A DNA stretch of 64,000 nt from a bacterium (GTDB lineage: Bacteria; Actinomycetota; Acidimicrobiia; Acidimicrobiales; CATQHL01): contig JAPPDX010000093.1 in assembly GCA_028824415.1 (NCBI GenBank), positions 19,156 through 83,155 on the forward strand. The letters run 5' to 3'. Shown here piece after piece: positions 1 through 64,000 of this stretch. How positions within the stretch are numbered: the stretch's first letter is position 1; each line of letters begins with the position of its first letter. Made by a program: the position numbers and the translations under genes. The notes beneath the pieces are model-generated. The model was not told the DNA's origin, made no database searches, and worked only from the letters and a program-made list of their open reading frames with translations.

Positions 1-212
1 CGCCGGAGCCACCGCAACCGCCTCCGGAGCCGCCCGCGGAGCCCCCGGTGGGTCCCGACGGCATCGTCCTCTACACCGTGCAGGCGGGTGACACCCTGTT
101 CAGCATCGCCCAGCGCTTCGGCGTCACCCTCGACGCCGTCATCGAGGCGAACAACATCAGCAATCCCGACGTGATCTTCGAGGGTGACACGCTGACGATC
201 CCGCCCGGCTGA
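1..212 (+). CDS. LysM-domain protein, C-terminal fragment (5' truncated by window)
   Basis: Open frame from window start to TGA at 210-212: ...YTVQAGDTLFSIAQRFGVTLDAVIEANNISNPDVIFEGDTLTIPPG, a LysM motif. Confidence 0.8.
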   Translation, partial: PEPPQPPPEPPAEPPVGPDGIVLYTVQAGDTLFSIAQRFGVTLDAVIEANNISNPDVIFEGDTLTIPPG

Positions 213-296
213 CACCGGGGACCGGGGTGTCGCGTTGAGGGCGCTGCCTGTCCCCCACGGGGAACCGGACCAGGTCTATTTGCCCGATGACTCCTT

Positions 297-743
297 TTGA
301 CTAATTTTGTGCTCGTGCCACGGAACACCACTCTCGGCCGTCCCGCCCTTGCCGCACTCCTCGTCGGCTCGCTCCTGACCCTCACCGCCTGTTTCGACAC
401 GGGCGACGATACCGAGGGCCCCACGACCGACACCGGCGGCGCCGGCAGCAACACCGTTGTCACGCTGGCGCCCCCGCCACCGCCGGTGACGCCCGCGACC
501 GCTGTCGTCCAGCAGCCGCCCCAACTGCCACCCGAGCCGCCGCCGGCGACCCCCGCCACCACCCAGCCGCAGCGGGAAATCGGCGCCCAACTCGTCTACG
601 AGATTCAACCCGGCGACACCCTCTTCAGCATCGCCAGGCAATTCGGCGTCTCCCTCGACGAACTCGTGGAGATCAACAACATCGAGAACCCGGACCTCAT
701 CAACGCCGGGCAACAACTGGTCATCCCACCGCCGTCCGAGTGA
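297..743 (+). CDS. LysM-domain lipoprotein (start uncertain; GTG at 309 possible)
   Basis: Signal peptide with lipobox-like LTAC; C-terminal LysM PGDTLFSIARQFGVSLDELVEINNIENPDLINAGQQLVIP. Confidence 0.8.
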   Translation: MTNFVLVPRNTTLGRPALAALLVGSLLTLTACFDTGDDTEGPTTDTGGAGSNTVVTLAPPPPPVTPATAVVQQPPQLPPEPPPATPATTQPQREIGAQLVYEIQPGDTLFSIARQFGVSLDELVEINNIENPDLINAGQQLVIPPPSE

Positions 744-822
744 CCCGTCCCCGGCCCCCGGCACAGCCCGCCGGCCGGACATCCACCACCCCGACAGGGG
801 GTCTGCATACAATCCCGCGCCG

Positions 823-1014
823 GTGGGCAAAGCGGACGGCGTCGAGGCCGGGACGGACACCGTGGACGGGAAGACCGTCCCGACGGTCATGGCCTGCGGC
901 CTCTGCGACGTCACCTGGCGCGGCCGGCCGGGAGACAGCTGCTGGGCGTGCGGCCACTCGGCGCACACCGTGAAAGCGCCCCCGCTCCAAGTCAAGATCC
1001 CGGCGCCGGCATAG
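823..1014 (+). CDS. small zinc-ribbon-like protein
   Basis: 63 aa from GTG; two CxxC pairs (CGLC...CWAC). Confidence 0.5.
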   Translation: MGKADGVEAGTDTVDGKTVPTVMACGLCDVTWRGRPGDSCWACGHSAHTVKAPPLQVKIPAPA

Positions 1015-1075
1015 CCGGATCGGGTACCGCTCACCCCCCGGGCCTGTGGCCTGTTCGGAAACCTGATCCATCGAC

Positions 1076-1588
1076 GTGAGCAGCGTCTACGTCCGTTACC
1101 TCCTTCCGGCGCTCGTCGTCGCCGGTTGCGCGGCCCTGGCTCTCCTCGGCCGGCGCCGGAGTGCGCACAACCGGGCGGTCGCCGAGCACTCCCATCGCAT
1201 CGTGGATGCCACGCTCCCGCCCGCGCCCACCGACCCCGCGGCCGAGCATGCCTGGTCACTCCTGCATGGAAGCGCTCTCGATGACTGGATGACCGCCCAC
1301 GAGGAAGTCCTCGACCGGGCCAGCGCGGATGACTTCAGCGACGCGCACACCGCCTTGGACCTGTCCGACGAGGCGACCTCGGAACGTCTCGACACCGTCG
1401 TGGCCGCCCATCCCAACCCGCAGCGGCGCGCGGAGCTGAGCGCCCTGCGAGCCGCCGCCCGGTCCACGCTGGTCGCCCTCACACAGGGCGACTTCGAGCG
1501 GGCGCGGCACCACCACCTCGTCTACTGCGACTACAGGGACCTCTGGCGGGGGTCCACCGCGACCGAGGAGCCCGCCGACCGCTCCTGA
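1076..1588 (+). CDS. hypothetical membrane-anchored protein
   Basis: 170 aa, N-terminal hydrophobic helix then helical soluble domain. Confidence 0.6.
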   Translation: MSSVYVRYLLPALVVAGCAALALLGRRRSAHNRAVAEHSHRIVDATLPPAPTDPAAEHAWSLLHGSALDDWMTAHEEVLDRASADDFSDAHTALDLSDEATSERLDTVVAAHPNPQRRAELSALRAAARSTLVALTQGDFERARHHHLVYCDYRDLWRGSTATEEPADRS

Positions 1589-1604
1589 GGCGCGCCCCGG
1601 TGCC

Positions 1605-2942
1605 TCAGCCCTGCGACGCGGAAAGTGCGGACGCCACTCTCTCCGCTATTGCGGCCATGCCATCGCCGGTGGGATGCACGCAGTCGAGTGGGCTTATCCA
1701 CGATCCCGGCGGATCCTCTGTGGAGCAGTAGGCCCGCACCTGCACACCGAGGAAGGTCTCGATGGGCTTCCGGAGCCAGCCGGGTCCGAGGGCGTCGCCG
1801 GCCTCATGACCCTCGAACAGCGGAGCCACGTCGGCCAGCCGCACGCGCGAGGCGTGGCGGGTCGCCGCTCGGGCAAGGGTGTCGTTCAGGGCGTCGTGCA
1901 CGATGTCGGTGAGTTCGACGAAACACTGGCCGCGGCAACCCCGAAGCCCTCGAGGATTCGCCGCCGTGGGGTTGTAGTAGTTCGTGAGCACGATTCGCGC
2001 GTCGGTTCGATCCACGAGTTCGTCGAGCAGGTACCCCAGTCTCCCCGCCACCGCCTCGAGGCGCTGATCTAGTTCGGCCCGATCCAGCTCACCCCCGGCG
2101 AGTATCGAGAGATCCGCGACACCCACGTCGTTCGCCCCGACCGTGAGGGTGACGTAGCCGGGATTGAGGTGGATCGCCCAGTCCAGTTGGCTCCAGCCGG
2201 GCTCGCCGAGACCCTCGGGTGCGCCCGGCGGTGGCCATGTCGGCGACTCCCAGACGCCGCTCGTGAAAGCGCCGGCACAGGCGGCCAGGACGACCCTCGC
2301 CTCGCCTCGGGGCACGTCGCCCGCGGCGACGAGGCGATCCATGACACGGGCCGGGTAGGCGCTGCCGGGCGCCCGCCAGCAGGGGTCTCCCAGCAGGGCG
2401 TCGGTCAGGTCGAGGCCGAATCCCGCCGCCACCGAGTCGCCCAAGCCCACGAGGGTGTGCTGGCGATGCGGGTGCCGGGACACGAATGTGACAGTGGCGG
2501 TCGTCGTTGTGCCCTTGTCGTCGGTCGCCGTCACCTCAGCCCTCCAGGTCCCCGCCACAGGAGGTGTCCAGGAGAAACCGGGGTTGGCGCCGCCGGCGGC
2601 CGCGAAGCCCGGCGGCTGGCGGAGCCAGGCGATTCCCGTCACGCTGCCGTCGGGATCGGACACCGAGAGGCGCGCATCGAGCCGCTGACCGACCGGCCAC
2701 ACGAAGCTGTCCACGGCGATCACCGGTGCCTGATTCGAGGGCCGGGTGGTTGTCGTGGTCACCGCTGCGGGATCGTCGGAGAACCCCTCCGAACCGGTGC
2801 CGTCGCTTCCTGGACAGCCGGTCGCCGCCAGCGAGACCGCGCCGAGTGACACGACCACGAGAGGCAGCAGACGGCCGCGCCCTCGGAGGATCCGGCGGCC
2901 GTTTGTATTCCTGCCGGCCTGCGCTAGCCTGATTGTCGACAA
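1605..2942 (-). CDS. SGNH/GDSL hydrolase lipoprotein with N-terminal Ig-like domain (start approximate)
   Basis: Lipobox-like LAATGC; GLGDSVAAG block, TVGANDVG block, DCVHP (Asp-x-x-His) block. Confidence 0.75.
   Translation of the reverse strand: MSTIRLAQAGRNTNGRRILRGRGRLLPLVVVSLGAVSLAATGCPGSDGTGSEGFSDDPAAVTTTTTRPSNQAPVIAVDSFVWPVGQRLDARLSVSDPDGSVTGIAWLRQPPGFAAAGGANPGFSWTPPVAGTWRAEVTATDDKGTTTTATVTFVSRHPHRQHTLVGLGDSVAAGFGLDLTDALLGDPCWRAPGSAYPARVMDRLVAAGDVPRGEARVVLAACAGAFTSGVWESPTWPPPGAPEGLGEPGWSQLDWAIHLNPGYVTLTVGANDVGVADLSILAGGELDRAELDQRLEAVAGRLGYLLDELVDRTDARIVLTNYYNPTAANPRGLRGCRGQCFVELTDIVHDALNDTLARAATRHASRVRLADVAPLFEGHEAGDALGPGWLRKPIETFLGVQVRAYCSTEDPPGSWISPLDCVHPTGDGMAAIAERVASALSASQG
2903..2930 (+). 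promoter_or_regulatory. candidate promoter of peroxiredoxin gene (TTGTAT, 16 nt, TAGCCT)
   Basis: -35-like 2903-2908 and -10-like 2925-2930 upstream of ATG 2998. Confidence 0.4.
2933..2942. promoter_or_regulatory. perfect palindrome TTGTCGACAA, operator candidate
   Basis: 10-bp perfect palindrome just downstream of the candidate -10 box. Confidence 0.4.
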
Positions 2943-2997
2943 AATCGGTCTGGAATTACCGGTCACGCGACCACCGACCAAGGGAGGACACAGCAGC

Positions 2998-3633
2998 ATG
3001 ACTGTGCAACTGGGGGACGTCGCCCCCGACTTTACGGCAGACACCACCGAGGGCACCATCAGCTTCCACGACTGGAAGGAAGGCAGCTGGGCGGTGCTGT
3101 TCTCGCACCCCAAGGACTTCACGCCCGTCTGCACCACCGAGTTGGGCTACACGGCCAAGCTCCAAAGCGAGTTCGCGGCGCGCAACGTGAAGGTCATCGG
3201 ACTCTCGTGTGACTCGGTGGAGGATCACCGGGTGTGGTCGCAGGACATCCTCGACACCCAGGGCGTCTCACCCAACTTCCCGATGATCGGCGACCCCGAC
3301 GCATCGGTCGCCAACCTCTACGGCATGATCCACCCCAACGCCAGCGACACCATGACGGTCCGCTCGGTGTTCGTGATCGGCCCTGACAACCTCGTCAAGC
3401 TGATGATCACCTATCCGGCCAGCACCGGTCGCAACTTCGACGAGGTGCTGCGCGTCATCGACTCGCTGCAACTCACGGCCCACCACAAGGTGGCGACGCC
3501 GGTGAACTGGCAGCACGGCGAGGACGTGATCATCGTGCCGGCGCTCAGCAACGAGGAGGCCGCCGAGCGGTTCCCCGGCGGCTGGGACGAGCAGAAGCCC
3601 TACCTGCGGGTGGTTGCCCAGCCCAGCGGCTGA
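2998..3633 (+). CDS. peroxiredoxin, 1-Cys/Prx6-like
   Basis: HPKDFTPVCTTELG active-site motif; long C-terminal domain. Confidence 0.93.
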   Translation: MTVQLGDVAPDFTADTTEGTISFHDWKEGSWAVLFSHPKDFTPVCTTELGYTAKLQSEFAARNVKVIGLSCDSVEDHRVWSQDILDTQGVSPNFPMIGDPDASVANLYGMIHPNASDTMTVRSVFVIGPDNLVKLMITYPASTGRNFDEVLRVIDSLQLTAHHKVATPVNWQHGEDVIIVPALSNEEAAERFPGGWDEQKPYLRVVAQPSG

Positions 3634-3655
3634 GACCGCCACGTCTCGCTCCAAC

Positions 3656-3690
3656 CGCGGCGCCCCCGGGTCGATCCCGGGGGCGCCGCG
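3656..3690 (+). terminator. stem-loop terminator downstream of peroxiredoxin
   Basis: Perfect 15-bp stem CGCGGCGCCCCCGGG/CCCGGGGGCGCCGCG, loop TCGAT; no U-tract. Confidence 0.7.
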
Positions 3691-3864
3691 CGTCCGGGCC
3701 CAGGGAGTGGCCCGTGAGTTCCGCACTGACCGCAGAACTAAGCAGAACATACCGATATATCATTCTTCACGGCCCGGGTAATTTCTTCGTAAGAGCAGCG
3801 TGGGGTCCGCGACCCCGCCGGTAGGCTCGCCCACGTTCGAGCGTCCAGACGTGGAGGGCCAACG

Positions 3865-4623
3865 GTGGCAGGAAACGGGCAAGACCCGGTGGTGGACACC
3901 GCAGCGGCGGCGCGTGCCGTCGGGGCGGTGAAGATCTACGGCAGCGGCGAGACCGAGGTCCGGGCCCTCGACGGCGTGGACGTGGCCTTCGACACCGGGA
4001 GGCTGACCACCATCATGGGCCCGTCCGGGTCGGGCAAGTCGACGCTCATGCACTGCATGGCCGGCCTCGACGCCGTCACCGACGGGCGGATCTTCATCGG
4101 TGACACCGAGCTCGGCACCCTCAGCGAGAGGGAACTGACGCTCCTGCGGCGCCGGCAGGTCGGCTTCATCTTCCAGGCGTACAACCTGCTGCCGACCCTG
4201 ACCGCGCTAGAGAACATGACGCTGCCTATCGCCCTGGCCGGGGAGGATCCCGACAACGCCTGGCTCACCGAGGTGGTGGATGCGGTCGGCCTGGCCGACC
4301 GTCTCACGCACCGGCCCAACGAACTGTCTGGTGGGCAGCAGCAGCGGGTGGCCGTGGCGCGGGCGCTGGTGAGCCGCCCCCGCATCATCTTCGCCGATGA
4401 GCCGACGGGGAACCTGGACTCCCGCACCGGGGCCGAGGTCCTCGAGTTCCTGCAGCGAGCCTCCGAGCAGTTGGGCCAGACCATCGTGATGGTGACCCAC
4501 GACGCCGGGGCCGCCAGCTACAGCGACAGGATCGTGTTCCTCAACGACGGCCGGGTCGTCGACGAGATGAGTGAGCCGACCGTGGACGGCGTGCTCGACA
4601 AGGTGAGGACCCTCGGTGCCTGA
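3865..4623 (+). CDS. ABC transporter ATP-binding protein (MacB/LolD type)
   Basis: Walker A GPSGSGKST, signature LSGGQQQRVAVARAL, Walker B IIFADEPTGNLD. Confidence 0.95.
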   Translation: MAGNGQDPVVDTAAAARAVGAVKIYGSGETEVRALDGVDVAFDTGRLTTIMGPSGSGKSTLMHCMAGLDAVTDGRIFIGDTELGTLSERELTLLRRRQVGFIFQAYNLLPTLTALENMTLPIALAGEDPDNAWLTEVVDAVGLADRLTHRPNELSGGQQQRVAVARALVSRPRIIFADEPTGNLDSRTGAEVLEFLQRASEQLGQTIVMVTHDAGAASYSDRIVFLNDGRVVDEMSEPTVDGVLDKVRTLGA

Positions 4624-4684
4624 GGCTCCGGGCAGGGGTCGCCGGGGCAACGACGCGCCACGCTCGAGAGGCTGAAGCGCCGCC

Positions 4685-7393
4685 ATGTTCCTACTCCGGC
4701 TCACCCTCAAGAACATCGCCAACAGGAAGTTCCTCTTCCTGGGCACGGCGTTGAGCGTCGTGCTGGGTGTCTCCTTCGTCGTGGGTGTCTTCATCGTCAC
4801 CGACAGCCTGCGCGCCACCTTCGACGACATCGCCGACGACATCGCCGGATCGATCGACCTCAGGGTTCGCAGCGAGCTCGAATTCGGCGATCGACTGAAC
4901 GCGCCCGAGGTGGACCCCGCCCTGGCGGACGAGATCGCCGGGGTCGATGGGGTCGCGGCGGTCACGGGCGGTGTCGCCGCCTGGAACGTGGTCATCATCG
5001 ACCCCGACGGCGAGCCGCTGCAATCTGTCGGTCCACCCCAGTTCGGGGTGAGTTGGTCCGACGAGGAGAACCTGACCGAACTGTTCCTGGCCGAGGGCCG
5101 GCCGCCGGCCGGGCCGGACGAGTTCGCCACCAACTCCGGAACCGCCGAGTTCGCGGATCTCACCATCGGCGAGACGTACCGGGTCAGCCTGCCCGACGGC
5201 ACGCGCGCCTTCGAGCTGGTGGGCCTGGTGAACTGGGCCGACCCGGACGAGGACCAGTCCCAGGGTGTGCAGTTCTCGGTCTTCGACCTGGCCACCGCCA
5301 CCGAACTGCTGAACGGCGGAGGGGGCTGGGACGAGATCCTCGTGGACGTCGACCGGGAGGCCGACATCGCCACCGTCGCCGCCTCTCTCCGCCAGGCTCT
5401 GCCGGCGGGACTCGAGGTGCTGACCGTCGAGGAGGTCGCCGAGGAGCAGAGCGCCGAATTCGGCACGTTCATCACGATCTTCCAGAACATCCTGCTGGCG
5501 TTCGCGGTCATCACGCTCGTCGTGTCGGCGTTCCTGGTGAACAACGTGTTCTCGATCGTCATCGGCCAGCGCATCCGGGAGTTGGGCCTGCTGCGGGTGG
5601 TCGGCGCCACAGGAGTCCAGATCCGGCGCTCGGTGCTCGGCGAGGCGGCGGTGGTGGGTCTGATCGCCACGGGACTCGGCCTGGCCGGGGGCATCGGCAT
5701 CTCCGCAGCGCTGAAGGCCATCTTCGGCGCCCTCGGCGGCGAATTGCCCATCGATCCGCTGCTACTGACGGGGCGCACCGTGGGCGTGGCGTTCGCCGTC
5801 GGCGTGGGCATCACCGTGCTGGCCGCGCTCTCGCCGGCGCTGAAGGCCCGGCGGATCACACCCGTGGAGGCCCTGCGGGAGGACGCCCGGCTCTCGAGCG
5901 CGGTCGTCGCCCGGCGTCCCGTGGTGGGCGGCCTGGCCCTGATCGCAGGGCTGGTGCTGCTGGCACTGGGCCTCGCCGCCCCCGACTGGCCGGCGCTCAT
6001 CCCGCTGGCGCTGCTGGCCGCCATCCTTGCCAACTGGGGGGGCAAGCGGATCGTCTGGTGGGCCGGCAGGCTGGCGGTGGCCGCCGTGGGACTGGCGCTG
6101 CTCCTCACCACCGTGTTCGCGGATCTCGACACGACGCACCTGCTGGTGGCCCTCTGCATGGGCGTGCTGACGGTGTTCGTGGGCATCAACATGACCAGCC
6201 CCCTGTTCGCGCGACCGATGGCCCGGGCGCTCGGCGCCCCGCTGGCCCGGATGGACGGCATGCCCGGGCACCTGGCGCGCCAGAACGCGGCCCGCAGCCC
6301 GCGCCGCACGTCCTCCACGGCCGCGGCCCTCATGATCGGGCTGGCACTCGTCGTGACCGTGAGCGTGGTGGCCGACTCGTTGAAGACCAGCCTCACCAAG
6401 GTGCTCGACGAGCAGGCGAACGCCGACTGGTTCGTCTGCATCGGCGACTGCACCGACCAGTTCAGCGGCTTCAGCCCCCGCCTCGGCGAGGACCTCGAAG
6501 CGCTGCCGGAAGTAGGCTCGGTGGCGACGTACCGCTGGCTGAGCGCCGCCTTCCGCACCCCCGACGGCACGGTGCACGGGTTGATGTCGGTGAACACCAC
6601 CGAACTCGATGCGCACGTGGACGTGAACCCGGTCGCCGGCGAGGTGAACGACCCGTCCTTCGGCGAGATTCTCGCCCACGTGGATCAGGCGGAGGAGTAC
6701 GGGCTTACCGTCGGCGACGACCTCGCGGTCGAGATCCTCGGCGGTGAGCAGGTCACCTGGAGCGTGGCCGGCATCTACTCCGACAACGCCATCGTCGGTT
6801 CGTGGGTCGTGTCGCCGGACACCTGGCACCGCTACTTCGACACCAACGTGGACCAGTTCGTGTCGGTCCTGAACGCCGACGGCGTGAGCGAGGAGGCGGC
6901 CCGGGCGGCCATCTCGGCCTCGGCCGGCGAGTACCCGCAGGTGAACGTGCGCTCGCGCGCTGAATTCCGCGACGCCGCCGCCGACAACATCGATCAGGCA
7001 TTGATCGTGGTGAACGTGTTCCTGGGGCTCTCGCTGGTGATCGCCGTGCTCGGCATCGTGGCGACGCTGGCGCTGTCAGTGGTGGAGCGCACCCGGGAAC
7101 TGGGGTTGCTGCGAGCCGTCGGAATGACGCGGGGCCAGATGCGCCGCATGGTCTGCTGGGAGGGTCTCGTCGTGGCCGTCTTCGGCGGGATCCTGGGGGT
7201 CGTTCTCGGAATCGCCTTCGGTGTGCTGGCGGCTGACATCATCCCGGACTCGGTCGTGAGCACGCTGTCCATACCCGGCGGCCAGATCATTGGCTACCTC
7301 GTCATCGCGGCGCTTGCAGGGCTGGCCAGCGGGATCCTTCCCGCAATCTGGGCAGGCCGCCTGAAGGTTCTGGAGGCCATCGGCTACGAGTAG
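4685..7393 (+). CDS. ABC transporter permease, FtsX/MacB-like, two permease repeats
   Basis: 902 aa, two FtsX-like TM blocks (IGQRIRELGLLRVVGAT, VVERTRELGLLRAVGMT). Confidence 0.93.
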   Translation: MFLLRLTLKNIANRKFLFLGTALSVVLGVSFVVGVFIVTDSLRATFDDIADDIAGSIDLRVRSELEFGDRLNAPEVDPALADEIAGVDGVAAVTGGVAAWNVVIIDPDGEPLQSVGPPQFGVSWSDEENLTELFLAEGRPPAGPDEFATNSGTAEFADLTIGETYRVSLPDGTRAFELVGLVNWADPDEDQSQGVQFSVFDLATATELLNGGGGWDEILVDVDREADIATVAASLRQALPAGLEVLTVEEVAEEQSAEFGTFITIFQNILLAFAVITLVVSAFLVNNVFSIVIGQRIRELGLLRVVGATGVQIRRSVLGEAAVVGLIATGLGLAGGIGISAALKAIFGALGGELPIDPLLLTGRTVGVAFAVGVGITVLAALSPALKARRITPVEALREDARLSSAVVARRPVVGGLALIAGLVLLALGLAAPDWPALIPLALLAAILANWGGKRIVWWAGRLAVAAVGLALLLTTVFADLDTTHLLVALCMGVLTVFVGINMTSPLFARPMARALGAPLARMDGMPGHLARQNAARSPRRTSSTAAALMIGLALVVTVSVVADSLKTSLTKVLDEQANADWFVCIGDCTDQFSGFSPRLGEDLEALPEVGSVATYRWLSAAFRTPDGTVHGLMSVNTTELDAHVDVNPVAGEVNDPSFGEILAHVDQAEEYGLTVGDDLAVEILGGEQVTWSVAGIYSDNAIVGSWVVSPDTWHRYFDTNVDQFVSVLNADGVSEEAARAAISASAGEYPQVNVRSRAEFRDAAADNIDQALIVVNVFLGLSLVIAVLGIVATLALSVVERTRELGLLRAVGMTRGQMRRMVCWEGLVVAVFGGILGVVLGIAFGVLAADIIPDSVVSTLSIPGGQIIGYLVIAALAGLASGILPAIWAGRLKVLEAIGYE

Positions 7394-7431
7394 CCGGCCG
7401 GAGCGCGCCGGCAGGCCCCATACTTGTCGTT

Positions 7432-7905
7432 ATGCCGGTTGCACCGAGACTGTCGCTGAACCCCAAGCGCGCCGTGCTCGTGGGTCTCGTGGGCGTCGGC
7501 GCGGGGGTCGCCCTGGTATGGGGGATGAGCCGCCTGGCCAACACCGGCGACGTGACGGTCCGGCTCGGCGACGACACCTTCGAGGCGGGCGAGGCGGCCG
7601 AGATGAGCCGGGTCATCGCCACCGACGGGCCGATCCTGTACGCGGACGCCGCCGGCGGGCGGCGCGACATCTGGTTGCAGCACCTCGGGGCCGACCCGGC
7701 GGGCGGCTGGTACGCCTTCGACGCCCACCGCCCGGGCGCGGGCCGGGAGTGCACCCTCGAATGGCAGCCCGCCGCCGCCGTGTTCGCCGACCCCTGCGAC
7801 GGCACAGTCGTCGAGGCGCACGGCGAGGGCCTGCCGGGCTACGAGGTCCGCATCGAGGACGGCGCGTTGATCGTCGACCTCAACGCCGTCGGCGAGGGCG
7901 GCTAG
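7432..7905 (+). CDS. membrane-anchored protein with degenerate Rieske-like C-terminus
   Basis: N-terminal TM; DPCDGTVVEAHGEGLPGYEVRIEDGALIVDLN resembles the Rieske C-terminal half. Confidence 0.55.
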   Translation: MPVAPRLSLNPKRAVLVGLVGVGAGVALVWGMSRLANTGDVTVRLGDDTFEAGEAAEMSRVIATDGPILYADAAGGRRDIWLQHLGADPAGGWYAFDAHRPGAGRECTLEWQPAAAVFADPCDGTVVEAHGEGLPGYEVRIEDGALIVDLNAVGEGG

Positions 7906-10136
7906 GGGACGACCCGCTCCAGCGGGGCCCAGGCCACCAGCAGCCGCTTCTCCCCCGCCTCGGGGAACCGCACGGTCACCTCGGCGTCCTCCCCGGACCC
8001 GCTCGCATCCACGACCACGCCGACACCCCAGGCGGGATGGCGCACGTCGGCGCCGACCGGCAGTTCCGAGGCGTCGACACCAGGCGCCGGGTCCGGTGAT
8101 TGCCCGGGCGTGCCGCTGAGCGCCTGTTCGACCTGCGCCTCCCGCCAGGCCTCCCGCCGAGCGTCGAAGGCGGAGCGGGAATTCGGATCACCGGGTTCCC
8201 GCCGACCGATGCGCGGGGTGCGCCCGGAGATCTCGTGCAGCAACTTGGCCGGGATCTCCTCGATGAAGCGGCTCTGCTGGTTGTACTGCGCGACTCCCCA
8301 CATGGTACGGCGCTCAGCATCGCTCAGGTAGAGCCGCTCCCGGGCCCGGGTGATGCCCACATATGCCAGGCGGCGTTCCTCGGCCATCTCCTCGGGGTTG
8401 TCCAGCGCCTCGATCGCCTGCATCCGGGGAAACATTCTCTCCTCCAGGCCGGTCAGAAACACCACCGGGAATTGCAGGCCCTTGGCGGCGTGGGCAGTGA
8501 GCAGCACGACCCGCGATCCGTCGGGGTCGAGATCGTCGGTCGCCGACACGAGAGCGGTCTGCTCCAGGAACTCGCCTACCTCCTCGGACTCACCGGCCAA
8601 CGCCAGCAGTTCCGAGAGGTTTTCCAGCCGACCCTCGGCCTCCATGCTTCCCTGTTCCATCTCCTCTTGCAGTTCCTCCAGGTAGCCGCTGCGGGTCAGG
8701 AGGAATTCCAGCACCCCTTCTGGACCCTCGGCGAGCCGGCCGGCGGCCTCGTCCAGCAGGGTCGTGAAACCCTCGATACCCGCCAGCGCCGCGCCGCTCG
8801 CGCCCGCCTCGGAGGGCCGTCGTAGCGCCTCGCTGAACGGCAGCCCGGTGCTCGCCGCCCAGGCATCGAGTCGTTCAACAGAACGGTCGCCGACGCCGCG
8901 TCGGGGCACATTCAAGACCCGCTTGAGGCTCACCTCGTCACCCGGGTTCACGGCGGCTCGCACGTACGCCAGAGCGTCACGCACTTCGCGCCGGTCATAG
9001 AAGGCCGTGCCGCCGACTACCTGGTAGGGCAGGTCCTCCGCATTCAGCGCCGTCTCGAGCGCACGGCTCTGGGCGTTGATCCGGTAAATCACAGCGAAGT
9101 CGCTGAGCGCACGCCCGTCGGTGGCCAGCCGCTGGATCTCACGCACCACCCAGCGGGCCTCGTCATCCTCGTCGGCGGCGCGGTACCAGACGATGCGCCC
9201 GCCCCGCTCGGCATCGGTCCAGAGCCTCTTGGGATGGCGGTCCACGTTGTTGGCGATCACCGCGTTGGCGGCGTCCAGCACGTTCTGCGTGGAGCGGTAG
9301 TTCTGCTCCAGGAGAATCACCGTCGTGTCCTCGAAGGCGCGCTCGAATTCCAGGATGTTGCGCATGGTGGCGCCGCGGAAGCGGTAGATGGACTGGTCCG
9401 CGTCGCCTACCACAAAAACGTTGCGATGCCTGGCCCCGAGCATCAGCACGATCTCATTCTGCGCCCGGTTGGTGTCCTGGTACTCGTCCACCAGGACGTG
9501 CTGGAAGCGCTCCTGGTAGCGGGCCAGCACGTCGGGGTGCTCCCGGAACAGGCGGACCACCAGCACCAGCAGGTCGTCGAAGTCCATAGCTCCGGCGCGT
9601 TGCAGGCGGCGCTGGTACTCCGTGTAGACCAAGGCGGTGTGCTCGAGGTGGCGATCCTTGCCGGCTACGGACTCGGCGTAGTCGAGAGGTTCGACCATAT
9701 CGTTCTTGGCGGAACTGATACGGCTGTGGAAAGCGGCGGCTGCCGAGCGGTGCGCGCCCAAATTCAGATCAGCCATGACGTAGCGCGTCAGGCGGACCGA
9801 GTCGGACTGGTCGTAGATGCTGAAGCCAGCGGGATAGCCCACCCGCTCGGCCTCGACGCGCAGGATGCGGGCGCAGGCCGAGTGGAAGGTGCGCACCCAC
9901 ATGCGCTCCGCCACCGGGCCGACCAAGTCAACCACCCGGGCGTGCATCTCCTCGGCGGCCTTGTTGGTGAAGGTGATGGCCAGGATGGCGAACGGCGAGA
10001 CGCCCCGTTCGGAGATTAGGTGGGCGATGCGGTGTGTGAGCACCCGCGTCTTGCCCGACCCGGCGCCGGCGCTGACGAGCAGCGGGCCGCCGGTGTGCAG
10101 GACGGCGTCGTACTGGGCGGGGTTCAACGGCGCCAT
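7902..10136 (-). CDS. pcrA: UvrD/PcrA-family DNA helicase
   Basis: LNPAQYDAVLHTGGPLLVSAGAGSGKTRVLTHRI, DEYQDTNRAQ, GDADQSIYRFRGA, YVGITRARERLYL. Confidence 0.95.
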   Translation of the reverse strand: MAPLNPAQYDAVLHTGGPLLVSAGAGSGKTRVLTHRIAHLISERGVSPFAILAITFTNKAAEEMHARVVDLVGPVAERMWVRTFHSACARILRVEAERVGYPAGFSIYDQSDSVRLTRYVMADLNLGAHRSAAAAFHSRISSAKNDMVEPLDYAESVAGKDRHLEHTALVYTEYQRRLQRAGAMDFDDLLVLVVRLFREHPDVLARYQERFQHVLVDEYQDTNRAQNEIVLMLGARHRNVFVVGDADQSIYRFRGATMRNILEFERAFEDTTVILLEQNYRSTQNVLDAANAVIANNVDRHPKRLWTDAERGGRIVWYRAADEDDEARWVVREIQRLATDGRALSDFAVIYRINAQSRALETALNAEDLPYQVVGGTAFYDRREVRDALAYVRAAVNPGDEVSLKRVLNVPRRGVGDRSVERLDAWAASTGLPFSEALRRPSEAGASGAALAGIEGFTTLLDEAAGRLAEGPEGVLEFLLTRSGYLEELQEEMEQGSMEAEGRLENLSELLALAGESEEVGEFLEQTALVSATDDLDPDGSRVVLLTAHAAKGLQFPVVFLTGLEERMFPRMQAIEALDNPEEMAEERRLAYVGITRARERLYLSDAERRTMWGVAQYNQQSRFIEEIPAKLLHEISGRTPRIGRREPGDPNSRSAFDARREAWREAQVEQALSGTPGQSPDPAPGVDASELPVGADVRHPAWGVGVVVDASGSGEDAEVTVRFPEAGEKRLLVAWAPLERVVP

Positions 10137-10232
10137 CGCGGGCACCCTACCGGTGCCTGCTGACAGCGCCCTGCCGCCGGACTCCTGGGCCCGATGCGGG
10201 GAGCCACGGGGGTCGGCGGTACCATCGGCGCC

Positions 10233-11837
10233 GTGACCGAGGCAGCGAACCAGCCCGACGACGCGACGGCTCTCGACGACGCGACCGGCGACCGGGCTGA
10301 ACCCGAACAACCCGCAGGGACCCCGTCCGAAGCCCCCGCCGAGCGACCGGCGGACGAGCAGGCCGCTGACGAGGCCGGCGAGCCGGCGGCCGAGGAAGCA
10401 TCAGAGGAACCAGCGGCCGAACCAGAGGTCCAAGAAGCCGCGGCCGAGGAACCCGCAGAGGAACCAGCAGCCGAAGAACCGACAGCCGAGGAGCCAGCAG
10501 AGGAACCGGCAGCCGAAGAACCGACAGCCGAGGAACCGGCAGAGGAACCAGCAGCCGAAGAACCAGCGGCCGAGGAGCCAGCAGAGGAACCAGCAGCCGA
10601 GGAACCGGCGGCGGAGGAGCCCGCAGAGGAACCAGCGGCCCAGGAGCCGGCGGACGCGGGCTCCGCCGACGAGACGCCTGCCGAACCCGCCCCCGAGGAG
10701 CCTGCGGAGGCCGTTGCCGCGCCGCAGCCTGGCGGCGAGAGCGACCGATCCCCGCCCGAGACATCCGCCGCCCCCGAGCCTGGCTCCGGGATCGGCACCC
10801 CGATCCCGTCGGCCGCCACGACCGGCGGGTTGAACAGCGGCGACATCGTCTCGGGCGTCGTCAAGACGGTTGACCGCCGTGAGATCGAACTGGATCTGGG
10901 CTCGGGGCGCGTCGGCGTGGTCGGGAGTCGCCACTGGACAGCAGGACTCGACGTGGACCTCGCCGGCGAGGTGCAGGTCGGTGACACCGTCGAGGCGGCG
11001 GTCCTGGTCCGCGAGGACCACAAGCAGCGCATCGTGCTCTCCCGGAGTTGGGGACGCCAGCAGAAGGCCTGGGATCTTGCCGAGAGCGCCCGCAAGACCG
11101 GCGAGATCATCTCCGGCACCGTGACCGATGCCGTCGCGGCCGGTCTCACCGTGGACATCGGCATCCGGGCATTCGTGCCGGCCTCGATGGCGGGTGACGA
11201 CGACCTCGAAGCGCTCGTGGGCACCGAGGTGGAGTGCAAGGTCACCGAGGTGAACCAGCTCAAGGGCCGCTGCATCCTGTCCCGCAAGGCAGCGCTGCGC
11301 ACCCGCGACCGGCAGGCCGCCCGCAAGCGCCTCACCGAGCTGTCCCCCGGCACGACGGTGCGCGCCCGGGTGACGAAGGTCGAGGACTTCGGGGCGCTGG
11401 TGCTGGCCGAGGGAAACCTCCGGGGCCGGATCCGCCGGAGCGAGCTGAGCTGGTTCCGGGTGCGCCGACCCGGCGACGTCGTGGCGGTCGGGGACGAGGT
11501 GGAGGCCGTCGTGCTGCACACCGCTCCCGCCAAACTGAACCTCGACCTGTCACTGCGGATCGGCGAGGACCCCCTCAAGGCGATACGTCCGGGCGAGCGG
11601 CACCAGGCGACCGTCGTCTCGCTCGCCCCGTTCGGGGCGTTCGTGACCGTCGGCGACGGGATCAGGGGGCTGGTGCCGACCGCCGAACTCGCCGAGAACC
11701 CCATCCGCCATCCACGGGAGGTGGTCGTCCCCGGCGACAGCATCCTGGCCGAGGTCACCAAGGTGGACCGCCAACGCCGTGATCTGGAGTTCTCGGTGAA
11801 CCTGGCGGTGCTGGTGCGCCCCTCCGATCAGGCCTGA
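10233..11837 (+). CDS. S1 RNA-binding domain protein (30S S1-like) with N-terminal acidic Glu/Pro/Ala repeat
   Basis: Several S1 repeats ([72 protein letters not shown]). Confidence 0.85.
10440..10652 (+). repeat. tandem degenerate 42-bp repeat encoding [14 protein letters not shown]
   Basis: Read from DNA and translation; about 4-5 imperfect units. Confidence 0.8.
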
Positions 11838-11858
11838 CCCGAGCGGGGGTGGATCAAC

Positions 11859-13412
11859 TCACTCCCACTCGATGGTGCCGGGAGGCTTGGACGTGATGTC
11901 GTAGACCACCCGGTTGACGCCGGGCACCTCGGCCACGATCCGCCCGGCCATGGTCTCCAGCACGTCGTAGGGCAGGCGCGCGAAGTCGGCGGTCATGGCG
12001 TCGGCGCTGGTGACGGCGCGGATCACGATCGGGTGGCCGTAGGTGCGCTCGTCTCCCATGACGCCCACCGAGCGAACCTCCAGTAGCACCGCCAGAACCT
12101 GCCAGACCTCCCTGTCCAGCCCCGCGCGGCGGATCTCGGCACGCACGATGGCGTCCGCGGCGCGCACCGTCTCGACCCGTTCGGGCGTGATCTCGCCGAC
12201 GATGCGCACAGCCAAGCCCGGACCGGGGAACGGGTGTCTCCACACCACCTCGGGCGGCAGGCCGAGTTGCTCTCCGACCAGCCGCACCTCGTCCTTGAAC
12301 AGGTCCCGCAGCGGTTCGACGAGTTCCAGGTCCATGTCGTGGGGAAGCCCGCCGACGTTGTGGTGGCTCTTGATGCGGGCGGCCACGTCGCCGCCCGACT
12401 CGATGACGTCGGGATACAGGGTGCCCTGCACGAGGTAGTCGACCTCGCCGAGTGCCCTCGCCTCTGCCTCGAAGACGCGGACGAACAGCTCGCCGATGAT
12501 GCGACGTTTCGCCTCGGGCTCGCTGACACCGGCGAGCGCTGCCAGGAACCGCTCGGAGGCGTCCACGAACACCAGCCCGTCACCGCTGAACACGTCGCGC
12601 ACCTGTTGCGCCTCGCCGGCGCGCATGAGCCCGGTGTCGACGAACACGCTGGTGAGACGATCGCCGATGGCCCGTCGCACCAGCGCCGCCGCAACCGCCG
12701 AATCAACACCACCGGAGAGCCCGCAGACCGCCCGGCCCCCGCCCACCTGCGCCCGGATCGAGGCAATCGAGGTCTCGGTGATGCAGTCCGGCGTCCACGC
12801 CGGGGCGCACCCACACGCCTCGTACAGGAAGTTCTGAAGCATCTGCTGGCCGTGGGGGGTGTGCGCCACCTCGGGATGGAACTGAACACCGAACACACCG
12901 CGGGCGGGATGCTCGAATGCCGCGGCGGGCGCGTCGGCGGTGACCGCTGTCACCGCTGCGCCTTCGGGAGGCCGCACGACGGCATCCCGGTGGCTCATCC
13001 AGACCTGCTGGGCGGACGGCAGATCGGCGGAGACGACCTTGCCGGGCCCGGTCACGTGAAGCTCCACCCGCCCGTACTCCGCCAGGCCGCTGCGGTCCAC
13101 CTTGCCACCCAGTTCGTGCGCCAAGAGCTGCGCCCCGTAGCAGATGCCGAGCACCGGAATTCCGAGAGAGAGGATCTCGGGGTCGAGGCGAGGGGCGCCC
13201 GCGGCGTGCACCGACTCGGGACCGCCGCTCAGAATCAGCCCTGCGGGCTGCCGGCCGCGCACCCGCGCCGCGCTGATGTCGTGCGACACGATCTCGCTGT
13301 AGACACTTGCCTCGCGCACCCTGCGGGCGATCAGCTGGGCGTACTGGGCGCCGAAGTCCACCACCAGCACACCCCCGGCGCGCTGGCCGGCGCCGCCACC
13401 GGCCACTGTCAC
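11859..13412 (-). CDS. guaA: GMP synthase (glutamine-hydrolysing)
   Basis: [51 protein letters not shown]-terminal KPPGTIEWE. Confidence 0.96.
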
Positions 13413-14572
13413 AGCCCCATGCCAACGCCCTGGTGGTGCTGCAGGGCCTTCCCCTCGGTGGCGATCGACGGCGCCACCATCACGTCGGCCTTCTGAAGTT
13501 CCTTGAGGGTGGCATAGCCGCTGGCCGCCATGGTGGTGGCCAAGGCCCCGAACAGGTTGCTGCGTCCGTCGGCCTCCCGGGCGGGTCCCAGCAGGATCTC
13601 CTCCAGCGAGGCGCGCCGGCCCACGTGCACACGTGCGCCGCGCGGCAGCGCCGCGTGCGGTGTCGCCATGCCCCAGTGGTAGCCGCCGCCGGGGGCCTCG
13701 TCGGCCGCCGCCAGCGGGGATCCCAGCATGACGGCGTCGGCGCCACAGGCAACGGCCTTCGCAATGTCGCCGCCGGTCGCCATGCCGCCGTCGGCGATGA
13801 GGTGAACGTAGACCCCGGTCTCGTCGAGGTGGCGCATGCGGGCGGCCCGCACATCGGCAATGGCGGTCGCCTGGGGCACGCCGATGCCCAGCACGCCGCG
13901 TGAGGTGCACGCCGCGCCCGGCCCCACGCCCACCAGCACTCCGGAGGCGCCGGTGCGCATCAGGTGCAGGCCGGCCTCGTAGCTGGCGCAGCCGCCGACC
14001 ACGACCGGCATGGGCAGTTCGCGTACCACCTTCTTGAGGTTCAGCGGTTTGCGGGCCTTGGACTTGTGCTCGGCGGTCACGACCGTGCCCTGGATCACCA
14101 GCAGGTCGACCTCGGCGGTGGCCAGATGGTCGAGGAGCTTCCTGGCTCGTTGCGGCGTCACAGCCGCGCTGACGAGCGCGGCGTGCTCCCTCATCTGGCG
14201 CACCCGCTCGCCGATCAACTCGGGAATGACAGGGGGCGCGTAGACCTCCTGCATGCGGGCCGTCGCCTCGTCGGCGGGCGCGTTCAGAATCGCCTCGAAG
14301 GCCGGCGCCGGGTCCTCGTAGCGAGTCCACAGGCCCTCGACGTTCAGCACGCCGATGCCCCCCAGCTTGCTGATGAGCCCCGCCGTCTCGGGCGACACCA
14401 CGCTGTCCATCGCAGAGGCCAGCAGCGGCAACGGCAGGCGGTAGGCGTCGATCTCCCAGGAGATGTCCACGTCGTCGGGATCGCGGGTGCGCCTGGCCGG
14501 CACGATGGTGATCTCGTCGAGCCCGTAGGCCCGACGGCCGCTCTTGCCGAAACCGATCTCAATGTCCGCCAC
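13409..14572 (-). CDS. guaB3: GuaB3 family IMP dehydrogenase-related protein
   Basis: [35 protein letters not shown]; barrel motif [29 protein letters not shown] overlap with guaA. Confidence 0.9.
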
Positions 14573-14609
14573 CGCTGCGCACCTCCCTCCGCGGAGCATA
14601 GGCAGCGCA

Positions 14610-14656
14610 CCAGCCCAACGGCGGAACCCTCCGGCGCCAGCCCAACGGCGGAACCC
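14610..14656. repeat. two identical 20-bp direct repeats CCAGCCCAACGGCGGAACCC (27-bp period)
   Basis: 14610-14629 and 14637-14656, upstream of guaB3; partial third copy near 14662. Confidence 0.85.
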
Positions 14657-14780
14657 CGGCACCAGCCCACACCACGCGGGCCATCGCCGGCCACAAGCGC
14701 GCCAGGGCGGGGACGCCGGGGGGCGACCGGCGGAGCGATTTCGCCAGACGCTCCCGCCGGCGGCCACCGGCGGCCCCGCC

Positions 14781-14810
14781 CGGACACCCCCGGACACGCC
14801 CGGACACGCG
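14781..14810. repeat. three tandem 10-mers CGGACACNCN
   Basis: cggacacccc cggacacgcc cggacacgcg. Confidence 0.8.
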
Positions 14811-14822
14811 AGGGCGCGGAGG

Positions 14823-16292
14823 TCAGAGTTGGGCGGCTGCTTCGGTGATGGCCTCCCAGGCGGCCTCGACGTGGTGGGCGCGGGTGGCGACGGTTCCCAC
14901 CGAGAGGCGCAGCGTGTAGCGGCCGTCGAGCACGGTGTGGGTGCGGTAGAAGCGCCCCGAGTCGTTCAGTGCCGCCAGGATGCGGCGGTTGGCCTCGTCG
15001 CCGGCCCGGTGGCGGAAGCACACCAGGTTGAGCGGCGCGGGTGCGGCGAGCGAGAAATCAGGGTGCTCGCGCACCCAGCCGGCGAACTGCTGCGCCCAGG
15101 CGACGCCCGAGCGGATGTGGGTCTGCAGGCCCTCCGCCCCGTACCAGCGCAGCACCAGCCACAGTTTCAGCGAGCGGAAACGGCGCCCCAGCGGCACCTG
15201 CCAATCCCTGTAGTCGATCACCGTCCCCTTCTCGCTCTCGGGGTTGCGCAGGTACTCGGGCGTGACGCCGAGGGCGTCGGTGAGCGCCCGGCGGTCAGCG
15301 ACCCACATGGCCGTGCAATCGAGATTGGTGCACAGCCACTTGTGCGGGTTGAAGCAGTAGCTGTCCACGGCGCCCAGTCCCCGGTTCACGAAGCGGAACT
15401 CGGGACAGACCGCTGCCGCGCCGGCGAGGGCGCCGTCGACGTGGATCCACATCCCCTCGGCCCCGGCGACGGCCGCCAGACGAGCCACGGGATCGAACGC
15501 CAGCGAGGAGGTCGTGCCGACTGTGGCGACGGTGGCGCAAGGCACCAGACCGGCGGCGCGGTCGGCGGCGACCGCACGCTCGAGGGACTCGGAGCTCATG
15601 GCGTAGCTCTCGTCGCCGTCCACGTAGCGGACCCGGTCGGCGCCGAACCCGGCGATGCGGGCACTCTTGTAGATCGACGAGTGGGCGTGGGTGGAGGTGT
15701 AGATCACGAGGTCTGCGAGGGTCGCACCGGCCGTGGTGGCCAGGGACCGCTCCCGGGCGGCGACGAGCGCGCACAGAGCCGAACTGGAGGCCGAATCCTG
15801 GATCACCCCGCCGCCGGCGCTGTCGCTGCGGAACCGCCGGGGCAGCCCGCACAGCTCCACCAGCCAGTCCATCACCAGGGTCTCCAGTTCGGTGCAGGCC
15901 GGGCTGGAGGCCCACAGCATCCCCTGCACCCCGAGACCCGACGACAGCAGGTCGCCCAGGATCGACGGGCCGGTGGCCGGCGAGGGGAAGAAGGCGAAGA
16001 ATCCGGGTGCCTGCCAGTGGGTGAGGCCGGGCACGATGACGCGGTCGAGGTCGTCGAGCACGGCGTCGAACCCCTCGGGCGCGGCGGGGGGTGACTGTGG
16101 CAGCCCGGCGGCCACCTCGCCCGGCTGCACCTGCGACAGGACGGGGAAGCTCTCGATCCGCTCGTGGTAGCCGGCCACCCAGTCCAGGAACCGCTCCCCC
16201 CACAGCCGCAACTCGTCGGGCGTCATGTGGGGTGCCACCGGCGCGGAGTCCCACTGCGACCGCTGTCCGGCGTCGTGCTCCGGGGTGTCCAT
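14823..16292 (-). CDS. PLP-dependent group II (aromatic amino acid-type) decarboxylase
   Basis: MWIHVDGALAGAAAVCPE and SYCFNPHKWLCTNLDCTAMWV (PLP Lys region). Confidence 0.92.
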   Translation of the reverse strand: MDTPEHDAGQRSQWDSAPVAPHMTPDELRLWGERFLDWVAGYHERIESFPVLSQVQPGEVAAGLPQSPPAAPEGFDAVLDDLDRVIVPGLTHWQAPGFFAFFPSPATGPSILGDLLSSGLGVQGMLWASSPACTELETLVMDWLVELCGLPRRFRSDSAGGGVIQDSASSSALCALVAARERSLATTAGATLADLVIYTSTHAHSSIYKSARIAGFGADRVRYVDGDESYAMSSESLERAVAADRAAGLVPCATVATVGTTSSLAFDPVARLAAVAGAEGMWIHVDGALAGAAAVCPEFRFVNRGLGAVDSYCFNPHKWLCTNLDCTAMWVADRRALTDALGVTPEYLRNPESEKGTVIDYRDWQVPLGRRFRSLKLWLVLRWYGAEGLQTHIRSGVAWAQQFAGWVREHPDFSLAAPAPLNLVCFRHRAGDEANRRILAALNDSGRFYRTHTVLDGRYTLRLSVGTVATRAHHVEAAWEAITEAAAQL

Positions 16293-16301
16293 GGTGGATG
16301 C

Positions 16302-16985
16302 CTAGCGGGCTGGGGGTTCGACGGCGATCACGAGAAGCTGCCGCAGGATCGCAGCCGTGGCACCCCAGATCGTGTCGCCGGGAATCTCGAAGAAGTTGAT
16401 CGGCCGCATCGTCCCGTCGCGAGGCCAAAGCTCCTGGCGGTAGACGTCGGGTTCCAGCAGATCGCGCAACGGCACTTGGAGGATCTTCTCCACCTCCGCG
16501 GGATCGGGCCGCAACCCCCCCGGACGTCCAGCCGGGAGCTCGGCGACGTAGGAGTGCACGAGCGAGTCGCTGCCCACGGTGAAGAACGGATCCAGCTCTC
16601 CGATGGGCACCGCCGCGGCGGGATCCAACCCGATCTCCTCGTGCGTCTCGCGCAGAGCCGTCTCCCAGAGGTCGGCGTCGCCCGGTTCACGGCCCCCACC
16701 GGGGAACGCCACCTCGTGGCTGTGGGTGCGCAGGTGAGCGGCCCGGCGGGTGAGGATCACGTGCAACTCATCCTGGTGCGTGTAGAGCGGGATGAGCACC
16801 GCCGAGAGCCGCCGGCTGCTCGCCGGCTCCTGCGGTCGGCTCCGATTCCGGATCCTGTCCCGGAGCATCTCCAGGTCCACCTGGCGCTCCCCCGGCGCCA
16901 GATCCGCCCACGGCGCCGCGGCGCCGGGTCGGACACCTGCCGGGCGCGGGATGTGCTGGGGGCCTCCCCGGGTGACGGTCGGCAT
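16302..16985 (-). CDS. NUDIX hydrolase, CoA pyrophosphatase-like
   Basis: GGGREPGDADLWETALRETHEEIGL Nudix box; THSHEVAFPGG. Confidence 0.9.
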   Translation of the reverse strand: MPTVTRGGPQHIPRPAGVRPGAAAPWADLAPGERQVDLEMLRDRIRNRSRPQEPASSRRLSAVLIPLYTHQDELHVILTRRAAHLRTHSHEVAFPGGGREPGDADLWETALRETHEEIGLDPAAAVPIGELDPFFTVGSDSLVHSYVAELPAGRPGGLRPDPAEVEKILQVPLRDLLEPDVYRQELWPRDGTMRPINFFEIPGDTIWGATAAILRQLLVIAVEPPAR

Positions 16986-17935
16986 CAGCCGTCGGGCCCC
17001 TGCTGGTCGCCGGAGGTCCCGGAGGGCAGGCCCGAGGTGACCGCGGCCCGCACGGCGTCGCCGACTGCGACGGTGGCGGCGATGCGCACGCCATCGATCG
17101 GGGCTTCGGCGTCACCGACCGAGGCCACCACCAGGGCGTCCCCGTCGAAGCGTGTGTGTGCGGGCATGAGGGCGCGCGCCAGCCCGTCGTGGCCGCTCTG
17201 GGCGACCAGCAGGCACTCGAGCTTGCTGAGTCGGACGTTCGTACAGATCACGCCGATCGTCGTGCTGGTCCCCAGCGGTGGCTGCGTCGGCGCCCGGAAA
17301 TCCCCGCGACGCAGCGCGCCGGCCACCGAACCGTCATCAAGGTCGCCGACGGCGTTGACGGCCAGCAGCGCCGCCACGACGGCGGTCTCACCCGCCTCGG
17401 TCTCGAAGGAGAGCAGGGCGGATCCCAGACCGCCGGGCCTGCGGACCGCGCGCCAAATGCCGACCGTGGCCCCGGCGCCCGCACCGATCCGACCGACCGG
17501 CCACCCGGCGGCGGGACCCTCGCCGTCCGGCGACCTCGCCGCGCTCGCCGCCTCGTAACCGGCGCGGGCATCGGGCCACAACGGCGGCTTTCCGGGCCTC
17601 AGGTCGTACAGGGACATGCCGACCACGATGGGAACCGGCCCGCCCGGTGTCGGGAAGCCCCGACCGGCCTCGCTGCAGTAGCGCACCACGCCCTCGGCCG
17701 CGGCCAGGCCGAACGCCGAGCCACCCGAGAGCACCACCGCGTCCGCACCTGCCACGGTGCGCTCCGGGGCCAGCAGTTCCAGCTCCCGGCTGGCGGGTGC
17801 ACCGCCGCGCACCTCCACCGAGGCAACCGTCCCATCCGGAAGCAGGACCACGGTGCAGCCGGTGCGACCGCTGGGATGGGTCCAGTGCCCGACGCGGACT
17901 CCGGCCAGTGACCGCGACCTGGAACCGGGACTCAC
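16985..17935 (-). CDS. P1 family peptidase (DmpA/L-aminopeptidase-like)
   Basis: VRVGHWTHPSGRTGCTVVL, VLSGGSAFGLAAAEGVVRY, TTIGVICTNVRLSK. Confidence 0.92.
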   Translation of the reverse strand: MSPGSRSRSLAGVRVGHWTHPSGRTGCTVVLLPDGTVASVEVRGGAPASRELELLAPERTVAGADAVVLSGGSAFGLAAAEGVVRYCSEAGRGFPTPGGPVPIVVGMSLYDLRPGKPPLWPDARAGYEAASAARSPDGEGPAAGWPVGRIGAGAGATVGIWRAVRRPGGLGSALLSFETEAGETAVVAALLAVNAVGDLDDGSVAGALRRGDFRAPTQPPLGTSTTIGVICTNVRLSKLECLLVAQSGHDGLARALMPAHTRFDGDALVVASVGDAEAPIDGVRIAATVAVGDAVRAAVTSGLPSGTSGDQQGPDG

Positions 17936-17947
17936 CGCGCAACCCTG

Positions 17948-19093
17948 TCAGCGGTAGAGGCGGCGCACCCGCCGGCCGATGTCGCAGACCACCTCATAGG
18001 GAATCGTGTCGAGCCGCACCGCAATCTCCTCGGCGCTGATGCTCTCGGAGCCCTGCCTGCCGATCAGGACGACCTCGTCGCCGGCCACCACGTCGCCGTC
18101 GGAACCGCAGTCCACCATGAGTTGATCCATCGTGACCACCCCTACCACAGATCGGCGCCGCCCCCTGATGAGGACCTCCCCGCCGAGCAGGCCGTAGTCG
18201 CGCCGTGCACCGTCCGCATAGCCGATGGGCACCGTCGCCACGCACGAGTCGGAGCTGAAGCGGTGGGCGAGCCCGTATGAGATCGCCTCGCCGGCGCGAA
18301 CGGTCTTCACATAGGACACCTCGGTCCGGAGCCCCATCGCGGGGCGCAGCCCGCCGAGTTCGCCATCCAGCCCGGCGCCCGGTGACAAACCGTAGAGGGC
18401 GATCCCCGCCCGGACCATGTCGTAGCGGCTGCGGCGACGGATCGGCGAGGTGTCGGGCCGGCCGGCGGAGAGCAGCAGCGCCGAATTGGCGGCGTGGCGC
18501 CGCAACGGACGCCGCACGCCGTCCCGGTCCGTCAACAGCGCCAGCACGTCCTCGTAGCGGCCGAGCTGCTCGTCGGTGAACGGGTTGTCCAGCTCGTCGG
18601 CGACGGCGCAGTGAGTCCAGACGCCCTCCAGCTCCAGGTCACTCTTGGCGACGATGGCACGCGCCAGCAGCAGGGCATCGTCGGGGTGCGCGCCGACGCG
18701 GTTCATCCCCGTGTCGATCTTGAGGTGCACAGGCAGGCGTCGAGCGGCGGAGGCGGCCGCCGCTGCCGCCGCGGCCAGGCCGACAGGGCTGTAGACCGAG
18801 GGGCGCAGGTCGTGCGCCACCACCTCCACCATCTCGTTGGGCCGCGGCTCGCTGAGCAGCAGGATCGGCGCCGTCACGCCCGCTTCGCGCAGTTCCACGC
18901 CCTCCTCCACGAGGGCGACCGCCAGCCACGTGGCGCCACCGGCCAGCGCGGCCCGCCCTGCGGCCACCGAGCCGTGCCCGTAGCCGTCGGCCTTGACCAC
19001 CGCACACAGCTCGGCAGGGGCCGCCCGGCGGGCGAGTTCGGCGGCGTTGGCCTCCAGGGCCTCCAGGTCCACGACGGCCGAGGTGGGGCGCAT
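17948..19093 (-). CDS. alr: alanine racemase
   Basis: ELCAVVKADGYGHGSVAAGRAAL, HLKIDTGMNRVG, GYADGARRDY, MDQLMVDCG. Confidence 0.95.
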   Translation of the reverse strand: MRPTSAVVDLEALEANAAELARRAAPAELCAVVKADGYGHGSVAAGRAALAGGATWLAVALVEEGVELREAGVTAPILLLSEPRPNEMVEVVAHDLRPSVYSPVGLAAAAAAAASAARRLPVHLKIDTGMNRVGAHPDDALLLARAIVAKSDLELEGVWTHCAVADELDNPFTDEQLGRYEDVLALLTDRDGVRRPLRRHAANSALLLSAGRPDTSPIRRRSRYDMVRAGIALYGLSPGAGLDGELGGLRPAMGLRTEVSYVKTVRAGEAISYGLAHRFSSDSCVATVPIGYADGARRDYGLLGGEVLIRGRRRSVVGVVTMDQLMVDCGSDGDVVAGDEVVLIGRQGSESISAEEIAVRLDTIPYEVVCDIGRRVRRLYR

Positions 19094-20541
19094 CAGTCGC
19101 TCCCGGACCCGCCGCCCAATCCCTGCCCCGCCGGCTCCAGCGTGGCCGCCAGAACGGCGGGGATCGCTCCGAGCAGATCGCCTCCGATGAGGCCGACGGG
19201 TGGACCGAGCGCACCGGCCATCCCATGCACCTGCGCGGCGAGCGCGGGTGCATTCAGCGGATCCGCACCCTGCGCCAGGAGGGCGCCGATCATCCCGGCG
19301 AGCACGTCACCAGTACCCGCGGTTGCCAATCGGGCGTCGCCCGAGGTCACGAAGCGGGCCGCTCCGTCGGGCGCGGCGACGACGGTGGTGGGTCCCTTGA
19401 GCAGCACGGTCGCTCCCGCTGCGGCCAGCGTCCGCGCCGCCTCCAAGCGATCGGCGCCGGGCCGGCAGCCCGCCAGCAATTCGTACTCCCCGTCGTGAGG
19501 CGTGAGTACCACCGGGGCGCGCGCCGCCGCCAGGACGGCCCCCAGGTCGCTGGCGAGCGCCGCCAGGGCGTCACCGTCCAGCACCAGGGGCACGGTCGCC
19601 CGCGCCACCAGTCCCCGCACCGCGGTCGCGGTCTGCGGATCTCTCCCCAAGCCAGGACCGACCACCAGTGAGCCGAACCGGGAGATGTCCAAGCGCTCAT
19701 GCCAGTTCGCGGCCGGCAACGGCCCGAAGACCACCTCGGTCGGGACCGACGCATCGGGCTCGCCGCCCGGCACCGAGAGGCGCACATATCCCGCCCCGGA
19801 CCGCAGCGCCGCCAGAGAGGCGAGAGACGCCGCCCCGCGCATTCCGGGAGAGCCGGCCACTACCCAGCAGGCGGAACGCCACTTGTGGGCATCGACTTCT
19901 CGCCGGGGCCAGAGGTCGGCCACGTCTGCCTCTGTCAACAGCTGCGCGGTCGCCGAGGTGACGTCCAGGCCGATGTCGGCGACACTGACCGACCCGGCCA
20001 GCCCACGACCCGGATGCGCCAGCAGACCCGGCTTAAGCGCTGCGAACGTCACGGTGCGTGTCGCCGCCAAGGCGCCGCCCTGCACCTGTCCCGTGAGCCC
20101 GTCCACACCGGAGGGGATGTCCACAGCCAGAACGTTTCCGGCACCTTCAATGCCTGCCGGCGGGGTCCAGGGCCGGTTCAGCCCGGTGCCGTAGGCGGCG
20201 TCGATCAGCAGGTCGCAGGGTGGGAGTTCGGCGGCGTCGGGAGCGATGACCCGGCACTCGGCACCGGCGCGCTGCAGGTGGCGGGCCGCGGCCCGGCCGT
20301 CGGCCCCGTTGTTGCCGCGACCGGCCACGATGGTCACCCGGCGCCCCGCCAGAGCCTTGCGGCGAGCGGCCGACGGTCGTCCCGCCTCCAGGACCGCCGC
20401 GGCGCCCTCGGTCGCCCCCGTGAGTAGCTCCACCGCCGCCACGGCAACCGCGGCGCCGGCCCGCTCCACCAGTACGTCGGTGCCTTCCGGGGCGACAGCA
20501 TCGATGGCCGCCATCTCGGCGGGCGTGACGACAGGAATCAC
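19093..20541 (-). CDS. nnr: bifunctional NAD(P)H-hydrate epimerase / ADP-dependent dehydratase
   Basis: VTPAEMAAIDAVAPEGTDVLVERAG, AGRGNNGADGRAAARHL, HKWRSACWVVAGSPGMRGAA, GTGDVLAGMIGALLAQG. Confidence 0.93.
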   Translation of the reverse strand: MIPVVTPAEMAAIDAVAPEGTDVLVERAGAAVAVAAVELLTGATEGAAAVLEAGRPSAARRKALAGRRVTIVAGRGNNGADGRAAARHLQRAGAECRVIAPDAAELPPCDLLIDAAYGTGLNRPWTPPAGIEGAGNVLAVDIPSGVDGLTGQVQGGALAATRTVTFAALKPGLLAHPGRGLAGSVSVADIGLDVTSATAQLLTEADVADLWPRREVDAHKWRSACWVVAGSPGMRGAASLASLAALRSGAGYVRLSVPGGEPDASVPTEVVFGPLPAANWHERLDISRFGSLVVGPGLGRDPQTATAVRGLVARATVPLVLDGDALAALASDLGAVLAAARAPVVLTPHDGEYELLAGCRPGADRLEAARTLAAAGATVLLKGPTTVVAAPDGAARFVTSGDARLATAGTGDVLAGMIGALLAQGADPLNAPALAAQVHGMAGALGPPVGLIGGDLLGAIPAVLAATLEPAGQGLGGGSGSD

Positions 20542-20642
20542 GTCAGCGCATCCCCTGTCCCGGAGCCGGCGAGGGCCGACGTCCAGGAGCCTGGATCCCG
20601 GCCTCCGCCGGGATGACGATCGGGAGTGACGACAGGGATCAT
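20538..20642 (-). other. 34-aa leader ORF (MIPVVTPDRHPGGGRDPGSWTSALAGSGTGDALT) between acpS and nnr
   Basis: ATG overlaps acpS stop (ATGA); TGA stop overlaps nnr GTG (GTGA). Confidence 0.6.
20595..20614. repeat. REP-like palindrome ATCCCGGC-CTCC-GCCGGGAT
   Basis: Perfect 8-bp arms; flanking GTCATCCCGGCGGAGGCCGGGATCCAGG resembles widespread bacterial intergenic repeats. Confidence 0.75.
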
Positions 20643-21049
20643 GCCGGGTCGTCGCTCCGGGCCTCCTGGGGCGGGGCAATCCCGTCGGCGGCGACGGCCA
20701 CCGCCACCGCCACTGCGGAAGTGGCCGTGTGGGAGAGGCTCAGATGCCACCCCGTCACACCGGCTCGCCGGGCTCGCGCTGCGGCACGGCCGTGGAGGCG
20801 CACCTCGGGTTTGCCGCCGGGGGCGCGCACGACCTCCATGTCCCGGAACGCCACATCCCCGAATCCGGCGCCGAGTGCTTTCATCACGGCCTCCTTGGCT
20901 GCGAAGCGTGCCGCCAGGCGCTCGGTGGGATCGGCACGGGCTTCGGCGTAGGCCCGTTCGGCGGGGGTGAAGAGTCGCTCGGCGACCGACGGGCGGCGCG
21001 CCAGCAGAGCGCCGAAGCGCGGCACGTCCACGATGTCGATGCCGATCAT
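20639..21049 (-). CDS. acpS: holo-[acyl-carrier-protein] synthase
   Basis: MIGIDIVDVPRFGALL, LAARFAAKEAVMKALG, WHLSLSHTATSAVAVAVA. Confidence 0.94.
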   Translation of the reverse strand: MIGIDIVDVPRFGALLARRPSVAERLFTPAERAYAEARADPTERLAARFAAKEAVMKALGAGFGDVAFRDMEVVRAPGGKPEVRLHGRAAARARRAGVTGWHLSLSHTATSAVAVAVAVAADGIAPPQEARSDDPA

Positions 21050-24000
21050 GGAGACCCCCTTCGCCAGCGCGCCGCAACGGTACCCAGGTCACCGACCAGG
21101 AGGTCCTCGGTGGGGACCTGCGCGAGCAGCGCCTCGTCGAAGGATGCCTCGGTCTCGGTGACCGCGTAGCGCAGGCGGCTGAACCGGTCCCGGTAGCGCC
21201 GGAGGACGTCGACGGCCACGGCGGGCTCCAGCCGCTCGTGCAGATCGACGTGCAGCAGCACCAGCCCGACCACCTCACCGCCCTTGATCTCGGGAACCAG
21301 CAGGATGAGGCGCCCGTCCCGCAGCCCCCGCGTCAGCAGCACCCGGCGCTCGCGGCTGACCTGGCGCTTGGTGCCCCGCAGGGCGGGATCGCGCCCGACC
21401 CGCGACTCGAAGGACGCCGCCACACCGGAACGGTCGGCAATCTCTATCCGCTCGCCGTCGATGACATAGCGAACATGGCCGGTGACCCGGACGACCGCCC
21501 GGTCCAACCCCGCCAGCGCGGAGAGGGTCTCGTAGCTGAGGCGCTCTCCGTCGGTGCCGGCGGCCTGGACGGCCTCGGCAAGAGGCACCCGCAGCAGCGA
21601 CTCCTCGCTGCGGGAGATCCCCACTGTGACCGTCTTGGCCTGATGGCGGATGGCGTCGACGGGACGGGTCAGCTCCTCGATGGCCTCGCTGAGAGCCCCC
21701 AGCAGCCGCTCCAGGATGCCCGCCGGTGTCCCCATCTCACCGAAGTCGATCTCGAACGCGCCCAGCGGAAGCACACCGAGGGCGTAACGGAACAGTGCAT
21801 CGAGCCGCAGCGCGGTCGCGGCGGGAAGGTGCCCGTCGTAGCCGCCGTCGCGCAGGCGGCTCCCGAACTGCTCCGCGCCGGCGGCGATCGCCGGCCCCAG
21901 AGCGGCGAGCATCGCCTCGGCGTCGGTGACGGCGCCGTCGGGCTCGGCATCCAGCGCGGCCTCGACGGCTCCCCGGGTTCGCCGCAGCGGCTCGGCGCAG
22001 GCGTCGATGGCGAGAGCCGCCTCATAGGAGAAGAGGTGGCCGGCCATCGTCGCCAGCACGAAGGCGAGGTCGGGGTGCACCACCGGCAGCAGCACCGACT
22101 CCCCGGCAGCGCGGACCAACTCGGCGTCGTCGCTGAACACAACCGGTGCACCGCGATGTGCCGCGTAGATGGCCACCTCCTTGGCGACGTCGCGGGCAGT
22201 GGAGCGATCGAGGCCCGCCGCGCAGACCAGGGTGAGAGGCTCTGCGGAGAGGTCGACGTGCTTCTTGTCCTCAGTGATGTCGCAGGCCACGGACCGATAG
22301 CACAACTCCGAGAGCTTGATCCGCACCTCCTCGGCGGCCAACCGGTTTCGGCCGTTGCCGACGGTTGCCCAGTGGCGCCGGGCCGGAACGAGCCGCTGAG
22401 CGATGTCGGCGATCCGCGGGCGCGCCGCCAGCACGTCGGTCATGGCGGCGGGCAGCTCTTCGAGTGCCGCCAGCAACACCGAGCGGCGCGCCGGGTCTCC
22501 CGGCAGCCCGAACAACTCGGCGGTGGCGTACGCCAGCAGGAAGCCTGCGGCCACCTGGGCGTAGAAGGCCTTCGTGGAAGCGACGCTCATCTCCACGTCC
22601 CGCCCGTCGGATGTGTACAGCACGCCGTCGGCGCGGGCGGCGAGATCGCTCTCGCGACGGTTCACCACCGCCACGACCCACGCACCACGCGCCTGGACCA
22701 GGTCGACGGTGCGGTTGGTGTCGGTGGTTGTCCCGGACTGGCTGATCGCCACGACCAGGTGATCGGACATGTCGTCGCGCAGATCGAACCCCGAGAATTC
22801 GCTGGCGCGGCGGCTCACCACCTCGACATCGGCACCGCACAACTCGGCACCGATGATCTCGGCGACGGCCCGTGCAGCCACCGCCGCAGTGCCCTGGCCG
22901 ATGACCACGATCCGGCGCGGTAACTCTCCGCCGGTAGGCAGGACGCCGTCGAGGGCAACCCTGCGGTCACCGGGCTCGCCGGCGATCCGGCCCGCCAGCG
23001 TCTTGGCGAACGACTCGGGCGATTCGCCGATCTCCTTGAGCAGGAAGTGCGGGTACTCCCTGCGGTCGATGTCCCGCGTCGTGATCTCCGCCCGGGTCAC
23101 CGCCGGCAGCGCCAACTCGGTGCCGTCATAGGACCAGCGAGCGACTCCCGACGTCTCGCCGGCGGCCGCGGCGTCCAGCCGGACGATCTCCCCCTCGGTG
23201 CCGTTGGACTCGCCGGCACCCTCGGCGGCGTCAAAGCGCAGGTAGTCGCCGGTCTGCTCCACGAGCCCGTACGGCTCTGAGGCCACCACGAAGGCATCGG
23301 GGGCGAGTCCCACGTAGAGCGCCTGACCGCTGCCCCGGCGAGCCAACAGCAACCCGCCGGGATCGCCGCTGCTCAGCGAGGCGACGGCATGGGATCCCTC
23401 GAAGCTCGCCACGGCCGTGGCGAAAGCCTCCCGGTCGGATTGGCCCGAGACCTTCAGGCGGCGGGCCAGACCCGGAACGACCCTGGCATCGGTCGTGACG
23501 GCCGGGGGATAGGACAGGTCGAAGCGGCTCACGACCGTGGCGTAGTTGTCGATGTCGCCGTTCACGGCCGCCAGGACCCAGGGCGCCCCGTCCGATGGCA
23601 GCGAGGCCACGGGATGGGCGTTCGGCTCGGTGATGAGTCCCACGCTGGCCCAGCGCGTGTGCGCCAGGACCGTGCAACGCGCCCCCGGTTGCGCCAGCGC
23701 GGCCCGCAGCACGTCATCGCCGGCCAGCGCCGCCCGCAGCACCCGCGTGTTGTCGCCCAACTCGCCGACCTCCACCGCCGTCTTGTGGACGTGCACCGTC
23801 ACGTTGGAGTCGCGCCAGCGGCTACCGGAGCGACCGAGCGGGTCGCCGGCGGCCGGGAACCCCACCGGCGGGCCGTCCGAAGTCACCATGACGGCGATTC
23901 CTGCCGAGTCCCTGCCGCGCACCTCCAGGCGGTCCAGCGCCGAGAGAGCCACCTGGATCGCCCACCACCCTGCCACGACTCCCTCCGTCGCCTCCGCCGC

Positions 24001-24303
24001 GTCTGCACCGAGGAGGTCCGCAATCGCCGCAGCGGTGGCCAACCGGTCCTCGCGAATGCTCCAGAGCGCATCGGCAAGAGTCGTTTCGTCCGCGTCGATC
24101 CGCTCGACGGCCGCCGCCACCTCCGCCCGCAAACCCGCCTCCCGCACCAGGCTGGTCAGCCCCGCCGGGCCGGCGAGTCGTCCCGCCACTGCACGAGCGT
24201 CGCCCCCCGTTGCGCCACCGCCGGCGAGCAACTCCAGGATCTCGGGCCCCGACGGCGCGGGGCGGCGGGGTGGGCGGCTGATGACCGCCACGATCCCGCA
24301 CAT
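21046..24303 (-). CDS. GlmS-like glutamine--fructose-6-phosphate aminotransferase, 1085 aa with insertion and C-terminal extension
   Basis: MCGIVAVI, RGRDSAGIAVMV, HTRWASVGLITEPNAHPVAS, SQSGTTTDTNRTVDL, SVASTKAFYAQVAAG. Confidence 0.88.
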   Translation of the reverse strand: MCGIVAVISRPPRRPAPSGPEILELLAGGGATGGDARAVAGRLAGPAGLTSLVREAGLRAEVAAAVERIDADETTLADALWSIREDRLATAAAIADLLGADAAEATEGVVAGWWAIQVALSALDRLEVRGRDSAGIAVMVTSDGPPVGFPAAGDPLGRSGSRWRDSNVTVHVHKTAVEVGELGDNTRVLRAALAGDDVLRAALAQPGARCTVLAHTRWASVGLITEPNAHPVASLPSDGAPWVLAAVNGDIDNYATVVSRFDLSYPPAVTTDARVVPGLARRLKVSGQSDREAFATAVASFEGSHAVASLSSGDPGGLLLARRGSGQALYVGLAPDAFVVASEPYGLVEQTGDYLRFDAAEGAGESNGTEGEIVRLDAAAAGETSGVARWSYDGTELALPAVTRAEITTRDIDRREYPHFLLKEIGESPESFAKTLAGRIAGEPGDRRVALDGVLPTGGELPRRIVVIGQGTAAVAARAVAEIIGAELCGADVEVVSRRASEFSGFDLRDDMSDHLVVAISQSGTTTDTNRTVDLVQARGAWVVAVVNRRESDLAARADGVLYTSDGRDVEMSVASTKAFYAQVAAGFLLAYATAELFGLPGDPARRSVLLAALEELPAAMTDVLAARPRIADIAQRLVPARRHWATVGNGRNRLAAEEVRIKLSELCYRSVACDITEDKKHVDLSAEPLTLVCAAGLDRSTARDVAKEVAIYAAHRGAPVVFSDDAELVRAAGESVLLPVVHPDLAFVLATMAGHLFSYEAALAIDACAEPLRRTRGAVEAALDAEPDGAVTDAEAMLAALGPAIAAGAEQFGSRLRDGGYDGHLPAATALRLDALFRYALGVLPLGAFEIDFGEMGTPAGILERLLGALSEAIEELTRPVDAIRHQAKTVTVGISRSEESLLRVPLAEAVQAAGTDGERLSYETLSALAGLDRAVVRVTGHVRYVIDGERIEIADRSGVAASFESRVGRDPALRGTKRQVSRERRVLLTRGLRDGRLILLVPEIKGGEVVGLVLLHVDLHERLEPAVAVDVLRRYRDRFSRLRYAVTETEASFDEALLAQVPTEDLLVGDLGTVAARWRRGSP

Positions 24304-25589
24304 CAGGCGGAGCTCCGTTCTACCTCGGCTGCCAGGCCCTCGGCCACCGCGGTGGCCTCTGCCTCGTCGGTGGCCTCGACCATGACGCGGATCAGCGGTT
24401 CGGTGCCCGAGCAACGCACCAGCACGCGGCCCGTCTCGCCCAGCGCCTCGCGCGCCCGCTCGACCGCTGGCTCGACCGCCGTCAGCACGCCGGCTGCATC
24501 ACCGCCGACGGACACGTTCCGCAGCACCTGCGGGTGGCGGGTCATGGCTTCGGCCGCCAGATCACCGAGGCGCGCGCCCCGGCGAACGGCGACATCGAGC
24601 AGCTGCACGGCCGTCAGCAGACCGTCGCCGGTGGTGGCGAGGTCCCGGAACACCACATGTCCCGACTGCTCCCCGCCCAACTCCCAGCCGCCGGCCTCGA
24701 GTGCGCTCAGAACATGGCGATCACCTACGGGCACCGTCACGACCTCGATTCCGGCCTCCGCCATGGCCCGGTGCAGGCCGAGGTTGCTCATGACGGTCAC
24801 CACCACCGTCGAACCCGCCAAGCGGGCCCGCTCGTGGCGGTCGGTCCCGCACAGGGCGATGATGCGGTCACCGTCGATCAGGCCCCGATCGTACGCCACC
24901 ACCCTGTCCCCGTCGCCGTCGAACGCCAGACCGATCTCGCCTGGGCCGGTCTCGGCGGAGATGAGGCTCGGGGAGGCGGCTCCGCAGCCGTCGTTGATGT
25001 TCCGCCCGTTCGGCTCGCAGGCCACGGTCCTCACCGCGGCCCCGAGGCGCCCCAGCAGCGCCGGCGCCAACTCCGAAGTAGCGCCGTTGGCGCCGTCCAC
25101 CACCAGGCGCAGGCCGGTGAAGGCCCCCGGCTCCACAGTGCTGGCCACCGCATCCAGGTAGGTCTGAAGCCGGCCGCCGGCGTCGGCGGCGGCTGCGGGG
25201 GATCCGGGCGTCTCGGCGGCGGACTGCAGGCCGGCGGCCACCGCTTCCTGCTCGCCGTCGCTGAGCTTGCGGCCACCGGGGCCGAAGATCTTCACACCGT
25301 TGTCCCGGTACGGGTTGTGCGACGCCGACACGACGATCCCCGGCACGCCGTCGCGGGCGCTGAAGAACGCCACCGCGGGCGTCGGAGCCATGCCCAGCAG
25401 GTCCACTCGGGTGCCGGAGAGACCGCGCAGCAACCCCTGCACGAGGTCGCCGGCGGAGGCTCTCGGGTCGTGGCCCACGACGACCCGCTCGCAGCCGAAG
25501 GTCGCGACGACTGCCGCACCGATGCGGGCGGCCATCTCCGGGGTGACGTCCCGGTACGCCCGCCCTCGAATCCCGTCGGTGCCGAACAT
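24303..25589 (-). CDS. glmM: phosphoglucosamine mutase
   Basis: MFGTDGIRGRAYRDVTPEMAARIG, GIVVSASHNPYRDNGVKIFGPGG, DGDGDR motif. Confidence 0.96.
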   Translation of the reverse strand: MFGTDGIRGRAYRDVTPEMAARIGAAVVATFGCERVVVGHDPRASAGDLVQGLLRGLSGTRVDLLGMAPTPAVAFFSARDGVPGIVVSASHNPYRDNGVKIFGPGGRKLSDGEQEAVAAGLQSAAETPGSPAAAADAGGRLQTYLDAVASTVEPGAFTGLRLVVDGANGATSELAPALLGRLGAAVRTVACEPNGRNINDGCGAASPSLISAETGPGEIGLAFDGDGDRVVAYDRGLIDGDRIIALCGTDRHERARLAGSTVVVTVMSNLGLHRAMAEAGIEVVTVPVGDRHVLSALEAGGWELGGEQSGHVVFRDLATTGDGLLTAVQLLDVAVRRGARLGDLAAEAMTRHPQVLRNVSVGGDAAGVLTAVEPAVERAREALGETGRVLVRCSGTEPLIRVMVEATDEAEATAVAEGLAAEVERSSA

Positions 25590-25634
25590 GGCCGAACCGT
25601 TGCGACAGCCCGCGCGCTCCGGCTGCCGGCTCTG

Positions 25635-26027
25635 CTACCTCTTGGAGTACTGCGGAGCCTTCCGGGCCTTCTTGAGCCCGTACTTCTTGGACTCCTTCTT
25701 GCGCGGATCCCGGGTCAGCAGGCCGGCCCGCTTGAGCTTCTCGCGGGAGTCGCCGTCGAGGCTCTCCAGGGAGCGGGCGATGCCGAGGCGCAGGGCTCCC
25801 GCCTGACCGGTCAGCCCGCCGCCGGTGATTGTGGCATCCACGTCGTACACCGAGGAGGTGTCAGTCACGCTGAGCGCCTCGGTGGCGTGCGAGCGATGCG
25901 AGGGCGACGGGAAGTAGTCCTCGATCTCTCGCCCGTTGATCACGATGTGCCCCTGACCCGGCCGGATGCGGACACGGGCGACGGCGCGCTTGCGGCGACC
26001 GGTGGCCTGCACGAGCGGCGGTGTCAT
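25635..26027 (-). CDS. rpsI: 30S ribosomal protein S9
   Basis: ATGRRKRAVARVRIRPGQGHIVINGREIEDYF ... KKYGLKKARKAPQYSKR. Confidence 0.97.
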   Translation of the reverse strand: MTPPLVQATGRRKRAVARVRIRPGQGHIVINGREIEDYFPSPSHRSHATEALSVTDTSSVYDVDATITGGGLTGQAGALRLGIARSLESLDGDSREKLKRAGLLTRDPRKKESKKYGLKKARKAPQYSKR

Positions 26028-26467
26028 GGTGTTCTCCTGCCCAGAGCCAGCGGCTGTGGACTCTGGGCCTCGTGGGGATGGGCGGGTCCGGCGTAGACCT
26101 TCAGCTTCCGCAGCATCTGCCGTCCCAGGCGGGTGTGCGGCAGCATCCCGCGTACGCTGCGGCGCACCACCTCCGCGGGACTTCGCCGCATCGCCTCGGC
26201 GAGGGTCTCCGAACGCAGTCCGCCGGGGTAGCCGGAGTGCCGGTACAGGATCTTCCGATCCGCCTTGCCGGCGGTCGCCACGACCTTGTCGGCGTTCACG
26301 ATGATGACGTGATCGCCGCAGTCGAGGTGCGGCGTGTACATCGGCTTGTGCTTGCCGCGGAGGACACGGGCCACCTCGGTGGCCAAGCGGCCGAGCACCT
26401 GTCCCTCGGCGTCGATGATCCACCAGGCGCGATCCAACTCTGATGCCTTGGGGCTGTACGTACGCAC
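26024..26467 (-). CDS. rplM: 50S ribosomal protein L13
   Basis: VRTYSPKASELDRAWWIIDAEGQVLGRLATEVARVLRGKHKP. Confidence 0.96.
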   Translation of the reverse strand: MRTYSPKASELDRAWWIIDAEGQVLGRLATEVARVLRGKHKPMYTPHLDCGDHVIIVNADKVVATAGKADRKILYRHSGYPGGLRSETLAEAMRRSPAEVVRRSVRGMLPHTRLGRQMLRKLKVYAGPAHPHEAQSPQPLALGRRTP

Positions 26468-26529
26468 ACCGAAAGGATACGGGCTCACCGCCGGAAACGG
26501 CCCCCTGCGCAGGTCTGGGCGGACTTCGA

Positions 26530-27303
26530 TCAGAGGTACGCGACCGACTCCAGGCATAGGCCGTGCGGCGGTGCCACACTCCCGGCGACGGCCCTGTCCC
26601 GGCTCAGCAGGATGCGTTCGATGTCGCCGGCAGCGCGGCGACCCCGTCCCACCTCCACGAGCGTTCCGACGATCGAACGCACCATCTGCCGGCAGAACGA
26701 GTTCGCCTCGATGTCGAACAGCACCAGTGCCGGCTCGAGCCGACTCCAACCGGCGCGCAGCACCCTCCTCACCGTCGGCGCCACCCGCACCTCGCCGTCG
26801 ATGACCTGCGCAGCCCTGGAGCAGAAGGAGGCGAAGTCGTGCTCGCCGATGAGCAGCTCCGCGGCATCGCTCATGGCCGCCACGTCGAGTGGATCGGGGA
26901 CGTGCCAGGCGTACCCGCGCCGGAACACGTCGGGCTCCGGCGCGTTCCAGATCGTGTAGCGGTACGCCCGGGCAAGCGCGGAGAAGCGAGCGTCGAAGTC
27001 GGCCGGCGCCGGCTCGGCACCCAGCACCACCACGTCGGGGCCGCACATGCGGTTGAGGCCGCTACGAAGGGACTCCAACCGCTCGGGGGCCGTGTCAGCC
27101 TCGGCCACCTCCAGGCTCACCACCTGGCCGCGGGCGTGCACTCCGGCGTCGGTGCGACCGGCGCAGGTCAACTGCACGGAATAGCCGAGCCGCCGTTCGA
27201 GGGCGCCGGCCAGAGCCCCCGCCACGGTGCGTACGCCGGGGTTCGGTGCGAAGCCGCGAAACTCCCCGCCGTCGTAGGAGACCAGGAGGCGCAGGCGGGC
27301 CAC
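26530..27303 (-). CDS. truA: tRNA pseudouridine(38-40) synthase
   Basis: SYDGGEFRGFAPNPGVRTVAGAL, CAGRTDAGVHARGQVVS, FCRQMVRSIVGTLVEVGRG. Confidence 0.95.
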   Translation of the reverse strand: MARLRLLVSYDGGEFRGFAPNPGVRTVAGALAGALERRLGYSVQLTCAGRTDAGVHARGQVVSLEVAEADTAPERLESLRSGLNRMCGPDVVVLGAEPAPADFDARFSALARAYRYTIWNAPEPDVFRRGYAWHVPDPLDVAAMSDAAELLIGEHDFASFCSRAAQVIDGEVRVAPTVRRVLRAGWSRLEPALVLFDIEANSFCRQMVRSIVGTLVEVGRGRRAAGDIERILLSRDRAVAGSVAPPHGLCLESVAYL

Positions 27304-27316
27304 GCCGCGGGGGTCG

Positions 27317-27670
27317 CTAGACCAGTTCGATGCGGGCCATGGGGGCGTTGTCGCCGTAGCGGGGCCCGACCCGCAGGATCCGGGTGCAGCCGCCGGCACG
27401 GTTGGCGTAGCGCGGACCGATGTCCGAGATCAGCTTGTCGGCGATCTCCCGGTCGTTCAGGAACGCCACGATCTGCCGATGGTTGTGCAGGCCGCCCTTG
27501 CGCGCCTTTGTGATCAGCTTCTCGGCCACCGGCTGCATCGCCTTGGCCTTGGCCTCGGTCGTCACGATCGCCTCGGCCGCTACCAGGGACGCCACGAGAT
27601 TCGCCAGCATCGACTTCTGGTGTGAGGCGCTGCCGCCGAGGCGACGGCCCTTGCGGGGTCGGCCGGGCAT
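27317..27670 (-). CDS. rplQ: 50S ribosomal protein L17
   Basis: MPGRPRKGRRLGGSASHQKSMLANLVASL. Confidence 0.97.
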   Translation of the reverse strand: MPGRPRKGRRLGGSASHQKSMLANLVASLVAAEAIVTTEAKAKAMQPVAEKLITKARKGGLHNHRQIVAFLNDREIADKLISDIGPRYANRAGGCTRILRVGPRYGDNAPMARIELV

Positions 27671-27680
27671 GACTGGCTCC

Positions 27681-28619
27681 TCAGTCTCCCGAAGCCAGGG
27701 CGAGACCCAACTCGTCGAGGCGGGCCGTCACCTCGTCCAGGGACTTCTCACCGAAGTTCGGGATCGCCAGCAGTTCCAGCGGCGTCCGCTCCAAGAGGGC
27801 GCCGACCGTCGTGACCTGCGCCCGCTTCAGGCAGTTCCGGGGCCGCTCGGAGAGTCCCAGGTCCTCGATGGGGCGCACCAGATCCGACGGCATCTCCGAG
27901 GTGGTCGTGGGATCCAGACCGTCCGGCAACGACACCTCGGCGAGGTTCTCCACGAGCTGCATCAGCCGCCGCAGGATGCCGCCCGCAGTTGCCATCGCCT
28001 CCGACGGCGTCACCGTTCCGTCGGTCTGCACGTCCACGACCAGTTCGTCCGCCGCCACATCCCCCTCCGCGTGGCTCGCTTCCACTTCGTAGAAGACGCG
28101 CCGCACCGGCGAGAAGAGGGCGTCCACGGGGATGTCGCCGATGGTGCCGCTCGTCGGCCGGCTCTCCGCGCCGCTGTAGCCGATCCCCTGCTCGACGGTG
28201 ACGTCGGCGGCGAATCGCGCCCGGCTGTTGAGCGTTGCGACGTGCAGGTCGGGATTCAGCACCTCGACATCGGGGTTGACTCTGAAGTTCGCGCCCGTCA
28301 CCTCCGCGGGACCCAGGACGTCGATGCGCAACTGCACCGGCTCGGGGCTGTGGCTGCGCAGCACCAGGTCCTTGAGGTTCAACACGATGTCGGAGATGTC
28401 CTCGACGACCCCCTGCAGGGTGTCGAACTCGTGCAGGGCCTCGTCGAAGCGGACGTGCGTCACCGCCGCGCCCGGAATCGACGAGAGCAGCGTGCGCCGC
28501 AGGGCGTTGCCGATCGTGTGGCCGAACCCGGGATCGAGCGGCCCGACGACAAACTTCTGGCGGCTGCCCTCGGCGGTGGCCGGAGAGACCGTGGGATGTT
28601 TGATCTCAAGCATGTGCAT
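27681..28619 (-). CDS. rpoA: DNA-directed RNA polymerase alpha subunit
   Basis: FVVGPLDPGFGHTIGNALRRTLLSSIPGAAVTHVRF; alpha-CTD LGLSERPRNCLKRAQVTTVGALL. Confidence 0.96.
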   Translation of the reverse strand: MHMLEIKHPTVSPATAEGSRQKFVVGPLDPGFGHTIGNALRRTLLSSIPGAAVTHVRFDEALHEFDTLQGVVEDISDIVLNLKDLVLRSHSPEPVQLRIDVLGPAEVTGANFRVNPDVEVLNPDLHVATLNSRARFAADVTVEQGIGYSGAESRPTSGTIGDIPVDALFSPVRRVFYEVEASHAEGDVAADELVVDVQTDGTVTPSEAMATAGGILRRLMQLVENLAEVSLPDGLDPTTTSEMPSDLVRPIEDLGLSERPRNCLKRAQVTTVGALLERTPLELLAIPNFGEKSLDEVTARLDELGLALASGD

Positions 28620-28630
28620 CCTCGCTCGAG

Positions 28631-29248
28631 CTACTTGCTGTAGAGCTCGACAATCAACTGCTCGCGAATCGGTACGTCGATCTGGTCGCGGCTGGGAACC
28701 GACACCACGTTGGCCGCCCAACCGTCTTCGACGACCTCCAGCCAGATCGGCGGTACCCGGTCCAGCACATCGACGTTCCATTGCAGGGTGGTGATTCCCC
28801 GCGACTTCTCCTTCACGGCGATCGCATCGCTCGCGGAGACTCGATAGCTGGGGATGCTGACCCGCCGTCCGTTCACCGACACGTGGCCGTGCAGCACGAA
28901 CTGCCGGGCCTGGGGCCGCGTCGCCGCCCAGCCGGCCCGGTACACCACGTTGTCGAGTCGCAACTCGAGGTAGGTCAGCATGTTCTCGCCGGTCACGCCC
29001 GTGCGGCGGCTGGCCTCGGCGTAAAGGTTGCGGAACTGGCGCTCCGTGAGCCCGTAGGTGAAGCGGGCCTTCTGCTTCTCCTGGAGTTGGAGGAGGTACT
29101 CCGACGTGGTGGTGCGTCGCCGCGAGCGACCGTGCTCGCCGGGTGGGTACGGGCGCTTGTCAAGCGCCACCGTCTCGCCCTTGGTACCGAAGATGTTCGT
29201 CCCCAGCCGGCGTGACACGCGGGCCTTCGGTCCGGTGTAGCGGGACAT
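28631..29248 (-). CDS. rpsD: 30S ribosomal protein S4
   Basis: [45 protein letters not shown]. Confidence 0.97.
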   Translation of the reverse strand: MSRYTGPKARVSRRLGTNIFGTKGETVALDKRPYPPGEHGRSRRRTTTSEYLLQLQEKQKARFTYGLTERQFRNLYAEASRRTGVTGENMLTYLELRLDNVVYRAGWAATRPQARQFVLHGHVSVNGRRVSIPSYRVSASDAIAVKEKSRGITTLQWNVDVLDRVPPIWLEVVEDGWAANVVSVPSRDQIDVPIREQLIVELYSK

Positions 29249-29640
29249 CAGACGCGCCGCCTCTTCGGCGGCCGGCAGCCGTTGTGCGGCACCGGGGTGA
29301 CGTCCTTGATCCCGGTGACCTCCAACCCCAGGTTCTGCAGCGAGCGGATCGCCGTCTCGCGGCCCGAGCCCGGACCGCGCACCTGCACGTCGACCTTGCG
29401 AACACCGAACTCCATGGCCCGGCGCGCCACCTCCTCTGCCGCCATCTGCGCGGCGTACGGGGTCGACTTGCGCGAACCCTTGAATCCCACGTTGCCCGCC
29501 GAGGCCCAGGCGACCACATTGCCGCGCAGGTCCGTGACCGTGATGATCGTGTTGTTGAAGGAACTCTTGATGTGCACGACGCCGTGCGCGATGTTCCTGC
29601 GCTCGCGCCGGCGTGGCCGTCGTGCCTGTCTCTCTGCCAT
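29248..29640 (-). CDS. rpsK: 30S ribosomal protein S11
   Basis: [43 protein letters not shown]. Confidence 0.97.
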
Positions 29641-29708
29641 AACCCCTCGGTGCGTCTCGTGAGCGGTGCGATGCCGCGCCCCTGGCGCGCCCGCCGGTCG
29701 TTGTGGTT

Positions 29709-29728
29709 GGGCGCCCCGATCGGCGCCC
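29709..29728. other. intergenic hairpin between rpsM and rpsK
   Basis: Perfect 7-bp stem GGGCGCC/GGCGCCC, loop CCGATC. Confidence 0.5.
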
Positions 29729-29742
29729 GAGCCACCTCTGCC

Positions 29743-30126
29743 TTACTTCCTCTTCATGACGGTCTTCTTACCCGCCACGGTCTTGCGCGGACCCTTGCGC
29801 GTCCGTGCGTTCGTGTGGGTGCGCTGGCCCCGGACCGGCAGGCCTCTGCGATGCCGGATCCCCTGGTAGCACCCGATCTCCAGCTTGCGGCTGATGTTCT
29901 GGCTGACCTGGCGGCGCAGATCACCCTCAACCTTGAGGTTGCGTTCGATATGGGCCCGGAGCCGGGCCACCTCCTGCTCGGTGAGGTCCTTGATCCGCAC
30001 GTCGGGGCTGATGCCGACCGCCTCGCAGGTCTGCGCCGCGACCGTGGAGCCGATGCCGAAGATGTAGGTGAGCGACACCACGGCGCGCTTGTTGCGCGGG
30101 ATGTCCACACCGGCGATCCGTGCCAT
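29743..30126 (-). CDS. rpsM: 30S ribosomal protein S13
   Basis: [26 protein letters not shown] ... [28 protein letters not shown]. Confidence 0.97.
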
Positions 30127-30127
30127 G

Positions 30128-30241
30128 TCAGCCCTGCCTCTGGCGATGACGCGGGTTGCCGCAGATCACCCGCACGCGACCATGGCGGCGAATGACCCGG
30201 CACTTGTCGCACATGGCCTTCACGCTGGGGCGCACTTTCAT
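30128..30241 (-). CDS. rpmJ: 50S ribosomal protein L36
   Basis: Own translation: [37 protein letters not shown] (37 aa); absent from ORF track because of size. Confidence 0.96.
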
Positions 30242-30313
30242 CTCCGCATCCGTCTCGTCTCGTCGTCTGCCGGCCGCCGAGCGGGGCAAGCCTCCCGCCC
30301 GCTGCCGGCGTTG

Positions 30314-30538
30314 CTACTTGTACCGGTAAGTGATCCGCCCGCGCTGCAGGTCGTAGGGCGTGAACTCCACCTGCACACGGTCTCCCGGGAGGATACGGAT
30401 GTAATGCATCCTCATCTTCCCGGAGATGTGCGCCAGCACTTGGTGGCCATTGTCGAACTCAACCCTGAACATGGCATTGGGGAGAGACTCGAGGACCTTC
30501 CCCTCCATGAGGATCGCGTCTTGCTTGGATTTCGCCAG
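30314..30538 (-). CDS. infA: translation initiation factor IF-1 (probable CTG start; ORF track begins at internal ATG 30505-30508 region)
   Basis: (L/M)[73 protein letters not shown]. Confidence 0.88.
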
Positions 30539-30572
30539 AGCCCTACTCCCGCCTCGAACGCGACCGACTAGG

Positions 30573-31154
30573 TTACCGAGACAACCTCAGTGGCACCAAC
30601 CCGCCGATCGCGGCGGCGAGCCGGTCGAACACCTCTTCCGGAGCCCCGGTTCCCTCGATTCTTTGCAACAGGCCCCGCCCGGCGAACCACTCCACCAGCG
30701 GCGCCGTCTGCGCCTCGTAGAGCTCCAGGCGGCGGGCGATGCCCGCGACGGTGTCGTCGTCGCGGCCGCGGGCCAGCATCCGCTCGGACACCTCGGCCAC
30801 ATCGACCTCCAGAAGCACCGCACCGGCGATCCCGTCGGGCACGGTCATCCCTGCGAGGGCCTCGGCCTGTGCCGGCGTCCGGGGAAAGCCGTCGAGCAGC
30901 ACCGTGGCCCCGGATTCCAACAGCGGCACCAAGCGCTCCGCCACGACGTCGCACATCACGTCGTCAGGGACCAATTCGCCGGCGGTCATGATGGCCTCGG
31001 CCCGGCGACCCAGCGGGGTTCCCGATGTCGCCGCGTCGCGCAGCATGTCACCGGTGGAGACGTGTACGACCCCGTCGAAGTGCTGCTCCAGCAGGCCGCA
31101 CTGCGTTCCCTTTCCCGAACCCTGGCGCCCGAGAACGACGATCACGCCGCTCAT
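30573..31154 (-). CDS. adk: adenylate kinase (short-LID form)
   Basis: [49 protein letters not shown]. Confidence 0.95.
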
Positions 31155-31225
31155 GTCAAGGAAGCCTCAGCGCCGCGGCGCCACACCAACCGGTCCGCGC
31201 CCGGGGCGGCCGCGCGGGTCTGGGT

Positions 31226-31273
31226 TCACTTGAGGAAACCTTGGTGGTTCAGGCGCAGCATCAACTGGCTCTC
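31226..31273 (-). pseudogene. diverged duplicate of secY 3' end (ESQLMLRLNHQGFLK-stop)
   Basis: Homologous to the SecY C-terminus DSQLMLRNYEGFLK-stop, located directly downstream of secY. Confidence 0.75.
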
Positions 31274-32600
31274 ACTTAAGGAATCCTTCGTAGTTGCGCA
31301 GCATCAACTGGCTGTCGATCTGCTTCATGGTCTCGAGCGCCACGCCCACCGCGATCAGGATCGAGATTCCGGTGAAGCTGAAGATCCCTTGGGTGCTGGT
31401 GGGCACGATGTTTCCGATCACCACGGCCGGTGTCAGCGCGATGAGCGCCAGGAACAACGAGCCCGGCAGTGTGATGCGCGACAGGATGTGCGCCAGGTAG
31501 CGCTCGGTGGGCCGTCCCGGCCGGATGCCGGGCACGAAGCCGCCCTGCTTGCGGATGTTGTCGGCCTGCTTGACCGGGTCGAAGCTGATGGCCGTGTAGA
31601 AGTAGGCGAAGCCGATGATCAGCAGACCGAAGAAGACCAGGTAGAACGGGTCGTCGTAGCGCAGCAGGTGATCGTTCGTCCAGGTGCGGATCGCCTCGCC
31701 CCAGCCGCCCGAGGGCAGCACCACCACGATCAGCTGCGGCAGGTAAAGCACCGAGCTGGCGAAGATGATGGGGATCACGCCCGACTGGTTCACCTTCAGC
31801 GGGATGTAGGTGCTTCCCCCCGTGGTCATCCGGCGGCCGACGACGCGCTTGGCGAACTGCACCGGGATGCGGCGCTGGCCCTGCTCCACGAACACGATGA
31901 GCACGAGCAGCACGAGGTACATCGCCAGAACCTCGAAGACGCCCGGCCAGCCCGAGTTGCCCTTCACCAGCGAGAACTGGTTGGGCAACGAGCTGACCAC
32001 CGCGGCGAAGATGATGATCGACATGCCGTTGCCGATGCCCTTCTGGGTGATCAACTCGCCCATCCACATCAGCAGGGCCGTCCCGGCGGTGAGCGTCAGC
32101 ACGACCAGGCCAACCCGCGGGGCGGTGAAGTCCGGCAGGAGGTCGGGGATGCCGGTGCTGCCGGCCAGGCCGCCGCCCTGGTTGTGGAACAGGAAGGCGA
32201 ACCCCGTGGACTGGATCAGGGCGATGCCGATCGTCAGGTACCGCGTCCACTGGTTGATCTTGCGTTGACCGACGGCCCCCTGCTGCTGCCACTGCTCGAT
32301 ACGCGGCACCACCACACCCATCACCTGCATGATGATCGACGCCGTGATGTAGGGGAATATCCCCAAGGAGAAGATGGCGAACTGCGTGAGCGCGCCGCCC
32401 GAGAAGAGCTGCAGGAAGTTCAGGATCCCGCCGTCCTCAGCCGCCTCCTGGAGAGGGCGGATGGCCTCCAGGTTGATGCCGGGTGCGGGGATGAACGCCC
32501 CCAGCCGGTACACCACGAGCATGCCGAGGGTGAAGAGGATCTTGCTGCGGAGATCCTCGATGCGGAAGATGTTGGCGATGTTCTGCAGGATCCGGCCCAC
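31272..32600 (-). CDS. secY: preprotein translocase subunit SecY
   Basis: 10-TM pattern; FVPGIRPGRPTERYLAHILSRITLPGSLFL; MKQIDSQLMLRNYEGFLK. Confidence 0.97.
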   Translation of the reverse strand: MGRILQNIANIFRIEDLRSKILFTLGMLVVYRLGAFIPAPGINLEAIRPLQEAAEDGGILNFLQLFSGGALTQFAIFSLGIFPYITASIIMQVMGVVVPRIEQWQQQGAVGQRKINQWTRYLTIGIALIQSTGFAFLFHNQGGGLAGSTGIPDLLPDFTAPRVGLVVLTLTAGTALLMWMGELITQKGIGNGMSIIIFAAVVSSLPNQFSLVKGNSGWPGVFEVLAMYLVLLVLIVFVEQGQRRIPVQFAKRVVGRRMTTGGSTYIPLKVNQSGVIPIIFASSVLYLPQLIVVVLPSGGWGEAIRTWTNDHLLRYDDPFYLVFFGLLIIGFAYFYTAISFDPVKQADNIRKQGGFVPGIRPGRPTERYLAHILSRITLPGSLFLALIALTPAVVIGNIVPTSTQGIFSFTGISILIAVGVALETMKQIDSQLMLRNYEGFLK

Positions 32601-32630
32601 GGAACTCTCCCTCCGGCGATCAGCGCCCGT

Positions 32631-33119
32631 CTAGCGGTTCGTCAGGGCGTTGCCCCGCGCCGGCGGCCGGCGGTCGCCCCATGGCTTGGGCAGGACTTCG
32701 ATCGTCGCACCGGCGGCCTCCAGAGCGGCGCGGGCCGCCTCGGAGTAGGCGTGCGCCCGCACGGTGACGGGGCGGGTCAGCTCGCCGCGGGCGAGGACCT
32801 TGACGAGAGCCCCCTTGCTCACGAGCCCGCTGGCGTAGAGCGTCTCAGGGGTGACCTCGTCGAGTCCCGAGGCTTCGATCACGTCGAGGTTGACGGGCTG
32901 GTAGCTCACCCGGAACGGGTTGTTGAACCCGCGCAGCTTCGGAATCCGGCGCTGCAGTGGCATCTGACCGCCCTCGAAGCCGACCGGCACCTTGCCGCGC
33001 GCCCGCTGGCCCTTCGTCCCGCGTCCCGCGGTCTTGCCTCCCTTGCCCGCGATCCCCCGGCCCACCCGCCGGGGTTGCGTGCGGCTCCCAGGAGCACCCT
33101 TGAGGTCGTGGACCTTCAC
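32631..33119 (-). CDS. rplO: 50S ribosomal protein L15
   Basis: [40 protein letters not shown]. Confidence 0.96.
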
Positions 33120-33301
33120 GATTCGGGCACCTCCTCCACTTCCACCAGATGGGACACCTTGGCCAGCATGCCGCGCACGTCGGGGCGATCGCTCAGGACC
33201 CGGGACTTGCCGATGCGCCCCAGGCCGAGAGCGCGCAGGGTGCCCCGCTGGGGGGGCTTGCGCCCGATGCCGGACCGGACCTGCGTCACACGCAACGCCA
33301 C
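33116..33301 (-). CDS. rpmD: 50S ribosomal protein L30
   Basis: (V)[59 protein letters not shown] start. Confidence 0.92.
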
Positions 33302-33302
33302 G

Positions 33303-33881
33303 TCATTCCTCCTCGGCACGCAGCGCCAGGCGCCGGTTCCGTTCGGTCTCGTTGTAGGCCGCCAGCAGGCCCGGGGGAACGAACTCGCTGGGGTCGAGGC
33401 CGCGCAGGCGCGCCACGTGGTCGGGGCGCATAAGCGACCGGAGGCCGGCGATCGTGGCCCGGGCGACGTTGATGTGGTTGGCGGATCCCAGTGACTTGCA
33501 GAGCACGTCCGCGATGCCAGCCTCCTCAAGAATGGCACGGGCCGCGCCGCCGGCGATGACCCCGGTCCCGGGCGCCGCCGGCTTGAGGAGAACCCTGCCT
33601 GCGCCCCATTCCCCGAGCACGGGGTGCACGATGGTCGTGCCGGCCAGAGGGACGGCGAACAACGAGTTGCGCGCCTCCTCGGTGCCCTTCTGGATGGCCA
33701 GCGGCACCTCCTTGGCCTTGCCGTACCCGAGCCCGACGTGTCCGGCGCCGTCACCGACGACCACGAGCGCCGAGAACGAGAACCGCCGGCCGCCCTTGAC
33801 CACCTTGGCGACACGGTTGATGTGGATGACGCGGGAGTCCCGTAGCTGTACGCGCGAGGCCAGCGCGCCGGCGGCCGCCAT
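33303..33881 (-). CDS. rpsE: 30S ribosomal protein S5
   Basis: [43 protein letters not shown]. Confidence 0.97.
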
Positions 33882-34246
33882 CAGAGCCTCATCCCTGCTT
33901 CGCGGGCGGCGTCGGCGACAGCCGCCACGCGCCCGTGGTAGCGGTAGCCGCCACGATCGAACACCACCGTCGTGATGCCGGCGCCGGCAGCGCGCTCGGC
34001 GACGAGGCGCCCCACGGCCGCGGCGGCGCTCACGCCGGCGGCCTCGCTGCTGCGCAGATCGGGTTCCAGAGTGGAGGCGGCGACAAGGGTGCGCCCGCTG
34101 GCGTCGTCGATGATCTGCGCCGCCGTGTGGCGGTTGGAGCGGTAGACGGCCAGGCGCGGACGCTCGGCGGTGCCCACGATCTTCTTGCGCACCCTGCGAT
34201 GGCGCCGGAGCCGGCCCCGCCGCCGTTCTGCGGACACGTTCGTCAT
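33881..34246 (-). CDS. rplR: 50S ribosomal protein L18
   Basis: [58 protein letters not shown]. Confidence 0.96.
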
Positions 34247-34274
34247 TGGTCTGCTCCCTGGTGCGGTGCCGGGT

Positions 34275-34814
34275 TCACTTGGCGGCCTTGCCGGCCTTGC
34301 GGCGGACATACTCACCGGCGTAGCGGATGCCCTTGCCCTTGTACGGCTCGGGCTTGCGCAGCGCCCGGATCTGCGCGGCCACCTGCCCGACCGCCTGCTT
34401 GTCGATTCCGAGCACCCGGATGGCGGTTTGGGACGGTACCTCGAAGGTGATCCCTTCAGGTGCCTCCACCGCCACCGGGTGGCTGAATCCCAGCTGAAGT
34501 TCGAGCGTGCCGGGACCCTTGGCGGTGGCGCGGTAGCCGATGCCCACGATCTCCAGATCCTTGCGGTAGCCCTCGTGGACACCGATGACCATGTTGTTGA
34601 GGAGCGCCCGGGTCAAACCGTGCAGCGCACGCGACTCGCGCTCGTCATCGGCCCGGGCCACCAGCAGTGTCTCCCCCTCCTGCTGCACGGTGATCACCTC
34701 GGGCACGCGATGCTGCAGCGTGCCCCTGGGACCCTTGACGGTGACGTCGCCGCCGGCGATGGCGACCGACACCCCCGACGGGAGCGGGATGGGCGACTTG
34801 CCTACACGGGACAC
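34275..34814 (-). CDS. rplF: 50S ribosomal protein L6
   Basis: [57 protein letters not shown]. Confidence 0.97.
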
Positions 34815-34821
34815 GGCACAC

Positions 34822-35223
34822 CTACCACACGTAACAGAGGATCTCGCCGCCGATCCGGCGCCGGCGGGCCTCCTGGTCGGTCATGAGACCCTTGCTGGTC
34901 GACACCACCGCCACGCCGAGGCCACCCTGGACCCGCGGCACGCCATCGGCCTTCGTGTACACCCGCAGACCCGCCTTGGAGACCCGCCGCAGGCCGGAAA
35001 TGACCCGCTCGCGGTCCGGCGAGTACTTCATGTCGATGGTCAGCGTGCGGCCGGGGCCGTCGCCGTCGCTCACCTCGTAGCCGCCGATGTACCCCTCGCG
35101 CCGCAGCACCTCGGCCAGGGCCTCCTTGAGCTTCGAGGACGGCATCCGCACCTCCTCGTGCATGGCCACGTTGGCGTTGCGGATCCGGGTCAGCATGTCG
35201 GCTATGGGATCTGTCATGGTCAT
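34822..35223 (-). CDS. rpsH: 30S ribosomal protein S8
   Basis: [38 protein letters not shown]. Confidence 0.97.
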
Positions 35224-35237
35224 TCTGCGACAACCCC

Positions 35238-35423
35238 CTACCAGCTCGCCTTGGTGAGACCGGGAATCTCCCCGGCGTGGGCGAGTTCACGCAGACAGAC
35301 ACGACACAGTCCAAAGCGCCGGTACACCGAACGTGGCCGCCCACACCGGCGGCAGCGGGTGTACGCCCGCACCCGGTACTTCGGCGTGCGGGCCTGCTTG
35401 TTGATCAGTGCCTTCTTTGCCAT
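35238..35423 (-). CDS. rpsN: 30S ribosomal protein S14, zinc-binding type Z
   Basis: [61 protein letters not shown]. Confidence 0.97.
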
Positions 35424-35476
35424 GTCGTCACTTTCGCCAGTTCGTGTGTCGGATCTTCCGGATGCCCGCGGATCGC

Positions 35477-36043
35477 TCAGCGGGGGTCCCGCCGGAGCGG
35501 GAAGCCGAAGGCCTCCAGCAAGGCCTGCCCTGATTCGTCGTCTGTCGCCGTCGTGACCAGGGTGATGTCCATGCCGCGGATGGTGTCGATCTTGTCGTAG
35601 TCGATCTCGGGAAAGATCAACTGCTCGGAGACGCCGAAGGAGTAGTTCCCGTTGCCGTCGAAGGAGTTGAGGGGCAGGCCGCGGAAATCGCGGATGCGCG
35701 GGATCGCCAGATTGATGAGCCGGTCGAAGAACTCCCACATGCGGTCGCCGCGCAGCGTCACCTTCACCCCGACCGCGTTCCCCTCACGCAGGCGGAAACC
35801 GGCGATGGAACGCTTCGCCCGGGTGGTCACCGGACGCTGCCCGGAAATGATGGTCATGTCGGCAATGGCACCTTCGAGCAGGCGGGCCTGGCGGGACGCC
35901 TCGCCGACACCCATGTTCAGAACGATCTTCTCCAGGCGGGGTACCTGCATCACGTTCTCGAGCCCGAGCGACTCCTGGATCCGCTCGCGCAACTCGTCCC
36001 GGTACAGCTGCTTCAGTCGCGGGGCCACCGCCGTGTCGCTCAT
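35477..36043 (-). CDS. rplE: 50S ribosomal protein L5
   Basis: [52 protein letters not shown]. Confidence 0.97.
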
Positions 36044-36357
36044 GGGATGTCCGCCCCGGTGCGGCGACAGATGCGCACCTTGTCACCGTCGGGCGTGATC
36101 CGGTAGCCCACGCGGGTGGGCCTGCCGTCCTCGGGGCTGATGACCGCCACCCGGGAGATGGGAATCGGCATGTCCTTGTCGATGATCCCCCCCTGCATGA
36201 CGCCGGCCTGGTTGGGCTTGCGGTGCTTGCGGACCACGTTGACGCCGTCCACGAGCAGGGTGCCCTTGGTCGGGAAGACGGCCGAGACGACCCCCTCCTT
36301 GCCCCGATCCTTGCCCGAGAGCACGACGACGCGGTCGCCCTTGCGGATCTTGGCCAT
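36040..36357 (-). CDS. rplX: 50S ribosomal protein L24
   Basis: [29 protein letters not shown]. Confidence 0.96.
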
Positions 36358-36725
36358 CACAGCACCTCCGGAGCCAGCGACACGATCCGCATGAATCGCT
36401 TCTCGCGGAGTTCCCGGCCCACGGGACCGAAGATGCGGGTCCCCCGGGGCTGGTTGTTCTCGTCGAGCACGACCGCTGCGTTCTCGTCGAATCGGATATA
36501 GCTGCCGTCAGGGCGACGCTTCTCCTTGCGCGTGCGTACCACGACGCACCGCACCACGTCACCCTTCCGCACCTTGGCACCGGGAATGGCGTCCTTGACC
36601 GTCGCCACGAACACGTCGCCGATCGAGGCGTAGCGGCGCCGGGAGCCACCGAGCACCTTGATGCAGAGAACCTCGCGGGCGCCGGAGTTGTCCGCCACCC
36701 TGAGGCGCGTCTCCTGCTGGATCAC
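36357..36725 (-). CDS. rplN: 50S ribosomal protein L14
   Basis: [37 protein letters not shown]. Confidence 0.97.
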
Positions 36726-36737
36726 CCCTGCCCCCTC

Positions 36738-37061
36738 TCAGCGCGCCCGCTCGAGGATCTGTACGAGCCGCCAACGCTTCTGCTTGGACAGCGGGCGGGT
36801 CTCGGCGATCCGGACACGGTCCCCGACGCGCAGGTCGTTCTCCTGGTCGTGGACGTACAGACGCTTGTGGCGCCGAACCGTCTTGTTGTAGCGCCGATGA
36901 CGGACCTGCTCGGTGACGACCACGACTGCGGTTCTGTCCATGGACGCCGACGCCACGACCCCCTCACGGGTCTTGCGACGGTTGCGCTCCACGGACGCGG
37001 AGGTCTCAGCGGCGCGCGACGGCTCCGGCGCGTGGTCTGTCGACGGTGCTTGCTCAGCCAT
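36738..37061 (-). CDS. rpsQ: 30S ribosomal protein S17 with N-terminal extension
   Basis: RKTREGVVASASMDRTAVVVVTEQVRHRRYNKTVRRHKRLYVHDQEND. Confidence 0.95.
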   Translation of the reverse strand: MAEQAPSTDHAPEPSRAAETSASVERNRRKTREGVVASASMDRTAVVVVTEQVRHRRYNKTVRRHKRLYVHDQENDLRVGDRVRIAETRPLSKQKRWRLVQILERAR

Positions 37062-37362
37062 CGCGGCGGCGCCTCCTCTTGAACACCCGTGCGCCCTCCT
37101 CGGAGGAGTCCTCGGCGGCGCCGGGTTCGGTGGCCTCGACGGCCTGGTGAGCCATGGCCTCTTCGGCGGCGTCGATCTCCCGGGCGCGGAGCTCGGTCAT
37201 GATGCGCGCAACCTGCCGGCGGGAGTGCGCCAGCAGGTTCATGTTGTCGAGCTGCCCCGTCACGAACTGGAAGCGCAGGTTCGTGGACTCGTCCTTCGCC
37301 TCGTCCAACATGCCCAGCAATTCGACGTCGCTCAGTCCGTTCAACGACTTGGATCGGGCCAT
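37054..37362 (-). CDS. rpmC: 50S ribosomal protein L29 with C-terminal extension
   Basis: LNGLSDVELLGMLDEAKDESTNLRFQFVTGQLDNMNLLAHSRRQVARIMTELRARE. Confidence 0.93.
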   Translation of the reverse strand: MARSKSLNGLSDVELLGMLDEAKDESTNLRFQFVTGQLDNMNLLAHSRRQVARIMTELRAREIDAAEEAMAHQAVEATEPGAAEDSSEEGARVFKRRRRRDG

Positions 37363-37364
37363 GA

Positions 37365-37781
37365 CTACACCGCCTGGTGGCGGGTCACGAAGCGGGCCCG
37401 CACGGGGAGCTTCTGGATGGCGCGCTCGATCGCCTCACGCGCCACGACGGGGTCGGAGTAGGAGAGCTCGAACAACACACGGCCGGGGCGCACCACCGCA
37501 ACCCAGCGTTCGGGGTTTCCCTTTCCGGAACCCATCCGGGTCTCCGCCGGCTTCTGCGTGACCGGCTTGTCGGGGAAGACGTTGATCCACACCTTGCCGC
37601 CGCGGCGGACGTGGCGGGTCATGGCCACACGGGCGGCCTCGATCTGGGGCGCCGTGATCCAGCCCGGCTCGAGAGCCTGGATCCCGTAGTCGCCGAAACT
37701 GACCGTGGTCCCGCCCTTGGCGACACCCTTGGTACGGCCGCGATGGTGCTTGCGGTGTTTGACCTTCTTTGGCATCAACAT
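37365..37781 (-). CDS. rplP: 50S ribosomal protein L16
   Basis: [49 protein letters not shown]. Confidence 0.97.
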
Positions 37782-37783
37782 GA

Positions 37784-38713
37784 TCAGTCGGCATCCCCCG
37801 GTCGGAAGTGGGGCGTCTCGTGCTGCTCGCGGGAGGCGCGCTCGATCTCCTCCTCCTGCTCGAGGAGGCGCTCGAACTCGGCGTCGGCCTCGGCCACGAG
37901 CGGGCGCAGCTCCTCCAACTCGGTCGGGAACTCCTGCTCCTCGGTGCTGGTGGTCGGCGTCGAGGTGGTCCCTCGCCGGCGTGCGGCCGAGGACACCACC
38001 TTGCGCGAGCGGGCGGGGCCGGCGGTCTCGCCGACCGCCATGGCCGCCTCGCGGTTGATCCGCTCGTCGGTGTCGAGACGGTACGGGAGGATGTCACCCT
38101 TGTAGGTCCACACCTTCACGCCGATGCGGCCGTAGGTGGTGTGCGCCTCCCGGAATCCGTAGTCGATGTCTGCGCGCAGCGTGTGCAGAGGCACGCGGCC
38201 CTCGCGGTACCACTCGGTGCGTGCCATCTCCGAGCCGCCGAGCCGGCCGGAGCACTGCACCCGGATGCCCTGGGCGCCCGCCTTCTGGGCGTTCTGGACG
38301 GCGCGCTTCATGGCCCGGCGGAAGGCCACGCGGCCCGTCAACTGGTCCGCAATGCCCTGGGCGATGAGCGCGGCATCCAGCTCGGGCTGCTTGATCTCCT
38401 GCACATTGAGCTGTACCCGCTTGTTGCCGGTGATCTTGGCGAGGCCCGCCCGCAGGCGATCGGCCTCCGAGCCCTTGCGCCCGATCACGATGCCCGGGCG
38501 GGCGGTGTGCACGTCGATGCGCAGCCGGTCCCTCGTGCGCTCCACCTCGATGCGGCTGATGGCGGCGTGGGGCAGCTCCCCCATGAGATAGTCGCGGATC
38601 TTCCAGTCCTCGATCACGAAGTCCTGGTACTCCTGTCGGGTGGCGAACCACCGGGACTTCCAGTCGGTCGTGATTCCGAGACGGAACCCGTACGGATTGA
38701 CCTTCTGACCCAT
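37784..38713 (-). CDS. rpsC: 30S ribosomal protein S3 with long C-terminal extension
   Basis: [56 protein letters not shown]. Confidence 0.96.
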
Positions 38714-39309
38714 CAGATCTCCTTGTCGCCGTCGGCGGAATCCGGCGCGGCGTCCTCTTCGGAGGATTCCTCCGAGATGGCGTCCTGCTCTTCGGCGGCC
38801 TCCTCGGCGGCAACCACCTCGTCCTCGTCGCCCGCTTCCCCCTCGGCCACCTCGTCGAGTTCGGCGGCGCGGCTGGCCTCCACGCGACGGCGCCGAACCT
38901 CCGCTGCGGCGCTGCCGGCCCGGCCGCGCTCGGCGCGGGCCTCACGCTCCTCAAGCGAGTAGCGCGCCAGCACGATCGTGATGTGGCAGGTCCGCTTCAT
39001 GATCGGGGTGGCACGACCCCGCGCCCGCGGCCGCCAGCGCTTCAGGGTCGGCCCCTCGTCGGCATAGCAGACCGCCACGTAGAGCTCCTCGGCGGGCAGG
39101 TTCGAGTTGTGCTCCGCGTTGGCGACGGCCGAGTCCAGGCAGCGGGCGACGGTGCGGGCGATCCGCCGCTCGGAGAACTGCAGGATCTCATCGGCGCGCT
39201 CGCAGGACTCACCCCTGATCAGATCGAGGACGGCACGCGCTTTGGAGGCCGAACTGCGCACGTAGCGCGCAGACGCGCGCGCCGCCGGAGTCGCCACGTC
39301 GACCGCCAT
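38713..39309 (-). CDS. rplV: 50S ribosomal protein L22 with acidic C-terminal extension
   Basis: [59 protein letters not shown]. Confidence 0.95.
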
Positions 39310-39587
39310 CAGCGCCTGGCTCCTCGCTCCTGGCCGGCGTGGAACCGGAACGTGCGCGTGGGGGCGAACTCGCCGAGCTTGTGGCCGACCATGGACTCGG
39401 TGATGTACACGGGCACGTGCTTGCGGCCGTCGTGCACCGCGATCGTGTGGCCGACCATGTCGGGGATGATCGTGGACCGGCGCGACCAGGTGCGGATGAC
39501 CCGCCGCTCGCCGGAGTCGTTCAACTCGTCCACCTTGGCGAGGAGATGATGATCGACGAACGGGCCCTTCTTCAGGCTTCTGGGCAT
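39309..39587 (-). CDS. rpsS: 30S ribosomal protein S19
   Basis: [57 protein letters not shown]. Confidence 0.97.
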
Positions 39588-39597
39588 CGTGAGCCTC

Positions 39598-40434
39598 CTA
39601 CCGCCGCCGCCCGCGGGTGCGCCTGCGGCGCACGATCATCTGCGACGACTGCTTCTTGGGGTTGCGCGTGCGCCCCTCCGGCTTCCCCCAGGGCGAGACA
39701 GGATGGCGCCCGCCGGAACTCTTCCCCTCGCCACCTCCGAGCGGGTGGTCCACCGGGTTCATTGCCACGCCGCGAGTCTGGGGACGCACGCCCTTGTGGC
39801 GGTTGCGCCCGGCCTTACCGATCTGCACCAACTCGTGCTCGGCGTTGCCGACGGCGCCGACGGTGGCGCGGCAGTCGATGGGGACCCGGCGCATCTCGGT
39901 GCTGGGCAGGCGCAGAGTGGCGAGGTTGCCCTCCTTGGCCACGAGCTGGAGGCGGGTGCCCGCCGCCCGGCCCATGCGCCCGCCGGCACCCGGCTTGAGT
40001 TCCACGTTGTGCACCACGGTGCCCACCGGGATGTACCGCAACGGCAGAGCGTTGCCCGGGCGGATCTCGACGCCGGTTCCCGACTCCAGCACATCCCCGA
40101 CCGCTATGCCGTCGGGCGCCAGGATGTAGGTCTTCGCCCCGTCGTAGTAGTGCAGCAGCGCGATGCGGCAGGTCCGGTTGGGGTCGTACTCGATGGTCGC
40201 AACCTTCGCCGGGACGCCGTCCTTGTTCCGGTGGAAGTCGATGATCCGGTAGCGGCGCTTGTGGCCGCCACCGCGATGCCGCGCCGTCTTGCGGCCGGCG
40301 TTGTTGCGGCCGCCCGTGGAGGGGCGGGGGGCGAGCAGGGACTTCTCCGGCGTGCTGCGGGTGATCTCGGAGAAGTCGTGCGCCGTCTGGAAGCGGCGGC
40401 CCGGGCTGGTTGGCTTGCGGCGCCGGATGCTCAT
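39598..40434 (-). CDS. rplB: 50S ribosomal protein L2
   Basis: [55 protein letters not shown]. Confidence 0.97.
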
Positions 40435-40437
40435 GAC

Positions 40438-40728
40438 CTACACCTCGAAGAGTTCGATCGAGTCGCCCTCGGCGAGGGTGACCATCGCCCGCTTCGTGTC
40501 GGGTCGGCGCCCGTACGTGAGCCGGCGTCGGTTGCGAATGCGCTTGCCCTTGCGCCGCAGCGTGTTCACGTTCAACACCTGCACCTCGAATATCTCCTCG
40601 ACGGCCTTGGCGATCTCGGGCTTGCTGCTCGACGGATGGACCTTGAAGGTGTAGACGTTCTGCTCCAGCAGCGAGAAGGCCTTCTCGCTGATCACCGGCT
40701 CGAGGATCACGTCGCGTGCATCCTTCAC
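40438..40728 (-). CDS. rplW: 50S ribosomal protein L23
   Basis: MKDARDVILEPVISEKAFSLLEQNVYTFKVHPSSSKPEIAKAVEEIF. Confidence 0.96.
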   Translation of the reverse strand: MKDARDVILEPVISEKAFSLLEQNVYTFKVHPSSSKPEIAKAVEEIFEVQVLNVNTLRRKGKRIRNRRRLTYGRRPDTKRAMVTLAEGDSIELFEV

Positions 40729-41342
40729 GGCTGGTTCACCTCCGCCAGGGCCGCACTGGTGAAGACGACCACGTCGCTGACCAGTACGTCGTAGGTGTTC
40801 AACTGGTCCACCGGCAGGGTGTGCACGCGGGGCAGGTTGCGGAAGCTCTTGAGCGCGGTGACGTCGTCACGCTCCAGTACCGCCAGAACTCGCCCGCCGG
40901 CACCGAGCGCCTCCAGCTTCCGGACGGCGGACTTCGTCGACGGAGCGTCGAAGCCCCAGTCGTCAACGACGATGATCTTCCCCTCCGCGGCGCGGTCCGA
41001 CAGCGCCGAGCGCAGGGCCAGGCGCTTCATCTTCTTGGGCGTGGCCTGCGCGTAGCTGCGGGGCTGGGGGCCATGGGCGATGCCTCCGCCTCGCCACAGC
41101 GGCGAGCGGATGGAGCCGTGCCGGGCCCGGCCGGTGCCCTTCTGCCGCCACGGCTTGCCGCCGCCGCCGCGCACCTCCGAGCGGGTCTTGGTCTTGTGCG
41201 TGCCGCTGCGGCGAGCCGCCAGTTGCGCCGTCACGACCTGGTGCATGACCGCCACATTGGGTTCGATGCCGAAGACGTCGGAGGTGAGTTCGACCTTGCC
41301 GCGCTCGGAGCCGCTGACATCTCGGACGGGGACGGAGACCAT
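40725..41342 (-). CDS. rplD: 50S ribosomal protein L4
   Basis: RSGTHKTKTRSEVRGGGGKPWRQKGTGRARHGSIRSPLWRGGGIAHGPQPRSY. Confidence 0.97.
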   Translation of the reverse strand: MVSVPVRDVSGSERGKVELTSDVFGIEPNVAVMHQVVTAQLAARRSGTHKTKTRSEVRGGGGKPWRQKGTGRARHGSIRSPLWRGGGIAHGPQPRSYAQATPKKMKRLALRSALSDRAAEGKIIVVDDWGFDAPSTKSAVRKLEALGAGGRVLAVLERDDVTALKSFRNLPRVHTLPVDQLNTYDVLVSDVVVFTSAALAEVNQP

Positions 41343-41348
41343 GATCGG

Positions 41349-41987
41349 CTAGGCCTGCTTGATGGCGTTGCGGATGACGACCTGGCCGCCCCGGGGGCCG
41401 GGCACCGAGCCCCTGACCAGCAGCAGGTTGCGTTCGGCGTCGGCCTTGACCACCCGGAGGTTCAGGGTGGTCGTCCTGCGGGCACCGTGGTGGCCGGGCA
41501 TCTTGCGGCCCTTGAAGATGCGCGACGGGGTGGCGCACTGGCCCACCGCACCCGGCGCCCGGTGAATCTTGTGGGCGCCGTGGCTGGCCTTCTGGCCGCT
41601 GAAGCCGTGACGCTTCATCACGCCGGTGAACCCCTTGCCCTTGCTGACGGCGGTCACGTCCACCAGTTCGCCGTCGGCGAGGATGTCCACGTTGATCTCC
41701 TGGCCCACGGCATAGTCGCTCACATCGTCGAGGCGGAGCTCCACCAGGCTGCGCCCCGGCTCGCTGCCGTGGCGTTCGAAGTGCCCGCGCTCGGGATTGT
41801 TCAGTTTGGCCGCGTCGGTGTAGCCCCACGTGACCTGCAGCGCCGAGTACCCGTCGACCTCGGGAGTCTTCAGCTGCACGACCCGGCACGGCTCGACGCG
41901 CAGGACCGTCACCGGGACGACGCGGTCGCTGTCGTCCCAGACCTGGGTCATGCCCACCTTCTCGCCGATGATCGCCTTCGTCGCCAT
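41349..41987 (-). CDS. rplC: 50S ribosomal protein L3
   Basis: MATKAIIGEKVGMTQVWDDSDRVVPVTVLRVEPCRVVQLKT; GSVPGPRGGQVVIRNAIKQA. Confidence 0.96.
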   Translation of the reverse strand: MATKAIIGEKVGMTQVWDDSDRVVPVTVLRVEPCRVVQLKTPEVDGYSALQVTWGYTDAAKLNNPERGHFERHGSEPGRSLVELRLDDVSDYAVGQEINVDILADGELVDVTAVSKGKGFTGVMKRHGFSGQKASHGAHKIHRAPGAVGQCATPSRIFKGRKMPGHHGARRTTTLNLRVVKADAERNLLLVRGSVPGPRGGQVVIRNAIKQA

Positions 41988-42177
41988 GTCTGGGTGCTGT
42001 CGCTCCGTGGCTTCGTGTCGGGGCGCTCGTCGCCCTGACGCGAACGCTCCGCACGGGCCAACCCGGCGGAGCGATTCTCGGTTTGCTGCGTGGTTCCCGC
42101 CGCCTGCGCCGAGGGCGCGTCGCAGGCCTTCGCAGACGTCGATTGGATCCCGAAGATCGTTCTCCGGGAAGCGATGC

Positions 42178-42183
42178 ACTATA
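42178..42183 (-). promoter_or_regulatory. candidate -10 (TATAGT) of ribosomal run; ~190-nt leader to rplC
   Basis: TATAGT on minus strand in GC-rich context; no convincing -35. Confidence 0.25.
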
Positions 42184-42283
42184 CCGGCGACGAGCCCCGA
42201 TCCCACGCCCGCGCGGGAGCGGGACGGTCTGTGCGGTCAGGCCACCCGCTGAGGAATTGCGTCCCGGTGGCGGCCCGCGCCGC

Positions 42284-43354
42284 TCAGGTGAACGGGATGG
42301 GTGTCTGGACCCACCACGGGCGGTCGCTGGTGTGGATCTCCGTGACCCACTTCACCCACCACAGCCCGCGCCGCCCGGGGGCCACGAGGCGCGCCGGGAA
42401 ACCGTGGCCACGCGACAGGGGCGTGCCGCCGACGGTGTGAGCCAAGATCATGTGGCCTGCGTCGCTGAGCGGGAAGCGCCGCGCGTAGCCGGTGGCCGAA
42501 CGCACCTCGAGGCTGCGCCCGGAGATGTCCGGGCCCAGCAGCTCGGTCAGCGGCACGCCCTTCCACGTCTGGGTGCTGTACCAGCCGCTGGTGCAGTCCA
42601 GCGTGGCCTCCACGGTGCGGCCGTGGCCGATCAGTTCCTGGTAGCCGACGTCCCGGTTGACCGAGCCCCGCAGGCGCAAGACCCAGTCCTCCGGGTCGAT
42701 TGTCGGGGGCGAGTCGTCGAGCCACTGCACCACCGGCATCCGGCGCGGCTCACCGGATCCGACCTCGTGAGAGCCCGTGAAGCGCCGCTCAGCGGCGAAG
42801 AACTGCTCGAAGCCGGTTCGGGCCAGCAGCGCGACGCCCGCCACGGCGAGCGCCTGCAGCGCCGTGCGGCGCGACAGGTCCACCGGGCGGATCCGTTGCG
42901 GCCGGCCCACCACGTGCCACACCGCCAGTGGCACCGCTGCGAAGGCGAAGATGAGGTGCAGACCCATGGCCGACCACACGCCGATCGCCTGCCAGAAACC
43001 GAGCGCATGCACGATTCCGGTGGCGAAGGCCCCCGTGACGAAGACGCCCAGGGCCATCGAGGCGTACCTGCTGGGACGGCGCCGACGGAGGCCTCGGCGC
43101 ACGACGGGCACCTTCGGGCGCGCCAATACGAGCACGGTGAAACCCACGACACCGTGCATGATCACGATCCAGGCGGTCGAAGCGCCGCCGAGCAGGAACG
43201 CACTGGCCCCGGTCACCCACGCCAGCACCAGCATCACGAGCAGAGCCAGGTTGGTCTTCCGGCTACGGGTACCCGCCCGCTCGGGTGCGGGCAGCCTGGG
43301 GCGAGACCATCGGCGAACTGGCCGTTCAGCGGCGGGCCGGTCTACTGCGGGCAC
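42284..43354 (-). CDS. membrane-anchored molybdopterin-dependent oxidoreductase (sulfite oxidase/YedY-like)
   Basis: N-terminal TM bundle; LRGSVNRDVGYQEL, VEATLDCTSGWYSTQTWKGVPLTELL. Confidence 0.88.
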   Translation of the reverse strand: MPAVDRPAAERPVRRWSRPRLPAPERAGTRSRKTNLALLVMLVLAWVTGASAFLLGGASTAWIVIMHGVVGFTVLVLARPKVPVVRRGLRRRRPSRYASMALGVFVTGAFATGIVHALGFWQAIGVWSAMGLHLIFAFAAVPLAVWHVVGRPQRIRPVDLSRRTALQALAVAGVALLARTGFEQFFAAERRFTGSHEVGSGEPRRMPVVQWLDDSPPTIDPEDWVLRLRGSVNRDVGYQELIGHGRTVEATLDCTSGWYSTQTWKGVPLTELLGPDISGRSLEVRSATGYARRFPLSDAGHMILAHTVGGTPLSRGHGFPARLVAPGRRGLWWVKWVTEIHTSDRPWWVQTPIPFT

Positions 43355-43478
43355 TCACCATCGAGAATACCGACCGCCCCGAGGCTCGGGGCCGCGACGA
43401 GTGGGCGACCCCGGCGCCCAGCGCGTACCGTTGACGAACCCGAACCAGACCGAGCACCGAAGCACCCGAGGAGGCACC

Positions 43479-44444
43479 GTGCGCGCCATCCAGATCTCCG
43501 AGAACGGCGGTCCTGAGGTTCTGTCCCTCACCGAGATGCCCGAGCCCGCTCCCGCTGCCGGCCAGATCGTCGCCGACGTCGCCGCCGCCGGAGTCAACTT
43601 CGTGGACACCTATCAGCGAATCGGCCTGTACCCGATCGCAGTGCCGTACACCGCTGGACTGGAAGGGGCCGGGGTGGTGACCGCCGTCGGAGATGGTGTC
43701 ACCGACATCGCGGTCGGCGACCGGGTGGCGTGGTGCGGCGGGCAGGGCTCCTACGCAGAGTGTTGCGCGCTGGACGCCGCCGGTGTGGTGCCCGTGCCCG
43801 AAGGCATCTCACTCGACACCGCTGCGGCCGCCATGCTGCAGGGGCTCACCGCGCACTACCTGGTCGTCGACACATTCCCGCTGGAGCCGGGCCACCGCTG
43901 CCTGATCCATGCCGGGGCGGGTGGGACGGGACTGCTGCTGATCCAGATGGCCAAGCGTCTCGGCGCCGAGGTGTTCACCACCGTCGGCACCCCCGCCAAG
44001 GGTGAGCTTGCAGCCGGGGCGGGTGCCGACCACGTGATTCTGTACAACGACGTGGACTTCGCCGAGGCGATCGTCGACATCGCCGGACCGCGCCCGCTTG
44101 ACGTGGTTTACGACGGCGTCGGGGCGTCCGTCTTCGACGCCAGCCTGGGGCTGCTGCGGCGCCGCGGCACGATGGCCACTTTCGGCAACGCCTCGGGGCC
44201 GGTGCCGCCGGTCGCCCCGCTGCGGCTCTCCCAGGAGGGCTCGCTGTTCCTCACCCGTCCCACACTCTGGGACCACGTCGCCGAGCGCGCCGACCTGCTC
44301 GCCCGCTCCGGAGACCTGTTCGACTGGATCGGCGAGGGCATGGACGTCCGCATCGGTCTGGAGCTCCCCCTCGCCGAGGCCGCCGAGGCACACCGCCGCC
44401 TCGAGGGCCGCGCCACCACCGGAAAGATCCTGTTGCGCCCCTGA
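43479..44444 (+). CDS. NADPH:quinone oxidoreductase (zinc-independent MDR family)
   Basis: VRAIQISENGGPEVLSLTEMPEP; GVNFVDTYQRIGLYP; HAGAGGTGLLLIQMAK. Confidence 0.93.
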   Translation: MRAIQISENGGPEVLSLTEMPEPAPAAGQIVADVAAAGVNFVDTYQRIGLYPIAVPYTAGLEGAGVVTAVGDGVTDIAVGDRVAWCGGQGSYAECCALDAAGVVPVPEGISLDTAAAAMLQGLTAHYLVVDTFPLEPGHRCLIHAGAGGTGLLLIQMAKRLGAEVFTTVGTPAKGELAAGAGADHVILYNDVDFAEAIVDIAGPRPLDVVYDGVGASVFDASLGLLRRRGTMATFGNASGPVPPVAPLRLSQEGSLFLTRPTLWDHVAERADLLARSGDLFDWIGEGMDVRIGLELPLAEAAEAHRRLEGRATTGKILLRP

Positions 44445-44539
44445 CCCCCACCGGCGGCCGGTTCCTCGAGGCCGCCTCTTTCGTCAGGAGATCGCGCCCC
44501 TGACCAGCCGGCCACGCCAGGGGCGTAGTCTCCGCCCCG

Positions 44540-45622
44540 GTGGCTTCGAGACGTGGGCGCGGCCTGGTGCCGCAGCGGCCCATCGTGCGGATCGTCCTGC
44601 TGCTGGCCGTGGCAGGCATGGCAAGCGGGATTGCAGGCGCCGTGTTCACCGGAGGGGAGACAGCAGCACGGGATCCCGCGGCCACGCGAACTGCTCCCGG
44701 CGAGGCTCCGCCAGCTGCAGAGCCGACAGTCAGCGAGCCCCCGGTACCCCAGCCGGTGACGGCTCCCGTCGAACCACCCGCACCCCAGCCCGAAGCCGCT
44801 CCCGTCGAACCACCCGCAGTCGAGCAGACCCCCGTCGCACCTCCTCCACCGGAGGCCGCGGCCGAGTTGATCGAACAGCTGCGGCCGCTGGTGGCCGCGC
44901 CGGACCCGAACGTCCCGGACTACGACCGCGACCACTTCGCGGGCTGGCTGGACGCCGACGGCGACTGCGTGAACACCCGCCACGAGATCCTGCAGTCCGA
45001 GGCGGTTGGTTTCTCAATGAACGCCGAGGGCTGCGCCGTGGATTCGGGAGAGTGGTTCGATCCCTACACGGACCGGACGTTCACCGATCCGCGCGATCTC
45101 GACGTGGACCATGTCGTGGCGCTGGCAGACGCATGGGTTTCGGGCGCCTGGGCCTGGGCCGACGAGTTGCTGGACCGCTTCAGCAATGACCTCGGCAACC
45201 TCAACGCCATCGCCGCGGGCGAGAATCGCTCGAAGTCCGCCCGGGGGCCCGCCGACTACAGCCCCACGGCGCCTGCGGCTCGCTGCGAGTACCTCGTGCA
45301 GTACGCCACGGTGAAGATCCGCTGGGAACTCTCGATCACCCCGCGCGACTTCGAGGTGGTGGCGGCCGGGCTGGCGGGCTGCGACGTGGGCAGGATCCCG
45401 GACGCGCCAGCGGAATCATCCGAGCCGCCTCCCACCACGACTGCCGCGGCGCCCGAACCGGATTGCCATCCGGCTTACGAGCCGTGCCTGCCGAACCTTC
45501 CCGGCGACGTCTTGAACTGCGGCGACCTGCGCTCGGATCAGAAGCCGGTCACCGTCCTGGTACCGGGCGACGATCCCTACCGGCTGGACCGGGACCGCGA
45601 CGGGAGGGGCTGCACAAGTTGA
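44540..45622 (+). CDS. secreted/anchored HNH-type (DUF1524-like) nuclease with excalibur-like C-terminus
   Basis: DLDVDHVVALADAWVSGA ... LGNLNAIAAGENRSKSARGP; DPYRLDRDRDGRGC. Confidence 0.8.
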   Translation: MASRRGRGLVPQRPIVRIVLLLAVAGMASGIAGAVFTGGETAARDPAATRTAPGEAPPAAEPTVSEPPVPQPVTAPVEPPAPQPEAAPVEPPAVEQTPVAPPPPEAAAELIEQLRPLVAAPDPNVPDYDRDHFAGWLDADGDCVNTRHEILQSEAVGFSMNAEGCAVDSGEWFDPYTDRTFTDPRDLDVDHVVALADAWVSGAWAWADELLDRFSNDLGNLNAIAAGENRSKSARGPADYSPTAPAARCEYLVQYATVKIRWELSITPRDFEVVAAGLAGCDVGRIPDAPAESSEPPPTTTAAAPEPDCHPAYEPCLPNLPGDVLNCGDLRSDQKPVTVLVPGDDPYRLDRDRDGRGCTS

Positions 45623-45732
45623 CTCCGCGGCCCGGGTGATCCGCCGAACCGTTGCCGCGCTGACGGGAGTGTAGTTAGGCGCTCTGGAGAGCAAATCGCG
45701 CTGGACCCGCGGCCGACGAGTCCGTCACTCCG

Positions 45733-47421
45733 TCACCGAGCGAACGAGAACACAACGTTGCCCAGGCTGGCCTCAGCATTGGCCGGCCCGCCGATGTTCC
45801 GCACGATCGTCATGCGCGAGGAGCCGCAGTCGCCGAAGTCGTCGCAGTCGATGTTGCCGGTCAGGCCTCTGTACCCCGTCACACCGTTTAGATAGTCGCG
45901 CACGCCTTGACGATCGACGACAAGAGTTCGACCGTCGAGGTACGAGGCCGCCATGATTGCGTCGAGCAGCAGCGTCGTGGCGTCGTAGCCGTGCGCCCAG
46001 AACGGTGACGACGGAGGCTCACCGTAGCGCGACCGGTAGGTGGCCAAGAAGTCGCCGGCCGAGGTCCCCGTGCTCTCGTTCCTGTTGCTGCCGACACGCG
46101 TGTCGGGAGCCGAGAAGTACATGCCCGTGGTCTGGGGGAGCGAGACGAAGGCGGGATAGAGCAGGCCGTCGGCGGCCAGGAGCAACGTGCCCTCCAGCCC
46201 CCGCACTGCCGGCACTTGGGCGGCGATGTAGGCGCCGGCGGGCTCGAAGATCGGGAAGAACAGCGCGCCGGGCCTGCCCGAGGCGATACCGGTCAGCACC
46301 GGGACCACATTTGTGCCATCGGGGTCGACCTCGGCGAAACTCGTGACAGTGCCACCCCCGCGCTCGAAGGCGTCGACGAACGCCTGGGCGATTCCAGTTG
46401 TGTAGCCGTCGCCGTCGTGGATTGCCGCCGCCCTGCGGACACCCAGTTCGCGCAGCACGAACTCGGCCATGGCCACACCTTGGTAGAAGTCGTTGTCAGC
46501 AGTGCGGTAGTAGCCGACGCTGTGCCACGTTCCGGCGTTGCCGGCCAGGTCCGATGTCAGCGCCGGCGCCGTGTTGGCGCCCGAGATCAGCACCATGCCC
46601 GCCGCGGTGAGCAGCGGCGCAGCGGCCAGTGTGGCTCCCGAACAGGAAGTGCCGATCACACCGACCACGTCATTGTCGGCGACGATGGCCTGCGCTCCGG
46701 CCTCCGCTCCCCGGTAGGAGCACCGAGAATCGAGTCCAGCACCCATGTCCACATCGAACCCGCGGATCGGACCGTAGTCCTCGATCGCGAGCATGACGCT
46801 GCGCTCTATCGGCAGGCCGCGGAACGCCATGTCGCCCGACACGGAATTGAGCGAGCGAATCTGGATCTCTTGACCCGGCGCGATCCTGACGACGCCCAAC
46901 GACCCGTCCCCAGGTGGCGTGACCGTCGTGCGGCGCGGAGGAGCCGTATCAAGTGGCGCCGTCGCGTCGCCGACGGTGTACCACGACGCGAACAGCCAGC
47001 GGCCGACGGCGGCCGTGCGGTAGGGGAAGTTGCGCGCCCGCGGAAGCCACTGCCGGTCGGCACCGACCTGCAGGGCGAACTCCACCTTGCCGTTGGCGAG
47101 TTTGCGCGCTCTGATCCGCACGTCATTGCCGTCGCTCATGCCGAACGGCGAGGACCGGAGCCAGCGGTCGACCTCGACGGTGGCGTAAGGGAAGAACCGG
47201 AGACGCGGCAACCACAGGTCACCGCCGGCCACCCGGAGTCCGAATTCGACGTTGCCGTTGGAAAGCTTGCGGGCCGCGATGCGTACGCTCAAGGGCGCCT
47301 CCGCGGTGTCGCCGACCGTCTGAGCCCCCGCGCTACCGGTCCCGACCGCGGCGACGACCGAGCCCAGCAGGCTGACCAGCAAGACCGCGGCGACGAGTTG
47401 CCGGCGGGCGATCATCGACAT
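45733..47421 (-). CDS. secreted ABC-type substrate-binding (LivK-like) receptor with two N-terminal repeats
   Basis: Sec-type signal; two repeats (ARKLSNGNVEFGLRV...WLPRLRFFPY, ARKLANGKVEFALQV...WLPRARNFPY); VVGVIGTSCSGATLAAAPLLTAAGMVLISG. Confidence 0.82.
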   Translation of the reverse strand: MSMIARRQLVAAVLLVSLLGSVVAAVGTGSAGAQTVGDTAEAPLSVRIAARKLSNGNVEFGLRVAGGDLWLPRLRFFPYATVEVDRWLRSSPFGMSDGNDVRIRARKLANGKVEFALQVGADRQWLPRARNFPYRTAAVGRWLFASWYTVGDATAPLDTAPPRRTTVTPPGDGSLGVVRIAPGQEIQIRSLNSVSGDMAFRGLPIERSVMLAIEDYGPIRGFDVDMGAGLDSRCSYRGAEAGAQAIVADNDVVGVIGTSCSGATLAAAPLLTAAGMVLISGANTAPALTSDLAGNAGTWHSVGYYRTADNDFYQGVAMAEFVLRELGVRRAAAIHDGDGYTTGIAQAFVDAFERGGGTVTSFAEVDPDGTNVVPVLTGIASGRPGALFFPIFEPAGAYIAAQVPAVRGLEGTLLLAADGLLYPAFVSLPQTTGMYFSAPDTRVGSNRNESTGTSAGDFLATYRSRYGEPPSSPFWAHGYDATTLLLDAIMAASYLDGRTLVVDRQGVRDYLNGVTGYRGLTGNIDCDDFGDCGSSRMTIVRNIGGPANAEASLGNVVFSFAR

Positions 47422-47604
47422 TCGAGACTCCTAAGGGTCTACGCCAACCGGCAGATTGTCGCGCAGCCGTGTGTGAGTTCACTCAGAAGCGGCCGCGAAT
47501 GTGCAGACGCTGCCTGGCACTATAGGCCACACTACAGAAGTATACGAACGCTGGATATCTCGCCGGGCCAGAGCAAAGGTCCCTGCCGCGGCGGCGCGGC
47601 ACCG

Positions 47605-48402
47605 CTAGCGGCCGAAGTCGAAGGTGCTGATCTCGACGAGTTGCTCGGCGACGAGTTCGACCGCCGCCTCGAAGAGATCCTTGCCTGCCTCGGCTGTGGC
47701 GCCGGTGGGGTCGCCGATGTGGCCGTCGGGGCCGAAGTCGTTGGACAGCCAGCCGAACGTGGTCAGCCCGCCGAAGCGCACGTGGGTCTGCTGCGCCAGC
47801 CCCTCGGGCACCTGCCGGACCGCGCGGTCCATGTGCACCAACTCCGGACGCAGGTGCAGCATGACGGAGGTCTCGTCGTGGCCGCCGTGGATACCCATGC
47901 CCAGTTCGCTGGCAGTGCTGGGGCGTCCCCCGTGGTCGGGCGGCACGAACGGATGCACGAGAAATGTGCGCAGGCCGAAGCGGCGACGCAGCTCCCGGCA
48001 GGCCACATTGAGCAGCGCGCTGTTGCCCCCGTGGCCGTTGAGGAAGACCAGCCGCTCGGCGCCGGTGGCGGCCACCGAGCGACCGACGTCGTTGGCCACC
48101 GCCAGCAGGGTCTCGCTGGACAGCCACAACGATCCGGGCGACCAGGAGTGCTCATCGGACTTCGAGATCGACAGAGTTGGCAGCAACCAGGCGTCGGCCT
48201 CCTCGCCGCACTCTGCCACCGCCGCCCGTGCCGCCTCATCGGCGACCACGTGATCCACCGACAGCGGCAGGTGTGGCCCATGCTGCTCGACGGCGCCGAT
48301 CGGCCACACCAGCGTTGACCCCGGGCCGATCCGCTCGGCGATCTCCGGAGCGGTCAGGTTCTCCAGCCGCCGCGGCTCGCTCGGATCCGCATGGGTGCCC
48401 AT
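47605..48402 (-). CDS. creatininase family amidase (MftE-like)
   Basis: LVWPIGAVEQHGPHLPLSVDHVVAD; VFLNGHGGNSALLN; GIHGGHDETSVML. Confidence 0.9.
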   Translation of the reverse strand: MGTHADPSEPRRLENLTAPEIAERIGPGSTLVWPIGAVEQHGPHLPLSVDHVVADEAARAAVAECGEEADAWLLPTLSISKSDEHSWSPGSLWLSSETLLAVANDVGRSVAATGAERLVFLNGHGGNSALLNVACRELRRRFGLRTFLVHPFVPPDHGGRPSTASELGMGIHGGHDETSVMLHLRPELVHMDRAVRQVPEGLAQQTHVRFGGLTTFGWLSNDFGPDGHIGDPTGATAEAGKDLFEAAVELVAEQLVEISTFDFGR

Positions 48403-48454
48403 GCCGCCACGCTACCGGCGCGTGCGGGGTCGGCCGCCTTGGACCTCGGTTCGC

Positions 48455-48483
48455 TTGCGAAACGCTGGCACAGATGTCATAAT
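48455..48483 (+). promoter_or_regulatory. vapBC promoter: TTGCGA - 17 nt - CATAAT
   Basis: -35 48455-48460, -10 48478-48483, ATG at 48490. Confidence 0.6.
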
Positions 48484-48491
48484 GCTGTCAT
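48475..48491. promoter_or_regulatory. direct repeat TGTCAT-AATGC-TGTCAT, operator candidate
   Basis: Copies at 48475-48480 and 48486-48491, overlapping -10 and start codon. Confidence 0.45.
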
Positions 48492-48726
48492 GGCTGTGCA
48501 GATCACGATCCGGGATGTCCCCGAGGAGGTCCGCGACGAACTCGCCGCCCGCGCCGCGGCACAGCGCCGGTCGATGCAGGAGTACCTCCGCGGCGAGTTG
48601 GAGCGGATCGCGGCTCGCCCGTCGCTGGACACGTGGCTCCGGGAGGTTCAGTACCGGAAAGCGGCAACCGGCACCCACGTGGGGGCCTCGGAGATCCTGC
48701 AAGCGCGCGACGCCGACCGGACGTGA
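48490..48726 (+). CDS. VapB/FitA-like antitoxin
   Basis: MAVQITIRDVPEEVRDELAARAAAQRRSMQEYLRGELERIA, RHH type. Confidence 0.88.
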   Translation: MAVQITIRDVPEEVRDELAARAAAQRRSMQEYLRGELERIAARPSLDTWLREVQYRKAATGTHVGASEILQARDADRT

Positions 48727-49127
48727 CGGCGGTCGTCGACGCCTCGGTGCTCGTGGCGGCTCTTGTCGACACGGAGACTGATGGGCGCTGGGCCACCGCG
48801 GCGATGTCCGAGCACCGCCCTCTGGTTGCTCCCGAACTCGGACCGGCGGAGGCCACCAACATCCTGCGGCGGCTGGAAGCGAGCCGACAAATCTCGGCGC
48901 CGGAAGCCGCCGCGGCCCATCGCGACCTGCTCCGCCTGGACATGGACTGCCATCCCTTCGCACCGTTCGCCGAGCGCGTCTGGGCGCTTCGGACCAACTT
49001 CACGTGCTACGACGCCTGGTATGTGGCACTGGCAGAGACGCTGGCCGTCCCCCTGCTGACATTGGACCGCCGCATAGCCCGGGCCGGTGGGACAGACTGT
49101 GAGGTCATCGTTCCTCCGCCGCCCTAG
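48723..49127 (+). CDS. VapC-like PIN-domain toxin
   Basis: VTAVVDASVLVAALVD, PAEATNILRR, CYDAWYVALAETLAVPLLTLDRRIA; GTGA overlap with antitoxin. Confidence 0.9.
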   Translation: MTAVVDASVLVAALVDTETDGRWATAAMSEHRPLVAPELGPAEATNILRRLEASRQISAPEAAAAHRDLLRLDMDCHPFAPFAERVWALRTNFTCYDAWYVALAETLAVPLLTLDRRIARAGGTDCEVIVPPPP

Positions 49128-49226
49128 TCCCCAGCCGCAGTGCCGATCGTGGCGGGACGGTCTTCGGGAACTCAGAACCGGGGGCTTGATCGAGGCTTTG
49201 CGGCGCAGTCGCCGATCGAGTGCGGC

Positions 49227-50780
49227 TCAGAACGACCGGGTGACGACCGAGGCGACGTTGCGGCCCGAGGCGCCCCAGACGCCCGCGCCGGGGAACGTGG
49301 CGGCGCCGGCGCAGAACAGGCCACCGATCGGCGTGGTGTAGCGCGTGAGGTGGCGCGGGCGACCCAGCAGCGCCGACAGCGGCGACCCCGAGAACGAGGC
49401 GGCGTGGCCGCGGGGCATGCTGAACTGCTCCTCGTAGGACGGTGGGGTCATAGCTCGCCAGTCCACGACGGTCTCGGCGAAACCGGGCCGCACAATCTCG
49501 CCGTAGGTCTCCAACCAGCGCGCCGGCTCACCGCTTCCGGGCCAGCCCCCCGCCAGGGCGTAGGGCGTGTACAGGACCTCGAGGCTGAACACCTCGCCGC
49601 CGCCGGACGGGCGCATCGTGTGATCCAGAACCGATGGCACATTGGCGTAGAAGACAGGGCGCTTCCCGACGCGCCCGTCAGCCGAGGCCGCCAGCGCCTC
49701 CGCCAGGGCATCCAGCCCGGGCAGCACGAACGTGGTGGGGACCAGCGCCTCGTCAGCCCCGACCCCGTCCGGCGCCTCGCTGTAGATCGGCGGCTCGGCC
49801 AGCACGGCGTCGAGCTTCGACTCGTATCCGTCCTTGCGCCCCGGCTCCCAGCGTCTCGTGAAGCTCTCGGGCAGGGACGACCCTTCGAGTGCCACCGCCC
49901 CCGGATCGCAGGCCACGACGACGGCGGCGGACTCCACGACCTCACCACCGGCGAGGCGGACACCCGCCACGCGGCCGCCCGATGCGCGGCGACCGCCGTC
50001 CACCAGCACGCTCTCCACCCGGGTGCCGCAGCGCACCTGGCCACCGGCGGCTTCGAAACTGCGCCGGACCGCATCGGTTAGCGCGCCGCTGCCGCCGACG
50101 GGCCGACCCATCTGCACCAGGTGGCGGACGGCGTAGCCCAGCGCCCCCAGCCCGGTGCCCGGCGTCGAGCCGTCGAGACCCCACACCACCGGGCCCGTGG
50201 CCAGCGCGGGCACCATCAGCGCCTCGTGGCCGAAGAAGTCCGCCAGCAGCGACTGCGCCGACTGTCGCGACCACCTCCACAGGCGGCGGGCCGCCGTCGA
50301 ACGGCGCCGCAGCACGCTCCCAAGGACGCCGGGGCCCGGTGGCTGCTGGGCGAGTTCCACGAGCAGCTCGGCCACGGGCAGCGCGGCGCGGACGAAACGG
50401 CGGTAGCCGTCGACCTCGTCGGGATAGGTTCGCCGCAGCCCGTCGAGCGTGGTGTCCAGGTCGTGCCAGGCCGTCCAGGTGGCATGACCGTCCCAGAACC
50501 GGCTGATGCCCACAGGCTCAACGTCGAGGTATTGGAGACCGAAGTCGGCCAGATCGAGTTCGTCGGCGATCGGCATGGCCCGGACCAGCACATGGTCGCA
50601 GTTGCAGATGTTGACCCGGGCCCCGACCGCCTCGACCGTGGAGGCACAGCCCCCCACGGTGTCCCGGGCCTCGAGCAGCAGCGTCTGCAGACCCGCTCGA
50701 GCCAGGTAGGCCGCCGCGATCAGCCCGTTGTGGCCAGCCCCGAGGACGGCGACATCTGCGGGCCCGTTCAACGACATCAC
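49227..50780 (-). CDS. phytoene dehydrogenase-like FAD-dependent oxidoreductase
   Basis: DVAVLGAGHNGLIAAAYLARAGLQTLLLEARDTVGGCASTVEAVGA; C-terminal GGLFCAGAATFPGAGVWGASGRNVA. Confidence 0.9.
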   Translation of the reverse strand: MMSLNGPADVAVLGAGHNGLIAAAYLARAGLQTLLLEARDTVGGCASTVEAVGARVNICNCDHVLVRAMPIADELDLADFGLQYLDVEPVGISRFWDGHATWTAWHDLDTTLDGLRRTYPDEVDGYRRFVRAALPVAELLVELAQQPPGPGVLGSVLRRRSTAARRLWRWSRQSAQSLLADFFGHEALMVPALATGPVVWGLDGSTPGTGLGALGYAVRHLVQMGRPVGGSGALTDAVRRSFEAAGGQVRCGTRVESVLVDGGRRASGGRVAGVRLAGGEVVESAAVVVACDPGAVALEGSSLPESFTRRWEPGRKDGYESKLDAVLAEPPIYSEAPDGVGADEALVPTTFVLPGLDALAEALAASADGRVGKRPVFYANVPSVLDHTMRPSGGGEVFSLEVLYTPYALAGGWPGSGEPARWLETYGEIVRPGFAETVVDWRAMTPPSYEEQFSMPRGHAASFSGSPLSALLGRPRHLTRYTTPIGGLFCAGAATFPGAGVWGASGRNVASVVTRSF

Positions 50781-52102
50781 TCGGAGTCTCCCAGACGGTC
50801 GGCCACCATGGAGCGGAGGCGCTCGGCGAGCACCGGCGCCTCGGCGGTCTGCAACTCGCCGTCACGAACCACGACCCGGCCCGCTACGACGACATGACGA
50901 GGCCGCCGGCCCGGATTGGCCCAGAGCAGGCCCGCCAGCGGATCGCCGACGCCTGCATCGGCCACGCCGGTCACGTCGAAGCAGCACAGGTCCGCGGCGG
51001 CGCCCTCCTCGAGGTGGCCGAGTTCGGGCCGCCCGAGCCCGGCCGCCGATCCGGTGGTGGCCATGGCGAGAATCTCCCGTGCCGTCGGCGGCCGCGCCGT
51101 CAGACCCCCCACCTGCAGGGCGAGCCGAGCGTCGGCCAGCAAGTTTCCGGCGTCGTTGCTTCCGCCGCCGCTTGTGCCGAGGCCGACGTGGACGCCGGCG
51201 TCCAGCAGGGCTCCCACCTCCGCTACACCCCAGCCCATCGGCACGTCGCAACCAGGGGCATGCGTGGCGTGGGCGCCCGAGGCGGCAAAGAGGTCCCGCT
51301 CGGCATCGGTGATCTCGCAGAGATGCGCCACGGTCACGTCATCGGCCAGCCAACCCCACTCGTCCAGGAGATCAAGGGGGCGGCGACCCCAGCGCGCCGC
51401 GGCCCGCTCGGTGTCCACCTGCTCGTTGGCCTGGGTGCGGCGGCGGAGACCATGTCGGACCGCCACCTCGGCCAGCGCTGCGAACGTCTCGGGCCCGTCG
51501 GAGTGCACACCCGCCGGCCCGCAGGCGATCTGGAGCATCCCGTAGGGCTCCCCGGCCCCGTATCGGGTCACGAGCGACTCGACCGAGGCCGCCGCCTGCG
51601 GGTCATCACCCGCAGTGCCCCGCACGAATACGAGGCGGGAACCCAACCTCTCGGCGGCGTCGATGGTGGCTGCGGCCAACTCGGCGGGGTCCTGATCGGC
51701 GGGCCACGTGAGGTGATGGTCGGCCACGGTGGTCACCCCGGCCAGCAACCCCTCGGCGACGCCGACCGCGGCCGCGGCCTCGGCCAGATCCGGGTCGACG
51801 CCGGCGCGCCGGTAGTAGCCGCCCATGGTTGCGAGCCAGCGGTCCATGCGCACGTGGCGGGTGCCCTCCAGCGTCCGGAAGGCGGACTGAAGCAGATGGT
51901 GGTGGGCGTTGACGAGTCCCGGCACGATGACGCACCCCGAGGCGTCGAGCGCCTCGCGCCCCGCCGGACCCTCCAGCGACGGTTGGCTCGTGGCGCCGCT
52001 CCCGACGGCCACGACTATTCCGTCCCGGCACAGCAACTCGGCCCCGGCCAACTCGCGGCGCCCCGTCCAGACCAATTCGGCGCCGCGCACCACCAACTCC
52101 AT
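50777..52102 (-). CDS. amidohydrolase (TrzN/8-oxoguanine deaminase-like)
   Basis: VIVPGLVNAHHHLLQSAFRTLEG; GVTTVADHHLTWP; GLGTSGGGSNDAGN. Confidence 0.88.
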   Translation of the reverse strand: MELVVRGAELVWTGRRELAGAELLCRDGIVVAVGSGATSQPSLEGPAGREALDASGCVIVPGLVNAHHHLLQSAFRTLEGTRHVRMDRWLATMGGYYRRAGVDPDLAEAAAAVGVAEGLLAGVTTVADHHLTWPADQDPAELAAATIDAAERLGSRLVFVRGTAGDDPQAAASVESLVTRYGAGEPYGMLQIACGPAGVHSDGPETFAALAEVAVRHGLRRRTQANEQVDTERAAARWGRRPLDLLDEWGWLADDVTVAHLCEITDAERDLFAASGAHATHAPGCDVPMGWGVAEVGALLDAGVHVGLGTSGGGSNDAGNLLADARLALQVGGLTARPPTAREILAMATTGSAAGLGRPELGHLEEGAAADLCCFDVTGVADAGVGDPLAGLLWANPGRRPRHVVVAGRVVVRDGELQTAEAPVLAERLRSMVADRLGDSE

Positions 52103-52140
52103 GCGGCGATGGTAACGGCCGGCCATTGGCCGGTCGGCGC

Positions 52141-53460
52141 TCAGTGCGCGCCGTGCAGGCGGGCGGCGCGGCGGGCGAGTTCCCGGTGCGCCGCCGCCAG
52201 GTCCAGGCCCAGCGGTTCACCGTCGGCCACCGTGTGCCGGCCGCCGACGAAGAGGTGCCGCACCCGCCGGTCGGGGCCGAGCACCAGCGCCGTGACAGGA
52301 TCGGCGATGTCTGCCAGGTCGTCACCGGGCCACACGGCGAGATCGGCGGCCATGCCCACCTCGAGCCGCCCCAGATCGGCGCCGCGCCCCAGGCAGGCGG
52401 CTCCGTCGGCGGAGGCCATCTCCAGCACGTCGGTCGGCATGAGCGCATCGGCCCGAGCCTCGCGCTGGCGCGCCGTGTAGAGCGCCTGGCGCAGCTCGGG
52501 GAACAGGCCGCCGACCTCGTTGGAGGCCACGCCGTCCACGCCGAGTCCCACCGGAGATCCGGCGGCGCGCAGCCCGACGACCGGGCACATCCCCGCCGCG
52601 AGCCGCGCATTGCTGGACGGGCAGTGGGCAACTCCCACGCCGGCGGCACCGAGGCGGACCAGCTCCGCGTCGTCGAGGTGGATGCCGTGGGCCAACCACA
52701 CGTCGTCGCCCATCCAACCCCAGCCCTCCAGCACCTCGACGGGCCGGCGCCCGAACCGGGCAAGGCAGTGCTGCTGCTCCTCCAGTGTCTCGACGAGGTG
52801 GGTGTGCAGGCGCAGTCCAAGGCGGCGAGCCAGCTCCGCGGCCTCGACCATCAACTCGGTGCTGACCGAGAAGGGGCTGCACGGGGCGACGGTGATCGAC
52901 ACCCACTCGCCGTCGTGGTACTGCGCCGCGAGGCGTTCGGTGGAGGCCCCGATGTCATCGCGGTTCTCCACCAGATGGTCCGGCGGCAACCCGCCGTCGC
53001 TCTCCCCGAGATCCATGGACCCGCGGGAAAGCGCCAAGCGCACACCCACCAGTCCCGCAGCCTCCACGATGGCGTCGAACACGCTGTCGTCGCCACGGGG
53101 CACCACGTAATGGTGGTCGAAGACCGTCGTTGCGCCACTGAGGGCCAGTTCGGCCAGCCCGACTTGGGCTGCCGCTCCCACGTCTTCGGCATCCAGCATC
53201 CCCCAGACGGGGTACAGGGCCACCAGCCACCTGAAGAGATCGCATCCGTCGGCGCGGCCGCGCGTCATCCACTGGTAGAGGTGGTGGTGGGTGTTGACGA
53301 AGCCCGCGGTGATGATGTCGCCGTCGCAGCGGACCACCCTGTCGCCGGCCTCGGCGGGCACATCGCCGACGGCGACGATGCGGCCGCCCTCCAACGCCAC
53401 GTCGCCGGGGTGGCGTGCGCCCCGCAGCACGACCCGCCCGGGGTCCGGAGTGCCGTTCAT
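52141..53460 (-). CDS. amidohydrolase (8-oxoguanine deaminase/AtzB-like)
   Basis: IITAGFVNTHHHLYQWMTRGRADGCDLFRWLVALYPVW; VAHCPSSNARLAAG; GLGVDGVASNEVG. Confidence 0.9.
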   Translation of the reverse strand: MNGTPDPGRVVLRGARHPGDVALEGGRIVAVGDVPAEAGDRVVRCDGDIITAGFVNTHHHLYQWMTRGRADGCDLFRWLVALYPVWGMLDAEDVGAAAQVGLAELALSGATTVFDHHYVVPRGDDSVFDAIVEAAGLVGVRLALSRGSMDLGESDGGLPPDHLVENRDDIGASTERLAAQYHDGEWVSITVAPCSPFSVSTELMVEAAELARRLGLRLHTHLVETLEEQQHCLARFGRRPVEVLEGWGWMGDDVWLAHGIHLDDAELVRLGAAGVGVAHCPSSNARLAAGMCPVVGLRAAGSPVGLGVDGVASNEVGGLFPELRQALYTARQREARADALMPTDVLEMASADGAACLGRGADLGRLEVGMAADLAVWPGDDLADIADPVTALVLGPDRRVRHLFVGGRHTVADGEPLGLDLAAAHRELARRAARLHGAH

Positions 53461-53548
53461 CGGCCCATCATGGCATCGCCGGCCCGCCCGGACCTGCCGC
53501 GACCCCGGTAGGGCGGGGGCGGCGGGGGGCCGATTTGCGACGCCTCTG

Positions 53549-53574
53549 AGATTGCCGAGCCCTCGCTCGGCAAT
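53549..53574. terminator. hairpin downstream of guaB
   Basis: Perfect 10-bp stem GATTGCCGAG/CTCGGCAATC, loop CCCTCG; no U-tract. Confidence 0.45.
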
Positions 53575-53668
53575 CGAATCGAAGGAGCAGACGGCACCCC
53601 CGATGACACCGCCCGGACCGCCGCAAACCCCCGAGGGCGGGGGCGGCGGATTGTGGCCAGCGGCCTGC

Positions 53669-54742
53669 TCAGACGCCTCCGCCCCCCATGGCCGCATGAG
53701 GGTGGTTCTCGATGAGGCCGGCAGAGGTGACCTGCACGAACGCGGCGTTGCGCCGGAACTCCTCGAGATCGGTGGCGTCGAGATAGCTCATGGCGCTCTT
53801 GACGCCACCGAGCAGTTGGTGCAGCACCTTGGAGACCTCACCCTGGTAGGGGACGAGACCTTCCACACCCTCGGGGGCACGGTGCTCGAAGTACTCGTCG
53901 TCCAGCTCGTCGCCGTGGCGTTCCGCCCGGCTCTCCACGGCCTCCCGCGAAGCCATACCCCGGATGCGCTTGACGAGCCCCTTGGCCGAGTGCTCCACCT
54001 CGCCGGGACTCTCCTTCGTGCCGGCGAACAGGCTGCCGATCATGACGGTGTCGGCACCAGCGGCGAGGGCCTTGGCGATGTCGCCGGAGGTTCGGATACC
54101 ACCGTCGGCGATGATCGGCACCCCGGCGGCACCCTTGACCGCATCGTCGATTGCGGTGAGCTGCGGCACCCCCACTCCCGCCACCAGCCGGGTCGTGCAC
54201 ACACCGCCGGGGCCGACCCCCACCTTGATGGCGTCGGCACCTGCGGCGGCCAGGTCGGCGGCGCCGGCAGCCGTGGCGACGTTGCCGGCCACCAACTCGA
54301 CGTCCCCGAAGGCGTCCTTGAGGCGCTTCACTCCGTCGATGGCGTGAGTGGCGTGACCGTGGGCGATGTCCAGCACAAGCACGTCGGCGCCCGCGGCGAC
54401 ACAGCTCTTGGCGCGCTCGAGCATGTCGTGGTCGGTGCCGACGGCTACGCCGACCGGCAGATCCGCGCCTGCCAGCTTGACCTTCTCCACCTCGAGGGCA
54501 TGCGCGAACGTCGGCAGGAAGCGGTGAATGATGCCGATTCCGCCGAGACGCGCCAGCGCGATCGCCATCTCGGACTCGCAAACAGTGTCCATGTTGGCCG
54601 CCACGACGGGCAGGTCCAGTTCGATGCCTGCCGAGAGCCGTGTCTTCAGGCTGACCTGGCGCCGCGAGCGCACTCGCGACCGGCGGGGCACCAACAACAC
54701 GTCGTCGTAGGTCAATCCTGTGCGCACGTCGTCCAGCGGCAT
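53669..54742 (-). CDS. guaB: IMP dehydrogenase family protein lacking CBS domains
   Basis: [87 protein letters not shown]. Confidence 0.88.
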
Positions 54743-54821
54743 GCGGGAACCTCCACAACTGCGGTCCGGGGCTTCAGCGTATGGGCCGGCGCGCCCCCGA
54801 TCGCACCGGCGAGCAGACGCC

Positions 54822-55841
54822 TCAGTCTGCCACAGCGCCGGAGCGGTCCGAGAGCTCCGACGATCCGACCCGGCCGAGAAGATGGTCCGCGGCGGCACGC
54901 AGTGCTGCTGCGGCCGGCGTGTCGGGGAGATCGGTGAGCGCCGCTGCGGCGCGGTCCGCCCAGACCGATGCCGCGGCGTACGCCTCGGTGATCCCCGATC
55001 CCGAGCGAATGATCCGCCGCGCCAGGGCTGCGTCGGCCGGGCTCAGACGCGGACCGAGGATCGAACGCAACTGCTCGCCTGCCGGGGATTGGACGGCGAG
55101 CAGGACCGGCAACGTGTAGTTGCCCTCCCTCAGATCATGGCCCGCCGGCTTGCCGAGCATGTCCTCGGTGGAGATCACGTCCAGGATGTCGTCCACGATC
55201 TGGAAGGCCATCCCGTAGCTGTGCCCGAAGTCCGCCAGCGCTTCGGTGAGCGCCGGGGGCAGTCCGGCCACGATCGCCCCGACCCTGCACGAGGCGGCGA
55301 GGAGCGAAGCCGTCTTGCCGGTGATCGACAACTCGTAGTCCCGCACCGTCCGGTCGCAGTTGTAGGCGTCGTGGTACTCGCGGATCTGGCCCTCGCAGAG
55401 CCTCCCGATGGTGGCGGCGAGAAGCCCCGCCACGTCGGTGCCAAGGTCGGCGGAGATCTGGCTGGCTCGGGCCAGAAGGAAGTCACCGGCCAGGATCGCC
55501 GTGGCGTTACCCCAAGTGGCGTTGACGCTCGCCACGTTGCGGCGGGTGGTGGCGCCGTCGATCACGTCGTCGTGGTACAGCGAGCCCATGTGGACCAGCT
55601 CAACCGCCACGGCACCGGCGACGACGTCGTCGGAGCAGCTCCGGCCCTGCGGATCGGCGATTCCCGCGGCGGCGATCGTCAGGCCGGGCCGGATGCGCTT
55701 GCCTCCGGCGCCGATGAGGTGGCGCGCCACCGTCGACAGGAATTCCAGGTCGGAGCGGACCTCGGCGCGAAGGCGCTCCTCCACGCGATCCAGATCCGCG
55801 CTCAGGCTCGGAAGGACGAAGACCGGGTCGGTCGTTACCAC
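54822..55841 (-). CDS. polyprenyl diphosphate synthase
   Basis: [51 protein letters not shown]. Confidence 0.95.
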
Positions 55842-55963
55842 GCTGCGAGGATAAGCCGGGATACCCCGCGACAGGCCTCACCTGTACACTTGGAATGACT
55901 GCGGTGGCCGCGTTGTTGGGTCTCGCGAACCAACACCGCGCCGACGCGTCGCCAGGAGGATTG

Positions 55964-58504
55964 ATGTTCGAGAGATTCACAGACCGTGCTCGCCGGGTGG
56001 TCGTGCTGGCCCAGGAGGAGGCGCGGCTGCTGAACCACAACTACATCGGCACCGAGCACATCCTGCTGGGGCTGATCCATGAGGGCGAGGGCGTGGCGGC
56101 GCGGGCTCTGGAGTCGCTGGGCATCTCTCTCGAGCGGGTACGTGAGCAGGTTGAGGAGATCATCGGCAAGGGCGGCACCCTGCCGAGCGGCCACATCCCG
56201 TTCACGCCGCGGGCCAAGAAGGTTCTGGAACTCTCGCTCCGCGAGGCCCTGCAACTGGGCCACAACTACATCGGCACCGAGCACATCCTGCTGGGGCTGA
56301 TCCGCGAGGGTGAGGGGGTCGCCGCCCAGGTGCTGTCCAAGCTGGGGGCCGACCTGGCCAAGGTTCGCCAGCACGTGATCCAGTTGCTGTCGGGTTACGG
56401 CAGCAGTGGCGAGCGCGCGGAGAAGGCCTCGGCAGGTGGCGGGCGCGGCAAGTCGTCGGGCACCTCGCACGTCCTGGACCAGTTCGGCCGTAATCTCACC
56501 CAACTGGCGAAGGACAACAAGCTCGACCCGGTGGTGGGGCGCCTGCGCGAGACCGAACGGGTCATGCAGGTTCTGTCGCGGCGCACCAAGAACAACCCGG
56601 TGCTGATCGGCGAACCGGGCGTCGGCAAGACCGCCATCGTGGAGGGCCTCGCCCAACGCATCGCGGCCGACAACGTCCCCGGCACCATCGAGAACAAGCA
56701 GCTGTACACGCTCGATCTCGGCGCCCTCGTGGCAGGCAGCCGTTACCGGGGCGACTTCGAAGAGCGCCTCAAGAAGGTCCTCAAGGAGATCAAGGGCCGC
56801 GGCGACATCATCCTGTTCATCGACGAGCTCCACACCCTGGTGGGCGCAGGGGCGGCCGAGGGCGCCATCGACGCGGCTTCGATCCTCAAGCCCATGCTGG
56901 CGCGCGGCGAGTTGCAGACCATAGGGGCCACCACTCTCGACGAGTACCGCAAGCACCTGGAGAAGGACTCGGCGCTGGAACGTCGCTTCCAGCCGATCAA
57001 GGTGGCCGAACCCAGCGTCGGTGACACCATCGAGATCCTCAAGGGGCTACGCGACCGCTACGAGGCCCACCACCGGGTGACGATCACCGATCAGGCACTG
57101 GTGGCCGCGGCCAACCTGGCCGACCGGTACATCTCGGACCGGCACCTGCCCGACAAGGCAATCGACCTGATTGACGAGGCCGGTTCGCGCCTGCATCTCA
57201 AGCGCATGGACGTCCCGACGAACCTGCTGGAGATCGACGCCGAGATCGGTGTCGTGGCGACCCGCAAACAGCAGGCCATCGAGGCGCAGGACTTCGAGGA
57301 GGCCAGCCGCCTGCGCGACCGGGAGAAGGAGTTGCTGACCCAGCGCGAGACGGCCGAGGCCGAAACCCGCAGCGCCGGCGTGGACCTGTTCGACGAGGTC
57401 GACGAGGAAGGAATCGCCGAGGTGCTCTCGGTGTGGACCGGCATCCCCGTCTACAAGCTCACCGAGGAGGAGACCGTCAAGCTGCTCCGCATGGAGGAAG
57501 AGCTGCACAAGCGGGTCGTCGGCCAGAACAACGCCATCGGATCGGTCAGCCAGGCGATTCGCCGCACACGGGCCGGGCTGAAGGACCCCAAGCGGCCCTC
57601 CGGCTCATTCATCTTCCTGGGCCCGTCGGGCGTGGGCAAGACCGAATTGGCCAAGACCCTCGCCGAGTTCCTCTTCGGCGATGACAACGCTCTGATCAGC
57701 CTCGACATGTCGGAGTACATGGAGAAACACGCCGTCAGCCGGCTTATCGGGGCGCCCCCCGGCTACGTGGGCTACGACGAGGGCGGGCAACTCACCGAGG
57801 CGGTGCGCCGCAAGCCGTTCTCCGTGGTGCTGTTCGATGAGATCGAGAAGGCCCATCCGGACGTGTTCAACTCGCTCCTGCAGATCCTGGAGGAGGGGCG
57901 GCTCACGGACAGCCAGGGACGCTCGGTGGACTTCAAGAACACCGTGCTGATCATGACCTCCAATCTCGGCACGCAGGATCTCCGCAAGGCCACGCTGGGC
58001 TTCGCCCGTGCCGACAAGACGGTGTCCTACGAGGCCATGAAGGAGAAGGTCACCGACGCCCTGAAGAAGCACTTCCGGCCCGAGTTCCTGAACCGGGTGG
58101 ACGAGGTCATCGTGTTCCACGAACTCAGCCCCGAGGAGGTCACCCAGATCGTGGACCTCATGATGCGGCGGGTCGCCGACCAATTGTCGGGCCAGGGCAT
58201 GGGCCTCGAGATCACCCCGGAGGCCAAGGTGCTGCTGGCCGAGGAGGGCTACGACCCCACGCTCGGCGCGCGACCGCTGCGCCGGGCAATCCAGCGACTC
58301 GTCGAGGATCCCCTGTCGGAGCAGTTGCTGCACCGGGAGTTCCGGGCTGGGCAGATCATCATCGTGGACGCCACCGACGAGCCTGCCGATGAGGACGCCG
58401 GGGACACCACGAACCCCGGCGGCTCGCCGAAGCGACGCATCGTCTTCAAGGCCGTCGAAGGCTTCGAACCCCCGTCCACCGTCGAGGAGATGGTCGCCCA
58501 CTGA
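55964..58504 (+). CDS. clpC: ATP-dependent Clp protease ATP-binding subunit ClpC
   Basis: [83 protein letters not shown]. Confidence 0.97.
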
Positions 58505-58593
58505 CCGTGCGACTCCGGCACGGGCCCGCCGACGAATCCGGCGGCCTGCACGCTCTCCCGCAGGCACGCGACGCCCGCGCGGGTCGCCGCGGC

Positions 58594-60720
58594 ATGCGGA
58601 GACTGCTGCTGGGAATCATGCTGGCAGGGGCCCTGCTGGCGACAACCGCCTGCGAAGTGGGCGTCGGGGTGGACATCGACGTGGCCGAGAACGGCTCGGG
58701 CACGGTGGCGGTGGGGGTCAGCCTCGATCGCGCTGCCGCGGACACCCTCGGCGACCTCGCATCCCGGCTTGACCTCCAGGACCTGGCACTCGCCGGCTGG
58801 GACGTGACCGGACCGGCCCGCGAGGCCGACAACCTGCTCTGGGTCCGGGCCACGAAGCGCTTCGGGAGCTCCGAGGAACTCCCGTCGGTGCTGGCGGAGA
58901 TCGCCGGACCGGACGTCTTCGGCGGCTTCCAGCTGCGCCGCCGGGCCGAGTTCGCCGAACAGACCTGGGAGGTGGCGGGCCAGGTGGATCCCGCCGCGGC
59001 GCTGCCGGAACTGTTCGACACTCTGGCCTACAACGAAGGGCTGGGGGAGCGCGTGCGGGCGGCCATCGGTGACTTCGGCGGCGACGTGCCGCTCGAGGGA
59101 CTCACCGTACGCCTGAGCATCGACCTGCCCGGAAGCCTGACCACCGGTGCCGGCGATTTCACCTGGACGGCACTCACGGAGGACTCCTCGCCGGTTGCGG
59201 TGCGCATGGCCGCACGCGAGGAAAACACCACTGCCAAGACGCTGCGGCTCGTCGGACTCGCCGCGGCGGCGCTGTTCGTGCTTGCGCTGCTGCTGAACGT
59301 GCTGGGGTGGTGGTACATCAGGCGCGTTCGCAAACGCAGGGCGAGCGCCCTCATGGCCAAGGCCGACAGCGAGCAGATCCCCGCCGTCATCGCCGGCGCT
59401 GACGAGAGCGCCGTCTCAAGCGCCGCAGACGCGCCGGAGCCGGAGACCCCGTGGGGGGCGGTCGAGAGTGAGACGATGGATGGTCTCAATGACACCGTCG
59501 ACTGGAGTGAATTGGCCGATTCGGGATTCGAGGACCTGTCCGGCGACATCGAGGAACTGACTCCTGGCGACGCCGTCTCGGGTGACTGGACCGCCTCGGG
59601 CGACTGGACCGCCTCGGGCGAGGAGAGCCACGGTGTCCAGCCGGCGACCGACGCCGCGGAGGAGTTCGAGGCAACGGCCCCGGCTCTGGACGAACCGACC
59701 TTCGAACCAGCGCCGATCGTCGGCTGGGTGCCTGCGGAGCAGCCCTCGACGTCTGGCGAGCCGGTGGAGACCGGTGAGGTAGAGACCGAGGAGCCTGCGA
59801 CACCGGACGATCCCGAGCCCGATGAGTCTGACGAACCCGACGAGACCGACGAGACCGATGGGTCTCACGAGACCGACGAAGCCGACGAGACCACGGCGGC
59901 GGGCGAAGCCGACGAGACCGACGAGACCGATGGGTCTCACGAGACCGACGAAGCCGACGAGACCACGGCGGCGGGCGAAGCCGACGAGACCGACGAAGCC
60001 GACGAGACCACGGCGGCGGGCGAAGCCGACGAGGCCGCCGAACTTGACGACCAGTCGGACGAGACCACGGCAGATGCGGCTGCCGCGCCCACCCCTTCGT
60101 CGAGTGGCCTGAAGCTGGTGGTGATCGGTGGCTGGGGTGTGCTGTTCCAGCCGGCCGACCCGGCGGTTGAGTTGCTGGTGCCGTTCGTGCGGCAGGCCGG
60201 GTCAACCGCCTCCCCCGCCGAGATTCGCGAGTCCTACCGCCTCGCAACTCTCGGTCGCCTCACCCCCGATCAACTGTGGGAGTCCTGCGGCCTGACCGGA
60301 ACACCGACCTGGACCCACGGCCCCTACACGGGCCGGATGTCCGTGCCTGCCGGCGCAGCCGACTTCGTCCGCGCACTCCTGAGCCGGCGCATCGCCGTGG
60401 CCTGCATCACCAACGACGTGTCCGAGTGGTCGTGGCGCCTGCGGGCCTGGACGGGCTTCGAGGCGATCACGCCGTGGGTCGTCAGCAGTGACATCGGGAT
60501 CCGCAAACCCGATCCCGGGGTCTTCGAGATGCTGCGACGGGTGTCGGAGATCCCCTTCGCCAGTTGCCTGGTCATCGACAACGACGTCCGGACCCTCGAC
60601 GCGGCGCGCTCACTGGGCATGTCGACCGGACTGTTCGGCGTATCGCCGGCGGAGGCATCCCCCGACGGGACCACCCACACCCCAGTCGGCGACTTCACCG
60701 ACCTGCTGCGCCGGACGTAG
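58594..60720 (+). CDS. LppM-like lipoprotein/TM protein fused through an acidic repeat linker to a HAD-like domain
   Basis: Lipobox-like LATTAC then VGVGVDIDVAENGSGTVAVGVSLD; TM LVGLAAAALFVLALLLNVLGWWYI; C-terminal VACITNDVSEWS, GIRKPDPGVFEML, CLVIDNDVRTLDAARSLGMST. Confidence 0.8.
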   Translation: MRRLLLGIMLAGALLATTACEVGVGVDIDVAENGSGTVAVGVSLDRAAADTLGDLASRLDLQDLALAGWDVTGPAREADNLLWVRATKRFGSSEELPSVLAEIAGPDVFGGFQLRRRAEFAEQTWEVAGQVDPAAALPELFDTLAYNEGLGERVRAAIGDFGGDVPLEGLTVRLSIDLPGSLTTGAGDFTWTALTEDSSPVAVRMAAREENTTAKTLRLVGLAAAALFVLALLLNVLGWWYIRRVRKRRASALMAKADSEQIPAVIAGADESAVSSAADAPEPETPWGAVESETMDGLNDTVDWSELADSGFEDLSGDIEELTPGDAVSGDWTASGDWTASGEESHGVQPATDAAEEFEATAPALDEPTFEPAPIVGWVPAEQPSTSGEPVETGEVETEEPATPDDPEPDESDEPDETDETDGSHETDEADETTAAGEADETDETDGSHETDEADETTAAGEADETDEADETTAAGEADEAAELDDQSDETTADAAAAPTPSSSGLKLVVIGGWGVLFQPADPAVELLVPFVRQAGSTASPAEIRESYRLATLGRLTPDQLWESCGLTGTPTWTHGPYTGRMSVPAGAADFVRALLSRRIAVACITNDVSEWSWRLRAWTGFEAITPWVVSSDIGIRKPDPGVFEMLRRVSEIPFASCLVIDNDVRTLDAARSLGMSTGLFGVSPAEASPDGTTHTPVGDFTDLLRRT
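59839..60027 (+). repeat. 72-bp tandem repeat, two identical copies plus a 45-bp partial third
   Basis: 59839-59910 = 59911-59982; third 59983-60027; encodes DETDETDGSHETDEADETTAAGEA. Confidence 0.95.
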
Positions 60721-60737
60721 CCCCGCCGAAGCGGGGC
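60720..60737. terminator. bidirectional hairpin between convergent genes
   Basis: GCCCCGC-CGAA-GCGGGGC, 7-bp stem with tetraloop. Confidence 0.5.
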
Positions 60738-60753
60738 GGCTCACCAGTTCGGG

Positions 60754-61272
60754 TCAGTCCCCCACTGCCGCGTCGCCGATATCAGATTCGGCGAGCAGCC
60801 CCGACAGGGCATCCGCCACGATCAGGCGGTGGTCGAACGCCAACCGAACCCGATCTCCCACCACTTCGGCGACCGCCACCAGTTCGGCACGGGCTGCGTC
60901 GCTGCCACCCCGAGGCACCTCTGCCAGCTCGGCCACGATCGCCCCGTATGCCACGGTCACCACCCGCATCCGCGGATCCCGGGCCGGATGCCCATAGGCA
61001 CCTAGTTGAACGAGACGGCTGCGCTCGGTACTCACGCCCGTCTCCTCCAGCAGCTCCCTGGCGGCTGCCTCCTCCAGATCCTCATCGGGTCCGACGAACC
61101 CGCCCGGCAATGCCCATGCGCCTTCGAAAGGGGCCTTCCCCCGCTGGATCAGCAACACCTTCAGCTGGTCCTCCACCCGAGTCAATAGAACGATGTCGAC
61201 CGTCACCGCAAAGGGTGCGAAAGCCCCGGGGTCGTAGCCCTCGGGCCGGGGCTCGACGCTGCAGGCGATCAT
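60754..61272 (-). CDS. NUDIX hydrolase
   Basis: WALPGGFVGPDEDLEEAAARELLEETGV. Confidence 0.92.
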   Translation of the reverse strand: MIACSVEPRPEGYDPGAFAPFAVTVDIVLLTRVEDQLKVLLIQRGKAPFEGAWALPGGFVGPDEDLEEAAARELLEETGVSTERSRLVQLGAYGHPARDPRMRVVTVAYGAIVAELAEVPRGGSDAARAELVAVAEVVGDRVRLAFDHRLIVADALSGLLAESDIGDAAVGD

Positions 61273-61277
61273 GGGTG

Positions 61278-61850
61278 CTAGGCGTGGTACTCGGCGATGG
61301 GGCGGCTGAGAATCTCCTTCACGAGTGGCACGAAGTCCTCCAGCGGCAGATCGTCGTAGTCCGGGTCGAAGGAGTTCTGGTCGTAGGAGGCGCAGAAGTC
61401 CACGCAGCGGTCGTAGTACGGCGATGCCCTGTGGCGCTCACGGACATCTCGGTCCCCGCCGAGGTGGTGGAAGTAGTAGTAGCCCTGGAACATCCCGTGG
61501 TGGCGGACGACCCAGGTGATCTCCTGGCTCACGAACGGCGCCAGGATCTCGGCGGCGACCGCGCTGTGGTTCTCCGGTGCCAGCACATCGCCGATGTCGT
61601 GGAACAGCGCCGCCACGACGAACTCGCCCGACTCACCGTTGCGCAGCGCCCGCGTGGCCGCCTGGCGGCTGTGGCGTGCCCTGTCGATCGGATAGCCCAG
61701 CGTGGGACCCTCCAGGAGGCGGAAGGTCGCCAGAAGGTTGGCGACCAACTCTCCGGCCGTGTGATCCCGGTACAACCTGTCGAGGCGCAGGTAGTCGTCC
61801 TTCGTGCCTTCGCTCATCTGCGTCCACTCGACCGGGATGACCTCGCTCAT
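61278..61850 (-). CDS. HD-domain protein, PhnZ/inositol oxygenase-like superfamily (tentative)
   Basis: ARHSRQAATRAL, ALFHDIGDVLAPENHSAVAAEIL, WVVRHHGMFQGYYY, CVDFCASYDQNSFDPDY. Confidence 0.7.
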   Translation of the reverse strand: MSEVIPVEWTQMSEGTKDDYLRLDRLYRDHTAGELVANLLATFRLLEGPTLGYPIDRARHSRQAATRALRNGESGEFVVAALFHDIGDVLAPENHSAVAAEILAPFVSQEITWVVRHHGMFQGYYYFHHLGGDRDVRERHRASPYYDRCVDFCASYDQNSFDPDYDDLPLEDFVPLVKEILSRPIAEYHA

Positions 61851-61868
61851 CGATCCTCTCTTGCTTCT

Positions 61869-62540
61869 CTAGCGGCTGCGCAGAGTCAGTTGTCGCCGAT
61901 CGCGAATGACGTAGCGATTGCCCAACCGGTCCAGCCAGCCGAGACGCACGAACTGCGAGATGGCCTTGTTGACCCGCTCCCGCGAGGCGCCGACCATCGC
62001 TGCCAACTCCTCCTGGGTGACCGGCAGCACGAAGCTGTCTTCTTCGCCGGCGAAGCCCAGCAGGCGCTTGGCGGTGCGACCCACCACGTCGAGGAATACT
62101 GCATCGGTCAGTGCTGTGCCGGCGGCCCGCAGACGGCGCGTCAACATGGACACGACCCGCCAGAGATGGTCGGGGTGGTCCTCGTACAGGTGACGCACCG
62201 GGCCGTAGGGAACGGCCAGCACTTCGGTGGTCTCGAGGGCGCGCGCGCTGGCAGAACGGCCCCGGCCATCGAACAGGCCCATCTCGCCGAACAGGTCGCC
62301 CTCCTCCATCAGCGAGATAACCGAGTCGCGTCCGTCGACCGCCGTGGTGACGATCGCGATCCGGCCCGAGAGCACCACGTACATGGCGTCAGGGCGGTCG
62401 CCCATCGTGAACAGGGTGTCGCCGCGCGCGAGCGTCCGGCACACGGAGTAGTCCGCAACGTCGGCCAGGAGCCCCTCTCCGATGCCGTCGAAGATCTCCG
62501 TCTGCGAGAGCAACTTGGCGTCAACCATGACGAGCGCCAT
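61869..62540 (-). CDS. Crp/Fnr-family transcriptional regulator (start 62540 or 62528)
   Basis: cNMP-binding fold SGRIAIVTTAVDGRDSVISLMEEGDLFGEMGLF; HTH VTQEELAAMVGASRERVNKAISQFVRLGWL. Confidence 0.92.
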   Translation of the reverse strand: MALVMVDAKLLSQTEIFDGIGEGLLADVADYSVCRTLARGDTLFTMGDRPDAMYVVLSGRIAIVTTAVDGRDSVISLMEEGDLFGEMGLFDGRGRSASARALETTEVLAVPYGPVRHLYEDHPDHLWRVVSMLTRRLRAAGTALTDAVFLDVVGRTAKRLLGFAGEEDSFVLPVTQEELAAMVGASRERVNKAISQFVRLGWLDRLGNRYVIRDRRQLTLRSR

Positions 62541-62544
62541 GCTA

Positions 62545-63729
62545 ATGAGCGTGACTCAGGCCGTGTTTCACGACAGCGCCGTCATCTGGACCGTGCTCGT
62601 CGCCGCCGGGGAGGGCCGTCGTTTCGGGGCACCCAAGCAACTGCAGCCCCTCGCCCGGCGCAGGGTGATCGACCAAGCCTTCGGAACCGCCGTCGCGGCG
62701 AGCCACGGCGTCGTGGTCGTGGCCGCCGCCGATCAGGTCGACGCTCTCCGCGAGGGATCCGATGCCCTGCGGGCACACCCGACCGGCGACCCCTCCACGA
62801 CGATCGTCGTGACCGAGGGCGGAGCCACCCGCTCGGAATCGGTGCGCGCCGGCATCGCCGCCACACCCGACGACGCCGATGTGATCATCGTCCACGACGC
62901 GGCGCGACCACTGGCCAGCGGCGCACTCTTCGCGGCGGTCACAGCCGCCGTGGTCGAGGGGGCCGACGGCGCGGTGCCGGCCGTCGCGGTGACCGACACC
63001 ATCCGCCACATCGACCACGGCCCGCAGGACCGCTCGCGGTTGCGAGCCGTACAGACGCCGCAGGCGTTCCGGGCCGACCTGCTGCGCCGCGCCCACGCCG
63101 GCGCCGGCGAGGCCACCGACGACGCCACGCTCGTCGAGACCGCCGGCGGGAAGGTCCGACTCGTGGACGGCGAGCCGGACAACCTCAAGATCACCACGCC
63201 CGGAGACCTGCACGTTGCCGAGGCGCTGCTGGCCGCCCGATCACCCGGACAGGCCGCCGGGGTGCCACTCATCGGGATCGGCTTCGACGTTCACCGGTTC
63301 AGCGACGACCCTCAACGGCCGCTCGTGCTCGGCGGGGTGCTTTTTGACGGTGAGCGGGGCCTCGAGGGCCACAGCGACGCCGACACCGTTGCCCACGCCT
63401 GCTGCGACGCCATCCTCGGGATTGCCGGGCTGGGAGACATCGGCAGCCTCTTCCCCGACGATGACGAACGCTGGCGCGGAGCCGACAGTCTCGTCCTCCT
63501 GGCCGAGGCGGCTGAACGCGTGCGCCGGACCGGCAGGCAGATCGGCAACATCGACTGCAGCGTCGTGGCCGAGCGCCCCAGGCTGGCCCCCCGCCGCGCT
63601 GAGATGCAGGCTCGTCTCAGCGAGGCGGCCGGCGCACCGGTCACCGTCAGAGGCAAGCGTGCCGAATCGCTCGGCGCCCTGGGACGAGGCGAAGGCATCG
63701 CCTGCTGGGCGGTGGCGACTCTGTTCTGA
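62545..63729 (+). CDS. ispDF: bifunctional IspD/IspF (start uncertain, 62539-62560)
   Basis: VLVAAGEGRRFGAPKQL, VHDAARPLAS (IspD); IGIGFDVHRFSDDP, GLEGHSDADTVAHACCDAILG (IspF). Confidence 0.93.
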   Translation: MSVTQAVFHDSAVIWTVLVAAGEGRRFGAPKQLQPLARRRVIDQAFGTAVAASHGVVVVAAADQVDALREGSDALRAHPTGDPSTTIVVTEGGATRSESVRAGIAATPDDADVIIVHDAARPLASGALFAAVTAAVVEGADGAVPAVAVTDTIRHIDHGPQDRSRLRAVQTPQAFRADLLRRAHAGAGEATDDATLVETAGGKVRLVDGEPDNLKITTPGDLHVAEALLAARSPGQAAGVPLIGIGFDVHRFSDDPQRPLVLGGVLFDGERGLEGHSDADTVAHACCDAILGIAGLGDIGSLFPDDDERWRGADSLVLLAEAAERVRRTGRQIGNIDCSVVAERPRLAPRRAEMQARLSEAAGAPVTVRGKRAESLGALGRGEGIACWAVATLF

Positions 63730-63798
63730 CAGCTCCCGGCTGCGCACGCTGTGTGCCGGATCCGCGGAAATCTCTGACCGCCTCGTAGGGTTGCCCGG

Positions 63799-64000
63799 AT
63801 GGACGACGCACCGCCTCCGCGCGAGGGGGGCACAGGCCGGCCGGGTGGTCCCCGGTCCGGTGGCGGCCGAGGTGGCCAGGGGGGATCCGGCGGCGGGCGC
63901 GGCCAAGGTGGCGGACGAGGCCAGGGCGGAGGGGGACGCGGTGGGCGCGGCCCCGGAGGCGGCGGGCGCGGCCCCGGAGGCGGCGGGCGCGGCCCCGGAG
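63799..64000 (+). CDS. Gly/Arg-rich (RGG) N-terminus of a CDS continuing beyond the window
   Basis: Own translation MDDAPPPREGGTGRPGGPRSGGGRGGQGGSGGGRGQGGGRGQGGGGRGGRGPGGGGRGPGGGG...; open to window end. Confidence 0.6.
   Translation, partial: MDDAPPPREGGTGRPGGPRSGGGRGGQGGSGGGRGQGGGRGQGGGGRGGRGPGGGGRGPGGGGRGPG
63940..64000 (+). repeat. 21-bp tandem repeat GGCGGGCGCGGCCCCGGAGGC
   Basis: 63940-63960 (one mismatch), 63961-63981, 63982-64000 partial. Confidence 0.85.

Follow-up and report, generated by a model that had tools for sequence, protein, structure and literature searches.

A CGTC-1-type REP and a duplicated gene junction between acpS and nnr in a genus of Acidimicrobiia

A CGTC-1-type repeat between acpS and nnr

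CGTC-1 REPs, which include Neisseria dRS3 and Rickettsia RPE-6 (Di Nocera et al. 2013, PMC3733652), carry a CGTC tag, an 8-bp stem that starts with AT, a 4-nt loop and a CCA tail, and occur in many, mostly intergenic copies that are at times read as peptide. The survey lists CGTC repeats for Proteobacteria, Chlorobi, Bacteroidetes, Spirochaetes and Thermotogae, with Actinobacteria not listed, and left open how these repeats move, no dedicated transposase being known. It gives head-to-head dimers as a usual, not defining, trait of CGTC families and terms head-to-tail pairs negligible. A junction duplication of 31-38 bp at insertion is absent from that paper, in whose text "duplicat" appears nowhere.

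Three further systems resemble the locus described here in part. The palindrome of Rickettsia palindromic elements likewise stays readable within genes, but those elements sit inside ORFs, whereas here both genes are intact and a separate small ORF was made. GTAG-REP/REPIN sequences with RAYT are also short palindromes in many copies; they differ in that the tag here is CGTC and that no Y1 transposase was found in the genus, and a RAYT-mobilised GTAG REP/REPIN was rejected on these grounds. As for bacterial MITEs, part of the REPs in this genus form the core of a MITE-like unit, whereas the acpS-nnr copy is without MITE arms and CTAG borders.

The window, a 64-kb stretch of DNA, contains a single match to the palindrome, at a junction with the following features:

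20639..21049, minus strand: acpS, holo-ACP synthase, 136 aa, from the ORF list (stop TGA 20641-20639)
20621..20643, minus strand: duplicated junction copy 1, CATGATCCCTGTCGTCACTCCCG, with the acpS stop and the former nnr start
20538..20642, minus strand: leader ORF MIPVVTPDRHPGGGRDPGSWTSALAGSGTGDALT*, 34 aa, sharing bases with the acpS stop (ATGA) and with the nnr start (GTGA)
20591..20618, minus strand: REP palindrome CGTCATCCCGGCGGAGGCCGGGATCCAG, stem 20614-20607 / 20602-20595, loop GGAG
20543..20590, minus strand: right-hand 48 bp of the insertion, without a detected match to the MITE arm
20551..20556, minus strand: AGGGGA, a putative Shine-Dalgarno-like motif 9 nt upstream of the nnr GTG
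20520..20542, minus strand: duplicated junction copy 2, CGTGATTCCTGTCGTCACGCCCG, with the working nnr start
19093..20541, minus strand: nnr, NAD(P)HX epimerase/dehydratase-type, from the ORF list and homologues (start GTG 20541)

The function of the nnr product we take from established knowledge of its family. Homologues of acpS were present in 55 of 60 relatives, and the named matches, 65-90% identical in nnr, belong to Acidimicrobiia MAGs, e.g. SB0668_bin_6 and SB0661_bin_55. The genus is presumably sponge-associated, as we read the isolate names.

The layout given in an earlier note on this DNA proved exact. On the minus strand acpS ends in ATGA (A at 20642), the ATG of which opens an ORF; the start-like sequence ATGATCCCTGTCGTCACTCCC at 20642 and GTGATTCCTGTCGTCACGCCC at 20541 lie 101 bp apart and are identical at 18 of 21 positions; the palindrome stands between the two starts (20618-20591), and the 34-aa leader runs through it to a TGA (20540-20538) that overlaps the nnr GTG. 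The flanking direct repeat scored 16, against null medians of ~7 and null 99th percentiles of ~14. No known RNA family exceeded its threshold at the junction; the best match, the Rfam dauA motif at 20557-20643 on the plus strand, opposite to the leader, reached 26 bits against a gathering threshold of 45 and is probably due to chance or a shared hairpin.

The genome that holds the window (G000; 3.19 Mb in 138 contigs) contains 99 palindrome matches at no more than 3 mismatches and 99-107 copies overall, compared with 0 matches to the reversed pattern under the same limit, so that the palindrome, as the note had required, is repeated genome-wide. All 8 genus genomes carry the family (15-211 copies each), and it was found in none of the 77 genomes sampled from elsewhere in the order; G008, a same-family genome of the sister genus, has one poor match with 3 mismatches. 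Stem arms covary, CCCGGC/GCCGGG alternating with TCCGGC/GCCGGA (C-G to T-A in both arms). The junction copy has an 8-bp stem that starts with AT and encloses a 4-nt loop (ATCCCGGC GGAG GCCGGGAT). A C precedes GTC in this copy and in 91 of the 97 copies inspected, and nearly all copies end in the CCA tail. A search of the 8 genus genomes for PF01797 gave no Y1/RAYT transposase, and to that extent the family agrees with CGTC-1 REPs also in having no associated transposase. It departs from them in its close pairs (no more than 200 bp apart), which are mostly on the same strand, 6 of 8 in G000 and 12 of 12 listed in G007 by hand count. The label "REP-like" can thus be kept and narrowed by tag, stem, loop, tail and copy number: the element is a REP of CGTC-1 type, familiar in kind and new to this phylum.

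Empty and filled junctions in the genus

In four genus members (G002, G003, G004 and G006) nnr has a single GTG that overlaps the acpS stop, and the element is missing; the contig of G005 ends inside acpS, which places it outside this comparison. The 101-bp spacer is thus not common to all relatives, and the single overlapping start which the earlier note had anticipated in element-free relatives is what was found. Copy 1 of the window (20621..20643) matches the single junction of G003 and G004.

G007 is a filled site with the arrangement acpS - VIPVVTPNRHPGGGRDLASWGDPS* - nnr, in which the two start regions are identical over 22 bp. When its flanks were placed on the empty site of G003 they overlapped by 31 bp, and the insert consisted of the REP with 5 nt on its left and ~9 nt on its right; the flanks of G000 overlapped by 23 bp, which is the extent of the duplication still recognisable there. 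The sequence GGCGACCC.TCG at the acpS end of G003 recurs upstream of G007 copy 2. Since copy 2 keeps this part of the acpS end, the acpS stop belongs to the duplicated unit. The idea that an element had inserted in or duplicated the nnr start region while stop-start coupling was kept therefore stands, by comparison with the empty sites, as regards insertion, duplication and frame, with the correction that the repeated unit is wider than the nnr start and also carries the end of acpS.

In G001 the REP is in place, preceded by sequence weakly like the nnr start (shuffle p 0.016-0.029) and within a 42-codon leader; this is probably the same insertion, its copy 1 having decayed. The distance from the acpS stop to the start of the REP is exactly 24 nt in G000, G007 and G001. 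The pattern among relatives is patchy: G003 and G007 are 92.5% identical, yet the former is empty and the latter filled.

Of 225 copies, two have TCCTGG directly after the REP, and these are the acpS-nnr copies of G000 and G007. Both inserts also have the ATCCC stem variant (20% of the 225 copies), the GGAG loop (26%) and ATC before the REP (9%); the 48-bp right part of the window copy is common to G007 only at its start, gCTCCTGG. Because rare flank, stem variant, loop and ATC all match, the two inserts most likely represent one insertion by descent, or a local exchange. The earlier suggestion of an old event agrees with this, the same insertion being present in G007, as the TCCTGG flank indicates, and probably also in G001, a deep lineage. 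Separate entry of REPs into the same hotspot in G000, G007 and G001, with the junction duplicated each time, is an unlikely alternative that would account for the empty site in G003, the sister of G007, and for the 22-bp identity of the G007 copies, as expected of a young event. It sits poorly with the shared flank, stem variant and loop and with one stop-REP distance in three lineages; both G007 copies moreover carry the same derived bases, which suggests conversion between them and would explain their identity. Shared ancestry has its own cost, as it requires exact loss in G003 and probably in other lineages, for which deletion via the direct repeats would be the simplest account. That the junction is an assembly artefact or a chance similarity, a concern with MAGs, is hardly credible: the same architecture occurs in the independent species bin G007, and the flanking repeat exceeds the null expectation.

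The spacers measure 101 nt in G000, 71 in G007 and 125 in G001, each 2 mod 3, and the leader (34, 24 and 42 codons, respectively) therefore always ends on the nnr start codon, with its TGA overlapping that start. The chance of such frame agreement is 1/9 to 1/27, or ~1/27-1/81 at best. Openness of the leader is weak evidence for coupling because GC-rich inserts seldom contain stops. Judging from frame and overlap, stop-start coupling from acpS through the leader to nnr is predicted to be kept, and ribosomes would make use of the leader. We also considered that the leader might be under selection as a regulatory peptide or attenuator of nnr and not a by-product. In favour of selection, it is open and coupled from stop to start in all three lineages although its length changed by -30 and +24 nt, and in G007 a GGAGG lies 4 nt ahead of its start; conservation of the peptide solely in MIPVVTP and the REP-encoded parts, its absence from at least 4 relatives and the below-threshold dauA score speak against it, and we regard a selected leader as improbable, slightly more so than separate insertions.

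A second duplicated junction and the genus-wide survey

An independent case in the same genome (G000 C18:24550) lies at the junction of a putative amidase and an alpha/beta-hydrolase, both named from the look of their sequences. There, 38 bp are duplicated around TTGTC-REP-AAAC, and the resulting 74-bp unit (74 being 2 mod 3) is present three times in tandem. G003 has the empty site, with the amidase stop followed after 2 nt by the alpha/beta-hydrolase start, and in G000 new leaders, MPHVQVSDGLSSFRRRPESRNGG and MPHAEVRDGLSSFRRRPESRNGG (twice), precede an intact hydrolase-like gene. In locus L226 of this genome (positions 619-841), the arrangement appears as three tandem 23-aa leader ORFs before the alpha/beta-hydrolase-like gene, made by the same kind of junction duplication.

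When 225 REP copies, taken from G000, G005, G007 and further genomes, were compared with 1.5 Mb of G003, 101 could be mapped, 14 with something equivalent in G003 and 87 as filled/empty comparisons. Among these 87, long duplications are rare: two loci only, acpS-nnr and amidase/hydrolase, showed an identity above 0.7 between copy 1 and copy 2, while most REPs came with larger, unalignable insertions or within a MITE. A target-site duplication for all copies was rejected, most BLAST flank overlaps being spurious extension (copy1-copy2 identity 0.2-0.6).

Many copies stand in head-to-tail arrays together with flank, with periods of 48-135 bp; such tandem arrays were noted at L390-L399 (G007, G001) and L226 (G000), and the 135-bp unit of L391 (45 codons) resembles part of a coding sequence. 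By eye, in about one fifth of the G000 copies the left arm is repeated in short tandem runs together with ~9 bp of flank. At L193, L179, L187, L191, L027, L006 and others, runs of the left arm (GTCATTCCGGC) with 8-10 bp of flank lie upstream of a full REP. These runs, seemingly with GGCG microhomology, suggest hairpin-linked slippage.

A subset of REPs forms the core of a MITE-like unit of 109-117 bp with inverted ends (GAGACTGCTGAGCAAT.../...ATTACTCAGCACACTC) and borders CTAG-GAGACTGCTGAGCAAT..., CTAG being enriched 36-39 bp before the REP (15 copies) and 49-53 bp after it (13), compared with ~1-2 per 5-bp bin. Copies number ~28 in G007, 13 in G005 and 1-2 in G003 and G000. The family, CTAG-GAGACTGCTGAGCAATGC...REP...GGATTACTCAGCACACTC-CTAG, often lies near TAG stop codons (L414, L421 and L435 of G007; others of L410-L439), and no autonomous partner was seen.

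Routes of insertion and their consequences

Taking its parts together, we consider it probable that an ancestral insertion of a CGTC-1-type REP, with duplication of ~31 bp of the junction and preserved coupling, was followed by recombination between the repeats. A REP of this family, for which no transposase was detected, would have inserted in an ancestor at nnr codon 7-8, 24 nt past the acpS stop, and ~31 bp around the overlapping acpS stop and nnr start would have been duplicated. Copy 1 would then preserve the end of acpS and copy 2 give nnr a complete start, while the stranded first start would open a leader that crosses the palindrome and stops at the nnr start codon, whereby acpS-leader-nnr coupling would be retained. 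Direct-repeat recombination could subsequently delete the insert exactly, leaving a single junction (G003 and others), homogenise the copies (the 22 identical bp of G007) or multiply the unit (the three tandem units of the amidase/hydrolase junction).

Regarding the act of insertion, the MITE-like units of the genus might point to a classical transposase-made MITE insertion with target-site duplication. This we regard as very improbable for the junction copy, which is without both arms and whose REP stands 3-5 nt away from the duplicated target; at 31 and 38 bp the duplications also differ from the 4 bp of CTAG, and the right flank matches the MITE arm no better than shuffles do (p 0.23 and 0.52). 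A worn MITE was likewise rejected, given the right-flank p of 0.23, a left flank that is nnr sequence and the missing CTAG borders. Ku-type end joining was set aside since Ku was not found in the 8 genus genomes, which are incomplete MAGs. We favour a templated insertion during repair or replication, in which the template would be left, a REP copied and the template rejoined 30-40 nt upstream; templated or staggered-break repair would thereby take the place of a fixed-length transposase cut. With two events as its basis, this preference is held because the REP lies 3-5 nt from the target, the duplication lengths differ (31 vs 38) and neither Y1 nor Ku was found. The position at gene junctions may reflect survival: among overlapping genes, only insertions that duplicate both stop and start would leave both genes intact. 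Somewhat doubtfully, one may extend this to CGTC-REPs in general, which might spread transposase-free by insertions resembling template switches, each with 30-40 bp of target duplicated, with tightly packed operons keeping only the junction-duplicating insertions and so seeding coupled leaders.

The novel point is an insertion that duplicates a gene junction over a long stretch, and it is present twice. The filled/empty pairs, in which a bare REP is flanked by duplications of 31 and 38 bp, are a footprint that any mechanism of CGTC-REP movement must explain, and the genus offers a system for studying it. The insert, a small selfish palindrome, was apparently tolerated with the shared stop/start site duplicated, both genes whole and a tiny new ORF between them. 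An overlapping gene pair can thus take up an insertion without loss of either gene, which is a route by which small leader ORFs can arise.
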